64,000 bases of DNA from Myxococcales bacterium (lineage in GTDB: Bacteria > Myxococcota_A > Polyangia > Palsa-1104 > SHYY01). The translations under genes were made by a program, and so were the position numbers. This document shows positions 1-64,000 of this stretch, in pieces (the first letter of the stretch is position 1; the number at the start of each line of letters is the position of its first letter). Below the pieces are notes generated by a model, which did not search any database, had not been told where the DNA came from, and worked only from the letters and a program-made list of their open reading frames with translations. The stretch covers positions 1-64,000 of the forward strand of contig SHYY01000005.1 in NCBI GenBank assembly GCA_009692555.1, in the 5' to 3' direction.

Positions 1-249
1 CGTAGTCGTAGTCGTAGTCGATTCAGGGGCACTCGCGCGCGGGGGATCAGCTCTCCGGCACATGCGCGTGAGCATCTCCACGATGCGGGTCAGCAACTCC
101 ATGGCCTGTCGCGGAGTGTCTTCCAAGGCGAGTTGCAGGACCGCAAAGGCATCCACGATCGCCTTGCACTCCATCGCGGAGCCGCGGGCGATGCTGTAGA
201 AGCGGGCGCCATCCGGCGCTCCGAACCGGCCCGCTCCCTCGGCGATGCA
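1..249 (-). pseudogene. Truncated four-helix-bundle (S23/IVS-type) protein, C-terminal part, runs off the window edge
   Basis: Read on the minus strand this encodes an AEGAGRFG motif, then FYSIARGSAMECKAIVDAF and two further helices ending in EMLTRMCRRADPP. These are the loop and helices 3-4 of the S23 / 23S-rRNA-intervening-sequence four-helix-bundle family, whose usual form carries NIAEG followed by a FL.IARGS.E motif. The usual N-terminal half (helices 1-2) is absent: upstream codons give unrelated low-complexity residues and a Val run from the CGTAGT array at 338-364. After the last helix the frame runs into a Thr-Thr tail coded by the CGACTA repeat at positions 20-1 and leaves the window. 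It is probably a decayed copy of a dispersed gene family. Function in these genomes is unknown; RNA or nucleic-acid binding is only inferred from Avd/S23 relatives. Confidence 0.6.
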
Positions 250-337
250 GGGGGCATCCTCCTGGGTGGCCAGGGTGGTCGGTTGGCAGGAGGAATTTGT
301 TGCGGGAGGAAGTTCGATTGCCGTCGCTGCGGACGTG

Positions 338-410
338 ACGACTACGACTACGACTACGACTACGTGACGAGCAAGAGCCAACAAGAGGGCCCCCTCCGCT
401 GTTAAGCACC
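338..410 (+). repeat. CGACTA tandem array plus conserved flank (copy 1)
   Basis: Positions 338-364 are a near-perfect ACG-ACT tandem array. It is followed by CGTGA, a G/C-rich GAGGGCCCCC stretch and GTTAAGCACCC ending at about 411. The same order (array, CGTGA, GAGGGACCCCC, GTTAAGCACCC) recurs at 25883-25948. An inverted copy of the array (CGTAGT) occupies positions 1-20, so the S23-like fragment is bracketed by arrays in opposite orientation. This looks like one boundary of a dispersed element rather than a random microsatellite. Confidence 0.7.
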
Positions 411-463
411 CCAGGAGGAATCGCCAGATGACGGGTGGCGGGTGCGCGGTCTAAGATGCCCTC

Positions 464-1702
464 ATGCGCGTAGCCTTCGCCTTCGGCCTCCCCTCCCTCG
501 TCTGCGCCGCGCTGCTCGGCGCGTGCGGTAACAACGCGACCCCCTACGTCGAGGAGGACTTCGCGATGAACCCCAGCGACGACGGCGGGGCGCAGGAGGA
601 CGGCGGCGGCGGCGGGTGCAGCCCGGCCTGCAACGGCCTCACCCCGCACTGCAACGCGACCATGCACTGCGTCGGCTGCGTCGACGACAGCCACTGCGCG
701 GCAGGCACCTTCTGCAAGCAGACCAGCGAGGCGATCGCCACCTGCACCCCCGGCTGCATGGACGACAAGCGCTGCCCGGTCGGCTCGAAGTGCTGCAACA
801 AGTCGTGCGTCGCCACCGCCACCGACCCGCAGAACTGCGGCGCATGCGGGACCGCCTGCAAGGGCGTCCACGCCCAGGCGACGTGCGCGGCCGGCAAGTG
901 CGCCCTCGCCGGCAAGTGCGACAGCGGCTGGGGCGACTGCAACAACAACCAGGCCGACGGCTGCGAGGCCAACCTGCTCGTCGACCCGAACAACTGCGTC
1001 ACCTGCGGAACCAAGTGCGCCATCGCCGGCGCCGTCAGCGCCTGCGCCAACGGGTGCTACGCCGCCGCCTGCACGTGGGGCTTCGACGACTGCAACAACA
1101 ACGAGATGGACGGCTGCGAGACCTCGGTGTTGATGGACGGCATAAACTGCGGCAAGTGCGGCGCGTCGTGCAAGAAACTCCCGAACGCCGCGGCCGGCTG
1201 CTTCAACGGCGCCTGCACCCTCGGCAAATGCGACATGGGCTTCTACGACTGCAACGGCGACGCGAAGGACGGCTGCGAGTCGAGCATCTTCGGCGACCCG
1301 AAGAACTGCGGGAAGTGCGGCGTCACCTGCCCGATGAACCAGCCCTTCTGCGCGATGGGCGTCTGCGGCCTCCAGCCGCCGTGCAAGAACCCGGGCGGCG
1401 GCGGACTGGTGCACGACAACGGCGCCGCGGAGAAGATCAACTACTGCTACGAGGCCAACGACACCATCGAGATCCGCTCGAAGAAGGCGTGCGAGTCGCA
1501 CTTCGGGATCGGCAAGTGCTGCGTCATCGCCGGCGGCTACTCGGGCATGCAGTACGGCGCCTGCGGTGGCGACGGTGGCAACGGGTCGATTCACTGGCAC
1601 TGGGACAATCACCCGAACGGCCACTGCGACCCGCTCTACGTGATCGGCGACGTGGTCTCGCCCGGCTGGTGCGGGAAGATCCTCGGCAGCCACACCAAGT
1701 AG
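464..1702 (+). CDS. Cysteine-rich secreted lipoprotein with DCN..DGCE repeats
   Basis: The 412-residue product starts with a lipoprotein signal peptide whose lipobox LLGAC places the lipidated Cys at residue 21. A Gly/Asp-rich linker follows, then a long Cys-rich body with repeated modules of the form NCG.CG..C and three copies of DCN...DGCE (DCNNNQADGCE, DCNNNEMDGCE, DCNGDAKDGCE). Such modules are typical of Myxococcota surface lipoproteins of unknown role. The last 90 or so residues form a different domain with Cys pairs (GKCCVIAGG) and a Trp/His patch (IHWHWDNHPNG) that I do not recognise. The gene converges on the M48 protease gene and only about 10 bases separate the stops. A surface-exposed, disulphide-stabilised binding protein is a reasonable inference; ligand unknown. 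Confidence 0.85.
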   Translation: MRVAFAFGLPSLVCAALLGACGNNATPYVEEDFAMNPSDDGGAQEDGGGGGCSPACNGLTPHCNATMHCVGCVDDSHCAAGTFCKQTSEAIATCTPGCMDDKRCPVGSKCCNKSCVATATDPQNCGACGTACKGVHAQATCAAGKCALAGKCDSGWGDCNNNQADGCEANLLVDPNNCVTCGTKCAIAGAVSACANGCYAAACTWGFDDCNNNEMDGCETSVLMDGINCGKCGASCKKLPNAAAGCFNGACTLGKCDMGFYDCNGDAKDGCESSIFGDPKNCGKCGVTCPMNQPFCAMGVCGLQPPCKNPGGGGLVHDNGAAEKINYCYEANDTIEIRSKKACESHFGIGKCCVIAGGYSGMQYGACGGDGGNGSIHWHWDNHPNGHCDPLYVIGDVVSPGWCGKILGSHTK

Positions 1703-1719
1703 CTCCTGGTGGCTACTTG
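1696..1719. terminator. Possible bidirectional hairpin between convergent genes
   Basis: CAAGTAGC (1696-1703) is an exact inverted repeat of GCTACTTG (1712-1719), with an 8-base loop, and it spans the stop codons of both convergent genes. There is no U-tract, so a classical intrinsic terminator is doubtful. Part of the symmetry simply arises because both genes end in Lys-TAG. Confidence 0.3.
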
Positions 1720-4067
1720 ATGCGGGCGCGGTGCTCACGGGCGATCTCGCTCCAGCCGCTCTTGCCGTCGAGGACCAGGTAGCGATCCCACGCGGCGGCG
1801 GCGTCCTTGTCCTTCGCCGCCTGCTCGCAGGTCATGGCGAGATTGAACCACGCGTCGGCGTAGCTGCCGTCGATCACGATCGCCCTCTGCAACGCGACCC
1901 GGGCGCGCCCGCTGTCGCCGCTCCCGGCAGCGACGGCGCCGAGGTTGTTCCACGCCTCCTTCGACTGCGGGGCCACCGCCACTGCGCGCTCGAGGATCTG
2001 GCGGGCGCGCTTGCGATCCTTCAGGTCGTCGAGGGCCGCGCCGAGGTTGACCAGCGCCGAGGGGTAGCTCGGATCGATCGCCAGCGCCGCCTCGTACTCG
2101 CTCGCCGCCTCGCGCAGCAAGCGCTCGTCGATCTTCGGTCCGGCGCGGAGGCCGGCGCCGCCCACCTCGCCCGCGCGCAGCTCGATCTTCCGCGCGCGCG
2201 AATTCGGGTCCACGTCGGTGGAGCGACGAAAGCGGGTCGACGGTGGCAGGGCGGAGAGGGCCTTCCGGTGCATCGCCACGCCGAGGTTCGAGCGCGCCGA
2301 CGTCGACTCCGGAAAGACCCCGAGGAAGACCTCGAAGCGGGAGGCCGCGCCCTCGAGGTCGTTCTCCTTCAGCGCCTTCACCGCGAGGTCGAAGCCGCGC
2401 ACCTTGGCGCGCAGGTCGAGCAGGTAGTCGCGCACGCGGGCGATCCGCTCGGCGTGGGTCGGATGGTTCATCCCGCGCGGGATCTCGCCGAGCTCGCGCC
2501 GCATCCCGTCGAAGAGTCCGAGGGTGGCCGCGGGATCGAAGCCGGCGCGGTAGCTGTAGAGCGCGCCGAACTGATCGGCCTCGAACTCGTGGGCGCGGGA
2601 GACGGTGTTCATGAGGTCGGCCAGGTCGCCGGCCCCGTTGAAGGCCCGACCCTGCGCCAGCGACGAAGCGACCGTCACCATCCCCATCCCGTGGCGGAGC
2701 GCGGCGTGGGCGCACTCGTGGGCCAGCACCGCGGCGAAGGCATCGTCGGTGTCGCCGAGCTTCTTCTGCACCAGGTCGATCAGGCCGCGAAAAAAGAGGA
2801 TCGTCCCGCCGGGGAGGGTGAGCGCGTTGACCATCGGGACATCGACCAGCACCACGCGGTAGCGCAGCTCGCCGGGAGGGCGATCGGAGACCCCGGTCAG
2901 GCGCTTGAGGATCCGGTCGAGGCGCGCCTGGAGCGCGGCGTCCTCGAGCCGGCCGAACTGCTTCTCGAGCTGCCGCGAGAGCTCCTGGCCGATCGCGACC
3001 TCCGAGGCCGAGTCGAGCACCTGCCCTTCGGCCAGCGAGTGGACGTTGCCGGTGAGCACCTGAAGCTTGGTCGAGGCCCAGCGACCGAGCTCGCTCTTCG
3101 GATCGATCGCCGCGGCGCGCGCCCAGGCCCGCTTCGCCTCCGGGATCTCGCCGCGCTCCTTGTGGACCAGGCCGATCTGATAGTGCGCCGCCTGGTAGTC
3201 CCCGTCGCTGGCGAGGGCCGCCTGGAAGCGCAGCGCCGCCTCGTCGAGATCGCCCCCCTCGTAGGCGTCGACGCCGAGAGCGAAGAGCGCCTCCTTCACA
3301 TGCGGCGCCTTCCGCCACGCCCTCCTGGCCTCGTCGCGACGCGCGATCTCGGGGCTGGCGCAGGCCACGCCCAGGAGGTACTGCGCCTCCTCGATCTCGG
3401 GGTGGGCGGCCACCACCCGCAAGAGCGCGGCGATCGCCCCGCGCGCGTCGCCCGCCGCGAGCTTGTTCTTGGCGGCGATGAAATCCTGCGCCGCGTCGCC
3501 CCACGTGAGGACCGCCTCCACCTCCTCGGCGTGGCGCTGCGCCGTGCGATCGACCAGTCGATCGATCTTCAGCCTCGCCGCCAGATCGAGCGCCCGGGTG
3601 CGTGCCGCGCCGTCGCCCCGCTTCGCCAGACCGGCGAGGGCATCGAGCAGCCCTACCCGTGCGTCGGTGGCGTTGCCGCCGCGAGCGATCGCCTGGTCGT
3701 AGGCCGAGGCCGCGCCGGCGAAGTCGCCTGCCGCGAGCGCGAGATCGCCGATCTCCTGGAGCGCCTCCGCTCCGGCGCGCCCCGGCTCCGCGCCGGCGGC
3801 CACCAGCAGCGCATGGGCCTCGGCGGGCTGACCGGTGCGCGCCAGGCAGTGGGCGAGGCGAACCCGGATCGTGCTGTTCCTTGGATCGGAGGCGGACGCC
3901 TTGCGATAGCACTTCACCGCCTCGTCGCAGCGGCCCGCAAGCGCCCACACGTTGCCCTGGATGAGCTGCTCGCCGCCCGCAGGACGGCCCTTGCCTCGGA
4001 TGCGCGGCGGTGCGGCCAGCGACGGGCCAGCGAGGGCCAGCAGCACGGTGATGGGAAACAGGCGCAT
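1713..4067 (-). CDS. Secreted M48 family metalloprotease flanked by TPR domains
   Basis: The start at 4067 (MRLFPITVLLALAG) gives a clean signal peptide and has a GGAGG ribosome binding site just upstream; a start at 4094 is possible but less likely. The 784-residue product has TPR-like helical repeats over roughly residues 35-340, then an M48 (Ste24/BepA-like) zinc metalloprotease domain with HECAH at 450-454 and the third ligand in EAD at 496-498, then more TPRs to the C-terminus. BepA-type proteases degrade or rescue outer-membrane assembly intermediates in the periplasm; TPRs bind the Bam/LPS machinery. TPRs on both sides of the protease make it longer than BepA (about 490 residues). Substrate is unknown. 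No obvious operon partners; the next gene is divergent. Confidence 0.9.
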   Translation of the reverse strand: MRLFPITVLLALAGPSLAAPPRIRGKGRPAGGEQLIQGNVWALAGRCDEAVKCYRKASASDPRNSTIRVRLAHCLARTGQPAEAHALLVAAGAEPGRAGAEALQEIGDLALAAGDFAGAASAYDQAIARGGNATDARVGLLDALAGLAKRGDGAARTRALDLAARLKIDRLVDRTAQRHAEEVEAVLTWGDAAQDFIAAKNKLAAGDARGAIAALLRVVAAHPEIEEAQYLLGVACASPEIARRDEARRAWRKAPHVKEALFALGVDAYEGGDLDEAALRFQAALASDGDYQAAHYQIGLVHKERGEIPEAKRAWARAAAIDPKSELGRWASTKLQVLTGNVHSLAEGQVLDSASEVAIGQELSRQLEKQFGRLEDAALQARLDRILKRLTGVSDRPPGELRYRVVLVDVPMVNALTLPGGTILFFRGLIDLVQKKLGDTDDAFAAVLAHECAHAALRHGMGMVTVASSLAQGRAFNGAGDLADLMNTVSRAHEFEADQFGALYSYRAGFDPAATLGLFDGMRRELGEIPRGMNHPTHAERIARVRDYLLDLRAKVRGFDLAVKALKENDLEGAASRFEVFLGVFPESTSARSNLGVAMHRKALSALPPSTRFRRSTDVDPNSRARKIELRAGEVGGAGLRAGPKIDERLLREAASEYEAALAIDPSYPSALVNLGAALDDLKDRKRARQILERAVAVAPQSKEAWNNLGAVAAGSGDSGRARVALQRAIVIDGSYADAWFNLAMTCEQAAKDKDAAAAWDRYLVLDGKSGWSEIAREHRARIK

Positions 4068-4183
4068 GGGTGGAGCCTCCAGAGGGGCGAGCATACTACC
4101 GACCGGGGCGCCGGGCGGGCGCCACCGACGGCAGGCACGTCGCGGCGATTGACCTCACGGCCCGACTTCGCCAGGATCCGGCC

Positions 4184-4522
4184 ATGAGCGATGCGGAGCG
4201 CGCCCGGTTCGAGGTCCTGCTCGAGCGGATCGAGACCCGGATCGAGATCCTCGTCGAGGGTCAATCCACGCTCGTCGCAAACTTCGGTGGGCTGGCGCGA
4301 AACGTCGGCATCTTGAGCGCCACCGTTGACCGGCTGGTCGATGGGCAGGCAGCCCTGACGGCGCGGGTCGGCACTATCGACACGCGGGTCGGCAATATCG
4401 AGACGCGGGTCGGAAATATCGAGACGGACATGCACGCGGTCAAGGACCACCTCGGCTTGAACGGCACCGCGAGGACCGCCCGGCGCATCGCGGCGAAGCG
4501 TCCAGCGAAGCCACGCAAGTAG
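4184..4522 (+). CDS. Small coiled-coil hypothetical protein
   Basis: The start at 4184 gives 112 residues (MSDAERARFEVLLERIETR). Nearly the whole chain is predicted helix with heptad-like repeats: LVEGQSTLVANFGGLARNV, then a repeated TRVGNIETRVGNIETDM segment, ending in a basic tail (RRIAAKRPAKPRK). The repeated DTRVGNI units suggest internal duplication, as in short coiled-coil proteins widespread in bacteria. No catalytic motif and no signal peptide are visible, so it is probably cytoplasmic. The basic tail could bind nucleic acid or membrane, but that is only inference. Confidence 0.65.
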   Translation: MSDAERARFEVLLERIETRIEILVEGQSTLVANFGGLARNVGILSATVDRLVDGQAALTARVGTIDTRVGNIETRVGNIETDMHAVKDHLGLNGTARTARRIAAKRPAKPRK

Positions 4523-4711
4523 GCTCTCGCCCTGTCCGCTCCGGTGCATCGCAGCGGAGTTCGTGGTCCGGCGGCATCCTGGCCGCTTTCACCGAGGGCG
4601 TTCCGTGAACCGGCGGCCACAGGTCTCGCCGATCGCAGCCCCCGAGGCCATCGTCGCGCCGGAACAGAGGTTGCCTTGGCCCCGCCGACCACCCACTCCT
4701 CCCGAGGTCCC

Positions 4712-5650
4712 ATGAACCATCGCCTGCGTACCGCCCTCGCGGCGATCGCCCTGCGCGTCCTCCACGGCTGCACCGACACCAGCCCCGCGCCCACCGACGC
4801 CGCCACCGACGGGGCGGCCGACGCCGGGGCCGGCCCCGACAGCGGAGCCGCTGACCTCACCCTGACCCCCGACGCGGCGAGCCCCGACATCGCGCTCCCC
4901 GACGGCGCTCTCCCCGACACTGCGCCCGCGAAGCTCACGATCCACATCCGCGCCAACACCGCCCTCTTCGCCCACACCGACGGCGCCTCCGGCCAGACCC
5001 CGCTCTCGGCCCGCGGCGGCATCCGCAGCCTGCGCCTCTATCGCCAGTCCAATGACCCGAACCCCGTCGAGCTGTTCCAACACGGCAAGAATCCGATCGA
5101 GGTCGGTTTCAACCAGGGCGACGACACCGTGGTCGCGACGATCGACCCGAAGGCGATCCCGGCCGCCAGCTACACCCTCGCCCGGATGGTGCAGACCCAC
5201 TCTCGCTTTCGCATCGCCGGGACCATGCACGAGCTCGCCAAGGCCAGCCCCGGCAGCTTCGACGATGTGCTGGTGGTCAGCAATGGAACCCTGCTCGACG
5301 GCCAGCTCCGCGACGCCGGCTACTACCTCTACCTCTTCGACGCGCAGGGCCAACCGCAGAAGAAGTTCACCGGCAACAACGCCCCGATCGCCGGCTATTC
5401 GACCACCGCCGGGGCCACCGCGAAGGTCGAGCAGGGCGAGTGGGCGATCTACTTCCCGATCAACCTCACCGTCGCTGCGAACGGCCCCGCCGGTTCGGAG
5501 CTGGCGATCGACGTGAACATGTACCAGTCGTTCCGCTGGACCGATTCGCCGCTCCCCGGCAACCAGGCCGGTGTCTTCGACGCCAGCCCGCTCGCCTATG
5601 AGGCGGTGGTCCGCTTCGGCGGCAACCGCTTCGACACGACGCTCAAGTAG
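4712..5650 (+). CDS. Secreted lipoprotein of unknown function
   Basis: The start at 4712 follows a GAGG motif and gives a 312-residue protein with a short signal peptide and an atypical lipobox VLHGC (Cys20). Residues 21-70 are an Ala/Asp/Pro/Thr linker with repeated PD.A units, common in Myxococcota lipoproteins. The rest (KLTIHIRANTALFAHTDG onward) is a beta-rich domain with motifs SLRLYRQSNDPNPVELFQHG and GYYLYLFDAQGQPQKKF. I do not recognise the domain. It ends two bases before the stop of the convergent cytochrome gene; the two Lys-TAG ends form a 12-base palindrome at 5645-5656. Confidence 0.8.
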   Translation: MNHRLRTALAAIALRVLHGCTDTSPAPTDAATDGAADAGAGPDSGAADLTLTPDAASPDIALPDGALPDTAPAKLTIHIRANTALFAHTDGASGQTPLSARGGIRSLRLYRQSNDPNPVELFQHGKNPIEVGFNQGDDTVVATIDPKAIPAASYTLARMVQTHSRFRIAGTMHELAKASPGSFDDVLVVSNGTLLDGQLRDAGYYLYLFDAQGQPQKKFTGNNAPIAGYSTTAGATAKVEQGEWAIYFPINLTVAANGPAGSELAIDVNMYQSFRWTDSPLPGNQAGVFDASPLAYEAVVRFGGNRFDTTLK

Positions 5651-5977
5651 CTACTTCGGCAGCCCGCGCACGTGGCGCACCACCGCGGCGATCTCGTCGT
5701 CGCTGAGCGCGCCCGAGAAGGCGGGCATCTTCAATCCACCGGTGAGGATCTGGTGCGCGATCTGGACATCGGTCAGGCGCTGCACCTCGTCGCGCGTGAG
5801 GTCCTTCGCCCCGAGCAGTCGCCCCTGCGGCGCGTCGCCCTTGCCGCGCTCGCCATGGCACTTGGCGCAGGTCTCGAGGAAGATCCGCGCTCCGTCGAAG
5901 CCACCGTCGGGGACCGCCGGACGGGGCCGCGCGCAGCCGGCCAGGAGCGCGAGCAGGAGGGTCAGGCCGCGGAGCAC
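5651..5977 (-). CDS. Single-haem c-type cytochrome lipoprotein
   Basis: A GTG start at 5977 gives 108 residues beginning with a lipoprotein signal (VLRGLTLLLALLAGC, Cys15). The mature part carries one haem-binding CAKCH (Cys37, Cys40, His41) and a likely distal Met84 in LKMPAFSG, the normal pattern of a class I cytochrome c. The open frame extends further upstream to 6088, but those codons cross a palindromic repeat and do not look coding. It should be anchored in the periplasm and shuttle single electrons; the partner is not evident. It is a monocistronic gene, convergent with the lipoprotein gene and separated from the upstream amidohydrolase gene by the 6001-6111 repeat. Confidence 0.85.
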   Translation of the reverse strand: MLRGLTLLLALLAGCARPRPAVPDGGFDGARIFLETCAKCHGERGKGDAPQGRLLGAKDLTRDEVQRLTDVQIAHQILTGGLKMPAFSGALSDDEIAAVVRHVRGLPK

Positions 5978-6000
5978 GGGCGCTGGTGGGTGCGATCCAA

Positions 6001-6111
6001 AAAAGGGGTCACGATCCGCTTCTCCGTCGGTGAGCGGTGGCCGGTCAACGCCCCACCCTGAGATCGTGACTTCAGGAATTTCGATCACTTGGCATGCTCT
6101 TGACCCCTTTT
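6001..6111. repeat. Nested inverted repeat in intergenic space
   Basis: AAAAGGGGTCA at 6001-6011 is an exact inverted repeat of TGACCCCTTTT at 6101-6111. Inside it GTCACGATC (6009-6017) matches GATCGTGAC (6062-6070) in reverse. The two nested stems bracket a 45-base core. It lies upstream of the cytochrome gene and downstream of the amidohydrolase pair. The architecture resembles a small MITE or REP-like element. Confidence 0.55.
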
Positions 6112-6165
6112 CAGGACCACACCCGGTCGCGCGCGCCGGTTACCACGCTCCCCGGCGAATCGCAA

Positions 6166-7449
6166 TCAGCGCCCCGTCGCCGCTCCCGTCGGGGCCTTCC
6201 GGTAGCGCTCGAACAGCGCGCTCTGCCGGCTGCGGGTCGACACCTTCCGCCCCCGGATGATCACCGCGCGGGCGTAGCTCCCGATCTCCAGCGGGTCGCC
6301 GCTCCACACCACGACGTTGGCCACCCTCCCCGGCGCGAGCGTGCCGTAGCGCGCCCCGAGCCCGTAGGCCTCGGCCGGGACGCGGGTGATCGCCGCCAGC
6401 GCCGCCGCGTACGGCAGCCCGGCGCGCACCGCGTTGCCGGCCTCCTGGCGAAGCTTGCGGGCGTTGTGTGTCTCGTTGGTGGAGATCGCCACCGCAACCC
6501 CCGCGGCGTGCAGCAGCGCCGCGTTGTCGTCGCGCGCGCCGAGCGAATCGAACGATTGCGGCCCGTTGACCAGCGGGAAGAGGATCACCGGCACCTTGGC
6601 CGAAGCCAGCTGGCTCGCCACCTTCCACGCCTCGGCCCCGCCCGCGATCACCGCCCGCAGCTTGAACTCCCGCGCCACCGCGAGCGCGGTGAGGATATCG
6701 GCCGCGCGGCTGACGTGAAACACCGTCACGATCGTGCGATCGAGCGCGAGGTTCAACGCCTCCAGATCGAGGCGGCTGGCGGCGAAGGCGCGCGTCTGGT
6801 TCCTCTCCCAGTCGGCGCGGCGACGGGCGAAGACGCGCGCATCGTCGAACGCCTCGCGCACCCGCAGGATCGCCGTGCCGTGGCCGCCGCCGCCCTGACC
6901 CTCGACGGCATGCGCGCCCAGGCGGATGTGCAGCGCGAGCGGAGCTTCGGCCAGCGCCTCGGCTGCGGTCGCCCCGTCGAGGTCGGCCCACGCCGACTGC
7001 CCGGAGAAAAGGCCACCGGTGGGGACCACCCCGGCGGAGGTCACGCCCTCGGCGCGCGTCACCGCGATCACCGACGAGGCGGGGTTGTAGCCATCGGCCG
7101 CCCGGAAGCCGGCCCGGATCCGGTCGCCGCCCCCCTGCTCGTCGTCGCGCGAGGTGCTCTCGAGCTCCACCTCGATCAGCCCAAGCGACGTCAGCGGGTC
7201 GGTCAGACCGGGCGTCACCACCGCGCCCTGCGCCGCGATCACCTCGGCCCCGGGCGGCGGGGTGAGCCCCTTGCCGACCTTCACGATCTTCCCGTTCTGG
7301 ATCACGACAACGCCGCCCTCGATCACCTCGCCCGTCCCGGTGTGCACCGTCGCACCGACGATGGCGATCCATGGGGGCGAAGGGGGTGGAGCGGGCGCGG
7401 CCTCCGCAGCCCCGGCAACCAGGGCCAGGAGCGTGATCCAGCGGTTCAT
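6166..7449 (-). CDS. Secreted amidohydrolase-like protein lacking the canonical HxH metal motif
   Basis: The 427-residue product has a signal peptide (MNRWITLLALVAGAAEAA) and the fold signature of imidazolonepropionase-like amidohydrolases: an N-terminal beta-sandwich (GATVHTGTGEVIEGGVVVIQNGKIVKVG) and a C-terminal PGRVANVVVWSGDPLE strand. Where active members read PG..D.H.H it reads VTPGLTDPLTSLGLIEVE, so the first two metal-binding His are missing. Other possible ligands remain (VFHVSR, STNETHNARK). The upstream gene overlaps it by ATGA, so the two are translated together and may form a heteromeric pair in which this subunit is degenerate or uses another metal site. Substrate unknown; peptidase or amidase chemistry in the periplasm is typical for secreted relatives. 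Confidence 0.85.
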   Translation of the reverse strand: MNRWITLLALVAGAAEAAPAPPPSPPWIAIVGATVHTGTGEVIEGGVVVIQNGKIVKVGKGLTPPPGAEVIAAQGAVVTPGLTDPLTSLGLIEVELESTSRDDEQGGGDRIRAGFRAADGYNPASSVIAVTRAEGVTSAGVVPTGGLFSGQSAWADLDGATAAEALAEAPLALHIRLGAHAVEGQGGGGHGTAILRVREAFDDARVFARRRADWERNQTRAFAASRLDLEALNLALDRTIVTVFHVSRAADILTALAVAREFKLRAVIAGGAEAWKVASQLASAKVPVILFPLVNGPQSFDSLGARDDNAALLHAAGVAVAISTNETHNARKLRQEAGNAVRAGLPYAAALAAITRVPAEAYGLGARYGTLAPGRVANVVVWSGDPLEIGSYARAVIIRGRKVSTRSRQSALFERYRKAPTGAATGR

Positions 7450-9011
7450 TTTTCACCTCCCGCTTCGAAGTCGCTCCACCTTGGGCCGCCGCGACTGTAG
7501 GTGAGCGCGCCGTCGATCCACACCTTCTCCGCCGCCGCGTAGACCGAGAACGGGCTCTTGTTCCACAGCACCACGTCGGCGTCCTTGCCCACCTCGAGCG
7601 AGCCCGTCCGCCCGTCGACGCCGAGCGCCCAGGCCGGATTGGCGGTGATCCAGCGGATCGCGTCCTCCTCGGTCAGCGCGATCCCTCCGCGCCGCCCGCT
7701 GGCGAGCGCCTTGCCCGCCTCCTGGTTCAGCCGCTGGATCCCCTCGTCGGAATCGGAGTGGATGATCGCCCGCATCCCCGCCTCGTGGATCAGCGCCGCG
7801 TTCTCCTGGATCCCGTCCCACGCCTCGAGCTTGAAGCCCCACCAGTCGGCCCACGTCGAGGCCGCGATCCCGCGCCGCGCCAGCTCGCCGCGGATCTTGT
7901 AGGCCTCGAGCGCGTGGTGGAACGAGCGGACCTTGAAGCCCACCTCGTCGGCGAGCGCGACCATCGCCAGCATGTCATCGGCGCGGTAGCAGTGGACGTG
8001 GACCAGCACCCGGCCCTCCATCGCCGCCACCAGCGTCTCCGTTCCCGGGTCGCGATCGGGCGGGGCGATCGGCTCGCTCGGATCGGGCTCCTCGAGGGGG
8101 AGCGTCCACTCCGCACGCCACTTGCCGCACGGGCCGGCATCGTGATGCTCGTCGCACCAGGCCTGCCGCCGCGTTCGCTCGCCTTGCTTCGCCTCGAAGA
8201 GGGCGCGCTTGCGACCGCTCGCCGCCTGCCGGTGCGTCTCCGCGTCGCGCCAGCGGGCCCAGTCGCGACGGAGCTTCTGCGCCTTCAGGAACGCCGCGCG
8301 CTGCAGCGCAAGATTGCCCATCCGGGTCATCGGCGACCGCTTGTCCCGGCCGTAGACCCGCTTCGGGTTCTCGCCGCACGCCATCTTCAGACCGTCGGGA
8401 GCGCCCGCGAAGTGCATCTCGCGCGGCGAGAGGCCGCGGCGGAGCTTCAGCGTTGTGGCGCGCCCACCGACGAGGTTTCCCGATCCGGGCAGCACCTGGA
8501 TGGCGGTCACGCCGCCCGCCACCGCGCGCTCGATTCCGGGATCCTGGGGCCAGAAGGCGTCCACGGTCTGGACGTGCGCGGTGACCGGCTCGGTCATCTC
8601 GTTGCCATCGAGGTGCGCCGCCGCGCCGATCATCGGATAGACGCCGAGGTGCGAGTGGGTGTCGATGATCCCGGGGGTGACGAACTTTCCGGAGCCATCG
8701 ATCACCTGCGCCCCGTCAGGAGCGGGCAGATCGCCTTCGCCCACCGCGATGATCTTGCCGCGATCGAGGACGATCGTGCCGCGGGCGATCGTCTTCCCGG
8801 TCGCGAGCAGCAGCGTCGCGCCGCGGATCACCACCTTCGAGGCGGCGGCCGGCGCCTCGTAGCCCTCGGCCACCGAGAGGCGCGCCTCCCAGGGCGCGGC
8901 GGAGAGCGGCACCGGCAGCGCCGCTTTCGGGCCGTTGATCGAGGGAACCGGGCCGGTTCCGGAGCAGGCGGCGAGCAGTCCAGCGACGAGAACGAGCCGG
9001 TCGGTGCGCAT
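7446..9011 (-). CDS. Amidohydrolase family lipoprotein
   Basis: This 521-residue protein begins with a lipoprotein signal (MRTDRLVLVAGLLAAC, Cys16). The metal-dependent amidohydrolase signature is intact: FVTPGIIDTHSHLGVYP carries the D.HSH motif. A conserved block KMACGENPKRVYGRDKRSPMTRMG follows; later HVHCYRADDML and HSDSDEGIQRLNQEAGKAL supply further His/Asp ligands. It ends with the usual beta-sandwich return (GRTGSLEVGKDADVVLWNKSP). Family members act on amide, lactam or peptide bonds in the periplasm; the exact substrate cannot be read from sequence. It is the first gene of a two-gene operon, overlapping the degenerate paralogue by ATGA at 7446-7449. Confidence 0.88.
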   Translation of the reverse strand: MRTDRLVLVAGLLAACSGTGPVPSINGPKAALPVPLSAAPWEARLSVAEGYEAPAAASKVVIRGATLLLATGKTIARGTIVLDRGKIIAVGEGDLPAPDGAQVIDGSGKFVTPGIIDTHSHLGVYPMIGAAAHLDGNEMTEPVTAHVQTVDAFWPQDPGIERAVAGGVTAIQVLPGSGNLVGGRATTLKLRRGLSPREMHFAGAPDGLKMACGENPKRVYGRDKRSPMTRMGNLALQRAAFLKAQKLRRDWARWRDAETHRQAASGRKRALFEAKQGERTRRQAWCDEHHDAGPCGKWRAEWTLPLEEPDPSEPIAPPDRDPGTETLVAAMEGRVLVHVHCYRADDMLAMVALADEVGFKVRSFHHALEAYKIRGELARRGIAASTWADWWGFKLEAWDGIQENAALIHEAGMRAIIHSDSDEGIQRLNQEAGKALASGRRGGIALTEEDAIRWITANPAWALGVDGRTGSLEVGKDADVVLWNKSPFSVYAAAEKVWIDGALTYSRGGPRWSDFEAGGEK

Positions 9012-9078
9012 CAGCGCGCGAAGGTAGCACGGGCGCGCGGTGCCTCCCCAAAAGTCAACTGGCAGATCGATCGGGAGC

Positions 9079-9765
9079 TCAGCCGCCGAAGTTCTGGGTC
9101 CAGTAGTGCTTGTACTGGGAGTTGTTGCCGAGGGCGTAGCCGACGCCGAGGAAGTGATAGCCGGGCTGCATGATGTTCTCGCAGTGGCCGGGGCTGTTCA
9201 TCCACTGGGTCATGGTCTGCGCGGCGGTCGGATTGCCGGCGGCGATGTTCTCGCCCATCGTGCCGCCCATGAAGCCGGCGGCCTTCATGCGGGTGAAGGG
9301 GCTGCGCCCGTCGAGCGAGGTGTGGCTGAAGTAGTTCTGCGTCGCCATATCCTGGCTGTGCAGGCGGGCCGATTTTCGCAGCGCGGGGTGCATGGTGAGC
9401 GGGCCGACGGGGCCGAACTTCTTCCCGCCGCAGGTGGCGCCAGCCCCGCGGCGCAGGTTGGTCTCGACGAGGATCGCCTCTTCGAGCGCGCTCCAGGCAG
9501 GCGGCCAACCGTCGCTGGCGAGGTCGGGCGCAGCGGCCTTGAGGTCGACGGGGAGGGCGAGGTCGGGGCTCGTCGCGGCGGCGTCGGTGGTCGCGCCCGC
9601 GTCTTTGCCGCCGTCTTTACCCCCGCCTTTGCCCGCGTCGGTGCCCGCGTCGCTGCCACCATCGGCCTCGCCGTCGTCAGGCCAGTAGTAGCCGCTCGAT
9701 CCGCCGCCACACCCTGTGCCGAGCACGGTGGCGAGCAGGCCCCTGACGAGAAAGCGCCTGAACAT
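9079..9765 (-). CDS. CAP/SCP-domain secreted lipoprotein
   Basis: The start at 9765 is preceded by GGTGGAG and gives 228 residues with a lipoprotein signal (lipobox LGTGC, Cys19). A low-complexity Asp/Gly/Ala/Lys linker (DAGKGGGKDGGKDAG) leads to a C-terminal CAP domain with all four signatures: HSQDMATQNYFSHTSLDG, GENIAAG, GHCENIM and YWTQNFGG. Bacterial CAP proteins are extracellular and mostly uncharacterised; sterol or lipid binding and peptidase roles have been proposed. The His pair and Glu that form the CAP cavity are present (FSHTS, GENIA, GHCEN). It is monocistronic, with an amidohydrolase operon upstream on the same strand side. Confidence 0.9.
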   Translation of the reverse strand: MFRRFLVRGLLATVLGTGCGGGSSGYYWPDDGEADGGSDAGTDAGKGGGKDGGKDAGATTDAAATSPDLALPVDLKAAAPDLASDGWPPAWSALEEAILVETNLRRGAGATCGGKKFGPVGPLTMHPALRKSARLHSQDMATQNYFSHTSLDGRSPFTRMKAAGFMGGTMGENIAAGNPTAAQTMTQWMNSPGHCENIMQPGYHFLGVGYALGNNSQYKHYWTQNFGG

Positions 9766-9844
9766 GGCTCCACCATTGCACCTCCGTTGGCGCGAGTCCA
9801 CGGGAGTTGGCGGGGCCGGTGCGGGATTCGGTGCGCGGAGCGGG

Positions 9845-10180
9845 CTACTCGGGCTTCAAGGAATCGGGATCGCGGCGCGCTTCCCAGACCCGCAGGATCC
9901 AGAGCTTTTCGCCTTCCAGTCGGTAGATGATCCGGTGCATTCCGACGACGAGGTGCCGGTAGCGCGCCGTGGGTCGCAGATCGCGCGCGACGGGCCCGAC
10001 CTGGGGATGCGCGGCGAGCCGATCGACCGCGTCCAGGACCGCGGTCGCCCATTCCTTGGCGGCTTCGGGATGGACCGCGCGGAGCAGGGCGTGGGCGGAT
10101 TCGAGGTCGAGCTCGCCGAGCCGGGACCAGTGAATCTCGGCCGCCGCGCGCTCCCCTCGGACGCGCCGCCTACCTGCCAC
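9845..10180 (-). CDS. RelE/ParE-family toxin
   Basis: The 111-residue product has the compact ParE/RelE toxin fold signature: an N-terminal helical pair (HWSRLGELDLESAHALLRAVHPEAAKEW) and the strand core RYRHLVVGMHRIIYRLEGEKLWILRVWEARRDP, with the Arg and Tyr positions usual for the family. ParE toxins poison gyrase; RelE toxins cleave mRNA at the ribosome. The C-terminal RVWEARRDP is closer to ParE, but the target cannot be fixed from sequence. The gene overlaps the upstream antitoxin gene by 11 bases, the classical antitoxin-first layout with translational coupling. Confidence 0.85.
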   Translation of the reverse strand: MAGRRRVRGERAAAEIHWSRLGELDLESAHALLRAVHPEAAKEWATAVLDAVDRLAAHPQVGPVARDLRPTARYRHLVVGMHRIIYRLEGEKLWILRVWEARRDPDSLKPE

Positions 10181-10466
10181 CGCGCGACCACCTGGCGAGT
10201 CGCTCCCGAACCGGGGCGTGGGGGAGATGACGACCCTCCGCCACGTACTGCTCCGCCGCGGCGACGGCGGTCTGCAGCTCCTGGCGTCGCGCGGCCCCCT
10301 CGAGCTCCTCGTACGCTTCGATGGACAGCAGCACCGCGATCCCGCGGCCGCGCTTGGTGAGGACCACGGGCCGGCCTGTGTCGGTGGCCTGCTTGAGGAC
10401 CTCCGCGGTCCGGGTCTTCAGCTCCGACATCGGGCGCAGATCCTGACTCATTTTCATCTGGCTCAT
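10170..10466 (-). CDS. Phd/YefM-family antitoxin
   Basis: The 98-residue protein carries the Phd/YefM DNA-binding core: MSELKTRTAEVLKQATDTGRPVVLTKRGRGIAVLLSIEAYEELE, followed by a flexible, charged C-terminal segment that would wrap around the toxin. MSQMKMSQDL contains several possible starts; 10466 is the longest. Antitoxins of this family neutralise the toxin and autorepress the promoter, which should lie between 10467 and the divergent gene at 10599. The C-terminus overlaps the toxin gene start. Confidence 0.88.
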   Translation of the reverse strand: MSQMKMSQDLRPMSELKTRTAEVLKQATDTGRPVVLTKRGRGIAVLLSIEAYEELEGAARRQELQTAVAAAEQYVAEGRHLPHAPVRERLARWSRGGR

Positions 10467-10598
10467 GGGACAACAGTGGCACGGTTTTCAGCACTGCTCA
10501 AGGTACATGAAGTGGCCCTGGAAGCGTGGGCCAGCCGCGGCGCGGCGCGGGCCAGGCTCGGCGGGCCCGTCCTCGGAACGGTGCTAGACTCCGCGCCG

Positions 10599-13500
10599 AT
10601 GAAGCCACTCCGGGTGTGGATCCTTCCTCTGGTCGCCCTCACGGCGGCGCCGGCCCTCGCCAACGGCCCCTACGACACGGAGATCGCGACGCGGCGGGCG
10701 GAGGCGAAGCGGCTGGCGGGGCGTCCCGATGCCATCGTCCCGCTGCTCGGGATCCTCGATCTCTGGACGCTGGTGGATGATCGCGCCGGAATCTCGGCGA
10801 TGCTCGATGAGGTCATCGCGGATCCGAGGCAGCGCGCCGATCTGCGGGGGCGCGCGGCCTACCTGCGCTCGGTGGTGGCGGACCGCGTGGGCGACACCGC
10901 GCTGGCGAAGAAACTCCGGGCGGGGCTCGGATTCGTCACCGCGTGGCAGGTGGTGGGACCCTTCGACAACGAGGGCAAGACCGGCCACGCGCAGCCGTTT
11001 CCCGTCGAGAAGGAGCTCGCGGCGGCGATTGATCCCGCGCGCGAGTATCCGGGCAAGGGGCGCCCGGTGAAGTGGCGCCTGTTTCCGGACCAGGTGGTGA
11101 CGCAGGGGATGCTGGCGCTCGACGCCGCGCTGCGGCCAGACACAAACGCGACCGCCTACGCGACCTCCTTCGTGCGCAGCGATGTGGCGGCGGACATCGC
11201 GCTGCGGGTCGGATCGGCGGGAGCGGTGAAGGTGTGGGTCAATGGCCGGCTGGCGCTCGATCGCGATGTCTACCGCCCGCTACGGATCGATCAGGACGTG
11301 GCGGGGGCGCGCCTGGAGGCGGGGTGGAACCGGATCACCGCGAAGGTGGGAGTGGCCGACGGCGCGTGGGCGTTCTTCCTGCGCATCACCGCGCCCGACG
11401 GTGGCCCGGTCGGTTTCGCGGCCTCGGCGACGGTGCCGGCGAAGCTTGTGGCGGCGGCGAAAAAGACGGGGAAACCGGGAAAGGTGGCTGATCTGGATGC
11501 CGATCTCCGGCGCGCGGCGGCGCGGCCGAGCGACGCGGCGGCGGCCCGGGCGCTCGGGCTCTACCTCCACTACGTCGCCCCCGAGGACCCGGAGGCGAAG
11601 AGCGCGGCCCGGGCGCTGGCGCGCGCCGAGCGCCTCCTGCCGTCGAGCGAGACGGCGCGCCTGTGGGCGATGGCCTCGACCGATCACAACGATCGGCGGA
11701 AGCGCCTCGAGGAGGCGGTCTCCCTTGGCGCGAAGGCGTCGCCGGGCGAGCGGGCGCGGGTGCTCAGCGAGCTCGGCGAGGTCTATTCGCGGGCCCATCG
11801 CGAGCGCCGCGCGGAGGAGCTCTGGCGCGCCGCCCTGCAGGCCGATCCCGACTTCTTCCCCGCCACGCTCCATCTGGCCGATCTGGCGGCTGATCGCGGA
11901 TTGCCGTCGCAGGCGATGGCCACGGTCGATGAGATGGCGAAGCGCCACGGCGCGATCGCGGTGCTGCATGCGGGGGCACGCCTCGCCGATCGGCGCGGGC
12001 TTCACACCGAGGCCGAGCGACGCTTTGTCCTCCTCCACGCCGCCACCGCCGACGACATCGGCGTGCTCCGCGAGCTGTTCGGGCTGGCGCGCGCCCGCGG
12101 CGACCAGCCGGCCGCCTTCAAGCGGCTCGACGAGATGGCGGCTGCGCGGCCCGATCTCTTCGCCACCGCGATCGATCGCGCCGAGCTGCTCGACGGAGCT
12201 GGGCGCGGCGGAGAGGCCCACGAGGTGCTGGCGCGCGCGCTCGCCACCTGCCCCGACGAGCCGCGGCTCCTCGAGCGCGACGGGCGGGTCCTGCACCGGA
12301 TGGGACGCCAGCCGGAGGCGCTGGTGCGCTTTCGCCGGGCGCTGGAGCTGCGCCCGCAGAATCCGGATCTACGCGCCTACCTGCGCGAGATCGAGGCCCA
12401 GGGGAAGGGGAGGGGGACCGCCGAGCGCAGCTCCGCCGACGATCTGGCGCGCGCCTACACCGAGGCGGTGCCGGCGATCATCGCTCGCGCGGGACCGGCG
12501 AAGCCAGGCGCGAAGGACTCGGCGCGGGTGCTGCTTGATCTGTCGGCGACCCGGGTCCACTCGAATGGCCTCTCCGAGACCTTCACCCAGCGTGTGGTGC
12601 AGATCCTTGACGAGCGGGGGGCGCGCGACCAGGGCGACGTGGACATCCGCTACACGCCCGACACGCAGTCGGTCGAGGTGCGCGCGGCCAGGGTCTACAA
12701 GAAGAGCGGCGAGGTGATCGAGGCGCCCGCGCAGACCGATCGCGATCTGTCGGAGCCCTGGTACGGCCTCTACTACGACGTGCGCGCCCAGTCGATCGAC
12801 TTTCCCCGCCTGGAGCCGGGAGACGTGATCAACGTGGAATACCTGGTCTCCGATGTCGGGAGGCGCAACCTGTTCGCCGACTACTTCGGCGAGCTGCACG
12901 TGCTGCAGGAGGGGCTGCCACGGGCCGAGGGGGCCTACGTGCTGATCGCGCCGAAGTCGCGCCCGCTCTACTTCAATCAGCCGAAGCTGCCCGAAGGGGC
13001 GCAGCTCACCGTCGAGAAGCAGGAGCGCGGCGACGACATGGTGTATTCGTTCCGCACGCGCGGCGTGCCGAAGGTGGAGCCCGAGCCGGGGATGCCTGGC
13101 TTCACCGACGTGGCGGCCTATGTCCACGTCTCGACCTACCGCACCTGGGAGGAGGTGGCGTCGTGGTACTGGGGGCTGGCGCGCGAGCAGCTGCAGCCGG
13201 ACGAGGCGATCAAGCGGGCGGCGGCCGAGACGGTGAAGGGCATCCCGAAGGAGGACGAGCGGGCCCGCATTCGCGCCATCTACAACCACGTGGTCACCAA
13301 GACGCGCTACGTGGGGCTCGAGTTCGGGATCCACGGCTACAAGCCGTACAAGGTGTCGCAGATCTACGCGCGCAAGTTCGGCGACTGCAAGGACAAGGCT
13401 TCGCTGCTGGTGGCGATGCTGAAGGAGATCCACGTCGAGGCGTCGCTGGTGCTGGCGCGAACGCGGCGGGGGGGCGATCTCGATCCCTTCCCGGCGTCGC

Positions 13501-14318
13501 TGGCGCCGTTCGATCACGCCATCGCCTGGGTGCCGAAGTACGACCTGTTCCTCGACGGGACGGCGGAGTTCTCGGGCTCCCTCGAGCTGCCGGCGCAGGA
13601 CCAGGATATCCCGGTGCTGCTGGTGAGCGACCCGAAGACGGGCGGGAAGGGGCACCTCGCCCGCACGCCGGTGTTGCCGCCGGGAAGCAATCAGGTGACG
13701 CGCGACCTGCGCGTGGAGCTCGTGGCGACGGGTGCGGCGCGGGTCGAACTCAAGATGGCGGTGTCGGGCGAGGCCGCCCACGAGTGGCGCTCGCACTACC
13801 AGTCGTCGGGGGAACGGCGGGAGCGCTTCGAGAAGGCGGAGAACCACAGCCACCCGGGAGCGAAGGTGACGCGGGTGGAGTTCCCGACGATCGACGACCG
13901 CGAGCGGCCGGTGGAGGTGCGCTCGCAGCTGGAGGTGCCCGGCTGGGCGCGGGTCGAGGGGCGTGATCTGGCGATGCCCGCGCTGGGGCGCGAAGGGGAG
14001 CTGTTGCGCTCGTACGCGCGGCTCTCGGAGCGCACGCATGACCTGATCCTGGGCTATCCGTGGGAGCAGCACGAGCGGGTGGCGATCGCGCTGCCGGCCG
14101 GCTACGCGCCGAAGCGGTTGCCGGAAGCGCGGCGGATCGATACGCCGTTCGGGACCTTCGCCGTCACCGTCGAGGGGCACGGGCAGGAGGTGTTGCTGAC
14201 GACGGCGCTGAAGGTGAACCGGCATCGCATTTCGCGGGCCGAGTACGCGGCGTTCCGTCGCTTCTGCCTGGACGTGGACGCGGCGGTGGGGCAGGAGCTG
14301 GTGATCACCCATGAATAG
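10599..14318 (+). CDS. TPR / DUF3857 / transglutaminase-like secreted protein with intact catalytic triad
   Basis: The start at 10599 gives a 1239-residue protein with a signal peptide (MKPLRVWILPLVALTAAPALA). The first 600 or so residues are helical, TPR-like repeats with an inserted PA14-like beta-domain (WQVVGPFDNEGKTGHAQPF, VKVWVNGRLALDRDVYRP). A DUF3857 domain follows (RVHSNGLSETFTQRVVQIL to LEPGDVINVEYLVSDVG), then a transglutaminase-like domain with Cys930 in FGDCKDKA, His973 in FDHAIAW and Asp986 in FLDGTAE, spaced as in the papain-like triad. A C-terminal DUF3858-like beta region ends the chain. Such proteins sit in the periplasm and are thought to process or crosslink cell-surface proteins; substrate unknown. 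It overlaps the next gene by ATGA. Confidence 0.9.
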   Translation: MKPLRVWILPLVALTAAPALANGPYDTEIATRRAEAKRLAGRPDAIVPLLGILDLWTLVDDRAGISAMLDEVIADPRQRADLRGRAAYLRSVVADRVGDTALAKKLRAGLGFVTAWQVVGPFDNEGKTGHAQPFPVEKELAAAIDPAREYPGKGRPVKWRLFPDQVVTQGMLALDAALRPDTNATAYATSFVRSDVAADIALRVGSAGAVKVWVNGRLALDRDVYRPLRIDQDVAGARLEAGWNRITAKVGVADGAWAFFLRITAPDGGPVGFAASATVPAKLVAAAKKTGKPGKVADLDADLRRAAARPSDAAAARALGLYLHYVAPEDPEAKSAARALARAERLLPSSETARLWAMASTDHNDRRKRLEEAVSLGAKASPGERARVLSELGEVYSRAHRERRAEELWRAALQADPDFFPATLHLADLAADRGLPSQAMATVDEMAKRHGAIAVLHAGARLADRRGLHTEAERRFVLLHAATADDIGVLRELFGLARARGDQPAAFKRLDEMAAARPDLFATAIDRAELLDGAGRGGEAHEVLARALATCPDEPRLLERDGRVLHRMGRQPEALVRFRRALELRPQNPDLRAYLREIEAQGKGRGTAERSSADDLARAYTEAVPAIIARAGPAKPGAKDSARVLLDLSATRVHSNGLSETFTQRVVQILDERGARDQGDVDIRYTPDTQSVEVRAARVYKKSGEVIEAPAQTDRDLSEPWYGLYYDVRAQSIDFPRLEPGDVINVEYLVSDVGRRNLFADYFGELHVLQEGLPRAEGAYVLIAPKSRPLYFNQPKLPEGAQLTVEKQERGDDMVYSFRTRGVPKVEPEPGMPGFTDVAAYVHVSTYRTWEEVASWYWGLAREQLQPDEAIKRAAAETVKGIPKEDERARIRAIYNHVVTKTRYVGLEFGIHGYKPYKVSQIYARKFGDCKDKASLLVAMLKEIHVEASLVLARTRRGGDLDPFPASLAPFDHAIAWVPKYDLFLDGTAEFSGSLELPAQDQDIPVLLVSDPKTGGKGHLARTPVLPPGSNQVTRDLRVELVATGAARVELKMAVSGEAAHEWRSHYQSSGERRERFEKAENHSHPGAKVTRVEFPTIDDRERPVEVRSQLEVPGWARVEGRDLAMPALGREGELLRSYARLSERTHDLILGYPWEQHERVAIALPAGYAPKRLPEARRIDTPFGTFAVTVEGHGQEVLLTTALKVNRHRISRAEYAAFRRFCLDVDAAVGQELVITHE

Positions 14319-17300
14319 ATTTCGCGGTGGATTTCGGGGGGGAATAGTCGCGCTCCTGGCGGTGGCGATTTCGGGCTGTGCAGCGACGGTGAAGGGGCCG
14401 GCCGGGCCGACCGATCGGGGGGCGATCGAGGCGCTCCTTTTGGGCTCTCCGCAGCGCGCGGATCTGTGGCGCGATCTCGGCTGGATCGACTATCTCGCGG
14501 GCGATTCGCAGAAGGCGCACCCGTCGCTGGAGCGCGCCGAGAAGCTCGCGGCGGGCGATCCGCGCACGCTGCTCGGGCTGGCCCTTTTGGCGCACACCGC
14601 GGGGCGGACGGACGAGGCTCGCGGGCGCTGGGCGTCGATCCTCGAGCGCGCCGATCCGGAGGATCCCTGGTCGGCGCCGGTGATGGAGATGGCCACCTCG
14701 GTGCTGGAGTGGCTGATCGGCGAGGCGCCGGGCGAGCAGGCGTTCTCGCAGCGGCTCTCGGGAATCCTCGCGTCGCGGGCGAGCGCGTTCGGGGTGCCGA
14801 TCGCGAACACGCTGCCGTTCGACGTGGGGAGCCGCCTGTTCGCGGTGCGCGCGGCCTACCACCGCAAGCTCGGCGATGACGGGCTCGCGGCGACGTTGGA
14901 CGCGGCGCGGGGGTGCCCGAAGGTGTGGCGGGCCGCAGGGCCGTATGGACACCTGGCGCGCCTCGATCTCGACCGGCCGCTGCCGCCGGCCACGTCTCAC
15001 CCGGTCGCGGGGCGTGCGCTGCCGGTGCGCGCCTGTGGTTTCGCCGTCGAGGCGAACCGCGCCTCGGTGATGCACGCCACGACCTTTGTGCAGGTGCCGC
15101 GCGATCTGACTGCCACGGTGAGCGTCGAGACGGATCAGCCGTGGCATCTGGTGGTCGACGGGCAGACGGTGTTCCGTCAGGACCCGCGCGATCGCTTTCC
15201 GACGCGCTCGACCGGGGTGGACCTCGATCTCGCGGCGGGATGGCACCGCGTGCTCCTGAAGATCGCCGTGCCGCATTCCCGCACCGAGGTGGTCGCCTCG
15301 ATCGCCTCTCCCGGTGCGCCGCTGGAATTCGCCGACGCGGCACCCGCTGCCGGCGCTGCCGTGGCCCCCGGCCCGGCTCGCCTGCACCCTGCGATCGCGA
15401 TGCCCGTCGCCGTGGGAACGGCCACGGGAGCGGGAACGTACCCGGCCGCGATTGGCGATTTCCTGGTCGCCGCGCGGGCCCATCGCGAGCTCGATCTCGA
15501 CGGTGGCAGCGCCGCGATCGCCCGCGTAAACGCTGCGGCTCCGCGCTTCGTCCCGGGGCTGCTCCTCGGCGCGCAGCTCGCGGCCGAGGATCCGTCGCGC
15601 CCCTCCCGCTTCTCCCGCGACGCCGCCCGCAAGCTCCTCGAGCGGACCCTCGAGCTCGAGCCCGGGGCGGGGCGCGCCCGCTACAACCTGGCGACGATGG
15701 ACCTCCAGGACGACCACGCCGAAAAGGCGCTCGCGCGGCTCGGCGATCACCCGGGATGGCGGCTCGATTACGGGCGCTACCAGGCCCTGCGCGCCCGCGG
15801 GTGGCTGCTGGAGGCGGAGCGGGCCCTCGCCGAGGCGCGCAAGCAGAACCCGGAGGCCTGCGGGCCGATCGAGGCGGCGATGGCGGTGGCGCGCGATCAT
15901 CACGATGTCGCCGCGGCCAGGCGCCTGGGCGAGGAGATGGTGCGCTGCCAGCCGACCTCGGATGACCTCGCGGAGCTCTACCGCGACACCCGCGATCCGC
16001 GCGCCGCCGCGGTCGAGTACCGTCGCCTGCTGGCCCTCGATCCGCTGCGGCAGGACTGGCGAAACGGACTCGCCGATGCGCTGACCGCTGCCGGGCAGCC
16101 AGGTGAGGCGGTGGCGGTGCTGGAGGCGCTGGTGGCGGAATACCCCCGCTCCGCCGGCCAGCGGGTGAAGCTGGCCGATGCGCTGATCGCCGGAGGCCGG
16201 CCCGGCGACGCGGCGCGCGCCCGCCAGGTGATCGCCGACGGACTGGCCGAGGCTCCCGAGGCACAGGAGCTTCACCGCGCGCTGCTGGCGCTCGGCCTGG
16301 GCAACGTGATCGACCCCTTCCGCGTCGACGGCAAGCAGGTGATCGCCGCCTTCAACCGCTCGGGGCGCCGCTACGACGCGCCCGCGGTGATCGTCCTCGA
16401 CCGCACCGTGACGCGGGTGTTCGACACCGGCGCGCGCCTCACCCTCACCCACAACATCGTCCGGGTGCAGACCAAGGAGGGGATCGACAAGTGGGGCGAG
16501 GTGAACATCCCGGACGGCGCAGACGTGCTGCTCCTGCGCGCGGTGAAGGCCGACGGCTCGACCCGCGAGCCCGAGGAGATCGCCGAGAAGCAGTCGGTGT
16601 CGGTCCCCGACCTCGAGCCGGGGGACTTCGTGGAGTTCGAGTACGTCGATCCGTCGCCGTCGCCGGCCGCCTTCCCGAACGGCTTCCTCGGAGAGCGGTT
16701 TTACTTCCAGTCCTTCGACGCGCCGCTCGATCGGACAGAATACGTCCTGGCCGCACCGCCGGGAATGGCGCTCCAGATCGACCGCCGCGGCGACGCACTC
16801 AAGGAAAAGGTGGAGCTGCGGGGCGAGCTCGAGGTCCGGACCTGGGCCGACGAGCACAAGGCGCAGCTCCTTCCCGAGCCGCAGCAGGCGCCGTTCACGG
16901 AGAGCGTCCCATCGGTGCGCGTCGCCTCGGGGGTGACCTTTCCGGTGTGGCGCGACTTCCTCGACGACCAGCAGTTCGGGGCGCTGCGGGCGAACGGCGA
17001 GCTGCGGGCGCTGGCTGCGAAGCTGAAGACGCCCGAGGCGGTGGACGCCTTTGTGCGGCGCAACATCAAGGCGGGTGGCTCGCTCGACGAGGCGGCGACC
17101 TCGATCCTGGCGCGCGGCGAGGGCAACCGGATCACCCTCGAGCGGGCGCTCCTGCTGGCGCTGGGGGTGCCGGCGGAGCTGTGGCTCGGGCGCGCCAGGA
17201 ACTCGGCCGCCCTCGACGGGCCGCTGCCCGATCTCGAAGGCTTCGATGAGCCGCTCCTGGCGGTGACGCTTCCGGGCGCGAAGGGGCCGGTGGCCACGAC

Positions 17301-18075
17301 CATCCTGGACCCGCGCTTCCGCCACACCCCGATGGGCTTCGTGTCACCGCCGCTGCGCGATCAGCCGGCGATCGCGCTCGGACGCCGGGGCGAGGCGCGC
17401 CCGGTGACGGTCACGACCAGGCTCGCCGACCGCCGCGAGATCACGCTCGAGGCCACGCTGGCCGAGGACGGCGGCGCCGAGGTGACGGTGCGCGAGGTGG
17501 TGGCCGGATGGCCGGCCCTCGAGTGGCGCGAGGGGATCGACCGGCTGGCCGAGGATCGGGTGCGGCCGGAGTTCGAGCAGCACACCCTCGGCTTCTACTT
17601 CCCGGGGGCGACGCTGAAGACGCTCACCTTCGGCCCGCGCGACGCGGACGACGAGCCGTTCGTCGTCGCGTACACCTTCCACGCGCCCCGCTTCGCGCGG
17701 GCCGAGGGAAAGCGGCTCCTCTTGCCTGCTCCCTACCCCGCGCTGCTCGGGAGGCGCTATGTGGGCGTGGCGAAGCGGAGCACTCCTTTGCAGCTGCAGT
17801 ACTGCGCACCGACGCACCTCGCGGCGACGATCCACCTGCCGGCCGGCGCAGGGGTGGCGCGCGCGGTGTCGGGGAAGGCGAGCGACCCGCTGTTCGGCGC
17901 GTTCTCCCTGCTGGCCAGCGGCGGCGCGTCCGGGGAGCCGCCTTTGCTCAAGCTCGATGCCACCTTCGGGATGCCGGCATCGCGCATTCCGCCCGAGCGG
18001 TACGGGGAGTTTGCGGCGTACGCCCACGCCGTGGATGTCGCCGAGTCGCAGGCCGCCGAGGTGGTGCTGAAGTAG
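14311..18075 (+). CDS. Paralogous TPR / DUF3857 / transglutaminase-like lipoprotein with lost catalytic residues
   Basis: This 1254-residue paralogue starts inside the end of the preceding gene (ATGA overlap). It has a lipoprotein signal (lipobox AISGC, Cys23), a similar PA14-like insert (KVWRAAGPYGHLARLDLDRP, WHLVVDGQTVFRQDP), TPR repeats and a DUF3857 domain (LTLTHNIVRVQTKEGIDKWG to LEPGDFVEFEYVDP). In the transglutaminase region ILARGEGNRITLERALLLAL aligns with IYARKFGDCKDKASLLVAML of the neighbour: the nucleophile Cys is Arg940, the His becomes Glu980 in FDEPLLAV, and only Asp1000 (TILDPRF) is kept. It is therefore very likely inactive and may be a scaffold or regulator for the active partner. 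Coupled translation supports a complex. Confidence 0.9.
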   Translation: MNRFRGGFRGGIVALLAVAISGCAATVKGPAGPTDRGAIEALLLGSPQRADLWRDLGWIDYLAGDSQKAHPSLERAEKLAAGDPRTLLGLALLAHTAGRTDEARGRWASILERADPEDPWSAPVMEMATSVLEWLIGEAPGEQAFSQRLSGILASRASAFGVPIANTLPFDVGSRLFAVRAAYHRKLGDDGLAATLDAARGCPKVWRAAGPYGHLARLDLDRPLPPATSHPVAGRALPVRACGFAVEANRASVMHATTFVQVPRDLTATVSVETDQPWHLVVDGQTVFRQDPRDRFPTRSTGVDLDLAAGWHRVLLKIAVPHSRTEVVASIASPGAPLEFADAAPAAGAAVAPGPARLHPAIAMPVAVGTATGAGTYPAAIGDFLVAARAHRELDLDGGSAAIARVNAAAPRFVPGLLLGAQLAAEDPSRPSRFSRDAARKLLERTLELEPGAGRARYNLATMDLQDDHAEKALARLGDHPGWRLDYGRYQALRARGWLLEAERALAEARKQNPEACGPIEAAMAVARDHHDVAAARRLGEEMVRCQPTSDDLAELYRDTRDPRAAAVEYRRLLALDPLRQDWRNGLADALTAAGQPGEAVAVLEALVAEYPRSAGQRVKLADALIAGGRPGDAARARQVIADGLAEAPEAQELHRALLALGLGNVIDPFRVDGKQVIAAFNRSGRRYDAPAVIVLDRTVTRVFDTGARLTLTHNIVRVQTKEGIDKWGEVNIPDGADVLLLRAVKADGSTREPEEIAEKQSVSVPDLEPGDFVEFEYVDPSPSPAAFPNGFLGERFYFQSFDAPLDRTEYVLAAPPGMALQIDRRGDALKEKVELRGELEVRTWADEHKAQLLPEPQQAPFTESVPSVRVASGVTFPVWRDFLDDQQFGALRANGELRALAAKLKTPEAVDAFVRRNIKAGGSLDEAATSILARGEGNRITLERALLLALGVPAELWLGRARNSAALDGPLPDLEGFDEPLLAVTLPGAKGPVATTILDPRFRHTPMGFVSPPLRDQPAIALGRRGEARPVTVTTRLADRREITLEATLAEDGGAEVTVREVVAGWPALEWREGIDRLAEDRVRPEFEQHTLGFYFPGATLKTLTFGPRDADDEPFVVAYTFHAPRFARAEGKRLLLPAPYPALLGRRYVGVAKRSTPLQLQYCAPTHLAATIHLPAGAGVARAVSGKASDPLFGAFSLLASGGASGEPPLLKLDATFGMPASRIPPERYGEFAAYAHAVDVAESQAAEVVLK

Positions 18076-18089
18076 ACCTCCCCAGGCGC

Positions 18090-19085
18090 CTACGCCGGGG
18101 CGAACCGGCTCACGGCGAAGCGCCCGGCCTCGTCCATCCACTGATCCTCGACGGTGAAGCCGGCTGCCGCCGCGAGGTGGGCGAGCTCGCCTTGCGAATA
18201 CTTGTACGAGTCCTCGGTGTGGATCCGCTCCCCCGCGGCGAACGTCAGGTCGATCCCGAGGCCGTCGATCCGGGCCGCCTGATCGCGCTCGCTCACCAGG
18301 TACATCTCGATCCGCCCCGCCGGTTCGTCGTAGCGCGCCAGGTGGCGAAACTGGTCGACCGCGAAGTGGCCCCCGAGCTCCCGGTTGATCCGCGCGAGCA
18401 GGTTCAGGTTGAAGCGCGCGGTCACCCCCGCGGCGTCGTCGTAGGCGCGCTCCAGTACCGTGCGCTCCTTGCGCAGGTCGGCGCCGAGCAGCAGTCGGTC
18501 GCGGAGCGCCATCGTCGCCCGCACCTCGGCGAGGAAGCGCGCCGCGTCGGGGCGGTGGAAGTTGCCGACGTTCGAGCCGAGCCACAGGACGAGCCTCGCA
18601 GAGTCCTCCGCCCGGGGCTGGTCCTGGAGGATGCGCAGGCCCGACCGGTACTCGGCGGCGATGGCGGTGACCTGGAGCGACGGGTAGTCGGCCAGCAGCC
18701 CGCGGGCGCTCTCCTCGAGCATCGTCTCCGAGATGTCGATCGGCAGGTAGCGGAGCGACGGGCGACGGGCGAGCAGCGCGTCGAGGAGCAGGCGGGTCTT
18801 CGTCGCGCTGCCGCTGCCGAGCTCGACCAGCTCCACCGACGGTGGAAGGGGTGCGACGATCGCTCCCGCGTGCCGCCCGAGGATCTCCGCCTCGGCGCGC
18901 GTCAGGTAGTACTCCGGGAGGCCGCAGATGGCCTCGAACAGGCGCGAGCCCTCCTCGTCGTAGAAGTACGGGAAGGGGAGGCGCTTCGGCGTCGCCGTGA
19001 GCCCCGCGTGAACGTCACGCGCGAAGTCAACCGCGCCGCCGCTCGACGGGTGGCGAATCAGGGTGAAGCGCGCGGCGTCGGTCAT
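18090..19085 (-). CDS. egtD: L-histidine N-alpha-methyltransferase EgtD
   Basis: The 331-residue product is a SAM-dependent trimethylating enzyme that converts histidine to hercynine (histidine betaine), the first step of ergothioneine synthesis. Family marks are FPYFYDEEGSRLFEAI near the N-terminus, the SAM-binding ELGSGSATKTRLLLDA, PIDISETMLEE, WLGSNVGNFHRP, AYDDAAGVTARFNLNLLARI, and the C-terminal HTEDSYKYS block. Length matches EgtD (about 320-330). The start at 19085 overlaps the stop of the transporter gene (ATGA). No egtB or egtE-like gene is visible nearby, so the sulfur-inserting steps, if present, must be encoded elsewhere. Confidence 0.92.
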   Translation of the reverse strand: MTDAARFTLIRHPSSGGAVDFARDVHAGLTATPKRLPFPYFYDEEGSRLFEAICGLPEYYLTRAEAEILGRHAGAIVAPLPPSVELVELGSGSATKTRLLLDALLARRPSLRYLPIDISETMLEESARGLLADYPSLQVTAIAAEYRSGLRILQDQPRAEDSARLVLWLGSNVGNFHRPDAARFLAEVRATMALRDRLLLGADLRKERTVLERAYDDAAGVTARFNLNLLARINRELGGHFAVDQFRHLARYDEPAGRIEMYLVSERDQAARIDGLGIDLTFAAGERIHTEDSYKYSQGELAHLAAAAGFTVEDQWMDEAGRFAVSRFAPA

Positions 19086-20572
19086 GCGCTCACCGGAAGC
19101 CGCAGACCCCGCGGCACCACCAGCCGCTCCAGGCGATCGAACAGCAGCTCGACGGCGAGCGCCAGCACCGCCGCCGGCACCGCACCCTGCAGGATCAGCC
19201 CGACGTCGTCGAGGCGGATCCCGGTGAGGATCGGCTGGCCATACCCGCCGGCGCCGACCAGCGCCCCGAGGGTGGCGGTGCCCACGTTGATCACCGCCGA
19301 GGTCTTCACTCCGGCGACGATCGCCCGCGAAGCGAGCGGCAGTTCGACCCGCCAGAGACGCGCCAGCGGCGGGAGACCGAGCGCCTCGGCCGACTCGCGC
19401 ATCGAGGGCGCGATGTCGGTGAGCCCGGTGCAGGTGTTGCGGACGATCGGGAGGAGGCTGTAGAGGAACAGCGCGACGATCGCCGGCGGCGCCCCGATCC
19501 CGAGCAGGGGGATCATGAACACCAGCAGCGCCAGCGACGGGATGGTCTGAACGATCCCGGTGCCAGCCAGGATCAGCCGGCCGAGCCGCGGGCGGCGCGA
19601 GGCGAGGATCCCGAGCGGGATGGCGAACAGGATCGCCGCGCCGAGGGAGACCGCCACCAGCGCGAGGTGCTGGCCGGTGTGGCGGAGGAGCGGCCTGAGG
19701 AACGACTCGCGGCGCGCATCGGCGTGGACCCCGAGGCGCTCGGCGAGGAAGTCGGCGGCCACCACCGACTCGGGGAGGCGATCGAGCTTGGCGCGCGCGT
19801 TCAAGGCGATCATCGCCGCCTCGTCGATCGATCCCTCCAGGCGCCGGATCGACGCGTGCGCGCGCCCGGCCCGGGTGGCGAGATCGGCCCGCGCGAGCAG
19901 CACCGCGTGGTAGTCGGGGAAGTGGTGGAGATCGTCGACCAGCACGCGCAGGTGGTAGTAGCGGATCTCCGCGTCGGTGGAGTAGAGGTCGGTGGCGTCG
20001 AGGGTACCGCTCTCGAGGCCGCGGTAGGCGAGGTCGTGATCGAGCCCGCGCGCCTCCTGCTGCGGCAGGTGGTAGCGCGCCTGGAGGCTCGGCCAGCCGT
20101 CGCTGCGGTCCATGAACTCGCTCGAGAAGCCGAAGCGCAGCTCGGGGTGGCGGGCGAGGTCGGAGAGGGTGCGGATCCCGAGGCGCGCGGCGGCCTCCTC
20201 CTTCATCCCGACGGCGTAGGTGTTGCTGAAGCCGAGCGGGCGGCTGATCACGACGCCGCGCTTCGCGAGCGCGACTCGCAGTGATTCCTCGTCGCTCCCG
20301 GCCCCGCCGAGGATCTCCCGGGCGATGGTCCCGGTGTAGTCCGGGTAGACGTCGATCTCGCCCGCGAGGAGCGCGTTCCACAGGACCTGCGTGCCGCCGA
20401 GCTGGCGACGGTGCTCGGCCCGTCCGCCCGCGTCTTGCGCCAGGAAGGTCACCAGTTCGCCCAGGATCACCGACTCGGTGAAGGCCTTCGAGCCCACCCG
20501 GACCGGCGCGTTGCCGCCTGTGCGCGTGCAGCCGGCGACGAGAAACAGGAGCGGGATCAATGCGCGCCTCAC
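19082..20572 (-). CDS. Fused substrate-binding/permease subunit of an EgtU/OpuC-like ABC importer
   Basis: The GTG start at 20572 lies in a GTGA overlap with the ATPase gene and gives 496 residues with a lipoprotein signal (LLFLVAGC, Cys15). Residues about 24-285 form an OpuAC/ProX-type binding domain (VGSKAFTESVILGELV, VYPDYTGTIAREIL, GFSNTYAVGM, DLYSTDAEI). Residues about 290-490 are a MetI/OpuCB-type permease (QTIPSLALLVFMIPLLGIG, with the ATPase-contact loop MRESAEALGLPPLARLWRVELP). Known EgtU proteins, which import ergothioneine, carry the permease first and binding domain last; here the order is reversed. Co-operon with egtD suggests hercynine, ergothioneine or a related betaine as ligand; choline or glycine betaine cannot be excluded. 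Confidence 0.85.
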   Translation of the reverse strand: MRRALIPLLFLVAGCTRTGGNAPVRVGSKAFTESVILGELVTFLAQDAGGRAEHRRQLGGTQVLWNALLAGEIDVYPDYTGTIAREILGGAGSDEESLRVALAKRGVVISRPLGFSNTYAVGMKEEAAARLGIRTLSDLARHPELRFGFSSEFMDRSDGWPSLQARYHLPQQEARGLDHDLAYRGLESGTLDATDLYSTDAEIRYYHLRVLVDDLHHFPDYHAVLLARADLATRAGRAHASIRRLEGSIDEAAMIALNARAKLDRLPESVVAADFLAERLGVHADARRESFLRPLLRHTGQHLALVAVSLGAAILFAIPLGILASRRPRLGRLILAGTGIVQTIPSLALLVFMIPLLGIGAPPAIVALFLYSLLPIVRNTCTGLTDIAPSMRESAEALGLPPLARLWRVELPLASRAIVAGVKTSAVINVGTATLGALVGAGGYGQPILTGIRLDDVGLILQGAVPAAVLALAVELLFDRLERLVVPRGLRLPVSA

Positions 20573-21315
20573 CCGGCCTCCAGGGACTCGAGCGGGCTGC
20601 GCTGCGCGTTCACGAAGCGGGTGACGAACGCGTCTTCGGGTCGCCGGACGAGATCGGCCAGGGTGCCCTGCTGGACGATCGCGCCGTCGCGGAGGAGGAC
20701 CAGGTGATCGCCGAGGAAGCCCGCCTCGCCGAGGTCGTGGGTGACCAGGATCACGGTCTTCCGGAGGCGCTGGAAGATCGCGCGAAGATCGGCCTGGAGG
20801 TCGGAGCGGATGATCGGGTCGAGGGCGCCGAGCGGCTCGTCGAGCAGGAGCAGCGACGGGTCGAGGAAGAGCGCGCGCATCAGGCTCACGCGCTGGCGCT
20901 GGCCGCCCGAGATCTGCGACGGAAAGCGGTCGAGGCTGGCGCGCGGGAAGCGGGTCAGCTCGCACAGCTCGTCCTGCCGCGCGGTGACCTGCGCCTCGGG
21001 CCAGCCCAGGTGGCGCGCCAGGAGGGCGATGTTGTCGGCCGCGGAAAGGTGGGGAAAGAGACCGCCGTCCTGGATCACGTAGCCCATGCGGAGGCGCAGC
21101 GCGGGGAGGTTCTCGAGGGTGAGCGGCGTCTCGTCGACCAGCACGGTGCCGCTGTCGGGGCGGAGGAGGCCGATCATCAGGCGCAGGCAGGTGGACTTCC
21201 CGCAGCCGCTCGGCCCGATCAGCACGGTGGTGCGCGCGGGCGCGATCGCGAGATCGATCGGCGGGAGGCCGGCGCCGCCAAAGCGCTTGGCGACGGCGCG
21301 GAACTCGATTCTCAC
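20569..21315 (-). CDS. ABC transporter ATPase, EgtV/OpuCA-like
   Basis: The GTG start at 21315 gives 248 residues. All ABC motifs are intact: Walker A GPSGCGKST, Q-loop region GYVIQDGGLFPHLSAADN, signature ISGGQRQR, Walker B LLLLDEP followed by the D-loop GALDP, and the H-loop THD. The sequence belongs to the glycine-betaine/proline group. It lacks the C-terminal CBS pair found in OpuCA, which EgtV-type and short OpuCA-type subunits may also lack. It energises the fused transporter encoded immediately downstream. An earlier in-frame start exists but overlaps the upstream gene. Confidence 0.88.
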   Translation of the reverse strand: MRIEFRAVAKRFGGAGLPPIDLAIAPARTTVLIGPSGCGKSTCLRLMIGLLRPDSGTVLVDETPLTLENLPALRLRMGYVIQDGGLFPHLSAADNIALLARHLGWPEAQVTARQDELCELTRFPRASLDRFPSQISGGQRQRVSLMRALFLDPSLLLLDEPLGALDPIIRSDLQADLRAIFQRLRKTVILVTHDLGEAGFLGDHLVLLRDGAIVQQGTLADLVRRPEDAFVTRFVNAQRSPLESLEAG

Positions 21316-21322
21316 GGGCGCC

Positions 21323-21811
21323 TCACGGAGCGCCGCCGATCGCCGCGCGCAGCGGCCTCTCGACGGTGACGAGCACATCGTGGACCCGCTCGAGCAGCAG
21401 GCCGAAGGCGAACCAGACGGGCGCGTTGTCGAGGCGGATCACGCCGCCGACGCTGGTGCGCGCGTAGGAGTAGTCCCACGGGCAGCGGCCGGTGGTCCAC
21501 CGGAGGGCGAGCCCGGCGAGCGCTTCGACGGCGAAGATGCCGACCATGTAAAAAGCGCCGCGGGCGGCAAAGTGGAGGGCGCGGACGGTCTCGTGGACCG
21601 GCTCGAAGAGGAGCGCGGCCGACCCGTAGATCGGGAGCATCCATAGACACGTGTGGCCGGCGAGCCGGAGGCGCTGGGCGCGCGGGATGGTCACTTTTTT
21701 CGTCACGTCACCGTCGTCGGGACGGGTGCCGCACACCGCCTCGGTGGCGGCGGTCCAGAGGATCTCCGAGCACCAGCCCCAAAGGCCGTACAGGAGGAAG
21801 CGGAGGAGCAC
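21323..21811 (-). CDS. Small multi-spanning membrane protein, CmpB-like (putative ABC-transporter type IV, PF06541-like)
   Basis: The GTG start at 21811 gives 162 residues with about four hydrophobic segments (FLLYGLWGWCSEILWTA, HTCLWMLPIYGSAALLF, GAFYMVGIFAVEALAGLALRW, NAPVWFAFGLLLERVHDVL). The motif GWCSEI followed by LWMLPIYG and the WDYSYA block match the CmpB-like family labelled putative ABC-transporter type IV, whose role is not established. It heads the egtVUD operon with 7 bases to the ATPase gene, so it may be an accessory membrane component of the importer. That role is inferred from position only. Confidence 0.65.
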   Translation of the reverse strand: MLLRFLLYGLWGWCSEILWTAATEAVCGTRPDDGDVTKKVTIPRAQRLRLAGHTCLWMLPIYGSAALLFEPVHETVRALHFAARGAFYMVGIFAVEALAGLALRWTTGRCPWDYSYARTSVGGVIRLDNAPVWFAFGLLLERVHDVLVTVERPLRAAIGGAP

Positions 21812-21855
21812 GCGGCGATTCTCCGACGGGGGAGAAGCGAGCGCAAGTTGGTCGC

Positions 21856-21877
21856 TTGTTGCATGTCGATTGTTGCA
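21856..21877. promoter_or_regulatory. Direct repeat TTGTTGCA in divergent promoter region
   Basis: TTGTTGCA occurs at 21856-21863 and again at 21870-21877, 14 bases apart, in a locally AT-richer strip between the egt operon (minus strand) and sixA (plus strand). The shared spacer region between two divergent genes is where operators are expected. Binding protein unknown. Confidence 0.35.
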
Positions 21878-21908
21878 AACTGGCGCCGACACCCCGAAAC
21901 TCGCGCCC

Positions 21909-22409
21909 ATGAACGTCTTCGTGATCCGCCACGCCCGCGCGATCGATCCGGACCGGTCCCTCGACGACGGCCACCGCCCGCTCACCGCCCGGGGGCGACG
22001 CGACGCGCTGGCGGTGGGACGGGCGCTGCGGGAGGCGGGCGTCAAACTCGACGCGCTGGTCACCAGCCCGCTGGTGCGCGCCGTCGAGACCGCCGAGCTG
22101 ATCGCGGTCGGCCTGGACTTCGATGGGGCGCTGGAGGTCGCCCCCGAGCTCGCCACCGGGCGCCACCCGCAGGTGGTGGTCGAGGAGATCCTTCTGCCGC
22201 GCGCGGACTTAGGCGCGGTGGCGGTGGTCGGTCACGAGCCGCAGCTCGGGGCCCTGATCGGGGCGCTCCTGCGCGGCCCGGTGCCGTCGCCGGCCAAGGG
22301 AGCGGCGGTACGCCTGGCGTGGGACGGGCCAGGCCAGCCGGCGCGCTTCAAGTGGGTGATCCGCCCCGGCTTCGAGAAGCCGTCGAAGGAGATCGCCGAC
22401 ATCGGGTAG
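21909..22409 (+). CDS. sixA: Phosphohistidine phosphatase SixA
   Basis: The 166-residue product is a short histidine-phosphatase-fold enzyme. The catalytic RHA box is VIRHARA (His8), the second conserved Arg lies in SPLVRAVETAELI, and the second catalytic His is in VVGHEPQLGALI. Length and layout match SixA, which in E. coli dephosphorylates phospho-His on phosphotransfer proteins (ArcB HPt, NPr). The substrate here cannot be named. It is divergent from the egt operon and lies upstream of a TauE/SafE permease gene on the same strand. Confidence 0.88.
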   Translation: MNVFVIRHARAIDPDRSLDDGHRPLTARGRRDALAVGRALREAGVKLDALVTSPLVRAVETAELIAVGLDFDGALEVAPELATGRHPQVVVEEILLPRADLGAVAVVGHEPQLGALIGALLRGPVPSPAKGAAVRLAWDGPGQPARFKWVIRPGFEKPSKEIADIG

Positions 22410-22430
22410 CCGTAAGGTAGATTGAGGCCG

Positions 22431-23195
22431 GTGGAGCCCTGGGCCCTCGCTCTGATGTGCGTCGTGGCGCTGCTGGCGGCGCTGGTCGGCGTGGTCACCG
22501 GCGGCAACTCGCTGTTCACCGTGCCGGTGATGCTCTCCCTCGGGATGGCGCCGCGCCAGGCGATCGCCACCAACATGTTCGCGGTCACCTTCCTGGCCCT
22601 CTCGGGGGGCGTTCGCTTCGCGCAGAAGCAGCCGGTGCGCTGGGACCTCACCCTCCCGCTCGGCGCCCTCACCCTCGTGACGTCGTGGTGGGGAGCGCAC
22701 CTCGTCACGTCGCTGTCGGAGCGGACGGTGCGCGGGGTGGTGGCCGGCTCGATGGTGGCGATGGTGCTGTTTCTCCTCGCCAGGCCGGGCTTCGGCGAGG
22801 CGCCGGCGCACGCGGTGTCGAAGGCCCGCTTCGCCGTCGGGATGGCGGTGGGAGCGCTCCTCGGGATCTACGGCGGGCTGTTCTCCGGCGGCTACACCAC
22901 GCTGCTCACCTTCGCCTGCGTGGCGCTGCTCGGGACCAGCCTGGTCGAGGCCGTGGGGATGACCAAGCTGGTCAACTTCGCCTCCTCGGCGATCGCCTCG
23001 CTGGAGTTCGCGCGTCACGGATTGATCGACTACCGGGTGGCGGTGCCGATGGCGGCGGCGATGACCGTCGGTGCGTGGCTGGGGGCGCACCTCGCGATCA
23101 CGCGCGGCCACCGCTACGTCCGGATCGTCTTCCTCGGCGGCGTCGGGCTGCTCGCGGCGAAGCTGGTGGTGTTCGACCTGCTTCTCGCGCGGTAG
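22431..23195 (+). CDS. TauE/SafE-family sulfite or organosulfonate exporter-like permease
   Basis: The likely GTG start at 22431 gives 254 residues; a TTG at 22422 is an alternative. The sequence has about eight membrane segments and the two family repeats: GVVTGGNSLFTVPVMLSLG with AIATNMFAVTF in the first half and GIYGGLFSGGYTTLLTFACV with AVGMTKLVNFASS in the second. TauE/SafE proteins move sulfur anions or other small organic anions. Given a nearby ergothioneine/hercynine operon, a sulfur-related role is possible but unproven. Confidence 0.88.
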   Translation: MEPWALALMCVVALLAALVGVVTGGNSLFTVPVMLSLGMAPRQAIATNMFAVTFLALSGGVRFAQKQPVRWDLTLPLGALTLVTSWWGAHLVTSLSERTVRGVVAGSMVAMVLFLLARPGFGEAPAHAVSKARFAVGMAVGALLGIYGGLFSGGYTTLLTFACVALLGTSLVEAVGMTKLVNFASSAIASLEFARHGLIDYRVAVPMAAAMTVGAWLGAHLAITRGHRYVRIVFLGGVGLLAAKLVVFDLLLAR

Positions 23196-23227
23196 GCGTA
23201 TACTCGGCGGCGATCGGAGCACCAGCC

Positions 23228-23857
23228 ATGCGGAGCCTGAACAGGGTGATTCTCGGGGGATTTCTCGTCGCCCAGGTGGCGCGGGCGGGCGATGATCCGC
23301 TGGCCTCGGCGGACGAAGCCTACGGTGCCGCGCGCTACCAGCAGGCGCACGATCTCGCGCTCAAGGTGGCGCTCGCCAGCGACGAGCCGGGGCTTTCGAG
23401 CCCCGCGCGCTCGAAGGGGGCGCGGGCGTGGCGGCTGGCCGGCGCATCGAGCTGCTTCCTCAAGGACCGCCCGGGATCGCTGACCGCGCTGGCGCACCTC
23501 ACCAAGGAGGACATCGAGTTCGTGCGCTTCGCGTGCAAGCGCCAGGCGATCGAGTTCACCGACGACGAGATCCACATCGCCGCCTCGCCGGCGCGCCCCG
23601 AGATGCAGGAGGCGCAGGCCGCCTACGACGCCGCGAAGTACCCGCTGGCGAAGAAGCTCGCGCTCGCCGCCACGGTCGCCGATCCGAAGCTCTCGGTGGC
23701 GTGGCGCTTGCTCGGCGCGGCGTCGTGCTGGACCAAGGATAAGACCACCGCCCAGCGCGCCTGCGAGCACCTCCAGCCCGTCGACCAGGAGTTCATCCGC
23801 TCGACGTGCGCGCGCACCCTCGGGGTGAAGCTGCAAAACCCGCGGGTCCTCCGGTAG
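23228..23857 (+). CDS. Secreted protein with two TPR-like repeats
   Basis: The start at 23228 gives 209 residues with a short signal peptide (MRSLNRVILGGFLVAQVARA). Two homologous halves are clear: AYGAARYQQAHDLALKVALA followed by WRLAGASSCFLKDR, and AYDAAKYPLAKKLALAATVA followed by WRLLGAASCWTKDK. Each half ends with a FVRFACKR / FIRSTCART motif. These are duplicated TPR-like helical units of the type used as periplasmic protein-binding adaptors. No catalytic motif is visible. It is followed by a small lipoprotein gene on the same strand. Confidence 0.8.
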   Translation: MRSLNRVILGGFLVAQVARAGDDPLASADEAYGAARYQQAHDLALKVALASDEPGLSSPARSKGARAWRLAGASSCFLKDRPGSLTALAHLTKEDIEFVRFACKRQAIEFTDDEIHIAASPARPEMQEAQAAYDAAKYPLAKKLALAATVADPKLSVAWRLLGAASCWTKDKTTAQRACEHLQPVDQEFIRSTCARTLGVKLQNPRVLR

Positions 23858-23930
23858 CCCGCCGTCAGCTTCTTTGACCCCTGGTGCCAGTCGGCTATGC
23901 TTCGCCCGGTCGACGAGGAGACGCCGCGCG

Positions 23931-24230
23931 ATGAGGAGCCTGCTGATCGGTTTGATTTCGGGTGCGGTGCTGATCGCCGGAGGCTGCGGCGATGACGACT
24001 ACGGCCACGAACGGCCCCCCGGCGACATGGCCCGCGATCTGACCGCGGTGGTGGGGGACGGGGGTCCGGGGGATCTCTCCGCAGCCGTCGACATGGCCCG
24101 TGACCTCACTGCTACAGGCGACCTACGCGGCAGCGATGGCGCGGCAGGCGATGCCCAGGTCGATGCCCAGGTCGACGCCCAGGTCGATGCCCAGCCGGCC
24201 GACCTGGCCGCCACCGACGCCAAGGGTTAG
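23931..24230 (+). CDS. Small low-complexity lipoprotein
   Basis: The start at 23931 gives 99 residues: signal peptide and lipobox IAGGC (Cys19), then an entirely low-complexity mature part with repeated DMARDLTA and DAQV units (four consecutive DAQ repeats). It resembles the linker region of larger Myxococcota lipoproteins without a folded domain, so it may be a truncated lipoprotein or a short surface peptide. Its last four bases overlap the end of the convergent beta-barrel gene. Confidence 0.6.
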   Translation: MRSLLIGLISGAVLIAGGCGDDDYGHERPPGDMARDLTAVVGDGGPGDLSAAVDMARDLTATGDLRGSDGAAGDAQVDAQVDAQVDAQPADLAATDAKG

Positions 24231-25330
24231 TCCTCGCTCTTTTCCTCGGTCGCGGCGCTCGCCGCCGGTGCCTCCTCGGCCTCCTCCTCCTCGTCGTCCG
24301 ATCCCTTGAACGGATTCATCAGCGTTCCGGTGACCGCGATGTAGATGCTCGAGGTCGCCACGGGATCCGGATCGAACACCACCCACTGGGTTCGCACGCC
24401 CACCTCGAGCCCGATCAGGAAGTCCGGGTTGAGCGGCATGGTCGCGCCCGCACCGACGAGGAAACCGCCGGTGAGCGCGTTGCCATCCTTGCCGGGCTGG
24501 ATGGTGAACAGCGCGCCGACGTTGCCGCCCGCGATGGCGTAGACGCGCAGCTTGCCGCGCAGGAGCGAGCCGACGAAGGGCGCGAAGTCGAGGCCGCCGG
24601 TGATGCCGCCGAAGGAGACCTCGGCCTTGGTGCTGGCGGTCGCCGAGTACTCGATGTCGGCGGCGACGAGGAAGGAGCGCGTCTGGTACCCGACCCGCAG
24701 GCCGGGACCGAACGAGGTGGAGGCGAGGATGGTGTAGCGCGAGTTCCAGTCGAGGGTGAGGACGCTGGTGGCGATCACCGGCTGGACCGCCAGGCCGGTC
24801 GGGAGATCGATCACCTGGGCCGCCGGTCTCGCCGTGCGCCGCTTCTTCGCCGGGCCCGCCGCCTGGGCCGCCGCGACCTCGACCTCCCACTCCTTCGCCT
24901 CGGGGTTCCAGCGCCGCTTCGTCACCTTGCGCCGCCCCCGCGGGTCGTATTCGGTGGTGGTCCAGCTCCCGCCGATCTGCGCGCCCTTCGGGTCGAAGCG
25001 CGCGGTCTCCTTGTCGACCTCGCGCCCGCCCTTGTAGTCCCAGCTGGTCTTGGTCTCGGTCGCGCCTTCGGCGTAGTAGACGCGCCGCTCCTTGTGCACC
25101 AGGCGCCCCTCGTCGTCGTACTTGTAGGTGGTCTGCTCGCGCAGCTTGCCCGCGGGATCGAACTCCTTCTCCGAGGTGGGACGCCCCTCCTCGTCGGTGA
25201 CGTGCTCGGCCTTGCCGCCGTAGGTCCCGCGCTGGGCGGGCGCATCGGCAGCCCCCGCGGGGGAAATCCCCGGGCCGACGAGCAGCCACGCGGCGGCGAG
25301 CAGCGAAAGAGTCCCCTGGGTCAGCCTCAT
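24227..25330 (-). CDS. Outer-membrane beta-barrel-like protein with N-terminal YD-like repeats
   Basis: The start at 25330 has an AGGAGG site seven bases upstream and gives 367 residues with a signal peptide cleaved after SPAGA. Residues about 30-145 contain repeated Tyr/Asp-rich strands (KYDDEGRLVHKERRVYYAEG, TTTEYDPRGRRKVTKRRW) similar to YD or YwqK-type repeats. A linker (PAKKRRTARPAAQ) leads to a C-terminal domain of alternating strands with aromatic ends (YTILASTSFGPGLRVGYQTR, FLVAADIEYSATASTKAEVS), typical of an eight-to-ten-strand barrel. A Glu-rich tail ends the chain. Role unknown. Convergent with the small lipoprotein gene. Confidence 0.75.
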   Translation of the reverse strand: MRLTQGTLSLLAAAWLLVGPGISPAGAADAPAQRGTYGGKAEHVTDEEGRPTSEKEFDPAGKLREQTTYKYDDEGRLVHKERRVYYAEGATETKTSWDYKGGREVDKETARFDPKGAQIGGSWTTTEYDPRGRRKVTKRRWNPEAKEWEVEVAAAQAAGPAKKRRTARPAAQVIDLPTGLAVQPVIATSVLTLDWNSRYTILASTSFGPGLRVGYQTRSFLVAADIEYSATASTKAEVSFGGITGGLDFAPFVGSLLRGKLRVYAIAGGNVGALFTIQPGKDGNALTGGFLVGAGATMPLNPDFLIGLEVGVRTQWVVFDPDPVATSSIYIAVTGTLMNPFKGSDDEEEEAEEAPAASAATEEKSED

Positions 25331-25469
25331 CGTGAATCCTCCTGCCCACCAGAAACCCGGGGCCCGTCGAAAAGGCAACCTTTTTCTCGTCGGGCGAGCG
25401 GATGGAAGGGGCGAGTCCCAGAAGCCCACCGTGCGCCGTGAAGCGGCGCCTTGCACCACCAACCCCGTG

Positions 25470-25826
25470 GGATGAAAAGGAACCCACCCTGGCAAGAGTC
25501 GAGCAACCAGGTAGCCCGGCCCCCTGCGTGACACCGCGAGGTGTCCAGCAGAAGCGGGGCCTGCATGTCGTCGGCGGCAATCCACGGCTGCGAAGTGACG
25601 GGCCGCAACGCACAGTCAACCCAGATGTAGCCTCGTTAGAGAATGGAGAGGCCGAGTCTCTGGAGATCGGGCGAAGGCAGCATGTGTGGGCGATGGGCTC
25701 GAAGAACGCGCCGACGCACTCTCCCGGGGTAGCAGGGGCGGCACGTCGCGACGGGAAGGCGCTGAACACGGGAGACCTCGTCCGGTGCGGGTGGCACCCG
25801 CAACCGCAGGCACAAGGCCGCGAGCC
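25470..25826 (+). ncRNA. Unassigned structured-RNA-like region, possibly the 5' part of a group II intron
   Basis: No convincing protein is encoded between 25331 and 26009. The stretch has strong local helices. GGCCCC (about 25519) pairs with GGGGCC (about 25555) around CTGC/GCAG and a GACACC-GCGA-GGTGTC hairpin with a GNRA tetraloop. TGCGGGT pairs with ACCCGCA near 25787-25803, and TCTCCCG with CGGGAGA across about 25722-25778. The segment GAGCAACCAGGTAGCCCGG recalls domain I of bacterial group II introns. No reverse transcriptase and no domain V occur here. The assignment is tentative; another structured RNA or a decayed element would also fit. Confidence 0.35.
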
Positions 25827-25948
25827 GATGCTCACGCGCTTGTGCCGGAGAGGTGATCCCCCGCGCGAGAGTGCCCCTGAATCGACTACGACTACGACTA
25901 CGACTACGACTACGTGAGCGGAGGGACCCCCTTCTTCGTTAAGCACCC
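25827..25948 (+). repeat. S23-tail plus CGACTA array (copy 2)
   Basis: Positions 25827-25882 encode MLTRLCRRGDPPRESAPES, nearly identical in DNA and protein to the C-terminus of the S23-like fragment at 1-60 (minus strand). The CGACTA array fills 25883-25914, and the flank CGTGA..GAGGGACCCCC..GTTAAGCACCC follows to 25948, as at 338-410. Only the tail of the S23 gene is present here: similarity stops abruptly at GATGCTCACGCGC, where the structured RNA-like region begins. This indicates a recombination or insertion junction. Confidence 0.75.
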
Positions 25949-26009
25949 ACGCATGAGGGCGGGTTGGACGGATCGAGGCTGAGGCCCTACATTGGCCGCG
26001 AGGAGTCCC

Positions 26010-26336
26010 ATGACGCTGCGAGGGCTGGAGCCGGAGCTTGCGACCCTGAAGCCGAGTGAAAAAGCGGAGGTCGTTCGCCGGTTCGCTCTTGAGATCGCCC
26101 ACTGTTGGCCGGGGATCGAGAGGACGTCAGGCGTGGTAGGCGGCGATGCGTGCATCGTGCCGACGAGGATCCCTGTGTGGGCGCTCGATAACTACCGCCG
26201 CCTCGCGTGGAGCCAAGCGCGAATCCTGGAGAACTACCCGGGTCTACGGGCGGCGGATCCCGTGAACGCCTGGGCCTACGCGGACGCCCACCGGGATGAG
26301 ATCGACGTCGCCATCCGGGAGAACGAGACGGCGTAG
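26010..26336 (+). CDS. DUF433 protein, putative antitoxin
   Basis: The start at 26010 follows an AGGAG site and gives 108 residues. The C-terminal half holds the DUF433 helix-turn-helix core: PTRIPVWALDNYRRLAWSQARILENYPGLRAADPVNAWAYADAH. DUF433 proteins are usually encoded directly upstream of a DUF5615 or VapC-like PIN protein and are annotated as antitoxins (VapB45-like). Three bases separate it from the downstream PIN-like gene, so the pair is co-translated. The pair is flanked by repeats, consistent with an accessory island. Confidence 0.85.
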   Translation: MTLRGLEPELATLKPSEKAEVVRRFALEIAHCWPGIERTSGVVGGDACIVPTRIPVWALDNYRRLAWSQARILENYPGLRAADPVNAWAYADAHRDEIDVAIRENETA

Positions 26337-26339
26337 GCG

Positions 26340-26633
26340 ATGGCGCGACTCTACGTGGACGAAAACTTCCCGTTCGCCGTCGTCAAGGGATGGCGGGAAC
26401 GCGGGCACGACGCGCTCACGGCGGCCGAAGCCGGTAACGCCAACCGCGCCCTCCCCGATGAGGAGGTGCTGGCATTCGCCGCGCGCGAAGGGCGGGCGGT
26501 CCTCACGCTCAACCGACGCGACTTCGTTCGGCTCCACCGGGAGCGACCGCTGCACGGAGGGATCATCGTCTGCACGCAGGACGAAGATGCCCCCGGACAG
26601 GCGGAGCGGATCCACGGGACGATCACCGGTTGA
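26340..26633 (+). CDS. DUF5615 PIN-like protein, putative toxin
   Basis: The 97-residue product begins MARLYVDENFPFAVVKGWRERGHDALTAAEAG, with the first PIN-like acidic residue in YVDENF. It continues with DEEVLAFAAREGRAVLTLNRRDF, the second acidic cluster, and HGGIIVCTQDED. This is the DUF5615/Mut7-C-like group of PIN-fold proteins, probably RNA-cleaving ribonucleases controlled by the DUF433 partner. Acidic residues expected for metal binding (D7, E8, D61-like) are present. Activity is inferred from family only. Confidence 0.85.
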   Translation: MARLYVDENFPFAVVKGWRERGHDALTAAEAGNANRALPDEEVLAFAAREGRAVLTLNRRDFVRLHRERPLHGGIIVCTQDEDAPGQAERIHGTITG

Positions 26634-26829
26634 CCTCGCTGGACCGGCAGCTCGTGCGCGTGAACCGACCTGCGCGCTGATCCGGTCGAGGGAACCAGGC
26701 GAGCGGCGGCGTCGCCGAGGAGGACGAGATGGTGGCCGCGGGCGAGCCGAAGGGCGGGCCCGGACAGCACCCGGCGCTGCCCCGCCCCACGAAGCCGCCT
26801 CCGCGCGGATCGCGTCGGCCGACCCCTCT

Positions 26830-27057
26830 TCAGCGAGGGCGGGCGCACAGCGACGGTAGGGACGGCTGCGGGCCACCGGCGCTCGCCAGCGGTCGCGAGG
26901 CGAAGAGCTGGATCTGGGGCAGCTCATCGTCGCCCGCGGGCTCCTCCGGGTCGTCGAGGCGACCGCGACGGCCCAGCAGATCCAGGACGCTCTTGATGAT
27001 CCGGCGGAGCAGGTCGGCGACCTCGTCGTCCGTCCGGGGGCACTCCCCCCGCAGATC
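26830..27057 (-). other. Possible remnant of a mobile-element protein in an otherwise non-coding stretch
   Basis: The 590 bases between the DUF5615 gene and the regulator gene at 27226 hold no gene I can name. One minus-strand frame encodes 75 residues without its own start (ECPRTDDEVADLLRRIIKSV then LDLLGRRGRLDDPEE). The TDDEV..LL.RI...VL.LL.RRG pattern recalls the linker of IS91-like transposases, but this is from memory of the family and cannot be verified here. A stop codon lies immediately upstream. The rest (26637-26829) shows no other signal. Confidence 0.2.
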
Positions 27058-27121
27058 TTATTCAGTCCAGGGGAGCCTGGAGGCAGACGATGGAAGCGCG
27101 GACGCGCGGCTTCATCGTTGC

Positions 27122-27220
27122 GGGAACGGCAACGGCAACGGCAACGGCAACGGGAACGGCAACGGGAACGGCAACGGGAACGGCAACGGGAACGGCAACG
27201 GCAACGGCAACGGCAACGGA
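27122..27220 (+). repeat. GGCAAC/GGGAAC hexanucleotide tandem array
   Basis: About sixteen tandem copies of a six-base unit, GGCAAC with regular GGGAAC variants, fill 27122-27220, ending five bases before the stop of the regulator gene (minus strand). Interspersed variant units alternate in the middle of the array, which points to slippage plus higher-order duplication of a 12-base unit. A short, imperfect related sequence (GTTGCCGTCGCCGTGGCC) lies at about 49587 upstream of engB. Confidence 0.85.
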
Positions 27221-27225
27221 CCGCT

Positions 27226-28775
<1,550 letters not shown>

Positions 28776-28779
<4 letters not shown>

Positions 28780-30530
28780 CCGTTGCCATGGTCATCGGGT
28801 GGGGCCGTCTCGGGAGCTGGGAGGAAGACGCGGAACACCGTGCCACCCTCGGGGCGCCCTTCGATCTCGATCCATCCGTCGTGATCCTTGACGATTCCCT
28901 GCGAGACCGCAAGCCCGAGGCCGGTGCCCCCGCCGTCCTGCTTGGTGGAGTAGAAGGGCTCGAAGATCCGCTCGCGATCCTCGAGCGGGATACCGATGCC
29001 GTTATCGGCGATCTCGAGCACGAGGTAGGGGCCCTCCGGCGCGGTGTCGAGCCCCGGCTTGCGACGGCGGAGCGCGCGGATCGCGATCTCCATCGTGCCG
29101 CCCGCGCCCATCGCCTGGATCGCGTTGATGCACAGGTTCAAGCACACCTGCTGGAGCTGATCGCCGTCACCGATCACCACCGAATTCTCGGGGATGCCCG
29201 CGCCGGGGTCGCGAGCGAGTGGCTGCGCGCGCACCGCGATGTTCGAGGCGGCGAGCTGGTGCTCGAGGAAGTCGATCGAGTCCTTGACGACGGTGGCGAG
29301 GTCGACCGGGCCGCGCACGGCGACCTTCTTGCGCGCGTAGTCGAGGAGCTGCTGGATGATCTTGGTGATGCGTGCGGCCTGGGCGGCGATGATCCCGGCG
29401 TTCTTCGCCACCTCGACGGGATCGCCCGATTTCTTCTCCATGGTGCGGGCGCGGCCGCCGATCACGTTGAGCGGTGTGCCGACCTCGTGGGCGATGCCCG
29501 CGGCGAGCTGGCCGATGGTGGCGAGCTTCTCGGAGTGGCGGAGGCGCGCCTCGAGCGCCAGCTTGGCTTCGAGGCCGCGCTGGGTCTCGACCCGAGCCTC
29601 GCGGAGGCTGGCGGTCATCTGGTTGAAGCGGTCGGCGAGGTCGCCGATCTCGTCGCCGCGCTCGCGCAGGATGGCGCGGGTGAGGTCGCCGTGGGAGACC
29701 TCGTCGATGCCCTCGACCAGGCGCTTCAGCGGGCCTGCGATGCCGCTGCGCGTCGTCAGCCACACCAGCCCGGCGAGCACCAGCCCGACCAGGACGACGG
29801 TCGCCGCGACGTTGCGCTGGGTCGCGGCGAGGGTGCGCTCGGCGTCCGATGCGTCGCGCACCAGCTCGACGGCGGCGACGACGTTCTGCTGCTCGTCGCG
29901 GATCGGCACGACGTAGGCGTAGAGGTGGCGATCGTCGCTCTCGAGGTGCTCGCCGAAGGGCTCGCCGGTGATCTGGACACGACGCAGACGCGCCTCGCGG
30001 GTGCCGTCGGCGGGCGGCGGCGTCAGCTCCTCGTCGTCCCCGGCGCCGCCGTCGTGGAGCAGCGCGCCGAGGCTGCCGGGCGTGCCGCTCGAAGGTGCTC
30101 CACCGTCGAGCCGGGGAGCGATCCCCGGGGTGGGCGTGGGGGCGGGTGCGGCGGGGCGGAGGTCGAGATACTCGATCCGCAAGGTCTCCTCGCGGGCCCG
30201 CACCCGCGCGATCAGGCGCCGTGGATCCTCGGCGTGGAGCGCCTCCTGGAGCGCTGCCGGAAGCGCGCTCCCGAGCGCCTCCGACTGGTAGATCACCGGG
30301 TAGAGGTTCCGGAGCTGGCGCTGCAGCTCCGCGGCTCCACGCACCTTGCGCGCCGCCGCGGCCGACGACTCCAGCGAGATCTGCAGCGCGCTGCCGAGGG
30401 AGTGGGTCTGGCGCTCGAGATCGTCGGCCAGCTCGGCGCGCCGGATCCGCACCGAGACGTACCCGTAGACGCCGAGGGCGATGATCACCAGCGTACCGAC
30501 CGAGATCGTGATCCGGGTGCCGAGCTTCAC
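28776..30530 (-). CDS. Membrane sensor histidine kinase (NtrB/ZraS-like)
   Basis: The 584-residue protein has one N-terminal membrane span (residues 8-27), a periplasmic sensor region of about 210 residues with a Pro-rich low-complexity insert, a second span (242-260), HAMP (261-315), HisKA with phospho-His348 in [13 protein letters not shown], and a HATPase domain ([37 protein letters not shown]). The HEVGTPLN form is typical of NtrC-partner kinases. Signal unknown. The gene overlaps the upstream unknown gene (30527-30530) and the downstream regulator gene, so it is part of a tight operon with carA and pyrC. Confidence 0.92.
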
Positions 30531-31171
30531 GAGAGTGGGTCAAGTAGAGCGGCGTAGACCCGCGACGGCTTGACGTGGCGGTAGCGTTCGCAGCGTACCC
30601 GGAGGCGGAGGAGGCGGAACAGCAGCTCCTCGCGCGGGCGGCGATCGCGGCGCGCCTGGATCACCTGGCTTCGTACGCCCTCTTCGGCCTCGCGCGGGTG
30701 GAAGCAGAAGGTGCGCGCGAACAGCAGCTCCGGCGGCGCGCTGACGTCGGCGATCAGGCGTCCGTCGAAGAGTTCGCCCGGGCCCAGGCCGGCGAGCTGC
30801 CGTCGCTCGTGCACCCGGAAGGTACCGCCGCCCCATAGATCGTCGAGCAGCACTCCGTCGGAGAAGGCGGTCCGGACCTGGAAGAGGCTGCGGTGCGAGC
30901 AGGCGAGGGCGGCGAGCTCGTCGCGCCGGGCCTGGTCCGCGGGCCCCGTCGCCTGGGCCCCCTGGATCTGCGCCTCGATCGGCGCGCGTCCGCCCGGGCG
31001 GAAGTCAATCAGGAACCACTCGAGGAAGGCCGAGGCGCGCTCCTCGAACAGCGGCTCGTCGTCGTGGACCACCCCGGCGAGGCGATCCCACTCCGCGCGC
31101 GCGGTCATCAGCGCCGGTTGATCGAGGACCGCCTGCGCGATCGCGCGGTCGAGCTCCTGGTGGACGATCAT
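30527..31171 (-). CDS. Hypothetical protein in the pyrC-carA-kinase operon
   Basis: The start at 31171 ([18 protein letters not shown]) overlaps the carA stop by ATGA and gives 214 residues. The sequence is mostly helical and charged with the blocks [41 protein letters not shown] and [27 protein letters not shown]. There is no signal peptide and no membrane segment, so it is cytoplasmic. I do not recognise the family. Its 3' end overlaps the histidine kinase start, which links it translationally to both metabolic and signalling genes. Confidence 0.7.
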
Positions 31172-32332
31172 GCGCCGCGGCGTGCGATCGTCGGCCGCCG
31201 TCCCCAATCGTCCATCAGACCCACGAAGCCCTCGAAGAGGTAGCCGGCGTCGTGCGGTCCCGGCGACGCCTCAGGGTGGTATTGCACGCTGAAGACCGGG
31301 CGCCCGGCGAGGCGCATCCCCTCGACGGTGCCATCGTTCAGGTTCACATGCGAGAGCTCGGCGCGACCTGCGAGGCTCGCGACGTCGACCGCGAAGCCGT
31401 GGTTCTGGGAGGTGATCTCGACCTTGCGGGTGGCGAGGTCCATCACCGGCTGGTTGGCGCCGTGGTGGCCGAACTTGAGCTTGTAGGTGGTGCCGCCGAG
31501 GGCGAGGCCCAGGATCTGGTGGCCGAGGCAGATCCCGAAGAGGGGGCGGCCGGAGTCGAGCAGGCGGCGGCACGCCTCGGCGGCGTAGGGCACCGCGGCG
31601 GGATCGCCCGGACCGTTGGAGAGGAAGATCCCGTCGGGGGCGAGGGCGAGCGCCTCCTCGGCGGGCGTCGCGGCGGGGACCACCGTCACCCGGCAGCCGA
31701 AATCGACCAGACGGCGGAGGATGCTGCGCTTGATCCCGAAATCGTAGGCCACCACGTGATGGCGGGCGGCGGGCAGGAGCGCGGCGTCCTGCGCGTGGCG
31801 CCACGAGGGCTCGCTCCACGGGTAGGGCTCCCGGGCGGTGACCTCGCGGACCAGGTCGCGCCCGGCGAGGCCGGGGGTGGCGCGCACCCGGTCGATGAGG
31901 TCGGCGTCGCTGGCGCTCTCGTCGGTGGAGAGGAGTCCGCGCAGCATGCCGAGGGTGCGGAGCTTGCGCGTCAGGGCGCGCGTGTCGATGCCGGCGAGGC
32001 CGGAGACCCCCGCCCGCGCGAGGTGATCGGAGAGCGATTCGCGGCCGCGCCACGACGAGAACCGCGGCGACAGCGCGCGAACCACCAGCCCCGCGAGCCA
32101 CGCCCGGGGGGACTCGTCGTCCTCGGGGTTGCATCCCACGTTGCCCATCTCGGGGGCGGTCATCACCACGATCTGGCCGCGGTAGGAGGGATCGGAGAGC
32201 ACCTCCTGGTAGCCGGTGATCGCGGTGTTGAAGACGACTTCTCCGTCGCTGTCGCCGCCGCGCGCCCCGAACGCCTCGCCGCGGAAGATCGTTCCGTCCT
32301 CGAGCGCCAGGCGGCCGCTGCGAAGCTCCAGC

Positions 32333-32340
<8 letters not shown>
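31168..32340 (-). CDS. carA: Carbamoyl-phosphate synthase small subunit
   Basis: The 390-residue product matches CarA in length and domains. The N-terminal CPSase domain includes [14 protein letters not shown] and [19 protein letters not shown]; the C-terminal class I glutamine amidotransferase has the nucleophile Cys271 in [16 protein letters not shown] and the His/Glu pair in [10 protein letters not shown]. It releases ammonia from glutamine for the CarB subunit to form carbamoyl phosphate, feeding pyrimidine and arginine synthesis. carB is not in the window. It overlaps pyrC by 8 bases upstream and the unknown gene downstream. Confidence 0.95.
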
Positions 32341-33655
<1,315 letters not shown>

Positions 33656-33667
33656 CGAGGCGCGGTT

Positions 33668-34768
33668 CTACTCGATCGCAACGGCGCGCTCAAGCGGAAG
33701 CGTCGGCGCCAGCCACGTGGTCTCGATCCATTCGAGCGTCTCCCGCATCTCGGGCTGGCCGCACAGCCAGGCGGCGTGCTGATCGAGGTTCCGGTACAGC
33801 TCGGCCGGATCGCCGTAGAACGCCTTTGCCACCTGCTTGAGCTCCGCCATCGGCGGGGAGTAGCGGTAGAACCTTCGCCCGAGCAGCTGATGGCACTGGA
33901 AGGTGACCTGCTCGATCGATCCCTGGAGGAGGAGGTCGGCGAGGAAGAGCGGGCGAAGGAGGATCCACTGCATCCAGCCCCAGTTGAGGTCGCCGGAGGC
34001 GCTGACCGCGCGCCACGGATCGAGCGTCTTCAGGGTGCCGAGGAGGCCGTCCCGGATCTTGCCTGTGACGCTTTTTCGCTCGGCCAGCGACTCGCGCCCG
34101 CCCATGGAGAAGAGGGTCATGTGGCGTAGCCGATCGCTCTCGGCCTCGCCCGGGAGCGGTGGGTCGGTGACCTTCATGTACTGGAGACCGCTGGCGAGCG
34201 CGCCCATCGCCGGGTTGTTGGCGACCACGCCGCCGTCGAGGTAGAAGTTGTCGTTGTTGCCGCTGTGGAGCGGCAGCAGCATCGGGAAGGCGCTGCTCGC
34301 CAGCGCCGCGTCGACGAGAGTGACCTCGGAGTGGCCTTCGGGGACGAAGTTGCGGAACAGGTGGGGGCGCCAGTGGAAGGCGTCGAAGGTGACGATGGTC
34401 GCCAGCCGATCGAGGTCGCCGAGGGTGAGGGTGCCGTAGATCTCGGGCTGCTGGAGAAAGGACCGGAGATCGCGCGAGAGGTTGAGGGGTCCGCCACCGA
34501 GCAGCAGGCGGACGGTGCGGCCGGAGGTGGCGTGGAGCACCTTGCAAAGCCCGTTGGAGAAGGCGATGCAGCCGTCGATGATCTCGAGCGGCTTCATCTT
34601 GCCCTCGGCGAGGCGGGCGGCGAGGTAGAGGGCGGTGAAGGCGCCGTCGGAGGTGCCGGCGAACATCTCGGTGGCGGCGAGGGTGCCGGGGCGCTTTTCC
34701 TCCATGTGGCGGAGGAGGCGGATCAGCAGGAGCGGGGAGGGCCCGCCGTCGATGGCCAGTACTCGCAT
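33668..34768 (-). CDS. Patatin-like phospholipase
   Basis: The 366-residue product has the patatin nucleophile elbow GTSDG (Ser40) and the catalytic Asp178 in LDGGVVANNPA, forming the Ser-Asp dyad. The oxyanion region near the N-terminus is DGGPSPLLLIRLL, slightly changed from the usual DGGG.RG, so activity is probable but not certain. The C-terminal third (WMQWILLRPLFLADLLLQGS) is hydrophobic and may touch membranes. No signal peptide is present. Patatins hydrolyse acyl chains from phospholipids; targets unknown. It lies just downstream of the propeller-lipoprotein operon but has its own 66-base upstream gap. Confidence 0.88.
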   Translation of the reverse strand: MRVLAIDGGPSPLLLIRLLRHMEEKRPGTLAATEMFAGTSDGAFTALYLAARLAEGKMKPLEIIDGCIAFSNGLCKVLHATSGRTVRLLLGGGPLNLSRDLRSFLQQPEIYGTLTLGDLDRLATIVTFDAFHWRPHLFRNFVPEGHSEVTLVDAALASSAFPMLLPLHSGNNDNFYLDGGVVANNPAMGALASGLQYMKVTDPPLPGEAESDRLRHMTLFSMGGRESLAERKSVTGKIRDGLLGTLKTLDPWRAVSASGDLNWGWMQWILLRPLFLADLLLQGSIEQVTFQCHQLLGRRFYRYSPPMAELKQVAKAFYGDPAELYRNLDQHAAWLCGQPEMRETLEWIETTWLAPTLPLERAVAIE

Positions 34769-34834
34769 CGGTTTCCTCGCTTGGCGCGTATGCAGCGACG
34801 GGACGGTACCACGGCGGGGGAGCGCGTCGCGCGG

Positions 34835-35920
34835 CTACTTCGGCGCGCGGAAGACGCCGCCCTGGGGACCGTCGCTGGTGTAGTAGACGCAGGAGTCGTC
34901 GACGGCGAGGGTCCAGGGGAGGGCCTTGGCGGTGGCGAGCAGGGTCATCGCGCCGCCGGCCTTGGGCACCTTGCGGATCGTGCGGTCGAAGCGCTCCACC
35001 CAGTAGGCGTGCGTGTCGTCGAGCGCGACCGCGTACGGGTAGCTCTGCGCCGAAGCGAGCGTGCTCGGCGGTCCGCCCGCGAGCGGGATCCGCACCAGGC
35101 TGCTTCCCTTGTGGGAGATCAAATAGAGGTCGCTGCCGTCGACCGCGATGGCCGGTATGTACTGGTACCCCGCGGCGAGAACAACCGATGGACCACCCCC
35201 CTTGGGCGCGCGCAGCGCGGAGCCGGTGGTGCCGTTGCCCCAGTAGACGAAGTCGCCGTGCTCGACGAGGCTGAGCGCGTTGCCCTGCGCGGCGGCGAAG
35301 GGAGCCGGGCCTCCTCCGCCCTTCGCGGCGCGGGCGATCGACATCGAGCCCTCGTTGCTCCAGTAGACGTGGCTGTCGTCGACCGCGAGGCCGCGCGGGA
35401 TGTCCTGCCCCTGCGCCAGCGTGGTCACGGGGCCGCCCGCCTTGGCGACCCGCGAGATGGTCCCGGCCGAGTTGTCGGTCCAGTAGACGTGGGTCTCGTC
35501 GACGGCGAGGCCGAACGCGGGGGCGCCGGTGGCGGCGAGGACCAGGGCCGGGCCGCCCTCCTTGGCCACCCGCGACACGCCGCCGTTGAATCCGATGCCA
35601 AAGTAGACGGTGGCCCCGTCGAGCGCGAGGCTCGAGGCGCCGCGCGCGTCGAGGACCAGCTGGACCACGGGGTCGCCTTGCCGGCACAGCGGCGGGGGAG
35701 CGGGGAGGTCGCGCGCGGCGAGGTCGGGAGGCGTCGCGTCCACCGTCGCTGCGAGGTCCGAGACCGCCGCCGCTGCATCGCGGGCGATCGTGCCGGCGAG
35801 GTCGATCGCGACGCCGCCCTCGCCCGGCGCCATGGGATCGAGCAGGCGGGTGCGGCAGCCGGCCGCGATCAGGCAGCAGAGGCCCGCGGCAGCGACGGCG
35901 AACCGGGTGGCGGCCCGCAT
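34835..35920 (-). CDS. Lipoprotein with beta-propeller-like repeats (DUF5050-like)
   Basis: The start at 35920 lies in a TGATG overlap with the DUF3604 gene and gives 361 residues with lipobox LIAAGC (Cys22). After an Ala/Asp linker the protein consists of about six blades of the type GLAVDETHVYWTDNSAGTI-SRVAKAGG, each with VYW or its variants and a GG end. Such repeats form a beta-propeller and are frequent in Myxococcota lipoproteins, sometimes annotated DUF5050. A surface ligand-binding role is plausible. It is the last gene of a four-gene operon. Confidence 0.82.
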   Translation of the reverse strand: MRAATRFAVAAAGLCCLIAAGCRTRLLDPMAPGEGGVAIDLAGTIARDAAAAVSDLAATVDATPPDLAARDLPAPPPLCRQGDPVVQLVLDARGASSLALDGATVYFGIGFNGGVSRVAKEGGPALVLAATGAPAFGLAVDETHVYWTDNSAGTISRVAKAGGPVTTLAQGQDIPRGLAVDDSHVYWSNEGSMSIARAAKGGGGPAPFAAAQGNALSLVEHGDFVYWGNGTTGSALRAPKGGGPSVVLAAGYQYIPAIAVDGSDLYLISHKGSSLVRIPLAGGPPSTLASAQSYPYAVALDDTHAYWVERFDRTIRKVPKAGGAMTLLATAKALPWTLAVDDSCVYYTSDGPQGGVFRAPK

Positions 35921-37899
35921 CACGGCGCGTACCAGATCGGCGACGACCAGGCGCGCTCCTGGATCGCCTTCGGCACTCCGAGCGCGTCGCATTTGTACTG
36001 CTTCTGCTCCGGTTGGGTCAGCCCGTTGCACAACCAGGTGCTCCAGCGACAGGTCGGGTTCTCGGCGGCGCGCGCGTAGTAGAAGGCGCGCAGCGCTGGG
36101 TCGAACTCGGGATCGGTCCACACCGCGCACAGCGAGTCGTGGCCCGGGCCCTTGGTGACGCAGGTGGCGGTGTCGACGGTGGCTCCGCCCTTTGCGTCCC
36201 CATCGACCTCGAACACCCGCTCCCGCGGCGCGCCGGCGGCGTCGATCCATCCCTTGATGATCTGCACCCTCTGGAGCTGGGTGCCCGGCTTCCCGGGAAC
36301 TCCCGGATCGCGCAGCACGGCGACGATAAACTTCGGCGCGCCCGCGCCCCCGGGACGGGCCGGGAGCTCGCCGCCCATCGGCACGCCGCCGGCGTAGCCG
36401 CGCTTCACCAGCTCGGGGTCGGCGCACAGCCCGTCGGGGTAGCTCCAGCCGCCGAACAGGCGCAGCGCGATCCGCGGGCCACTGGTGCCGAAGGCCTCCC
36501 GCCGCCGGAGGGCGTCGAAGATCGCGTCGCGCGAGTTCTCCTCGGCCCACACGCCGGCGAGGCCACCCGGGTTGCTCACCAGCGGGCGCGCGGCGAGGGT
36601 CTGGCCGGTGAGCACCGCCTTGGGGGTGTTGTCGGCGGTGCCGAGGTGGCCCTGGAAGCCCTGCTCGGCGACGGCGCCGGGCGTGCCGTTGTGGGTGTCG
36701 GTGCTGCCGATGATCCCGAGGCGATAGGGGTTCACGCCGAGGCGCGCCTGCTCCTGCAGCCCGGCCTTCAGCGCGTGGCGTACGAAGTCGAGCGGCGAAA
36801 GGCACCCGGTGCCGAGGAAGCCGCCGAAGCCGGTCTTGCCGGGCGCGCACTCGTTGATCGGGACATTGTGGGTCTTCTCGAAGTCGCACAGCTCGTCGGG
36901 GGCGCCGGGGGCGCTCGGGAGGCCGTTGACGCACTCCGAGTCGCCCTTGTGCTGCGCGATCTCGACCAGCGGCTCCATGTCGCGCCGCAGCATCGCGATC
37001 CGTCGCTCGTCGTCGAGGCCGGTGGCGTCGGGGTAGTCGGGGACGAACATGCGGCCGTTGCTGATGTTGGCGTTGTGCGGAATGGCGAGCACGTCGCAGC
37101 CGGTCCCGGCGTTCTGGCAGCCGGCGCGGAGCTGGGTCCAGAGATCGATCGGCTGCGGCGCCTCGAAGAAGGTGATCGGCTGCGGGAGAGAGCGCGCGCT
37201 GCGGAAGATCACGTTGCGGTGGAGGTTGCTGCCGAGCGGCGAGAGCGTGTACTCGTAAGCGACGAAGGAGGTGAAGCGGCAGGCCGCGGTGCGATCGTAG
37301 GCGGCCTCGGCGGCGTCCTTTATGCTTCGCCACACCGGGGCGGCTGCGTCGAGGCAGAGCTTGCCGTCGTCGCCGCAGATCGCGGGGCGGATCGGGTTTG
37401 GGCCGCCGATGCCGAGCGCGGTCAAGCTGGCGGTCGGTGGGCGGTACTGCTTGCAGATCGTCGAGTCGTAGGCCGGGGAGCCCGGGGTGGTGCAGAGGCT
37501 GGTCTCGCCGAGGTACTCGGAGTGATCGGTGACCGCGGCGAAGTCGAGCGGGCGGTCGAGGTGCGCGGGCAGGGTGGGGCGGCCGTTGGCGTCGAGGGGC
37601 GGGAGGTAGACGGTGCCGCCGCGGGCGAAGTCGTAGGCCTCCTTCGGGCCGTTGCGGACGTCGTAGGTCCAGGCGTCGAAGGAGAGCGCGGTGTGGGCGT
37701 GGAGATCGCCGAAGTAGGCCTTGCGCAGCGGATCGCGCTCGGCGCACGGCTCGCGAGGCTCGAGGTAGGGGCCGGCGTCGGGCGGGCTCGCAGGCGACCC
37801 GCAGCCAGCGACGAGGACCAGGAGCGGCATCGCTCGTCGGCCGCCGCGACGCGATCGGTACGTCTCGGCAGTCAGTGGTCGGTGGGCGACTCTTTTCAT
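35920..37899 (-). CDS. DUF3604 domain lipoprotein
   Basis: The start at 37899 (GGAGG site upstream) gives 659 residues with lipobox VLVAGC at Cys33. The mature protein opens with KAYFGDLHAHTALSFDAW, the metal-binding entry motif of DUF3604 proteins, and continues with AVTDHSEYLGE, SFVAYEYTLSP, AIPHNANISNG, GSTDTHNGTPG and CRWSTWLCNGL blocks, all typical of the family. The DLHAHT and TDTHN motifs recall PHP-type metallohydrolases, so a periplasmic metal-dependent hydrolase is inferred; substrate unknown. It sits between the HupE/UreJ-like gene (9-base gap) and the propeller lipoprotein (overlap). Confidence 0.88.
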   Translation of the reverse strand: MKRVAHRPLTAETYRSRRGGRRAMPLLVLVAGCGSPASPPDAGPYLEPREPCAERDPLRKAYFGDLHAHTALSFDAWTYDVRNGPKEAYDFARGGTVYLPPLDANGRPTLPAHLDRPLDFAAVTDHSEYLGETSLCTTPGSPAYDSTICKQYRPPTASLTALGIGGPNPIRPAICGDDGKLCLDAAAPVWRSIKDAAEAAYDRTAACRFTSFVAYEYTLSPLGSNLHRNVIFRSARSLPQPITFFEAPQPIDLWTQLRAGCQNAGTGCDVLAIPHNANISNGRMFVPDYPDATGLDDERRIAMLRRDMEPLVEIAQHKGDSECVNGLPSAPGAPDELCDFEKTHNVPINECAPGKTGFGGFLGTGCLSPLDFVRHALKAGLQEQARLGVNPYRLGIIGSTDTHNGTPGAVAEQGFQGHLGTADNTPKAVLTGQTLAARPLVSNPGGLAGVWAEENSRDAIFDALRRREAFGTSGPRIALRLFGGWSYPDGLCADPELVKRGYAGGVPMGGELPARPGGAGAPKFIVAVLRDPGVPGKPGTQLQRVQIIKGWIDAAGAPRERVFEVDGDAKGGATVDTATCVTKGPGHDSLCAVWTDPEFDPALRAFYYARAAENPTCRWSTWLCNGLTQPEQKQYKCDALGVPKAIQERAWSSPIWYAP

Positions 37900-37907
37900 G
37901 GGCCTCC

Positions 37908-38909
37908 TCACGACCAGAACGCGGCGATGCGCTGGCAGGACCAGAAGACGGCGAGCGTCCCGATGGCGTAGGCGGGAGCGAGGCGCGGCAGCGACGGGAG
38001 CCGTGGGATCCGGCGGCGGACCGCGCGCACCAGCGCCCACCCGGCGAGGATCGCGGCGACGAACGCGATCTGCCCGATCTCGACTCCGGCGTTGAAGGCG
38101 GCGAGGGCGACAGGGATCCGTCCCTCCGGCAGGCCGTACGCAGCGAGCGCGCCGGCGAAGCCGCAGCCGTGGAGCAGGCCGAAGGCGAACGCGATCGCAA
38201 AGGGGCGGCGCGCCCGGGAAGTGCGAGTGAGCTCGACGGCGAGGAGCACGAGGCTGAGCGCGATCGCCGCCTCGACCGGTGGGGGTGGAAGCCGCAGCGC
38301 GCCCAGGACGGTGAGTGCGAGGGTGATGCTGTGGGCGACGGTGAAGGCGGTGATGGCGCGGAGGAGGGGGCCGGCGCGTCGCGCGAGCAGGAGCAGCCCG
38401 ACGATGAAGAGCAGGTGATCGAAGCCGCCGAGGATGTGGGCGAAGCCGAGGCGGAGGTAGCTCACGGCGAGGGGCGACGATCGCTGCGCGCCCGGCGCAC
38501 CGCCTTGCACCGTGAACGACGGCTGATCGGCGCGCAGGACTCCGGTGATGGTCTCCCCGTCTTTGGGGGTGAAGCGCCAGACCACGTCGGTCCGCGCCGC
38601 GGCGAGTTCGTCGACGGTGATCTCCAGGGCGGCAAGGCCGTTTCCGTTTCCGTCACAGGCGACGATCCAGGATGCCGATCCCTCGCCGGTCAGCGTGGCG
38701 CCGGCCGATCCCTCGGCGATGCACCGATCCGGAAAACGGGGACGGAGGTCGTCCGCCGTCGGTGCGGCCTTCCAGAATACGGCGTAGCGACCGCCGCCGA
38801 GCGCGCGAAGGTCGAGCAGCGCGGGGTCGAAGCCGTGGCCGGCAGCGGGTGCCGCCCGGGCGATCGCAAGGGCCACGAGGGCTGCGCACACGACGCGCCG
38901 CCGGGTCAT
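37908..38909 (-). CDS. HupE/UreJ-like membrane protein with periplasmic N-domain
   Basis: The start at 38909 overlaps the upstream stop (ATGA) and gives 333 residues. After a signal peptide the N-terminal 150 residues are an extracytoplasmic beta-domain (FDPALLDLRALGGGRYAVFW). The C-terminal half has six or seven membrane spans with conserved His-rich motifs GFAHILGGFDHLLFIVGLLL, TAFTVAHSITLALTVLG, GLLHGCGFAGAL and FNAGVEIGQIAFV. These are marks of the HupE/UreJ_2 family, linked to nickel or other metal transport in better-known members. The metal is not known here. Confidence 0.88.
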   Translation of the reverse strand: MTRRRVVCAALVALAIARAAPAAGHGFDPALLDLRALGGGRYAVFWKAAPTADDLRPRFPDRCIAEGSAGATLTGEGSASWIVACDGNGNGLAALEITVDELAAARTDVVWRFTPKDGETITGVLRADQPSFTVQGGAPGAQRSSPLAVSYLRLGFAHILGGFDHLLFIVGLLLLARRAGPLLRAITAFTVAHSITLALTVLGALRLPPPPVEAAIALSLVLLAVELTRTSRARRPFAIAFAFGLLHGCGFAGALAAYGLPEGRIPVALAAFNAGVEIGQIAFVAAILAGWALVRAVRRRIPRLPSLPRLAPAYAIGTLAVFWSCQRIAAFWS

Positions 38910-39784
38910 CGTTTCCCCGAGGGCGCGGAAGCAAGCCGCGCCGGCGCAGGCCACTCGACGGAGATCGCGTAGCGGGAGCGCAGGGCGTCCAGGGCCGCGC
39001 GATTGGCCTCCCCGCGCCGGGCGGCCAGCAGCCCCTGTCGGACCCGCTCGCGAACGCTGGCCAGCGACGGGGTCGTCCCCTCGATGCGCTGCTCAACCGC
39101 CACCAGGTGCAGGCCGAAGCTCGACGGAAGCGGGTCGCTCCAGGCGCCCGCCGGCAAGGCCTCGACGAGGGCCGCGAACGGCGCGCCGAAGACCCTGGCG
39201 ATCTCGCCCTCCGAGCGCAGCGCGAAGCGGCTCCCGACGAGGAACGGATCGCCCAGGCGGTCGGGATCGACTCCGCCCCGCAGCGACGAGAGCAGCTCCC
39301 TCGCGTCCGCGTCGATCGTGGGACCGCGCCGCTCCCGATTCAGGAAGACGTGGCGGAAGGAGAGGCGCGGGGGGGCGCGAAACTCGTCCGGGTGCTGGTC
39401 GAGCCAGCGCTGCAGCGCGGCGTCATCGGGGGCGGGGAGCGGCGCGGCGTCCTGGGTCAAGAACTCCATTTTTTGCACTAGCCGCCGGCGGACAATGAGG
39501 TCGCCGCGGTCGAGCCCCAGGGCGAGCGCCTCGCGATAGAGCACCTCCTCGTCGAGGAAGCGGGCGACGAGACCCCGCTCCTCTTCGGGGGTCGGTGCGC
39601 GCCCTGACCGCCTCTGCTCCTCGGCTCGGAGCCCCTCGACAAACACCGACGACACGGAGAGCCGATGGGGCTCGGAGGGCCGCGCCACGGTAGCGTGGAG
39701 GGCGAAGAGGAGACCGCCCGCGGCGGCGAAGTGGAGCGCGGGCTCACGCAGCCAGCGCCGGAGGTGATCGCGAGGTGGAGGCAC
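38906..39784 (-). CDS. Membrane-anchored parvulin-type peptidyl-prolyl isomerase
   Basis: The GTG start at 39784 gives 292 residues. A single membrane anchor lies near residues 15-34 (LHFAAAGGLLFALHATVA), then a SurA/PpiD-like helical segment (DEEVLYREALALGLDRGDLI) and a parvulin domain (RLSFRHVFLNRERRG to SSFGLHLVAVEQRIEGTTPSL) with the family's His-Val pattern. It probably folds or chaperones exported proteins such as the DUF3604 or HupE-like partners encoded downstream in the same operon. It is divergent from mepA. Confidence 0.87.
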   Translation of the reverse strand: MPPPRDHLRRWLREPALHFAAAGGLLFALHATVARPSEPHRLSVSSVFVEGLRAEEQRRSGRAPTPEEERGLVARFLDEEVLYREALALGLDRGDLIVRRRLVQKMEFLTQDAAPLPAPDDAALQRWLDQHPDEFRAPPRLSFRHVFLNRERRGPTIDADARELLSSLRGGVDPDRLGDPFLVGSRFALRSEGEIARVFGAPFAALVEALPAGAWSDPLPSSFGLHLVAVEQRIEGTTPSLASVRERVRQGLLAARRGEANRAALDALRSRYAISVEWPAPARLASAPSGKR

Positions 39785-39909
39785 GGGGCGACGGTAACGC
39801 CGGACGTGGCGGGTGGCCAGCGTCCCCGCCCGTTCCCGTTGACCCAGGGCGCCTCGCGGGGCCGGGCGGGTTCTTGCCGGTTGGCTTGGCCTTTTCGCTT
39901 GCCTTCCTG

Positions 39910-40746
39910 ATGCGGACCGGAAAAAATCGGGCGGTGCCGCTCCGCCGCTTTGCGTTTGTCTCCTTCCTGCTCCTCTTGTCGTGCTCGGCCGGCTGCGTGG
40001 CCCGCGCGATGTTCACCGACGGGAGCAGCGTCTCCATCGGCCGCGCCGATCGCGGCCTGCTGCGGGGTGGGCGCCAGCTCGCGGCGGCAGGCGATGGTTT
40101 CGTGGTGCCGCCGACCTGGGCTGCTCGCGGTACGCAATGGGGCACCGACGAGCTGGTCTCGGCGATCGAGCGCGCGGCGTTGCGCGTCGCCGGAGAGCAC
40201 CCGGGCGCCCGCCTCGGAGTCGGTGATCTCTCGCGCCACGGCGGCGGCGACATGTCGTTTCATCGCTCACACGAGAACGGCCGCGACGCCGATCTCCTCT
40301 TCTACGCCGTCGACGAGGTGGGCGCGCCGCTCTCGCCTGCCGACGCGATGCCGCGCTTCCGTGGCCGCGACCTCCATTCGCGCCCGCCCTACGACGGTGG
40401 CCAGGCGGTCTCGTCGCGGCGCTTCGACCTCCCGCGCAACTGGGCCCTCGTCGCTGCGTTGCTCGAGGACCCGGCGATCACGGTCGAATACCTCTTCATC
40501 TCCGAACGCCTGCGCGACCGGCTGCTCGAGCACGCGGTCGCGGTCGGGGCTCCGGGCGAGGTCGTCCAGCGCGCTCGGCGTGCCCTCCGCCAGCCGGCCC
40601 GCTTTCCGCCCCACGACGATCACCTCCACCTCCGCATCCGCTGCCCCCCGGGCGATCGCTTCCAGGGCTGTGTCGACGAGGGCAAGGTGCGGCTCCGCAG
40701 CGAGGTGATCAAGCCCGAGGCACCGCGCCGGCGAAGGGTGAGCTAA
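39910..40746 (+). CDS. mepA: Penicillin-insensitive murein endopeptidase (MepA-like) lipoprotein
   Basis: The start at 39910 gives 278 residues with an N-terminal signal and a lipobox ending CSAGC (Cys29). The M74 (LAS-type) zinc peptidase signature is complete: GVGDLSRHGGGDMSFHRSHENGRDADLLFY, with the first zinc ligands in the HENGRDAD segment, and DDHLHLRIRC holding the HxH near the C-terminus. MepA cleaves DD- and LD-crosslinks in peptidoglycan in the periplasm. The lipid anchor differs from the soluble E. coli enzyme. The stop codon abuts a palindromic hairpin that could serve as terminator. Confidence 0.9.
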   Translation: MRTGKNRAVPLRRFAFVSFLLLLSCSAGCVARAMFTDGSSVSIGRADRGLLRGGRQLAAAGDGFVVPPTWAARGTQWGTDELVSAIERAALRVAGEHPGARLGVGDLSRHGGGDMSFHRSHENGRDADLLFYAVDEVGAPLSPADAMPRFRGRDLHSRPPYDGGQAVSSRRFDLPRNWALVAALLEDPAITVEYLFISERLRDRLLEHAVAVGAPGEVVQRARRALRQPARFPPHDDHLHLRIRCPPGDRFQGCVDEGKVRLRSEVIKPEAPRRRRVS

Positions 40747-40860
40747 AAAATGTCGCATTGATGATGCGACATTGTTTAGCCAGTTTCTCACGGGGCGTGC
40801 CGCCCCGCCCCGCCGGCAAGCCGTCGGGGTCCCCACCCCTGCTCACGCGGCGACTCCGCC
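40743..40860. repeat. Palindrome plus GC-rich core element (copy A)
   Basis: A long palindrome follows the mepA stop: AATGTCGCAT (40749-40758) pairs with ATGCGACATT (40764-40773), and CTAAA/TTTAG extend it outward. It may act as a terminator. The GC-rich core shares CGTGCCGCCCCGCCCCG (40796-40812) and the run TCGGGGTCCCCACCCCTGC (to 40842) with the element at 63544-63765. A sister palindrome occurs at 42147-42175, downstream of the next gene. Confidence 0.6.
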
Positions 40861-40933
40861 GCGACGCGGCCTTTGGCCGCTTGGATCGGCTACCCGGGGG
40901 CCGCGTAATGCGACGACCCGACCGACTCCCGGC

Positions 40934-41030
40934 AAAGCCGTGTGCGGGAAATCCGCACGCACGGTTTGAAAGGGGGTCCTACCTTTTCACCAACGACCAA
41001 CCGTCCGACAGTGAAAGGGTAGGATCTACC
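40934..41030 (+). ncRNA. Group II intron remnant: domain V and a domain-VI-like stem
   Basis: Positions 40935-40967 fold as group II intron domain V: AAGCCGTGT (40935-40943) pairs with GCACGGTTT (40959-40967) including the G-U of the catalytic AGC triad, a two-base bulge AC (40957-40958) follows, and the upper stem GCGG/CCGC carries a GAAA loop. After a short linker, TCCTACCTTTTCAC (40977-40990) pairs with GTGAAAGGGTAGGA (41011-41024) in a 14-base-pair stem in the position of domain VI, though no bulged branch-point A is obvious. No reverse transcriptase or domains I-IV are recognisable upstream, so this is a 3' fragment. The stem holds the ribosome binding site of the gene starting at 41032. 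Confidence 0.65.
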
Positions 41031-41031
41031 A

Positions 41032-42132
41032 ATGAGCGCGACCCCCGCAGGCTGGATCGGCAGCCGTCGCTTCGACCTCGCCTTCTTCTTTGTCGGGACC
41101 CCGGTCGCCGCGGTGGCGGTCGGGGCACTCGTCCTCGCGCTTCCGTCGCTGCTGGTCCCCCTGTGGTGGCTATGGACGGTGCTGATCGAGGGGCCGCACC
41201 TGTGCGCCACCTGGGCCCGCACCTACCTCGATCCCGGCGAGCGCCGACGCCGGCGTGGACTCCTGATCGCCAGCCTCGGCTTCATCCTCGCGGGCCCGGT
41301 GGTGTGGGCGGTCGCGCGCGTGACTGACTCGCCGTCGGTGTTCGAGGGCCTTGTCCTCTTCGCCGCGCTGTGGAGCTGGCACCACGGCGTGCGGCAGCAG
41401 TACGGGCTGCTGGCGATCTACCAGCGCCTCGCCGGCGTCGAGGAGCGGGTCCGCCGGATCGACCGCTGGTTCCTCTACGGGGCGCTGTGGGGCCTTTTCC
41501 TGCTCGCCCTCGCGGCCCTGCCGGCCAATCGGTTGGTGCTCAAGCTGCCCGCTGCGATGCCCCGCGAAGCCGAACTCGTGATCCTCACGGGCGAGGGGCT
41601 GCTCGGCGCCTGGGTGCTCGCTTACGGGGGGCTGCTGGTCGCCCGCCATCGCCGCGGCGATCCGACCCGCCCGGGGCTGTTCGCGCTCTTGCCCGTCGTC
41701 GGGGTCGCGCTGTTTGTTGCCTTCGTGGTAGGGCGCTTCGAGCCGCTCCTTCCGCGTCCGCAGAGCCCGGAGCAGTTCGTGCTCGCGGTGACCCTGGTCG
41801 GCGGCCTCTCGCACGGACTCCAGTATCTTGGAATCGTGTTCGCGGCGAATGAGCGCCGCTACCGGGTGGCCGCGCCGTCGCTGGCCGCCACCCTCGGCCG
41901 CTCGCCGCTCCGCGCCTTCCTCGCCTTTGCCGCTGCCTCGGGGCTCTACTTCGCCCTCAACGCCGCGCGATCCGGCGTCCCTTCGCTGGCGCTATTCCAG
42001 AACGACAGCGAGGCGGCGCGCTTCGCCCTCGCGCTCTACTGGGGCGTCTTCTTCCACCACTTCTACCTCGACCAGAAGATCTGGCGCGTCTCGCGCGATC
42101 ACGCGCTGCGGGCGGAGCTGCAGATCGCCTGA
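41032..42132 (+). CDS. Multi-spanning membrane protein of unknown function with conserved His motifs
   Basis: The 366-residue protein has eight or nine hydrophobic spans and no signal peptide. Striking motifs are IEGPHLCATWARTYLDPGE, LWSWHHGVRQQYGLLAIYQR, GLSHGLQYLGIV and the C-terminal FFHHFYLDQKIWR. The clustered His residues at membrane ends resemble the metal ligands of membrane di-iron enzymes (desaturase or carotenoid-cleaving families), but the spacing does not match one I can name. The ribosome binding site (AGGA at 41021-41024) is within the intron-derived stem. Palindromes flank the gene on both sides. Function unknown. Confidence 0.8.
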   Translation: MSATPAGWIGSRRFDLAFFFVGTPVAAVAVGALVLALPSLLVPLWWLWTVLIEGPHLCATWARTYLDPGERRRRRGLLIASLGFILAGPVVWAVARVTDSPSVFEGLVLFAALWSWHHGVRQQYGLLAIYQRLAGVEERVRRIDRWFLYGALWGLFLLALAALPANRLVLKLPAAMPREAELVILTGEGLLGAWVLAYGGLLVARHRRGDPTRPGLFALLPVVGVALFVAFVVGRFEPLLPRPQSPEQFVLAVTLVGGLSHGLQYLGIVFAANERRYRVAAPSLAATLGRSPLRAFLAFAAASGLYFALNAARSGVPSLALFQNDSEAARFALALYWGVFFHHFYLDQKIWRVSRDHALRAELQIA

Positions 42133-42146
42133 GCCAGACTCTCCAG

Positions 42147-42175
42147 CCAATGTCGCATGGAGCCTGCGACATTGG
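42147..42175. repeat. Palindrome (copy B), possible terminator
   Basis: CCAATGTCGCA (42147-42157) is an exact inverted repeat of TGCGACATTGG (42165-42175). It lies 14 bases after the stop of the membrane protein gene and is followed by GTTAGCC, as copy A is followed by GTTTAGCC. The next 100 bases contain a second GGGGGACG..CGTCCCCC hairpin and no gene. Confidence 0.6.
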
Positions 42176-42291
42176 TTAGCCTCACAAAGGGGGACGTTCC
42201 CGTCCCCCCTCCGTCGAGCAAAGCTCGCCAGAGCCTCCCCCCACCGCGCGCGAACCGCGCGAGTTTTGGATCGCGTTCCGCGAGATCCTGG

Positions 42292-43407
42292 TTAGTCGAA
42301 CGGGTCGAAGGTCTCGTCCTCGAGCTTCTGGCGTCGCGCCGCGTGGACCTGGCGGACGTAGCGCACCAGGGCGTCGACGTAGCGGTCGAGCGGTGGGCAG
42401 CGGACCCCGGTGCCGTCGAGGAGTTCGAGGGTGTTCCTGCAGTTGTAGATCGCGAGGTGGTTGAACGACTCGAGGAACGCAAGGGGGGCGCGCGCGAGGC
42501 GTGACAGGCCCGGCGCGCGCAGCACCGCCCGCGCCAGCGCCGTGGGGATCGCTCCGCGTGGCATCTTCTTGTCGGCGCTGCGGGCGATCAGCTCGTACGC
42601 CGTGCGCGCGGCGAAGGGCGCCGGATCGGTGAGGTGGAAGGTCTTTCCGACGGCGCGCGGGTCGCGGCCGAGCGCGTGGGCAGCGTCGACGACGAAGTCG
42701 ATCGGGACGAGGTGGAGCGGCGCCGAGCCACGCCCCGGCAGCGGGAGGTGCACATCGAGCGGTGAGGCGACGATCAGCACCAGCAGGTAGTAGGGACCGT
42801 CGAACTTGTCGATCTCGCCGGTCTTCGAGTCGCCGACGATCACCCCGGGGCGAAAGATCGTCGTCGGCAGGCGGCGCGAGGCATCCTGCACCAGCCTCTC
42901 GGAGCGAAACTTCGTCTCCTCGTAGAAGTTGCGGAAGCGCTGTCCGGAGTCGAGCTCCTCCTCGAGGATCACCCCCGAGCGGGCCCCCGACACCAGGGCG
43001 GTCGAGTAGTGGCAGAGGCGCCGGAGCCTGCCGCACTCGAGGGCCAGCTCGATCACCGAGCGCGTGCCCTCGATGTTCACCCGCGTCGCCACCTCGCGCT
43101 TGACGCCGCGGTAGTAGATCGCCGCCAGGTGATGGATCGCGGTCACCTCGGCGGCGATCTCCTTGTACTCGCCGCCGCTCAGTCCGAGGTCCATGTCGCA
43201 CACGTCGCCCTCGACGACCGTGACCCGCTGCCTCGCCGCGGGCCCGAGATCGCCGAGGAATTCGTCGGCGCTGGCGCGGAACTTGGGCCGCACCAGGAGG
43301 AAGATGCGCTCCTTCGGGTCGGCCTCGAAGAGCTTGCGGGCCATCCGCTTGGCGGTGAAGGCGGGGAAGCCTGTGACGAGGGAGACGTCGGATTCGGTCT
43401 TCAACAT
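42292..43407 (-). CDS. Extended short-chain dehydrogenase/reductase (NAD(P)-dependent)
   Basis: The 371-residue protein has an N-terminal Rossmann entry SLVTGFPAFTAKRMARKLF, where the usual TGxxGxxG glycines are partly replaced, the EGDVCDMDLGLS and HHLAAIYYRGVKR blocks, the catalytic YEETK, and FRPGVIVGDSKTGEIDKFDGPYYLL. These fit the extended SDR group related to thioester and fatty-acyl-CoA reductases or male-sterility domains. The substrate may be a CoA- or ACP-bound lipid. The altered glycine motif makes the cofactor uncertain. It is convergent with the orphan membrane protein gene and downstream of coaE on the same strand. Confidence 0.82.
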   Translation of the reverse strand: MLKTESDVSLVTGFPAFTAKRMARKLFEADPKERIFLLVRPKFRASADEFLGDLGPAARQRVTVVEGDVCDMDLGLSGGEYKEIAAEVTAIHHLAAIYYRGVKREVATRVNIEGTRSVIELALECGRLRRLCHYSTALVSGARSGVILEEELDSGQRFRNFYEETKFRSERLVQDASRRLPTTIFRPGVIVGDSKTGEIDKFDGPYYLLVLIVASPLDVHLPLPGRGSAPLHLVPIDFVVDAAHALGRDPRAVGKTFHLTDPAPFAARTAYELIARSADKKMPRGAIPTALARAVLRAPGLSRLARAPLAFLESFNHLAIYNCRNTLELLDGTGVRCPPLDRYVDALVRYVRQVHAARRQKLEDETFDPFD

Positions 43408-43457
43408 TGCGTCGCTAGCCTACCGCCGACCGCTTGCAGCCGACAGTCCGGAACCGG

Positions 43458-44066
43458 TCAGGACGGGCCTCCGACGACGACGCGCCACACCGCGGCAACT
43501 GCCTTTCGGGTCTCCTCGATGGGTCCGCCGTTGTCGATCACCCAGCCGGCGGCGGCGATCTTCTCCGCCAGCGGCGCCTGAGCATCGATCCGCTGCTGCA
43601 CCTGCGCGGGATCGAGGCCGTCGCGTGCGATCAACCGCTGCCGCTGCACCTCGTCGGGGGCGGAGACGACGATCAGTCCACCGAGGGCCCGGTGGATCCC
43701 GTTCTCGACCAGCAGCGCGGCCTCGTACACCACCACCGCGATCCCGCGGGCGCTCGCCTCGCCGATCCGGCGCGCGGTCTCGGCGGCGATCCGCGGGTGG
43801 AGGATCGCGTTCAGCGCTCCCCGTCGCGCGGGATCGGCGAACACGATCGCGCCGAGCTTCTTGCGATCGAGCTGCCCCATCTCGTCGAGGATCTCCTGCC
43901 CGAAGGCGCCGACGATCTCGGCGAGCGCAGGCTGGCCGGGCGCCACCAGATCGCGCGCCACCTGGTCGGCGTCGATCACCTCCGCCCCGAGCTCGCGCAA
44001 CATCCCAGCGACGGTCGACTTCCCGCTGGCAATGCCCCCGGTCAGCCCGATGACGCGCGTGGCCAC
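43458..44066 (-). CDS. coaE: Dephospho-CoA kinase
   Basis: The 202-residue product has the CoaE P-loop GLTGGIASGKST (residues 7-18), the DADQVARDLVAPGQPA dephospho-CoA-binding block, the LHPRIAAE segment and the PDEVQRQRLIARDGLDPAQVQQRI lid region. It phosphorylates the 3' ribose hydroxyl of dephospho-CoA, the last step of CoA synthesis. The family length is about 200. The GTG at 44066 is the likely start; the ribosome binding site is weak. It is downstream of the TIGR04255-type module but 90 bases away. Confidence 0.95.
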   Translation of the reverse strand: MATRVIGLTGGIASGKSTVAGMLRELGAEVIDADQVARDLVAPGQPALAEIVGAFGQEILDEMGQLDRKKLGAIVFADPARRGALNAILHPRIAAETARRIGEASARGIAVVVYEAALLVENGIHRALGGLIVVSAPDEVQRQRLIARDGLDPAQVQQRIDAQAPLAEKIAAAGWVIDNGGPIEETRKAVAAVWRVVVGGPS

Positions 44067-44156
44067 CTCCGTCGTCTACCATGGGCCGACGGCGGGGGCG
44101 CGGGAATCGACCGGGTGTGAACGGGAATCGTCCGTTGGGCTGCCGCCGCTCGGCGT

Positions 44157-44624
44157 CTAGCGCCGGAGAGCAGGATCGTCCACCTCGGTGCAGTGCCGCA
44201 CGAGCTCGTCGAGCAGGTCCCTCCACTCCGGGCGGGGCCGTCCCCCACGGTCGAGCCCCTCCAGGCCGCAGTGGCCATCACCGCCCGGCTGGTCGCGGAG
44301 CTCTTCGAGAGGATCCTCGACGACTCGCAGCGGGGTGGCGTTGAATCGGACCCTCACCGCCAGCACACCTTTCACCGGCAGCAGGTAGGCTCGCAAGGGC
44401 CTTTGCGCCCGCCTGAACTCGACCGCCTGACCGGTCGTCGTGCGGGCCTGGTCCCAGACCGAGACCCGCACCGGGCCACCTCTTCGCTCCGCGTCCTTCT
44501 TGTCGTCGGAGGTGGGCTCGATCGCGAGGCTGTTCGGGAATCGGGCGCCGTCGGGAACGAAGCGAGGTTCATTCAGGACCAGCCGTAGCGTGATCGCGGA
44601 TGGAGTCAGTTCGAGGGCCGGCAT
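44157..44624 (-). CDS. Hypothetical protein, third gene of a TIGR04255-type module
   Basis: The 155-residue product opens MPALELTPSAITLRLVLNEP and contains RVSVWDQARTTTGQAVEFRR and LLPVKGVLAVRVRFNATPLRV, beta-rich segments without a known motif. The C-terminal part (DGHCGLEGLDRGGRPRPEWRD then LLDELVRHCTEVDDPALRR) is helical and charged. No signal or membrane segment is present. Five bases separate it from the preceding gene, so it is co-translated with the other two genes of the module. Function unknown. Confidence 0.65.
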   Translation of the reverse strand: MPALELTPSAITLRLVLNEPRFVPDGARFPNSLAIEPTSDDKKDAERRGGPVRVSVWDQARTTTGQAVEFRRAQRPLRAYLLPVKGVLAVRVRFNATPLRVVEDPLEELRDQPGGDGHCGLEGLDRGGRPRPEWRDLLDELVRHCTEVDDPALRR

Positions 44625-44629
44625 TCGAC

Positions 44630-45073
44630 CTACGAGACCAGAGCGACCACATGATTGAGCAGGTGAACCGGAACGCCGCGCACCCGTTCGTCGTCGGTGC
44701 CGTCCCGGTCGCCGGAGAGTCGGTCCTTGTAGAACCAGTGCAGCGTGCCGTCCGAGTACACGTCCACCTCGAGGTACTTCCTCTCGGTGTCCCAGTAGAG
44801 CTGAACCGCACCCTCGGGGGTCGGCTGCGTGACAGGCAGGCCGAGGCGGGGCCCCACGTAGTCACGGATCTGCTTCCACACCTGTCGGACGCGGGAGAGG
44901 TGGTGGGGCTGAAACAGGCGTCGCTCGGCGAGATCATCGACGAAGCGGTGCCACGGCCGATCTGGATCCAGGGAAACGGCTGCGCTCAAACGTCCCGCGT
45001 CGGCCTGCATCAGGACGATGTTCGGCTTTGTGTTCGTCACGGTCGAGCTGTAGTCGTGGACGATTGGGAACAC
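44630..45073 (-). CDS. Hypothetical protein, second gene of a TIGR04255-type module
   Basis: A GTG start at 45073, one base after the stop of the first gene, gives 147 residues. The C-terminal half contains LYWDTERKYLEVDVYSDGTL and HWFYKDRLSGDRDG, a WD....LEVDV..DG...WFYKDR pattern that I associate with small proteins encoded next to TIGR04255 family genes, though I cannot test this. The N-terminal half (ADAGRLSAAVSLDPDRPWHR) is helical. No signal peptide. It probably forms a complex with its neighbours. Confidence 0.7.
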   Translation of the reverse strand: MFPIVHDYSSTVTNTKPNIVLMQADAGRLSAAVSLDPDRPWHRFVDDLAERRLFQPHHLSRVRQVWKQIRDYVGPRLGLPVTQPTPEGAVQLYWDTERKYLEVDVYSDGTLHWFYKDRLSGDRDGTDDERVRGVPVHLLNHVVALVS

Positions 45074-45074
45074 G

Positions 45075-45812
45075 CTACGCCTCCTCGCGCCCGATGAGAT
45101 CGCGACACCTGTCGGTGATCGCTCCTTCGAACGCCGTGACTATGGCCTGGTGGGCGGCATCCTGCCAGGCCCGCATCTCCTCCCATTCGAAGGCGATATC
45201 GGGGCTTTCCGGGGTGCGCACGTACAGGTCGAGAAGGTAGATCGGCCGCGTGCCCGCGTCCAATCCCTGGAAGACGAGGGCGAGGATCGTGGTGCCTCGC
45301 ACGACCTCGCCCACCTGAAGCTGCATTGCGAACGGGCGATGCCGGTCGCTGAGCTTCGGGTAGACGTAAAAGTAATCGGCCGGATCGGCCGCGATGTCCG
45401 GCAGGAGCACCTGGTTGAGGTATCGCTGGCCCAGGAAGAGCACGCTCGATGGACGCGTCCGTTCGGCGTACTCCTCGACCAGCGGGCGCATCTCGGGAAC
45501 GTAGCTGAGGTAGCTGGTGTAGGGCCTGAGGGCGTTGAAGGCGCACAGGTCTCGGCCGAACTGGACCATGCGGCTCCTGTCCGCGCTCCACATCCGCGTT
45601 CGCGTGACACGTGGTTCAGGCGTCGCGCTGACCCCTCCTGGCCCGACCTGGAAGGTTGTTCTCGCGACGTTGATTTCATCTCGGACTGTGTAAGGGCCGC
45701 CGATCGTCCCCATGATCTGACCGGTCGTGGCCTCGTCCCACTTCGGGACGCTCGTCGGGGCAAACTCGTACACTGCCTCGGCGATCGGCGCGTTCTTGTA
45801 GCGCGTTGGCAC
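45075..45812 (-). CDS. TIGR04255 family protein
   Basis: The likely GTG start at 45812 gives 245 residues beginning VPTRYKNAPIAEAVYEFAPT, matching the family entry motif Y.N.PI.EAV.EF. Later blocks are RMVQFGRDLCAFNALRPYTSY, LFLGQRYLNQVLLPD and LDLYVRTPESPDIAFEWEEM, and it ends with AHQAIVTAFEGAITDRCRDLIGR, where family members typically have an A...A...F....T. pattern. The family is widespread in accessory regions and has no known function. Base composition looks slightly less GC-rich than in neighbouring genes, consistent with horizontal acquisition, but I have not computed it. Confidence 0.8.
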   Translation of the reverse strand: MPTRYKNAPIAEAVYEFAPTSVPKWDEATTGQIMGTIGGPYTVRDEINVARTTFQVGPGGVSATPEPRVTRTRMWSADRSRMVQFGRDLCAFNALRPYTSYLSYVPEMRPLVEEYAERTRPSSVLFLGQRYLNQVLLPDIAADPADYFYVYPKLSDRHRPFAMQLQVGEVVRGTTILALVFQGLDAGTRPIYLLDLYVRTPESPDIAFEWEEMRAWQDAAHQAIVTAFEGAITDRCRDLIGREEA

Positions 45813-45870
45813 ATCCGCTTGTATTCCGCTCGGGGTGGATGTGCAAGGGGCCTGCGAGGGCCGCGATGCC

Positions 45871-47274
45871 TCAGCCGCGGAGCGGGATCGTGAGCACGAT
45901 CCGGCAGCCGATTTCGCGGTCTCCTTCGACGCGCGCGGCCTCCGCCCGGATCGTCCCGCCGTGGACCTCCGCCACGCGACGGGCAAGCGCCAGCCCGAGG
46001 CCGTAGCCTCGCGCAGCGCCGGCATCGCCGGAGGTGCGGACCGCACGGTAGAAGGGCTGGAAGACGCGCTCGCGATCGGCCGCGGCGATCCCCGCCCCCT
46101 CGTCGGTGACGGTGAGTTCGAGGGACTCCTCCCTCCGCGCCGCCGCCAGGACGATCGGCGGGGCCCCGTACTTGGCGGCGTTCTCGACCAGGTTCCACAG
46201 GGCGCGCCGGAGCAGCGCCGCGTCGGCCTCCAGCTCCAGCCGCGGGCCACCAACCGCCCGCACCGCGATCCCCGCCACCGCCGGATCGTGGCCGGCGCGC
46301 TCCGCCAGCTGGGCGCACAGCGCTTGCGTGTCGACGCGATCGAGGTGCAGCGGCAGGGCGGCGGCGTCGATCCGCGACATGGTGAGCACATCATCGATCA
46401 GCCGGTCGAGCTCGCCGATGTCGCCCTCGATGTCGCGCACCCGCGCCTCGGTCCCTTCGCCCTGCGGCAGAAGCTCGAGCGCCATCCGGAGGCGCGCCAG
46501 CGGTGAGCGGAGCTCGTGCGACACGTTGGCGAGCAATTCTTTTTGCGTTCGCACCAAACCCTCCACCCGCTCTGCCATGTCGTTCCACGCTCGGGTGAGC
46601 TCCTCCAGCTCGTCGGGTCGATGATGCCGACGGTGGGGTCGCCGCGGCCCGCACGCCGGCCCGTCCGGTCCACCCGGGACCGGGATCCGCACCGCCAGAT
46701 CGCCGCCCCCGAACCGCCGGCTAGCCTCGGTGAGCCGCATCACCGGCCGCGAGATCCGGCGCGCCAGCGGCGCGGTCGCCAGCGCCACGATGACCAGCAG
46801 CAGCACCAGCGCGCCCAGCGGCCGCCACTCGCTCCGCATCCGGAAGCGCTGCACCACCGACACCTGAACGATCCCGCGCAGGGTGCCGCCCTCGTCGCGG
46901 ATCGGCGCGGCAGCGTACCAGCCGCGCGGCCCCGGCAGGACGTCGCTCGGTCCGGCGCGGATCGCCTGCACCTGCTCCGGCGACGGCAGCGGCAGCGCTT
47001 GCCCGACGACGTCGAGCGGCTGTCCTGCCACGTCGCGCACCGTCAGGTCGATATCCAGATCGACGGCGAGCCGCCGCACCAGCGCCTGCCGCGCCGCCTG
47101 GTCCCCAAAGCGTTCGCCGATCGCCGACGCCGCGTGCAGCGCCAGTCGCCGCGCCATCCCATGCACGAACGCCGAGCGCCAGCCGGTCGCGAACACCACG
47201 CCGCTGGCCATCCCCGCGACGAGCAGAACCCCGAGGAAGTGCAGGTAGATCCGGCTGTGGAGGCGGCGCATCAC
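45871..47274 (-). CDS. CpxA/EnvZ-like sensor histidine kinase with His/Arg-rich HAMP insertion
   Basis: The 467-residue protein has two membrane spans (residues 10-30 and 152-170), a periplasmic sensor of about 120 residues, HAMP, HisKA with His253 (LLANVSHELRSPLARLR) and a HATPase domain (LVENAAKYG, DEGAGIA, ARGYGLGLALARRVAEVHGG). Between the HAMP helices is an insertion CGPRRPHRRHHRP (about 208-220), rich in His and Arg and absent from typical CpxA. It overlaps the response regulator gene by ATGA (47271-47274). With the Spy/CpxP-like gene upstream it forms a Cpx-type envelope-stress operon. Confidence 0.92.
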   Translation of the reverse strand: MMRRLHSRIYLHFLGVLLVAGMASGVVFATGWRSAFVHGMARRLALHAASAIGERFGDQAARQALVRRLAVDLDIDLTVRDVAGQPLDVVGQALPLPSPEQVQAIRAGPSDVLPGPRGWYAAAPIRDEGGTLRGIVQVSVVQRFRMRSEWRPLGALVLLLVIVALATAPLARRISRPVMRLTEASRRFGGGDLAVRIPVPGGPDGPACGPRRPHRRHHRPDELEELTRAWNDMAERVEGLVRTQKELLANVSHELRSPLARLRMALELLPQGEGTEARVRDIEGDIGELDRLIDDVLTMSRIDAAALPLHLDRVDTQALCAQLAERAGHDPAVAGIAVRAVGGPRLELEADAALLRRALWNLVENAAKYGAPPIVLAAARREESLELTVTDEGAGIAAADRERVFQPFYRAVRTSGDAGAARGYGLGLALARRVAEVHGGTIRAEAARVEGDREIGCRIVLTIPLRG

Positions 47275-47969
47275 AGGCGCGCCAGGACGTACCCGACGCC
47301 GCGCACGGTCTTGATGAAGCGCGGATTCTTCGGATCGCTCTCCAGCTTCGCGCGCAGCTTCGAGACGTGGACATCAATCGAGCGATCGAAGGACTCGAAC
47401 TCGGTGCCCTTGAGCGCGTTCTGGAGGTGCTCCCGGGAGAGCACGCGCCCCGCTGCGCGCGCGAGGCAGCCGAGCAGCTCGAACTCGAAGTGCGTCAGCA
47501 CCTGCCGCTCCCCTGCGACGGTGACCTCGTGCGCCGCGTAATCGATCTCGAGATCGCCGGTGCGAAAACGCTCCCGCGGGGCGGGTTCTCCGTCGCTGCG
47601 GCGCAGCACCGCCCGGATTCGCGCCAGCAGCTCGCGCGGGTTGAAGGGCTTGGCGAGGTAGTCGTCGGCGCCCAGCTCGAGGCCGATGATCTTGTCGACG
47701 TCGTCGCCCTTGGCGGTGAGCATGAGGATCGGGAGGCGGGCGTGCCCTTGCAGCGCGCGGACGCGGCGGCAGACCTCCAGCCCGTCGACGCCGGGGAGCA
47801 TCAGATCGAGCAGGAGCAGGTCGAAGCGACCGCGCCCGAGGGCGGCGAGGCCGCGCTCTCCGTCGGCAGCGACCGTGACGTCGCACTCGTTCTTGCCGAG
47901 GTACTCGGCGACCAGCGCGGCGAGGCGCGCATCGTCGTCGATGAGCAGCGCGGCCACACGGCGGGCCAC
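47271..47969 (-). CDS. OmpR/CpxR-family response regulator
   Basis: The 232-residue product has a receiver domain with acidic pocket LIDDD and phospho-acceptor Asp55 (LLLLDLMLPGVDG), the conserved Lys in DDYLAKPFNPRELLARI, and a C-terminal winged helix (LTHFEFELLGCLARAAGRVL, SIDVHVSKLRAKLESDP, RFIKTVRGVGYVLA). It is the partner of the adjacent kinase and would activate envelope genes, probably including its own operon. Only 6 bases separate it from the chaperone gene upstream. Confidence 0.94.
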   Translation of the reverse strand: MARRVAALLIDDDARLAALVAEYLGKNECDVTVAADGERGLAALGRGRFDLLLLDLMLPGVDGLEVCRRVRALQGHARLPILMLTAKGDDVDKIIGLELGADDYLAKPFNPRELLARIRAVLRRSDGEPAPRERFRTGDLEIDYAAHEVTVAGERQVLTHFEFELLGCLARAAGRVLSREHLQNALKGTEFESFDRSIDVHVSKLRAKLESDPKNPRFIKTVRGVGYVLARL

Positions 47970-47975
47970 GCCGGG

Positions 47976-48806
47976 CTACCCGCCCTGGGGGTGGTGCGCG
48001 CGCACGAAGTCGCCGATCGCCCGCCTCTGGGCGGGGCCGAGCGCGTCGTGGGCCTCGGTGACCGCCTGGACGATCGCCTCGCCGGCGGCCCGGGCCTTCG
48101 CCTGGTGTTCCGCGCGCAGGGCCGCGATCTTGTCCGAGTCGAGCCGGTCGGCAGCGAAGAGATCGAGGGCCGCGTCGAGCGCCGCGCCGGGGTCGGGTCG
48201 TCCCGCCTCGAGGGCCGCGAAGGCGCGATCGCGCGCGCCGTGAATGGTCTCCCGCTGGGCCGCCGTGGCCTGGGCCGCATCGAGCGCATCCTCGATCCGC
48301 GCGGCCGCCATCCGCTTCATGAAGCCTGCGTGCCGGCCGCCCCGATGCTCCGGCCGGTGCGCGCGCGCCCACTCCACGAGCGCCTTGCGCTGCTGCGCGT
48401 CGAGGGTGGCGTGGACCTCGGTGATCGCATGGGCGATCGCTTCGCCCGTGCGCGCCGCCGCCTCATCGTGGGCCGCGCGGAGGGCCTCCACCTGGGCCGG
48501 GTCGACCCGGTCCGCCTCGAACAGGGCGACCGCCCGCTCGATCCGTGGTCCGCGCTCGCCGTGCGCCTCCTCCACCGTCGCGAAGGCGCGGTCGCGGGCG
48601 GCGTGGATCGCGTCCCGTTGGGCCGGGGTCGCCGCCACCGCGCCCAGCGCCTCCTCGATGCGCGAGGAGAGGTGCTGCTTGAACATCGCGTGGCCGCGAC
48701 CGGGATGGTGCCCGCCGCGCGCGTGGGCGACGGCGGCGATCGCCCCCACCGACGCGAGAGCGACGGCCAGGATTCCGACCTTCAGGTTGGAATGCTTCAT
48801 GGTCAT
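47976..48806 (-). CDS. Tandem-duplicated Spy/CpxP-like periplasmic chaperone
   Basis: The start at 48806 has GGAGG six bases upstream (MTMKHSNLKVG) and gives 276 residues with a signal peptide. Two homologous helical units are visible: FKQHLSSRIEEALGAVAATP through LDAQQRKALVEWARAHRP, and FMKRMAAARIEDALDAAQAT through LGPAQRRAIGDFVRAHHP. Each has the pattern AT..QR..IH.ARDRAFA and ends in an L.. QR.A.....RAH motif, which corresponds to the LT..Q...L region of Spy/CpxP proteins. His-rich stretches (HARGGHHPGRGH) could bind metal. Spy and CpxP are ATP-independent chaperones; a covalent double unit mimics the natural dimer. Confidence 0.85.
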   Translation of the reverse strand: MTMKHSNLKVGILAVALASVGAIAAVAHARGGHHPGRGHAMFKQHLSSRIEEALGAVAATPAQRDAIHAARDRAFATVEEAHGERGPRIERAVALFEADRVDPAQVEALRAAHDEAAARTGEAIAHAITEVHATLDAQQRKALVEWARAHRPEHRGGRHAGFMKRMAAARIEDALDAAQATAAQRETIHGARDRAFAALEAGRPDPGAALDAALDLFAADRLDSDKIAALRAEHQAKARAAGEAIVQAVTEAHDALGPAQRRAIGDFVRAHHPQGG

Positions 48807-48944
48807 GGGCTGCCTCCGGGTCATCCTAGCAAGTTCGCCAGGTCGCGAACCAGTGTGGTGCGCGCGCATCAAGAATGCTTTGCGCCCGCGTAAAGTTTCG
48901 TGAAGGCCGGAAGGCCGATTGGCCTCACTCGGACCCCAACCCCC

Positions 48945-49070
48945 GGGGTGTGATCCAAAGTGCTCGGCGCGACCGTAGGGCGGCCTCTTGCGGGCCGCCG
49001 GGTGCGCGTCCGGACGGGGGCGAGCCCCGGCCCTACGGGTCGAGCCACCGAGGGTGGCCGATCACACCCC
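48945..49070. mobile_element. MITE-like nested inverted repeat
   Basis: The 330 bases between the chaperone gene and the orphan fragment at 49138 hold no gene. They do hold a nested palindrome: GGGGTGTGATC (48945-48955) matches GATCACACCCC (49060-49070) exactly, and inside it GACCGTAGGG (48971-48980) matches CCCTACGGGTC (49031-49041), with a third stem GGCCTCTTGCGGGCC. The 126-base length, terminal inverted repeats and absence of coding capacity fit a miniature non-autonomous element. No clear target duplication was seen. Confidence 0.5.
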
Positions 49071-49137
49071 AACCCCAGCGGTGCGAGGCGAGGACGAAGG
49101 CGGCGAGTAGCTCTGCCGAAATCAATTCCAGCGAGCG

Positions 49138-49353
49138 TCACGGCGCGCGCGCCGCGCTCCGCCACCGCCGCGTCCCTCCCTCGTTGTAGCCGAGGAGCAG
49201 CCCGAGCGCGGCGAGGCTGTCGAGCACCGCCTCGACCTCCTTCCGCTTCGCGCTCTTGAACGCGCCCGCCACGTCGGCGATGGTGATGAGGAACGGGGGC
49301 CGTTCGCCGAAGCTGTGCGAGTAGCCGACCGCCTGCCCGTACGCCTGCTGCAT
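49138..49353 (-). pseudogene. Orphan C-terminal fragment with a winged-helix-like end
   Basis: About 71 residues beginning MQQAYGQAVGYSHSFGERPP and continuing ADVAGAFKSAKRKEVEAVLD then SLAALGLLLGYNEGGTRRWR. The AFK.A.R.EVE.VL..L.ALGL pattern with a final ....RWR looks like the winged-helix tail of a much larger DNA-modifying enzyme or methyltransferase. The remaining protein is missing and upstream codons run into a CCCTCTCCCGC hairpin. It is probably a relic left by element insertion. Identity of the parent gene is unproven. Confidence 0.4.
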
Positions 49354-49403
49354 CGCGACGATCTCCCGTCGGTGAGAATGATCCGAGCCCTCTGGGTCTG
49401 TTT

Positions 49404-49554
49404 CCCTCTCCCGCTGGCGACGCTTGCGGGAGAGGGCTAGGGTCTCTCTGGCCGCGCCATCATCAGCTTCGCGTTGCCTCCAGCGACGGAAGTAGCGAGC
49501 CGCTCCATGCGCGCTCAACGCTCACCCCGACCCTCTCCCGCAAGCGGGAGAGGG
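49404..49554. repeat. Two CCCTCTCCCGC hairpins (REP-like)
   Basis: CCCTCTCCCGC (49404-49414) pairs with GCGGGAGAGGG (49426-49436), and the same 11-base arms recur at 49531-49541 and 49544-49554 with only two bases between them. Such GGGAGAGGG palindromes are widely dispersed in GC-rich genomes and often lie between genes. They sit between the orphan fragment and engB and might limit read-through. The 130 bases to engB hold only a GTTGCC/GTCGCC-rich strip. Confidence 0.6.
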
Positions 49555-49690
49555 AGACGATCCCTGAGATGTGGCTGATGATCAGTTGCCGTCGCCGTGG
49601 CCGTTGCCGTCGCCGTCCGTCGCCGCCACCAGCAGAGGCAGCGAGGGCGGGGCAGTCCGTGGACTCCCCGAACGGTGCTATCTTCCCGCC

Positions 49691-50323
49691 GTGTCTCCGC
49701 TGCGCGTCCCGGTCGCCGACTTCGAGCGCAGCGCCGCCGCGCCCACCGACTGGCCGCCCGAGGAGGAGGGCCTGCCCGAGGTGGCCTTCTGCGGCCGCTC
49801 CAACGTCGGCAAGTCGTCGCTGATCAACTTCCTGGTCGACCGAAAAGGGCTGGTCCGGGTCAGCCGCACGCCCGGGCGCACCCGCCTGGTGAACTTCTTC
49901 CAGGTCGAGCTCCTCGACGGTGAAACACGCAGGCGGGTCCGCCTGGTCGACCTGCCCGGCTTCGGCTACGCCAAGGTCTCGAAGACCGAGCGGGCGACGT
50001 GGCGACCCGGGATCGAGGCCTACCTGGGCAAGCGGGGCGCCCTGCGCGCGGTGGCGCTGCTGGTCGACGCGCGGCGCGACGTCGAGATCGACGAGCGCGA
50101 GCTGGCCCCCTGGATCGCGGCCCGCGGCGTGCGCGTGATTCCCGTCATCACCAAGGCCGACAAGCTCTCCAAGCACGAGCGCCCGCTCGCCGCCGACAAG
50201 CTGCGCCGCACCCTCGGGTCCGCGCCGGTGCTGGTGAGCGCCACCGAGGGCTTCGGGCGCGAAGAGCTGTGGCGGAGACTCCTCGCCGCCCTGCCGTTTG
50301 ACGTCGCCCGGCATGCTCCCTAG
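49691..50323 (+). CDS. engB: Ribosome-biogenesis GTPase EngB (YsxC/YihA)
   Basis: The GTG start at 49691 gives 210 residues. GTPase motifs are G1 GRSNVGKSS (35-43), the G2 region SRTPGRTRLVNFF, G3 DLPGFGYA, and G4 TKADKLS, all in the EngB order. EngB assists late assembly of the 50S ribosomal subunit. Family length is about 195-210. The gene is followed after 12 bases by a cation-efflux gene on the same strand; whether they share a transcript is unclear. Confidence 0.93.
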   Translation: MSPLRVPVADFERSAAAPTDWPPEEEGLPEVAFCGRSNVGKSSLINFLVDRKGLVRVSRTPGRTRLVNFFQVELLDGETRRRVRLVDLPGFGYAKVSKTERATWRPGIEAYLGKRGALRAVALLVDARRDVEIDERELAPWIAARGVRVIPVITKADKLSKHERPLAADKLRRTLGSAPVLVSATEGFGREELWRRLLAALPFDVARHAP

Positions 50324-50335
50324 ACTCCCCGGACC

Positions 50336-51325
50336 GTGACAGCCCCCGAGGCCGCGCCCAGAGCGACAGACTCCCCAGCCACGGCGGGCCACGGCGGGGC
50401 GCGGGTGGTGATCGTCGCACTGGCGGTGAACCTCCTGATCGCAATCGGCAAGTTCGTCGCAGCCGGGCTCTCGCGCTCGACCGCCATGCTCGCCGAGGCC
50501 TGCCATTCGCTCGCCGACAGCGCCAACCAGATCTTCCTCCTGCTCGGCCTCAGGCTCTCGGCGCGCCCGCCCGACGAGAAGCACCCCTTTGGCTACGGCC
50601 CCGAGACGTATTTCTGGGCCTTCATCGTTGCGCTGTGCATCTTTGCCGTTGGCGGCGCCTTCTCGATCTACGAAGGGATTCACAAGATCCTGCACGCCGC
50701 CACCGACGAGCACGCCATGGGCAGCGCCACATCGGCCTATGTCGTGCTGGGCACGTCGATCGCGCTCGAGTGCTACTCGCTTGCCGTCGCGCTGCGCGAA
50801 TTTCGGCACCTTCGCGGTGGGCGCGGGGTGCGGACCACGCTGCGCGAGACACGCGACCCGACGGTGCTCACTGTGTTGTTCGAGGATCTCGCGGCGCTCT
50901 TCGGGCTGGTGGTGGCGCTCGGCGGCGTCGTGCTGAGCCACCTGACCGACAACCCGGTGTGGGACGGCGCGGCGTCGGTGGTGGTCGGACTGGCGCTGGT
51001 GGCGGTGGCCTTCGTGCTCGGGCGCGACGCGAAGGGGCTCTTGATCGGGCGCGGTGTCCCGGAGCGCGAGCGCCTCCGCATGGAGGAGATCGTTCGCGCC
51101 GCGCCGGACGTCGTCCGGGTGGTCCACATCCGGACCATCCACCTCGGCCCGCGCGACGTGATGGCCGGCCTGAAGCTCACCTTCAACCCGTCGCTCGATG
51201 TCCACACGCTGGAGCAGCGGATCAACCAGCTGGAGGCGGCGTTGCGGGCCGCGCTGCCGCAGCTCACCCGGATCTACGTCGAGCCGGGCTTTGACGAGCA
51301 CACCGTGCGCCGGGAGGCCGGGTGA
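50336..51325 (+). CDS. Cation diffusion facilitator family transporter
   Basis: The GTG start at 50336 gives 329 residues with six predicted spans and a C-terminal cytoplasmic domain. CDF marks are MLAEACHSLADSANQIFLLL, corresponding to the His/Asp metal site of helix II, and FEDLAALFGLVVALGG in helix V, where ED replaces the HxxxD of ordinary zinc CDFs. This variant is shared with the ZnT9-like branch. HPFGYGPETYFWAF follows helix II. Metal specificity is therefore uncertain. Its stop overlaps the rimI start. Confidence 0.88.
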   Translation: MTAPEAAPRATDSPATAGHGGARVVIVALAVNLLIAIGKFVAAGLSRSTAMLAEACHSLADSANQIFLLLGLRLSARPPDEKHPFGYGPETYFWAFIVALCIFAVGGAFSIYEGIHKILHAATDEHAMGSATSAYVVLGTSIALECYSLAVALREFRHLRGGRGVRTTLRETRDPTVLTVLFEDLAALFGLVVALGGVVLSHLTDNPVWDGAASVVVGLALVAVAFVLGRDAKGLLIGRGVPERERLRMEEIVRAAPDVVRVVHIRTIHLGPRDVMAGLKLTFNPSLDVHTLEQRINQLEAALRAALPQLTRIYVEPGFDEHTVRREAG

Positions 51326-51807
51326 TGGCGGTCGGGGCGCGCAGCCGGCGCGCCGAGATCGCGCGGATGACGCTGCGCGACCTCGACGGCGTGATGGAGA
51401 TCGAGAGGGCCGCCTTCAAGGCCCCCTGGTCGCGCCAGGTGTTCATCGAGGAGCTGGAGCGCGACTGGGCGCACATCGACGTGCTGCGCGAACGCGCGGG
51501 CAGCCCGGTGCGCGCGTTCGCGAACTACTGGCTGGTGCGCGACGAGGTGCACCTCCTGAACGTGGCGACCCACCCCGACACGCGCCGGAGGGGCCTCGCG
51601 TCGGTCCTGCTCGGCCACGTGATCGACTTCGCGTGGGACGCCGGCTGCCGCTACATCACCCTCGAGGCGCGCCGCTCCAACCAGGGCGCGATCCGCCTCT
51701 ACCGCAAGTTCGGCTTTCGCCCCGTCGGCATCCGCCCGAACTACTACGTCGAGGATCAGGAGGACGCCATCGTCATGCTGCTCGACCGCCTGCGCGGGAA
51801 GGGCTGA
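51325..51807 (+). CDS. rimI: Ribosomal-protein-alanine N-acetyltransferase RimI-like
   Basis: The ATG at 51325 (TGATG overlap with the preceding stop, CGGGAGG upstream) gives 160 residues. The GNAT core has the acetyl-CoA loop VATHPDTRRRGLASVLLGHV, corresponding to Q/R..G..G/A, the ERAAFKAPWSRQVFIEEL RimI block and the C-terminal LEARRSNQGAIRLYRKFGFRPVGIRPNYY signature with the catalytic Tyr region. RimI acetylates the N-terminal Ala of ribosomal protein S18 and other substrates. Confidence 0.9.
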   Translation: MAVGARSRRAEIARMTLRDLDGVMEIERAAFKAPWSRQVFIEELERDWAHIDVLRERAGSPVRAFANYWLVRDEVHLLNVATHPDTRRRGLASVLLGHVIDFAWDAGCRYITLEARRSNQGAIRLYRKFGFRPVGIRPNYYVEDQEDAIVMLLDRLRGKG

Positions 51808-51809
51808 CG

Positions 51810-52536
51810 ATGCTCGCCGGATCGCGCCCAGCGACGAGGATTTGGTGTTGGCCACTCCTGGCGCTCCTGGCTCCCGCCGGCTGCACCCGGGACCCGCTCG
51901 AGACACCCGAAATCTCCGATGCCGGCCACCAGCCCGAGGTCGCCGATCTCGCGTTCGTGCACGAACGAGGCGATTTCTGAATCCGAGCCCGACCTGTCTG
52001 AACCCGACGGAGACTGCACCTGGCCTGCCGGGACCGGCTGCGCGGGCAACCGGCCAAGCTGCGCTCAGCGGATCTTCGCTCCCCGGTGCGGGAAGCCCTT
52101 CCCCCTCGGCAGCGACCATCCCGCCGACCCGGCGGAGAGCGATCAGGGCATCGAGCGCGCACCCGACGGAACCCTCCGCCTGATCGGCACTGGACCTGGC
52201 ACCTGGTCCTATCTGCTCGCCGGGTGTATTGGCTGCGAATCGAATAGCGCGGCCGGAGACACGGATTGGGTTCGCCTCGACTGGAAGGCGGAAGTGCCTC
52301 CTGGCGCGGTCTTGACGCTGCGGGCGCGCGCAGGGAAGACGGCGTCGCCCGATCGCACATGGGGCCCCTGGAGCCAATTCGCAACCTCGCCGGCCGACCT
52401 CGCGGCCCTGGCCGTACCGAAACAGTGGGAGGACGGATACCTTCAGGTCGAGGTTCTCCTTTCGGCCCCGGCGAGCACACCGCTCCGGCTGATCGCCATC
52501 CGGGTCGTGCACGATTGCCCTTATTGCCCGGGGTAG
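51810..52536 (+). pseudogene. Lipoprotein gene interrupted by a frameshift
   Basis: The ATG at 51810 begins a lipoprotein signal (MLAGSRPATRIWCWPLLALL, then APAGC) followed by an acidic linker, but the frame stops at 51980 after HERGDF. A second frame, overlapping from about 51919, continues without a start as ESEPDLSEPDGDCTWPAG and then a folded-looking domain (DTDWVRLDWKAEVPPGAVL, LRARAGKTASPDRTWGPW) to 52536. The SEPD-rich linker fits the first frame's DAGHQPEVADLAF linker. One base change near 51960-51980 would join them. Either a real mutation or an assembly error. Confidence 0.7.
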
Positions 52537-52552
52537 CCGACGCGTGAAGCGC

Positions 52553-53371
52553 CTAGCGCTGGATGAATCCCATCACATTCGTCGAATCCGGCTGGAGCGA
52601 GTAGACCGCCACCCCCACCGCCGCGCCCACCGCCACGCCGCCGACGATCGCCCAGAGATACCAGCGCTTGTACCAGGGCAGCAGCCCCGCCGCGCGGGTC
52701 ATCTCCGCGCGCACCTCGACGGTGGCGTCGGGCGGGACGTCGATCCGCGCCGCGAAGGGCGAGTAGTCGGGCTTGGCCAGCTCCACCCGGTAGCTGCGCG
52801 GCGCGAGCACCTTCAGCTTGCCCTCGAGCGGGGTCTCGCCGCGTGGCTGGTTGTTGATCGTTACCGTCGCCCCGTCGACGTTGGCGGTGACGACGATGAA
52901 GCCGTAGCGCTTGAACACCTCGGGCGGGTAGAGCTGCCGCAGCCAGCCCAGGATCTTCTTGTCCTCCACCTCCTCGGCCGAGGGCAGCACCTCGGAGAGC
53001 TGCCCGGTCACTGCCTGCGTCTCGACATCGATCCGCTGCAGCGCGAGCACCACGTCGCCGACCTTCGAGACCCCGAGGAGCAGCACCTCGTCGACCTCCA
53101 GGCTGGTGCCCACCTTGGCGACGCATGGCGCATCACCCGCGCAGCGCGCCACGGCGGCGTCGATCGCCGCGCTTCGCCTGCGCGCCTCTTGCGGGTCAAC
53201 CACCGTCAGCGCGGTGGTCTTCTTCAGCCGCTCGGCGATCCGCCCACCGAGGTTTTGCACCTGCTCCACCCCGGCGCGAAACTCCAGCACCGCCACGCGC
53301 CGCCGCTCCTCCGCCAGCGACGGGCGGGCGACGGCAGAGAGCATCGCCAGCGCCACCAGCGCGCGCTTCAA
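52553..53371 (-). CDS. PEGA-domain protein with C-terminal membrane anchor
   Basis: The TTG start at 53371 overlaps the upstream stop (TTGA) and gives 272 residues with a signal peptide (MKRALVALAMLSAVARPSLA). Residues 24-140 resemble the periplasmic part that measures protein abundance in Myxococcota TolB-like proteins (VAVLEFRAGVEQVQNLGGRI, VAKVGTSLEVDEVLLLGVSK). A PEGA repeat follows (FIVVTANVDGATVTINNQPR, GETPLEGKLKVLAPRSYRVE), then a single membrane span (WYLWAIVGGVAVGAAVGVAV). PEGA domains are cell-surface or periplasmic modules of unknown ligand. Coupled to the propeller lipoprotein upstream. Confidence 0.83.
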   Translation of the reverse strand: MKRALVALAMLSAVARPSLAEERRRVAVLEFRAGVEQVQNLGGRIAERLKKTTALTVVDPQEARRRSAAIDAAVARCAGDAPCVAKVGTSLEVDEVLLLGVSKVGDVVLALQRIDVETQAVTGQLSEVLPSAEEVEDKKILGWLRQLYPPEVFKRYGFIVVTANVDGATVTINNQPRGETPLEGKLKVLAPRSYRVELAKPDYSPFAARIDVPPDATVEVRAEMTRAAGLLPWYKRWYLWAIVGGVAVGAAVGVAVYSLQPDSTNVMGFIQR

Positions 53372-55020
53372 GAAGACCCCATGAGGATGCTGATCCCCGA
53401 CGGCGCGAACCCCGACGAGAGGCGGCAGTCGCTGCGCGTGGCGCTCCCCACCGGCCGGCAGCCGAAGGTGCAGTCGTAGCACTGCGTCGAGCACTTCCCG
53501 TCCTCGATCCCCTTGATCGCCTGGTAGCCGAGCGCGCCCGACGAGATGTCCACCTCGAACAGGCGGTAGACGTTCTCGATGAACTCGAGGTCGCAGTAGT
53601 AGTCGGTGATGTTGGACTGCTTGAGCTCGAAATAGCGCTGCGGCATCCCGGTCTTGGTCACGTAGCTGTAGCGCAGCCGGCTGGCGATCAGGAGGTGCGT
53701 CCCGTCGGGGCTGAGCGCGACGTCGTAGGCATCGAAGCGATCGGGCGAGAGCGGTGGGATCGCCACCGGGAATCCGTCGGCGCCAACGAAATCGAGCGGC
53801 TGCTTGGGCAGCGGGAGCGCCACCCGCGACACCCCGGTCGCCGTCGCCACGAACAGCTCGCCGAAGGGGCGTGTCGGGTCCTTGGTGCGCGGGCTGTCGG
53901 GATCGATCGGCACCGGCTGCTCCCGGATCGTACCGAGGACTCCGGCGATCCGATCGCCCACCGAGATGATGTCGTACACCCCGGGCCCACCGACGGGTGG
54001 GCGTGCACCGTTCTCGAAGATCACTCCGGGCGCGTTGCACGGCGACGCCATCAGCACGTTGCCCTGGGCGTCGTAGGCCACGTCGGTGGTGCCCGGGGGG
54101 GCCATGCGCGCGGCCGGGGCCACCCCGTCGACGGGGAAGGTGTAGAGCGTCGCCGGCGGAGCCTTCGCGCAGTTGTCGGCCGCGTTCTCCCAGGGGGGTC
54201 CGGCGATCACCGCGATCTGGCTGCTGTCGGGGTGGAAGGCCGCCACCCGCGCCGCCGGGTCCTTCAGGACCAGCAGCAGCTCCCCGGGCGAGCGGCCGGC
54301 CAGCAGCGACGGGAGATCGGCGATCACCACCACCCCCTGATCGGTCACCACGGCCGCTGCGTGATCGTCGGGAGCCACCGCGATCGAACGGATCGCCGTC
54401 GCTCCCGGGAGCGTCACCCTCCCGGAGCGACGGATGGTGAGCGTATCGACCACGTCGATGTCGCTCTTCGTCCCCACCAGCAGAAAGCGCCCATCGTGGG
54501 TCGAGGCGGTGGCCCGCGCTGGCCCCGGATCCCCGAGCTCGGCCATCGCCGGGAACTCCGTCAGCGCCGGCAGCGTCGTATCGAGAGCCATCAGCTGCGC
54601 CGCCGCCGGGAGCGCCTGCATCCCCGCTGGCGCGATCGCGCGCCCCGCCCCATAGAACGCGAGCGGCTTGCGGAGGTGGAGCGTCACCTCGTTCAGGATC
54701 CCCGATGTGATGGTCACGTCGCGGGTCCGTGCCAGGCCGAGCAGCAGGCCACCGCCGCGGACCGACATCCGCACGTCGTAGGTGCCGACGCGGATCGGGC
54801 CGATCGCCGTCTCGACTCCCGCCTCGCCCTTGGCGCTCACCGGAGGTCCAAGCTGGACCAGTGTCCGCTCGTCGGTGAGCACGATCGAATCGGCCCGTGG
54901 ATCGGCGAGCGGAGAGAGCGACTGCTCGCTCGGGGCCTCGAGGGTGAAGTAGACCGTTCCCTGCCCGCACGCCGCCGCGAGCCCGGCTGCCGTCGCTACC
55001 GCGAGCCCGAGGAGCCGCAT
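53368..55020 (-). CDS. Secreted propeller-like lipoprotein
   Basis: The start at 55020 gives 550 residues with a lipoprotein signal (LAAAC, Cys18). The mature protein begins with a beta-sandwich segment (VYFTLEAPSEQSLSPLADPR, IGPIRVGTYDVRMSVRGGGL) and continues as a WD40/YVTN-type propeller: STHDGRFLLVGTKSDIDVVD, IAVAPDDHAAAVVTDQGVVV, FHPDSSQIAVIAGPPW, and LSPDGTHLLIASRLRYSYV. A Cys-rich C-terminus (CSTQCYDCTFGCRPVG) is unusual. Divergent from the Ser/Thr kinase, with a 106-base gap. Confidence 0.8.
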   Translation of the reverse strand: MRLLGLAVATAAGLAAACGQGTVYFTLEAPSEQSLSPLADPRADSIVLTDERTLVQLGPPVSAKGEAGVETAIGPIRVGTYDVRMSVRGGGLLLGLARTRDVTITSGILNEVTLHLRKPLAFYGAGRAIAPAGMQALPAAAQLMALDTTLPALTEFPAMAELGDPGPARATASTHDGRFLLVGTKSDIDVVDTLTIRRSGRVTLPGATAIRSIAVAPDDHAAAVVTDQGVVVIADLPSLLAGRSPGELLLVLKDPAARVAAFHPDSSQIAVIAGPPWENAADNCAKAPPATLYTFPVDGVAPAARMAPPGTTDVAYDAQGNVLMASPCNAPGVIFENGARPPVGGPGVYDIISVGDRIAGVLGTIREQPVPIDPDSPRTKDPTRPFGELFVATATGVSRVALPLPKQPLDFVGADGFPVAIPPLSPDRFDAYDVALSPDGTHLLIASRLRYSYVTKTGMPQRYFELKQSNITDYYCDLEFIENVYRLFEVDISSGALGYQAIKGIEDGKCSTQCYDCTFGCRPVGSATRSDCRLSSGFAPSGISILMGSS

Positions 55021-55098
55021 CGAGCGCCACTGTACCCCGCCACACGGCCACCGCGCAAACGCGCGCAGCCTGAACGGGGCGCAGGTTGAAAAACCCGA

Positions 55099-55130
55099 GG
55101 GAGGTCCGTATGATCGCTGTCCCACCATGA
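55099..55130 (+). promoter_or_regulatory. Leader mini-ORF overlapping the kinase start codon
   Basis: A good ribosome binding site (GGGAGG, 55099-55104) precedes an ATG at 55110, which opens a six-codon reading frame (Met-Ile-Ala-Val-Pro-Pro) ending in TGA at 55128-55130. The kinase ATG at 55127-55129 overlaps that stop as ATGA and has no ribosome binding site of its own. Translation of the kinase should depend on termination and re-initiation. Confidence 0.55.
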
Positions 55131-56797
55131 TCGCCCCCGCCACCCAGCGGCCGGACCAGGACCTGCCCCAGGTCTTCGGCCGCTACCTGCTGCTCAAGCG
55201 CCTCTCGCGCGGCGGGATGGGGGAGATCTTTCTCGGCAAGCTGGGCGAGATCCAGGGCTTCGAGAAGCCGGTGATCATCAAGAAGATCCTCCCCAACCTC
55301 TCGGCCGACGACGAGTTCATCAAGCGCTTCATCGACGAGGCGCAGGTGGCGATCAAGCTGAACCACGCCAACATCGCCCCGGTGTTCGAGGTGGGCAAGG
55401 TCGACGGCGACTACTTCCTGGCCCTCGAATACATCGAGGGGCGCGATCTCCGGCGCCTCATCACCCGCTCGCGCGATCAGCGCGCCCGCCTCCCGCCCGA
55501 CCTCTGTCTGTTCGTCGCCCGCGAGCTGGTCTCGGGCCTCGGCTACGCGCACCGCCGGACGGACACCGAGGGGAGCCCGCTGGCGCTGGTCCACTGCGAC
55601 ATCTCGCCGCCCAACGTGATGGTCTCCTTCGAGGGCGAGGTGAAGGTGATCGACTTCGGGATCGCCAAGAGCGCGATCCGGATCGCCGGCTCGAACCCCA
55701 ACATGGGCTTCGGCAAGTTCGGCTACATGGCCCCCGAGCAGCTGGTGCGCGGCGGGATCGTCGACCGGCGCACCGACATCTATGCTGCGGGCGTGGTGCT
55801 CTACGAGCTGCTCACCGGCGAGCGCCTGTTCATCTTCACCGAAGGTGCCGACTACAAGCAGATCGCGCGGATCGTCACGCGCGGCGAGTTCACCCCGGTG
55901 TCGCGTCGCGATCCACGGCTCGACCCGTCGCTGGACCCGATCGTCGGCAAAGCGCTCGCCCCGCGCGCCGAGGACCGCTACCAGACCGCGGAGGAGTTCC
56001 GCGACGCGCTCCAGCAGAAGCTCTACCAGATGAATCCGACCATCTCCGGCGACGCGCTGGCGGCCTACATGCGCCGCCTGTTTGCCGACGAGATCGAGGA
56101 GGAGCGGGCGCTGATCGCCTCCGCCCGCGCGGTCGACATCGAGGAGTTCCAGGATCAGCTCACCGGCTCGGCGACGCACACCGTCACCTTCGCCCGCGCG
56201 CGGCAGTTCGAGGGCGAGGAGCGGCCCGAGAGCGAGCGCAAGCCGGTGGTCGAGTCGTCGCTGTCGATCCACGCGCGCAAGAACGGAGTGGTCGCGCTCG
56301 CCGCCGCGGGCGCGATGATCGCAGGCGGCTACCTCGTCTTCCTGATCGCCACGCGCGGCTCGCCTCCTCCCCCACCTCCTGCGGTGCTGGTGGCCCGGTC
56401 TACGCCGGCGCCCGAGGTCGCGCCGCCGGTCGTCGCGCCTCCCCCGGTCGTCGCATCGCCGGTGGTGACCCCGCTGCCTCCGGCCGCCAAGGCGGGCGAC
56501 GGGCCGAAGCTGAACAAGGTGAAAAAGATCGTCGCGGGGTTGAAGGTCGCCAAGGTGGAGGAGGTCGATCTCGGGCTGCCGACCAAGCGCAGCCACGAGT
56601 CGGTCGAGGCGAAGTTCCGCACCGTCAAGCACGAGTACGACGGCTTCAAGGGCGAGTACGGCGCGCGCCTCGAATCGCAGTGGAACGCCATCACCAGCGA
56701 GATGGTGTTCGGGAAGGGCGACACGAAGTACGACAAGCTCGACGCGATGCTTGACACCCTGCGCCGCGAGATGGGCAAGGTCCGCAGCGGCGGCTAG
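55127..56797 (+). CDS. Transmembrane Ser/Thr protein kinase, non-RD
   Basis: The 556-residue protein has a eukaryote-type kinase domain: glycine loop LSRGGMGEIF (26-35), Lys52 (VIIKKIL), catalytic loop HCDISPPNVM with Asp158 and Asn163, DFG at 176-178, activation segment GKFGYMAPEQL. The Arg of the HRD motif is Cys157, so it belongs to the non-RD group and may not need activation-loop phosphorylation. A single membrane span lies near 388-409, after which comes a Pro-rich stretch and an unknown helical domain of about 100 residues outside the membrane. A typical Myxococcota sensor kinase; the ligand may be linked to the divergent propeller lipoprotein and PEGA protein. Confidence 0.92.
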   Translation: MIAPATQRPDQDLPQVFGRYLLLKRLSRGGMGEIFLGKLGEIQGFEKPVIIKKILPNLSADDEFIKRFIDEAQVAIKLNHANIAPVFEVGKVDGDYFLALEYIEGRDLRRLITRSRDQRARLPPDLCLFVARELVSGLGYAHRRTDTEGSPLALVHCDISPPNVMVSFEGEVKVIDFGIAKSAIRIAGSNPNMGFGKFGYMAPEQLVRGGIVDRRTDIYAAGVVLYELLTGERLFIFTEGADYKQIARIVTRGEFTPVSRRDPRLDPSLDPIVGKALAPRAEDRYQTAEEFRDALQQKLYQMNPTISGDALAAYMRRLFADEIEEERALIASARAVDIEEFQDQLTGSATHTVTFARARQFEGEERPESERKPVVESSLSIHARKNGVVALAAAGAMIAGGYLVFLIATRGSPPPPPPAVLVARSTPAPEVAPPVVAPPPVVASPVVTPLPPAAKAGDGPKLNKVKKIVAGLKVAKVEEVDLGLPTKRSHESVEAKFRTVKHEYDGFKGEYGARLESQWNAITSEMVFGKGDTKYDKLDAMLDTLRREMGKVRSGG

Positions 56798-57867
56798 CTA
56801 CCGTTTCCGTCTTTCGCGTCCAGGCCAATCGCCGCCGTCAGGTCGGGCAGCCCGTCGCGCGCGAGCAGCCTCAGCAGGCCGCGATTGATGCGGCGCACCA
56901 TTCCCGGCCCCTCGTAGATCAGCCCGGTGTACACCTGCACCAGCGATGCGCCGGCGCGGATCTTCTCGTAGGCGTCGGCGGCGGTGAAGATGCCGCCCAC
57001 ACCGAGGATCGGGACCCTCCCGCGCGTGGCGCGGTAGAGGCGGCGCACGGTTTCGGTGGCGAGCGCGCGCAGCGGGGCGCCGCTCAGCCCGCCTGCTTCG
57101 GCGGTGGCCGGCGACGGGGCGAGCCCCTCCCGGCCGATTGTGGTGTTGGCGGCAACGAACCCCGCGGCACCCCCTTCGAGGGCGGCGGCGGCGGTCTCGG
57201 CGAGCGCGTCAGCCTCGAGATCGGGGGCCAGCTTGATCAGCACGGGCACCCCGCCCGCCGCCGCCACCGCAGCCGCCACCAGCGCGCCCACCGAAGAGGG
57301 ATTTTGCAGTGCGCGCAGCCCGACGGTGTTCGGCGAGCTGACGTTGATCACGAAGTAGTCCGCCACCTGGCGGAGTGCGCCGATCGCCGCCCGGTAGTCC
57401 TCCTCCGCCGCCTCGTTTGGTGTGTCGCGATTCCTGCCGACGTTGACCCCGACAGGGACCCGCCGCGTTCCCAGGGCCAAAAGCCGCTCCCGCACCGCCT
57501 CCGCCCCATCGCTGTTGAAGCCCATCCGGTTGATGATCGCAAGGTCCGCCACCAGCCGGAACAGGCGCGGCTTCGGGTTGCCCTCCTGCGGCCGCGGCGT
57601 CACCGTCCCGATCTCGACGTACCCGAACCCGAGGTCGGGCCACGCATCAACCGCCTCGGCGTGCTTGTCGAGCCCCGCGGCGAGCCCGACCGGATTCGCG
57701 AACTCGCGGCCGAACAGCCGCACCCGCAGGCGCGGATCCTCGACGGTGAGCAGCCAGCGCGCGAGCCCGCGCAAGGCCCTCCAGCGCCCCAGCCGTTCCA
57801 TCACCAGCCGATGCGCCTCCTCGGCGTCCCGGCGGAACAGCCATGGCCGCGCCAGCCCGTACATCAC
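56794..57867 (-). CDS. pyrD: Dihydroorotate dehydrogenase (quinone), class 2
   Basis: The 357-residue product has the class 2 N-terminal membrane-associating helix (YGLARPWLFRRDAEEAHRL), PVGLAAGLDKHAEA, the FMN site blocks GYVEIGTVTPRPQEGNPKPRLFR and INRMGFNS, the catalytic Ser in INVSSPNTVGLR, and VLIKLAPDLE, GFVAANTT, GVGGIFTAADAYEKIRAGASLVQVYT. It oxidises dihydroorotate to orotate with ubiquinone or menaquinone. Two tandem ATGs are possible starts. Its end overlaps the stop of the convergent kinase gene by four bases. Confidence 0.95.
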   Translation of the reverse strand: MMYGLARPWLFRRDAEEAHRLVMERLGRWRALRGLARWLLTVEDPRLRVRLFGREFANPVGLAAGLDKHAEAVDAWPDLGFGYVEIGTVTPRPQEGNPKPRLFRLVADLAIINRMGFNSDGAEAVRERLLALGTRRVPVGVNVGRNRDTPNEAAEEDYRAAIGALRQVADYFVINVSSPNTVGLRALQNPSSVGALVAAAVAAAGGVPVLIKLAPDLEADALAETAAAALEGGAAGFVAANTTIGREGLAPSPATAEAGGLSGAPLRALATETVRRLYRATRGRVPILGVGGIFTAADAYEKIRAGASLVQVYTGLIYEGPGMVRRINRGLLRLLARDGLPDLTAAIGLDAKDGNGS

Positions 57868-57936
57868 CCCGTCCTACCACATCGGCGCCACCGAAGCGTG
57901 CCGTCGCAGCCAACCGGCGGCGGCGGTTTTACGTGA

Positions 57937-58339
<403 letters not shown>

Positions 58340-58368
58340 AGACCCGCACCGACGAGACGCTCTGCAGC

Positions 58369-58902
58369 CTACGGGTTCAGCCGATCCCAGCAGGCGCCCG
58401 CCTCGAGCAGCTCGTAATGCACCGGACCGAAGCCCACCGTCTCGCCGACGCTCACTGAACCCCCGCCACGCGTGCCCAGGCGGCGACCGGCGATCCACGT
58501 CCCGTTGCGCGATCCGGCGTCGAACAGATCCAGCTGATCACGCTGCGGGCCGAGGCGGAAGAAGGCGTGGAACTTCGAGACCGAGACGTCGCGCACCACG
58601 ACGTCGTTGTTCATCGTGCGGCCGATGGTGATCATCGACGGGAACGGCTCCTGGACCTTCCTGACCGCGAGCACGTCGGGGTGCGAGGGCTCGGGTGGGG
58701 CCGTCGGGAGGATCACCAGCGCGGGCGTGGCGTGGGTGGGGGTCGCGCCGCCGGGACGCATCAGCGGGCCGCGGCGGATGAGGAACAGGAACGGGCAGGC
58801 GGCGGCGAACTGCGTCGGTGAGAGGCGGCGCGCCATGCTCACGTAGTCGGTGAGCGGGCCGTTCGCGACCGGATCCGGCAGGCCGCCGCCGACCTCTCTC
58901 AC
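58369..58902 (-). CDS. FHA-domain protein
   Basis: The frame from a GTG at 58902 gives 177 residues. The C-terminal FHA domain is clear: MITIGRTMNNDVVVRDVSVS, KFHAFFRLG and DAGSRNGTWIAGRRLGTRG, with the phosphothreonine-binding GR, S and N residues. FHA domains bind phospho-Thr, in Myxococcota usually on Ser/Thr-kinase substrates. An overlapping minus-strand frame upstream (MEVAKAIVQDAAVRE from 58942) could be the true N-terminus if an AG-repeat indel is present. A pairing with the Ser/Thr kinase at 55127 is plausible. Confidence 0.8.
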   Translation of the reverse strand: MREVGGGLPDPVANGPLTDYVSMARRLSPTQFAAACPFLFLIRRGPLMRPGGATPTHATPALVILPTAPPEPSHPDVLAVRKVQEPFPSMITIGRTMNNDVVVRDVSVSKFHAFFRLGPQRDQLDLFDAGSRNGTWIAGRRLGTRGGGSVSVGETVGFGPVHYELLEAGACWDRLNP

Positions 58903-59076
58903 GTACTGCAGCGTCCTGAACGATTGCCTTGGCCACCTCCACGCAGGGCGTGCCTGCCGGGCCCGTGAGCAGGGAGTGCGCCGAAGCTGGAACTCGTTGT
59001 CTGGTGCGGAGATCAGGCCGAGATGGGGACCTCCGCGATCGGTCGCGGTCAGTCAGTTGACGTGCCGGGGAGGGGG

Positions 59077-60438
59077 CTAAAGCGGCGCGCTGCGCGAGCG
59101 GCGGCGGAGGGCGCGGGCGAGGCCGAACAGGGCGAGGAGTACCAGGGCGCAGCCGGCGACGCTGTCGGGATCGACGCGGGTGGTGAGGGAGCAGCCGCCC
59201 TTGCCGCGGTCACTGGCCGAGCCGGAGCAGTTTCCACCGGCCTTGCAGGTGGTGCCGGGGGGGCATGTGACGATCTTGCACTGGTCGTCGACGCACTTGC
59301 CGGAGCCGTTCTCGCAGATGCTCGGCGGCACGCAGGTCTTGTCGCGGCAGTAGTCGGGAACGCAGCTGCCGGCCGCGCAGCCGCTCACGCCGAGGGGGCA
59401 GCAGATCTCGCCGTCGGGGCACTCCTTGCCGGCGCAGGGGTCCTTCTGGCAGCCGCCGTCAATGCACTTCTCGTTGGCCTTGCAGCCGTCCTTGCACGCG
59501 CCGACGCACTTGCCGAGGCGGCAGAACTGGTCCTTGTTGCAGGTCATGCCCATGCACGGATCGGGGACGCAGCGCGGCGCCGGGTCGAGCTCGCTCTTGC
59601 GGCACACCTGGCCGTCGGGGCAGCCGTTCGAGTAGCAGGAGTCGTCGCACAGGACGCTGCCGAACTCGCCGCCGGCGATCTGGTCGATCACCTTGCCGAG
59701 CGCGGTCTGGAGGGTCGCCGCGTCGGAGGCGCTGTAGTAGCAGTGGATGTTCTTGCCGTCGCAGTTCTTGGGCGATGCGCCGCCGGAGTAGGCCATCTCG
59801 TCCAGGTTTCTCTTGTTGACGCCCATCTCGCCGTCGAAGCCGACCACGAAGGTGAGGATCTTCGCGTTGCGGGCGATGTTGATCTGGTCGATCGTCCACT
59901 CGGAGGAGCCGTCGGGGGCGGAGAGGGTCTCGAGATCCTTGCGGTTGCAGCTCGGCTCACCGTCGGTGACGAGGATTAGGAAGTTGTTGCGGGCGGCGTC
60001 GTGGAGGATCATGTCCTCGGTGGCGCGCTTGATCGCCTCGCCGGTGTTGGTCCTCGAGCCGGGGACAGGCATCGCGGCCTTGAGGAGGGTGATGACGTCG
60101 TTTGAGCGCAGGGAGCGATCCTCCATCGGGCCGGCGGGCTCGACGTCGATCTTGGTGTCGTTGTAGCACTTCGCGTCGTCCTTGAAGGCGTCGGACTGGA
60201 ACAGCTGGAGGCCGAAGGGGACCCGGTCGCCGTACTGGTTGACCAGGCCCAGCACCGCCTGCGTCAGCAGCTCGAACTTGCTCGGGTGGGTCTTGCCGCC
60301 GTTCGGATCGTCTGCCATCGAGCTCGACTGATCGAGGACGAACATGATGTTCGGGCAGGTCTTGGCGGCGGCGGGTCCGGCGAGGGCCGCGCCGGCGAAG
60401 GCGACGGCGAGGGACAGACTCAGGCGATTCGGCGACAT
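59077..60438 (-). CDS. Secreted von Willebrand factor A protein with EGF-like Cys repeats and MYXO-CTERM-like tail
   Basis: The start at 60438 has GGAGG upstream and gives 453 residues with a signal peptide. The VWA domain has a complete MIDAS: FVLDQSSSM (Asp36, Ser38, Ser40), a Thr in SRTNTGEAI and LVTDGEPSC. It is followed by repeated Cys-rich units (CPDGQVCRKSELDPAPRC, C..G.C and DGC types). The end CSLTTRVDPDSVAGCALVLL then ALFGLARALRRRSRSAPL is a Cys, hydrophobic span and Arg cluster like the MYXO-CTERM sorting signal, so the protein is probably anchored and then moved to the cell surface. Role: metal-dependent adhesion or binding. Confidence 0.88.
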   Translation of the reverse strand: MSPNRLSLSLAVAFAGAALAGPAAAKTCPNIMFVLDQSSSMADDPNGGKTHPSKFELLTQAVLGLVNQYGDRVPFGLQLFQSDAFKDDAKCYNDTKIDVEPAGPMEDRSLRSNDVITLLKAAMPVPGSRTNTGEAIKRATEDMILHDAARNNFLILVTDGEPSCNRKDLETLSAPDGSSEWTIDQINIARNAKILTFVVGFDGEMGVNKRNLDEMAYSGGASPKNCDGKNIHCYYSASDAATLQTALGKVIDQIAGGEFGSVLCDDSCYSNGCPDGQVCRKSELDPAPRCVPDPCMGMTCNKDQFCRLGKCVGACKDGCKANEKCIDGGCQKDPCAGKECPDGEICCPLGVSGCAAGSCVPDYCRDKTCVPPSICENGSGKCVDDQCKIVTCPPGTTCKAGGNCSGSASDRGKGGCSLTTRVDPDSVAGCALVLLALFGLARALRRRSRSAPL

Positions 60439-60487
60439 CGTGAAACCTCCATGCGAGGGGACAGTATCCGCCAGGCGCGGCGATTTC

Positions 60488-61099
60488 TCAATCTCCCGCC
60501 GTTTCCGACGGAAGGCGGCGCAGCGCGTCGGCGACGAATTCGAGGCGGTCCTGGCCAAAGAACAGCTCCTCCCCGACGAGGAACGAGGGGACACCGAACA
60601 CCCCGGAGCGGGCCGCCTCGTCGGTGAGGTCGCGCAGGCGCTGCTTGATGGCGGGTTCCTCCGAGGCGCGGAGGAGCGCCGGAGCGTCGAGGCCGAGCGA
60701 GGCGGCGATCTCGCCCAGCACCGTCCGGTCGGCGAGATCCCGATCGTCCGCCCAGGCGGCGCGGTAGAGCGCGTGGGAGAGCGGGACGAGCGCCTCGCCC
60801 GAAGCCAGCGCGAGGCGCAGCGCAAAGGCGGTGCGGATCGGGAAGCGCGAGGGCCAGCGGAACGGGACGCGCAGGTGGTCGGCCCAGTGGGCGAGGTCGC
60901 GCGCCTGGTAGCGGCGGCGCGGCTCGCTCATCGCGAACAGCGGGACGTCGGGCGTTCCGATCGCGCGGAACAACCCGCCGAGGAGGAGCGGGCGCCACGA
61001 GACGGTGGCACCTGCGGCGGCGGCGACGCGCTCGATCTGCGTCGACCCGAGGTAGGCGAAGGGGCTCGAGAAGTCGAAGTAGAAGATCACCGAGCTCAC
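60488..61099 (-). CDS. DsbA-fold / 2-hydroxychromene-2-carboxylate isomerase-like protein (second copy)
   Basis: A GTG start at 61099 in a GTGA overlap with the preceding gene gives 203 residues. The motif FYFDFSSPFAYLGSTQIERV matches the HCCA isomerase/kappa-GST group, in which Ser in SPF/SPY contacts glutathione or another thiol. Further family blocks are WRPLLLGGLFRAIG, RYQARDLAHWADHLRVPFRW and RSGVFGVPSFLVGEELFFGQDRL. The substrate may be an aromatic ring-cleavage product or a glutathione-like thiol. It is 68 percent similar by eye in layout to the preceding gene. Confidence 0.85.
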   Translation of the reverse strand: MSSVIFYFDFSSPFAYLGSTQIERVAAAAGATVSWRPLLLGGLFRAIGTPDVPLFAMSEPRRRYQARDLAHWADHLRVPFRWPSRFPIRTAFALRLALASGEALVPLSHALYRAAWADDRDLADRTVLGEIAASLGLDAPALLRASEEPAIKQRLRDLTDEAARSGVFGVPSFLVGEELFFGQDRLEFVADALRRLPSETAGD

Positions 61100-61701
61100 C
61101 CGGGCGCCTCCCACCCGGCGAGCGCGCGGGCGACGAAGTGGAGGCGGTCCTGGCCAAAGAACAGGTGGCGACGTCCGTCGGGGCCGTCCCGGAGCACGAC
61201 GAAGGAGGGCGCGCCGAAGATCCCCTCGCCCACCGCCTCGTCGGTGACGGCGCGCAGGCGTGCCTTGATGTCCAGGCGATCGATCGCGGCGATTGCAAGG
61301 CCGTGATCGGTGGCGATCGCGGCGAGGACCGTGCGGTCGGCGACGTCGCGCCCGTCGACCCAGTAGGCGCGGAAGAGGGCTTTCGCGAGGGCGGGGAGGG
61401 CGGTCGGCTCGGCGGCCGAGATCAGGCGCATCGCGTCGACGGTGCGGCGGGGGTGCTCGGCAGGGAAGTGAAAGGGAACCTTCCAGCGATCGGCCCAGCG
61501 GTGCATGTCGAGGAGGTTCATGCGCCCCTTCGCCGCGGTGCCGGGAGACCCCGGCGACCCGATCGCGCGGAACACGCCACCGAGGAGCATCGGCCGCCAC
61601 GCGAGAACGGCACCGCCCTCCTCGGCCACTCGCTCGATCTGCGTCGACGCGAGGTAGGCGTAGGGGCAGACGACGTCGAAGAAGAAGCGCAGCTCCTTCA
61701 T
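61096..61701 (-). CDS. DsbA-fold / 2-hydroxychromene-2-carboxylate isomerase-like protein (first copy)
   Basis: The 201-residue product begins MKELRFFFDVVCPYAYLAST, where Cys-Pro replaces the Ser-Pro of its neighbour, giving a possible thiol nucleophile. Remaining blocks match the isomerase family: WRPMLLGGVFRAIG, MNLLDMHRWADRWKVPFHFP, VGEGIFGAPSFVVLRDG, HLFFGQDRLHFV. The difference in the active site suggests that the tandem pair has diverged in chemistry or substrate. It is 13 bases downstream of the YkgJ-type gene. Confidence 0.85.
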   Translation of the reverse strand: MKELRFFFDVVCPYAYLASTQIERVAEEGGAVLAWRPMLLGGVFRAIGSPGSPGTAAKGRMNLLDMHRWADRWKVPFHFPAEHPRRTVDAMRLISAAEPTALPALAKALFRAYWVDGRDVADRTVLAAIATDHGLAIAAIDRLDIKARLRAVTDEAVGEGIFGAPSFVVLRDGPDGRRHLFFGQDRLHFVARALAGWEAPG

Positions 61702-61714
61702 GCGCGGCAGGCGA

Positions 61715-63133
61715 TCATGGCATCGCCTCCTCGGGGCCGTGGAGCGCCTCGTCGATCGCCATGCCTGCCTGGTCGCACGCCTCCGCCAGTCCGTGCTGGC
61801 GGAACAGCAGCTCCGCGGCTGCGATCGGGAGGAGCGCGGCGGGGAGGGCGACTTCGGCGCCGGCGCGAGCGAGGGCGAGGCGGAGGGCGAGCGCGCACAG
61901 GCCGACGGAGAGCGAGCGGGCGCGGAGGAGGTCGTGGGTGTGGAGCACCTGGGCGACGAGGAGGCGCTCTCCAGTCTGCGGCGTGGCGGCCGGTCCACCG
62001 TCACGGAGAGCCGCTTGCAGATGGGTCGCGGCCTCTGCGCCCCATGCGAGCGCGGCGAGTTGCTGATCCGAGGGCGCGTAGACGCGCGCGGCGTCCCGGG
62101 CGTCGATGGCGAGGCGGCGCTCGATGGCGGCTGCGAGCAGGGCGAAGGCGCGCCAGGGCGGCGGAGGCTTTCCCGACAGCCGCGCAGCCTCGGCGATCGC
62201 AAAGGCGAGCGGATCGGTGGTGGCGGCGGCGCGGGCGGAGGCGGCGGTGCGCCACGCGAGGTAGGTTTCGCGGGGCCAGCGACGGTCGTCGCAGGTGGCG
62301 GCGATGGTCTCCGCGACCTCCTCCACATCGCCGGAGATGAGGAGGCGCGCGCGCAGCTCCTCGGCCGGCGCGGTGATCGGATCTCCCGTCGCTGCGGAGT
62401 CGATCGCGCAGCGGCACTCGAGGCGCAGCCCGACGTGGAGGGTGCCGGCGGCGAGGACGGCGGTGAGCGGAAAGAGGCGGCAGCCGGCGGGTTTGGCGGC
62501 GCGGCCGAGTCGGGCGTGGATGCCGCAGCGCGAGTCGGGCTGGAGCGCCATGCAGTCGCCGTCGCGGACGGCGAGGAGGAAGAGCCCCGGGCGGTCGGAA
62601 TCAGGGCGCAGGGCGCTCTCGGCGGTGAGGCCGCCGGGGGTCGGCTCGTCGTCGGGGTATGCGGCGTGGAGGCCGGCCACGTCGTCGGCGTCGAGCGGGA
62701 TGCGATCGCGGGTGCCGCAGCAGGCGCCGCGGCCATCGCACGCGAAGCGCGCACCCGGCGCAGGGTCGAGGGCGGGCGGCGCCCCGGGATCGAGCGGACG
62801 GGCGAGCAGGTTCGGGAGCCACGGCGAGTCGGGCGCGGAGAAACCGTCGCTGCCGTCGCGGAGCACGCCGTCGTCGACCAGACGCGCGACGCGCTCCTCG
62901 AACTCGCGCGCCGAGAAGGGGCGCCCGAGCATCCCTTCCACCTCGCGGCGATGCTCCACGGCGCGGCGGCCGCCGTCGGCAAGGTCGCAAAGCACGCGAT
63001 CGGCCAGGTCGAGGACCACGCGACCGCGGCCCTCGGCGCGCCCCTCCGGCACCGCCACCCACGCCCAGCCCGCCTCGCTCACGTAGGTGCGGATCAGCGC
63101 GTCGGGGACCACCTGCAGCCGCCGCTCGGGCAT
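61715..63133 (-). CDS. YkgJ-type Cys-cluster protein
   Basis: The start at 63133 gives 472 residues. The central CDGRGACCGTRDRIPLDADD and later CGIHARLGRAAKPAGCRLFP with CRC form the YkgJ-type Cys cluster (C....CC, C......... C, C.C) that probably binds zinc or an iron-sulfur centre. The N-terminal 130 residues and the C-terminal 200-residue helical region are not in small YkgJ proteins; they lack motifs I know. It leads an operon with the two isomerase-like genes, which suggests a shared redox or thiol-related pathway. Confidence 0.8.
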   Translation of the reverse strand: MPERRLQVVPDALIRTYVSEAGWAWVAVPEGRAEGRGRVVLDLADRVLCDLADGGRRAVEHRREVEGMLGRPFSAREFEERVARLVDDGVLRDGSDGFSAPDSPWLPNLLARPLDPGAPPALDPAPGARFACDGRGACCGTRDRIPLDADDVAGLHAAYPDDEPTPGGLTAESALRPDSDRPGLFLLAVRDGDCMALQPDSRCGIHARLGRAAKPAGCRLFPLTAVLAAGTLHVGLRLECRCAIDSAATGDPITAPAEELRARLLISGDVEEVAETIAATCDDRRWPRETYLAWRTAASARAAATTDPLAFAIAEAARLSGKPPPPWRAFALLAAAIERRLAIDARDAARVYAPSDQQLAALAWGAEAATHLQAALRDGGPAATPQTGERLLVAQVLHTHDLLRARSLSVGLCALALRLALARAGAEVALPAALLPIAAAELLFRQHGLAEACDQAGMAIDEALHGPEEAMP

Positions 63134-63316
63134 CGCGGAGGAGCCTATCACGTTGTTTCGCGGTTGCATGGCGCCGGCTCTACCCGATGTCCCCGAAGAC
63201 CCTGGGGACGCTGTGGTGCGCCTGCGGAGCGCCTGCGGCGGTCGGTTAGGCTCGGTCGGCCGAAGTCGTGTATCATCCGCCCCCGCTTCGAACCTGCCAA
63301 TTTCAAGGAGATCCAG

Positions 63317-63547
63317 ATGGCGAAGACCCAGTGCCCGTTGACGAAGACCGAGTTCATGGAGAAGGCGACCGCGGTCAAGATCGACATCGGCGGCGTGCCG
63401 ATGGTCGCCGAGGCCCGCGAATTCTCGACCGGCTCGTTTGGCTGGTACCTCACCGGCAAGGCGACCCTCACCGTCGACGGCAAGCCGATCCAGGTCCAGG
63501 TCGGCTGCAACCTCGCGGTGGTCGGCAGCAAGGAAGCCGCGCGCTAG
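63317..63547 (+). CDS. Small conserved hypothetical protein
   Basis: An AAGGAG site at 63305 precedes the ATG and the gene gives 76 residues, MAKTQCPLTKTEFMEKATAV then DIGGVPMVAEAREFSTGSFG, WYLTGKATLTVDGKPIQVQVG and VVGSKEAAR. The F.TGS.GWY..GK...TVDGK motif recurs in small proteins of Myxococcota and Planctomycetes by my recollection. It is beta-rich and has no signal peptide. The stop codon TAG (63545-63547) is inside the left end of the adjacent element, so the natural C-terminus may have been altered by insertion. Confidence 0.75.
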   Translation: MAKTQCPLTKTEFMEKATAVKIDIGGVPMVAEAREFSTGSFGWYLTGKATLTVDGKPIQVQVGCNLAVVGSKEAAR

Positions 63548-63765
63548 TGTCCTGTCCGCGAAATTCTTTGCAGAATTTCCCGGCCAGCACACTAGCCACG
63601 ATCCCAGGGTGCGTGCCGCCCCGCCCCGTCGGCCCTCCCCCACTCGATCCTGGGGGCAAGCCCCCGTCCGTCGGGGTCCCCACCCCTGCCGACGGCGGCA
63701 CTTGCCGCCGGGCCGCGGCAGTGCGCGGCCTTTTTCTACTGCGAACTTCTGTGTCGGGACACTAG
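63544..63765. mobile_element. MITE-like element, 222 bases
   Basis: CTAGTGTCC (63544-63552) is an inverted copy of GGACACTAG (63757-63765), and ACACTAG recurs internally at 63589-63595. Next to the left end GAAATTC and GAATTTC (63560-63579) form a hairpin. The core contains CGTGCCGCCCCGCCCCG (63612-63628) and TCGGGGTCCCCACCCCTGC (to 63689), shared with the element at 40743-40860. No ORF of its own is visible. A miniature non-autonomous element with terminal inverted repeats is the best description. Confidence 0.65.
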
Positions 63766-63838
63766 CAGCGACAGCGACGGGGGGCGGGGCTGTTGGAGTG
63801 GGTCCTGTGATAAGCTGCGGCGCGGAGGTGATGAGGCC

Positions 63839-64000
63839 ATGAAGACCGTAAGCGAGCGCGTGACGATCGACGTCGGGGGGCGGGCAATGGGAGGCTACCT
63901 CGCTCACCCGGTCACCGACGGGCCGCGGCGCTTCCCGGCCGTCCTGGTGTTCCAGGAGATATTCGGGGTCAACGCCCACATCCGATCGATCGTCGACCGG
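63839..64000 (+). CDS. Dienelactone hydrolase family protein, 5' part only
   Basis: The ATG at 63839 opens MKTVSERVTIDVGGRAMGGY and LAHPVTDGPRRFPAVLVFQE, IFGVNAHIRSIVDR before the window ends. The Q-E-I-F-G-V-N..I....D block is the Glu-bearing motif near the active site of dienelactone hydrolase alpha/beta-hydrolases. The catalytic Cys/Asp/His lie beyond the edge. GGAGG lies upstream at about 63823. Substrate unknown. Confidence 0.8.
   Translation, partial: MKTVSERVTIDVGGRAMGGYLAHPVTDGPRRFPAVLVFQEIFGVNAHIRSIVDR

What the first reader, a model, noticed from the sequence alone, without database searches (positions are those of the whole stretch)
63544..63765. MITE-like element sharing its core with the element at 40.8 kb but with different ends
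Both carry CGTGCCGCCCCGCCCCG and TCGGGGTCCCCACCCCTGC, but the ends differ (CTAGTGTCC inverted repeats here, AATGTCGCAT palindrome there). This modular design, one core with exchangeable terminal palindromes, is unusual for MITEs.
Basis: seen in the sequence. Interest (0 to 1): 0.5.

Follow-up and report, generated by a model that had tools for sequence, protein, structure and literature searches.

The report
Mobile repeats sharing one folded core
Some myxobacterial genomes carry scores of small jumping repeats that contain the same tightly folded core but wear different, exchangeable ends, and that mostly sit right behind genes, often at the stop codon and facing the same way as the gene.

Summary
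A model of the core has 71 matches in this 6.1-Mb draft genome, in six end families (A, B, C, D, F, G) plus five unclassified copies. More end types occur in other genomes of the class. Cores and ends are reshuffled: an E-ended core is 97% identical to a C-ended core while their left ends match only at background level. The core is a row of hairpins; 23 of 24 pairs show two-sided compensatory changes on 45 aligned rows. No Rfam family matched the copies tested. Left ends are CTAG, CTAA, CTGA or CTCA, and the element often supplies the stop codon of the gene it abuts. In tandem gene pairs that could be called it lies sense 20 times, antisense twice.

Best reading: non-autonomous MITE/REP-like transposons, moved in trans by an enzyme not found here, sharing a selected folded module that is passed between end types. 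What the core does is unknown: equally rare G-U and A-C cells hint at folding as DNA, the sense bias at an effect of transcription. No described family that I tested fits fully: a new variant of a known kind.

The parts
63544..63765 (+). Complete element, family A, 222 bp, CTAG to CTAG
   Evidence: Ends shared with the other A copies: left CTAG in 31 of 34, right CTAG in 27 of the 31 with a located right end; core match 63600-63747
63544..63595 (+). Left-end imperfect palindrome: outer terminal repeat CTAGTGTCCTGTCC and inner inverted copy ending CACTAG
   Evidence: Sequence; 34 of 71 own-genome copies were sorted to this type, one of which is a C copy nested in an A copy
63600..63730 (+). Conserved multi-hairpin core, GATCCC to GCGGCC; this copy has an extra hairpin at about 63634-63667
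   Evidence: Covariance model R1, E 1.2e-16; compensatory pairs
63671..63689 (+). Most conserved stretch: 3' arm of hairpin 2 plus C-rich linker, TCGGGGTCCCCACCCCTGC
63737..63765 (+). Right terminal repeat TACTGCGAACTTCTGTGTCGGGACACTAG (inverted relative of the left end, by reading)
   Evidence: Sequence; shared with other A copies
63317..63547 (+). Upstream gene, 76 aa from the ATG at 63317 (start chosen by me); its TAG stop (63545-63547) is the first TAG of the element
   Evidence: Frame ends at 63547; homologues in 9 other genomes, 8 with readable downstream sequence, none followed by the element
40743..40889 (+). Family B copy of the element, truncated at its right end; CTAA supplies the stop of the ORF 39775-40746
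40743..40779 (+). Left palindrome of the B copy, CTAAAAAATGTCGCATTGATGATGCGACATTGTTTAG
   Evidence: 5 of 71 own-genome copies are of this type, this one included
40933..40987 (+). Group II intron domain V-VI fragment a little downstream of the truncated B copy
   Evidence: Rfam RF00029, 46.7 bits

Best explanation
These are small non-autonomous mobile elements (about 170-220 bp) of this myxobacterium and of some other genomes of its class. Each consists of a left-end palindrome (in several families the terminal repeat plus its inner inverted copy), a conserved row of hairpins (the core), and a right end. SHOWN: many copies with fixed ends, homologous sites without the element, nesting, a core under structural constraint, cores and ends with separate histories, ends made of CTAG, CTAA, CTGA or TCAG so that the element often supplies a stop codon, and a strong sense-orientation bias downstream of genes. 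INFERRED: they are moved in trans by transposases that recognise the ends and the rare target CTAG; because several families carry three copies of the terminal repeat, alternative end use, nested insertion and recombination pass the core from one end type to another; and the core is kept because it makes an insertion behind an active gene tolerable, by blocking or ending transcription that enters from the upstream gene in the sense direction. The last step is the weakest.
For: Copy number: 71 matches in the own genome at E<=0.01. End families by script: A 34, C 13, F 9, B 5, G 3, D 2, unclassified 5 of 71; one of the 34 (C170:4336) is a C copy nested in an A copy. Reshuffling: E-ended core of G011 versus C-ended core of G008 97% identical with left ends 48% (unrelated left ends in that table 33-55%); E ends of G011 and G008 70% alike while their cores are 84%. 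Much the same terminal repeat occurs with the core (CTAGACCGACATC, L208) and without it (CTAGACCGACCTC, L281); a palindrome alone without core in L223. Fold: 96.5% of 1061 cells paired, 23 of 24 pairs with two-sided changes, covariation 0.557 against 0.157 in shuffles (0 of 500) and at most 0.099 when slid (45 distinct rows, alignment fitted to the model). Mobility: homologues of the upstream gene in 9 other genomes, no core match in those loci; C inserted in an A copy at TTTCTCAGCCAG (L108). Site: CTAG 13 in 64 kb against 169 expected from base composition. Among the 47 own-genome copies with a located left end and a left gene called as pointing at it, the stop lies exactly in the element's end in 37: A 24 of 28, B 3 of 3, D 1 of 1, F 7 of 8, G 2 of 2, C 0 of 5. 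Orientation: left gene points at the element in 72 of 80 called (126 examined); tandem pairs 20 sense, 2 antisense, p 1.2e-4. One A copy scanned has a terminator-like hairpin plus T run in the sense strand (1 found, shuffle mean 0.3).
Against: No transposase with matching ends was found: DUF772 in 0 of 6 genomes, TnpB in 0 of 5; DDE_3 only in G002, 4 matches without core, one of them a broken gene bordered by a coreless CTAG-ended palindrome; Y1_Tnp in 3 of 6 genomes, not in the own genome, and without a core match or any end match over 20 nt in the loci around it. The genomes are incomplete drafts and other transposase families were not searched. By reading, most families other than A lack a T run, and the terminator scan is weak, so a terminator role is not general. 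G-U cells (10) are no commoner than A-C cells (12) of 1061, so nothing marks the transcribed strand as the folding one. The single-sequence minimum-energy folds of the window copy (z -5.4 as RNA, -4.4 as DNA) pair the two ends into one long stem and show only some of the consensus hairpins. A codon model trained on longest ORFs gave the opposite orientation in G000 (4 toward, 21 away; tandem 2 sense, 3 antisense; all genomes 28 to 25, tandem 10 to 3); I reject it because it seems to have learned shadow frames, and 7 of 10 left-flank proteins of the accepted caller that I tested have Pfam domains.
Confidence: 0.55

Rival explanations
1. The core folds as single-stranded DNA and serves transposition or replication directly, as the hairpins of IS200/IS605 and REP elements do, with the target tetranucleotide retained at the left and a different cleavage site at the right.
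For: Pairs are almost purely Watson-Crick, and G-U equals A-C (10 versus 12 of 1061 cells). Families B, D and F have different left and right tetranucleotides (CTAA/CTAG, CTAG/CTGA), which a plain 4-bp duplication would not give. An F copy that starts at the right CTAG of an A copy is not followed by a second CTAG (L106). Y1 transposases occur in 3 of 6 genomes.
Against: No Y1 transposase match in the own genome with its 71 copies. The Y1 loci found hold no core match and no long end match. Families A, E, H and I have, by reading, terminal inverted repeats like DDE elements. A sense bias relative to genes is not expected from ssDNA transposition.
Confidence: 0.2
2. Purifying selection alone makes the sense bias: in the antisense direction transcripts would be G-rich (GGGGTGGGG and GGGGCGGGG tracts) and form persistent R-loops or quadruplexes, so mainly sense copies survive; the core itself is neutral cargo or a chromosome-binding site.
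For: Two G-rich blocks flank hairpin 2 on the reverse strand and stay alike while they change sequence: mirror match 5.82 against 4.82 and direct match 5.47 against 4.79 in 500 shuffles, none as high (34 distinct pairs).
Against: Neutral cargo would not keep 23 of 24 pairs through compensatory changes. At convergent gene pairs, 26 of 126 copies, the right-hand gene reads the element antisense and the copies persist. Quadruplex formation was not tested.
Confidence: 0.2
3. The element inserts through RNA: it is spliced or copied into mRNA near the stop codon and then reverse transcribed, like retro-moved introns, which would give sense orientation directly.
For: Sense 20 to 2 in tandem pairs; two group II intron matches lie in the same window, one just downstream of the 40.8-kb copy.
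Against: No Rfam match in the 19 loci with core copies that were scanned, introns included, and only sub-threshold chance-level matches in one element. Terminal inverted repeats and a palindrome that occurs alone are DNA-transposon features. 8 of 80 called copies have the left gene pointing away.
Confidence: 0.05

Closest known systems
REP / REPIN elements (GTAG- and CGTC-tagged palindromes) and their RAYT transposases
   Same: Short palindromes; element ends that often supply TAG stops; position downstream of genes, between tandem or convergent genes (PMC3733652: abstract, distribution section and passages seen)
   Different: Tags here are CTAG, CTAA, CTGA or TCAG; a conserved multi-hairpin core is added; no Y1 transposase match in the own genome; the main text of that paper has no hit for CTAG or for words beginning myxoc
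MITEs of DDE insertion sequences
   Same: Size, terminal inverted repeats in families A, E, H, I (by reading), no coding capacity, CTAG/TA-type ends
   Different: One core shared by many unrelated end types; inner inverted copy of the terminal repeat; no matching transposase found; ends of C, F and G are not inverted repeats
BOX elements of Streptococcus pneumoniae (boxA-boxB-boxC)
   Same: Modular, tightly folded, interspersed (PMC3049150, passages seen)
   Different: In BOX, as I recall it, the ends are constant and the middle module varies in number; here the middle is constant and the ends vary
TIMEs and TIME-COMP mosaic elements (Tn3-derived)
   Same: Mosaic non-autonomous elements with different core content (PMC4133298, passages seen)
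   Different: There one end type carries different cores; here one core carries different end types
PATEs / IS200-IS605 non-autonomous derivatives (definition recalled; only a search listing seen)
   Same: Hairpins near the ends, unequal left and right tetranucleotides in B, D, F
   Different: No Y1 transposase linked; no TnpB match

Membership tests
MITE of a DDE insertion sequence | Short, multi-copy, non-coding, mobile | tested here: met
   71 matches; homologous sites without it
MITE of a DDE insertion sequence | Terminal inverted repeats | tested here: inconclusive
   By reading: clear in A, E, H, I; weak in B, D; absent in C, F, G
MITE of a DDE insertion sequence | Identical target duplication | tested here: inconclusive
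   CTAG on both sides in most A copies; CTAA/CTAG in B and D (could be a TA duplication); CTAG/CTGA in F
MITE of a DDE insertion sequence | Transposase with matching ends in the genome | tested here: not met
   Two DDE families searched in six draft genomes, none found with these ends; other families not searched
REP element | Palindrome with GTAG or CGTC tag | tested here: not met
   End tetranucleotides are mostly CTAG, CTAA, CTGA, CTCA or TCAG
REP element | RAYT (Y1) transposase flanked by the repeat | tested here: not met
   15 Y1 matches in 3 of 6 genomes, none in the own genome, none with the core or long end matches in their loci
REP element | Location downstream of genes, ends giving stop codons | tested here: met
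IS200/IS605 derivative or PATE | Left target kept, not duplicated; hairpin at each end | tested here: inconclusive
   B, D, F fit; A and C do not decide
TnpB/IscB guide RNA (HEARO, omega RNA) | Match to a known guide RNA family, nuclease in the genome | tested here: not met
   No Rfam match at gathering threshold in 19 loci, none relevant at E<=5 in one element; TnpB 0 of 5 genomes; IscB not searched
Any Rfam RNA family | Score above gathering cut-off | tested here: not met
   No match at 63544-63765 or in 19 loci
BOX element | Constant A and C ends around variable B modules | tested here: not met
   Ends vary, core constant; definition of BOX partly recalled

The most novel reading that the evidence does not exclude
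The core is itself the selfish unit: a folded module that parasitises unrelated transposon ends, moving from one end type to the next and surviving while its carriers turn over, and whose placement is tied to transcription of the gene before it. That would be a hyperparasite of mobile elements made of structure rather than of a gene.
Probability: 0.25. Interest if true: 0.85.

Novelty: new variant of a known kind. Interest (0 to 1): 0.6.

Why it matters
Small bacterial transposons are usually named by their ends, and their interiors are often taken as decayed filler. Here the interior is the constant part and is held by selection on its fold, while the ends are replaceable. If the core has a function of its own, it is either a portable transcript-end or insulation module, or a structured parasite of transposons. 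Both can be tested with a reporter and a transposition assay. Insertion at stop codons with a sense bias also gives a natural data set on how selection or mechanism orients insertions relative to transcription.

Tried and rejected
Common GC-rich motif: rejected by the reversed-pattern control and compensatory pairs. Known RNA family: none at gathering threshold; two chance-level matches, E 0.45 and 0.67, in one element. Group II intron: suggested by the D5-D6 match at 40933-40987, but 19 other loci have no intron match. Y1, DUF772 (IS5/IS1182, family link recalled), DDE_3 (IS630) and TnpB partners: searched, none linked. Plasmids and phages: the window element and one H palindrome gave only plasmid hits at E 0.1-0.7 and no phage hit; viral contigs 0 for one exact core pattern. 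Pairing of the C-rich linker with the 5' arm of hairpin 1: parallel matching (2 of 500 shuffles as high) and antiparallel matching (1 of 500) both exceed shuffles, so neither is chosen; likeness of the linker to the hairpin-1 3' arm is stronger, as mirror (5.82 against 4.82) and also as direct repeat (5.47 against 4.79), each 0 of 500, and stays unexplained.

Gene calls for the orientation test: three callers. Plain GC3: left gene toward 56, away 11; tandem 12 sense, 2 antisense. Self-trained on longest ORFs: toward 28, away 25, tandem 10 and 3, with G000 reversed (4 toward, 21 away; tandem 2 and 3); dropped, because in a 71% GC genome the longest ORF is often a shadow frame. GC3-seeded codon model: toward 72, away 8; tandem 20 and 2; used. 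46 of 126 left flanks were not called. By genome the bias is firm in G000 (48 of 50) and G010 (15 of 17) and rests on few calls in G002 (5 of 6) and G008 (3 of 5). Pfam check: nine sampled proteins and the 76-aa window protein, 7 of 10 with domains; the window protein has none but has homologues in 9 other genomes.

Rows dropped: alignment A1 used 29 of 37 distinct cores (two cut by contig ends; six with inserts or close to others). From I fetched G002 21 of 28, G008 12 of 17, G010 20 of 30, G011 1 of 3 and G001 1 of 1 matches. A2 came from 43 chosen loci: 46 rows, 45 distinct. The class and phylum scans scored at most 11 and 9 candidates per genome with stricter filters, so their counts are floors, and how many phylum genomes lie outside the class is not shown. 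The further-pair-types measure was also above shuffles (43 against 36.3, 3 of 500 as high). Papers: searches gave nothing; the listings of 51, 65, 66, 91 (15 of 121 listed) and 92 showed no paper on this element; seen in part: PMC3733652 (abstract, one section, passages), PMC3049150, PMC4133298 and PMC10969869 (passages).

Full report
WHAT WAS CLAIMED AND WHAT IS THERE. The second, TCGGGGTCCCCACCCCTGC, is far above chance in the window, and has 44 matches at up to 2 mismatches in the draft genome (6.1 Mb, 283 contigs, 80% complete) against none for the reversed control. The element at 63544-63765 is complete and runs from CTAG to CTAG. The copy at 40743 begins with CTAA and lacks its right end: the resemblance to other copies stops at 40889, and a group II intron domain V-VI match lies at 40933-40987.

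THE FAMILY. Twenty-nine cores were aligned and a covariance model built. It finds 71 matches in the own genome at E<=0.01. Sorted by script on their left palindromes these are A 34, C 13, F 9, B 5, G 3, D 2 and 5 unclassified; one of the 34, C170:4336, is a C copy nested in an A copy. There are more end types elsewhere: CTAGTACCTCGCC and relatives (E) in G008, G010 and G011; CTAGCAGGCTGTTGAAAAA (H) in G002 with relatives in G010; CTAGTGCCCCGG (I) in G002; CTAGTGCCATGACC in G045 and a CGGAGCATTCTGCTCCG hairpin type in G104. An exact pattern scan of the genome collection found the core in two named assemblies, Myxococcales bacterium nzgw252 and Polyangium sp. CRAIB_MAG117 (7 stretches; the own genome may be left out there). 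Among relatives 8 of 58 genomes match at E<=0.001, own included. In the class, 13 of 317 genomes match at E<=1e-5, 10 of 151 genera. In an even draw of 377 genomes of the phylum 3 do, all of the class. The distribution is patchy.

ANATOMY. From the left: a palindrome of about 35-65 bp that begins with CTAG, CTAA, CTGA or CTCA, and that in A, B, D, E, H and I reads as the terminal repeat followed by its own inverted copy; a short spacer; usually GATC; hairpin 1 (loop mostly TGC); hairpin 2 (loop AAA or similar); a C-rich linker, CCCCACCCC in many; hairpin 3 (loop mostly ACT); hairpin 4; and a family-specific right end. Copies in G045, G077 and G084 keep, by reading, only hairpins 1 and 2 and the linker. 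In A, E, H and I the right end is an inverted relative of the left, in B and D weakly so, in C, F and G not. These statements on ends are by reading.

THE FOLD. On 45 distinct rows 96.5% of 1061 cells form standard pairs, 23 of 24 pairs have changes on both sides, and the covariation score is 0.557 against 0.157 in shuffles and 0.043-0.099 when the partner is slid. That alignment was fitted to the model, so the figures lean that way, but a plain MAFFT alignment already showed 9 of 24 pairs with two-sided changes. G-U cells number 10 and A-C cells 12, other mismatches 25. An RNA under selection on the sense strand should keep more G-U than A-C. The equality and the rarity of both suggest folding as DNA, or pairing too strict to tell. 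The window copy alone folds better than shuffles (z -5.4 as RNA, -4.4 as DNA), but its minimum-energy structures pair the two ends into one long stem and show only some of the consensus hairpins.

ENDS ARE EXCHANGED. The core of an E-ended copy (G011) is 97% identical to that of a C-ended copy (G008), while the left ends are 48% alike, within the 33-55% of unrelated pairs. The E ends of G011 and G008 are 70% alike while their cores are 84%. Much the same terminal repeat, CTAGACCGAC, occurs with the core in G010 (L208) and around DNA without a core match in G002 (L281). An H-type palindrome stands alone without a core at L223. So ends and core have separate histories. Three terminal repeats per element would give an easy route (inference): the palindrome alone, or the whole, could be used.

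MOBILITY AND SITE. The gene before the window copy has homologues in nine other genomes (58-72% identical). In the eight with readable downstream sequence no element follows, and in the sister genome G001 the protein ends at the same residues with TGA. A C copy sits inside an A copy (L108), and an F copy starts at the right CTAG of an A copy (L106). CTAG is rare: 13 in 64 kb against 169 expected from composition, three of the 13 in the element itself. Where the left gene points at the element and the left end is located, its stop codon lies exactly in the element's end in 37 of 47 own-genome copies (A 24 of 28, B 3 of 3, D 1 of 1, F 7 of 8, G 2 of 2, C 0 of 5). Where the right gene points at it, this holds for the right end in 18 of 30 (A 10 of 17, C 6 of 7, B 1 of 1, D 1 of 1, F 0 of 3, G 0 of 1). 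REP termini are known to supply stops in the same way (PMC3733652, section seen).

ORIENTATION. With the GC3-seeded caller the left gene points at the element in 72 of 80 called flanks (126 copies examined), in G000 48 of 50. Tandem pairs hold it in the sense direction 20 times and antisense twice (p 1.2e-4): G000 12 to 1, others 8 to 1. The plain GC3 caller gives 56 to 11, and tandem 12 to 2. A self-trained caller reversed G000 and was dropped (figures under Tried and rejected). Since CTAG is its own reverse complement, that target cannot set the direction. Either antisense copies are lost or insertion is tied to transcription.

MECHANISM. I favour non-autonomous transposons moved in trans, with a core kept because it deals with transcription coming from the upstream gene. 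The one A copy scanned ends its core with a hairpin and T run (1 found, shuffle mean 0.3), but most other families do not, so termination is at best one form of it. The enzyme is missing: DUF772 in 0 of 6 and TnpB in 0 of 5 genomes, DDE_3 only in G002 without the core, Y1 in three genomes but not the own one and without the core in their loci. The drafts are incomplete, repeats are often lost in assembly, and other transposase families were not searched.

WHAT IT IS CALLED. It works like a MITE or a REP element. It fails membership tests of REP (tag, RAYT), of BOX (constant ends) and of the guide-RNA families as far as tested, and is undecided for MITE and for IS200/IS605 derivatives. The searches listed under Tried and rejected showed no paper on it. 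I recall, without a call, that some insertion sequences favour CTAG or YTAR targets. That is a lead only.

Noticed in passing
window 25431-25920: A group II intron 5' part (Rfam D1-D4 match 25479-25739) followed by a GACTAC tandem tract; the tract and the bases after it resemble the start of the ORF before an F copy (L145), so possibly another repeat family.
   Followed up: partly
window 40890-41030: Domain V-VI of a group II intron, without its 5' part, follows the truncated B element and ends just before the ATG at 41032; perhaps a 5'-truncated intron insertion or a recombination.
   Followed up: partly
A2 alignment; e.g. L195, L187, L259: The C-rich linker resembles the 3' arm of hairpin 1, best in mirror order and also in direct order, as both change sequence. 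On the other strand this gives paired G-tracts that could form a quadruplex around hairpin 2.
   Followed up: partly
L199, L201, L203 and, inverted, L209 (G010): Several G010 copies share a further module after the core (GCACGAACGTGCGGCC hairpin region), so modules beyond the core may be exchanged too.
   Followed up: no
L196 (G010), 1407-1524 + and 1515-1629 -: Two cores of different subtype lie tail to tail and form one large inverted element.
   Followed up: no
L245, L247, L250, L251, L254, L255, L257: RAYT-like Y1 transposase genes in G002 and G008, without a core match in their loci; their own repeats were not identified.
   Followed up: partly
L281, about 200-375: A palindromic CTAG-ended repeat without the core lies directly after a contig-end piece of a DDE_3 (IS630-type) gene in G002.
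   Followed up: no
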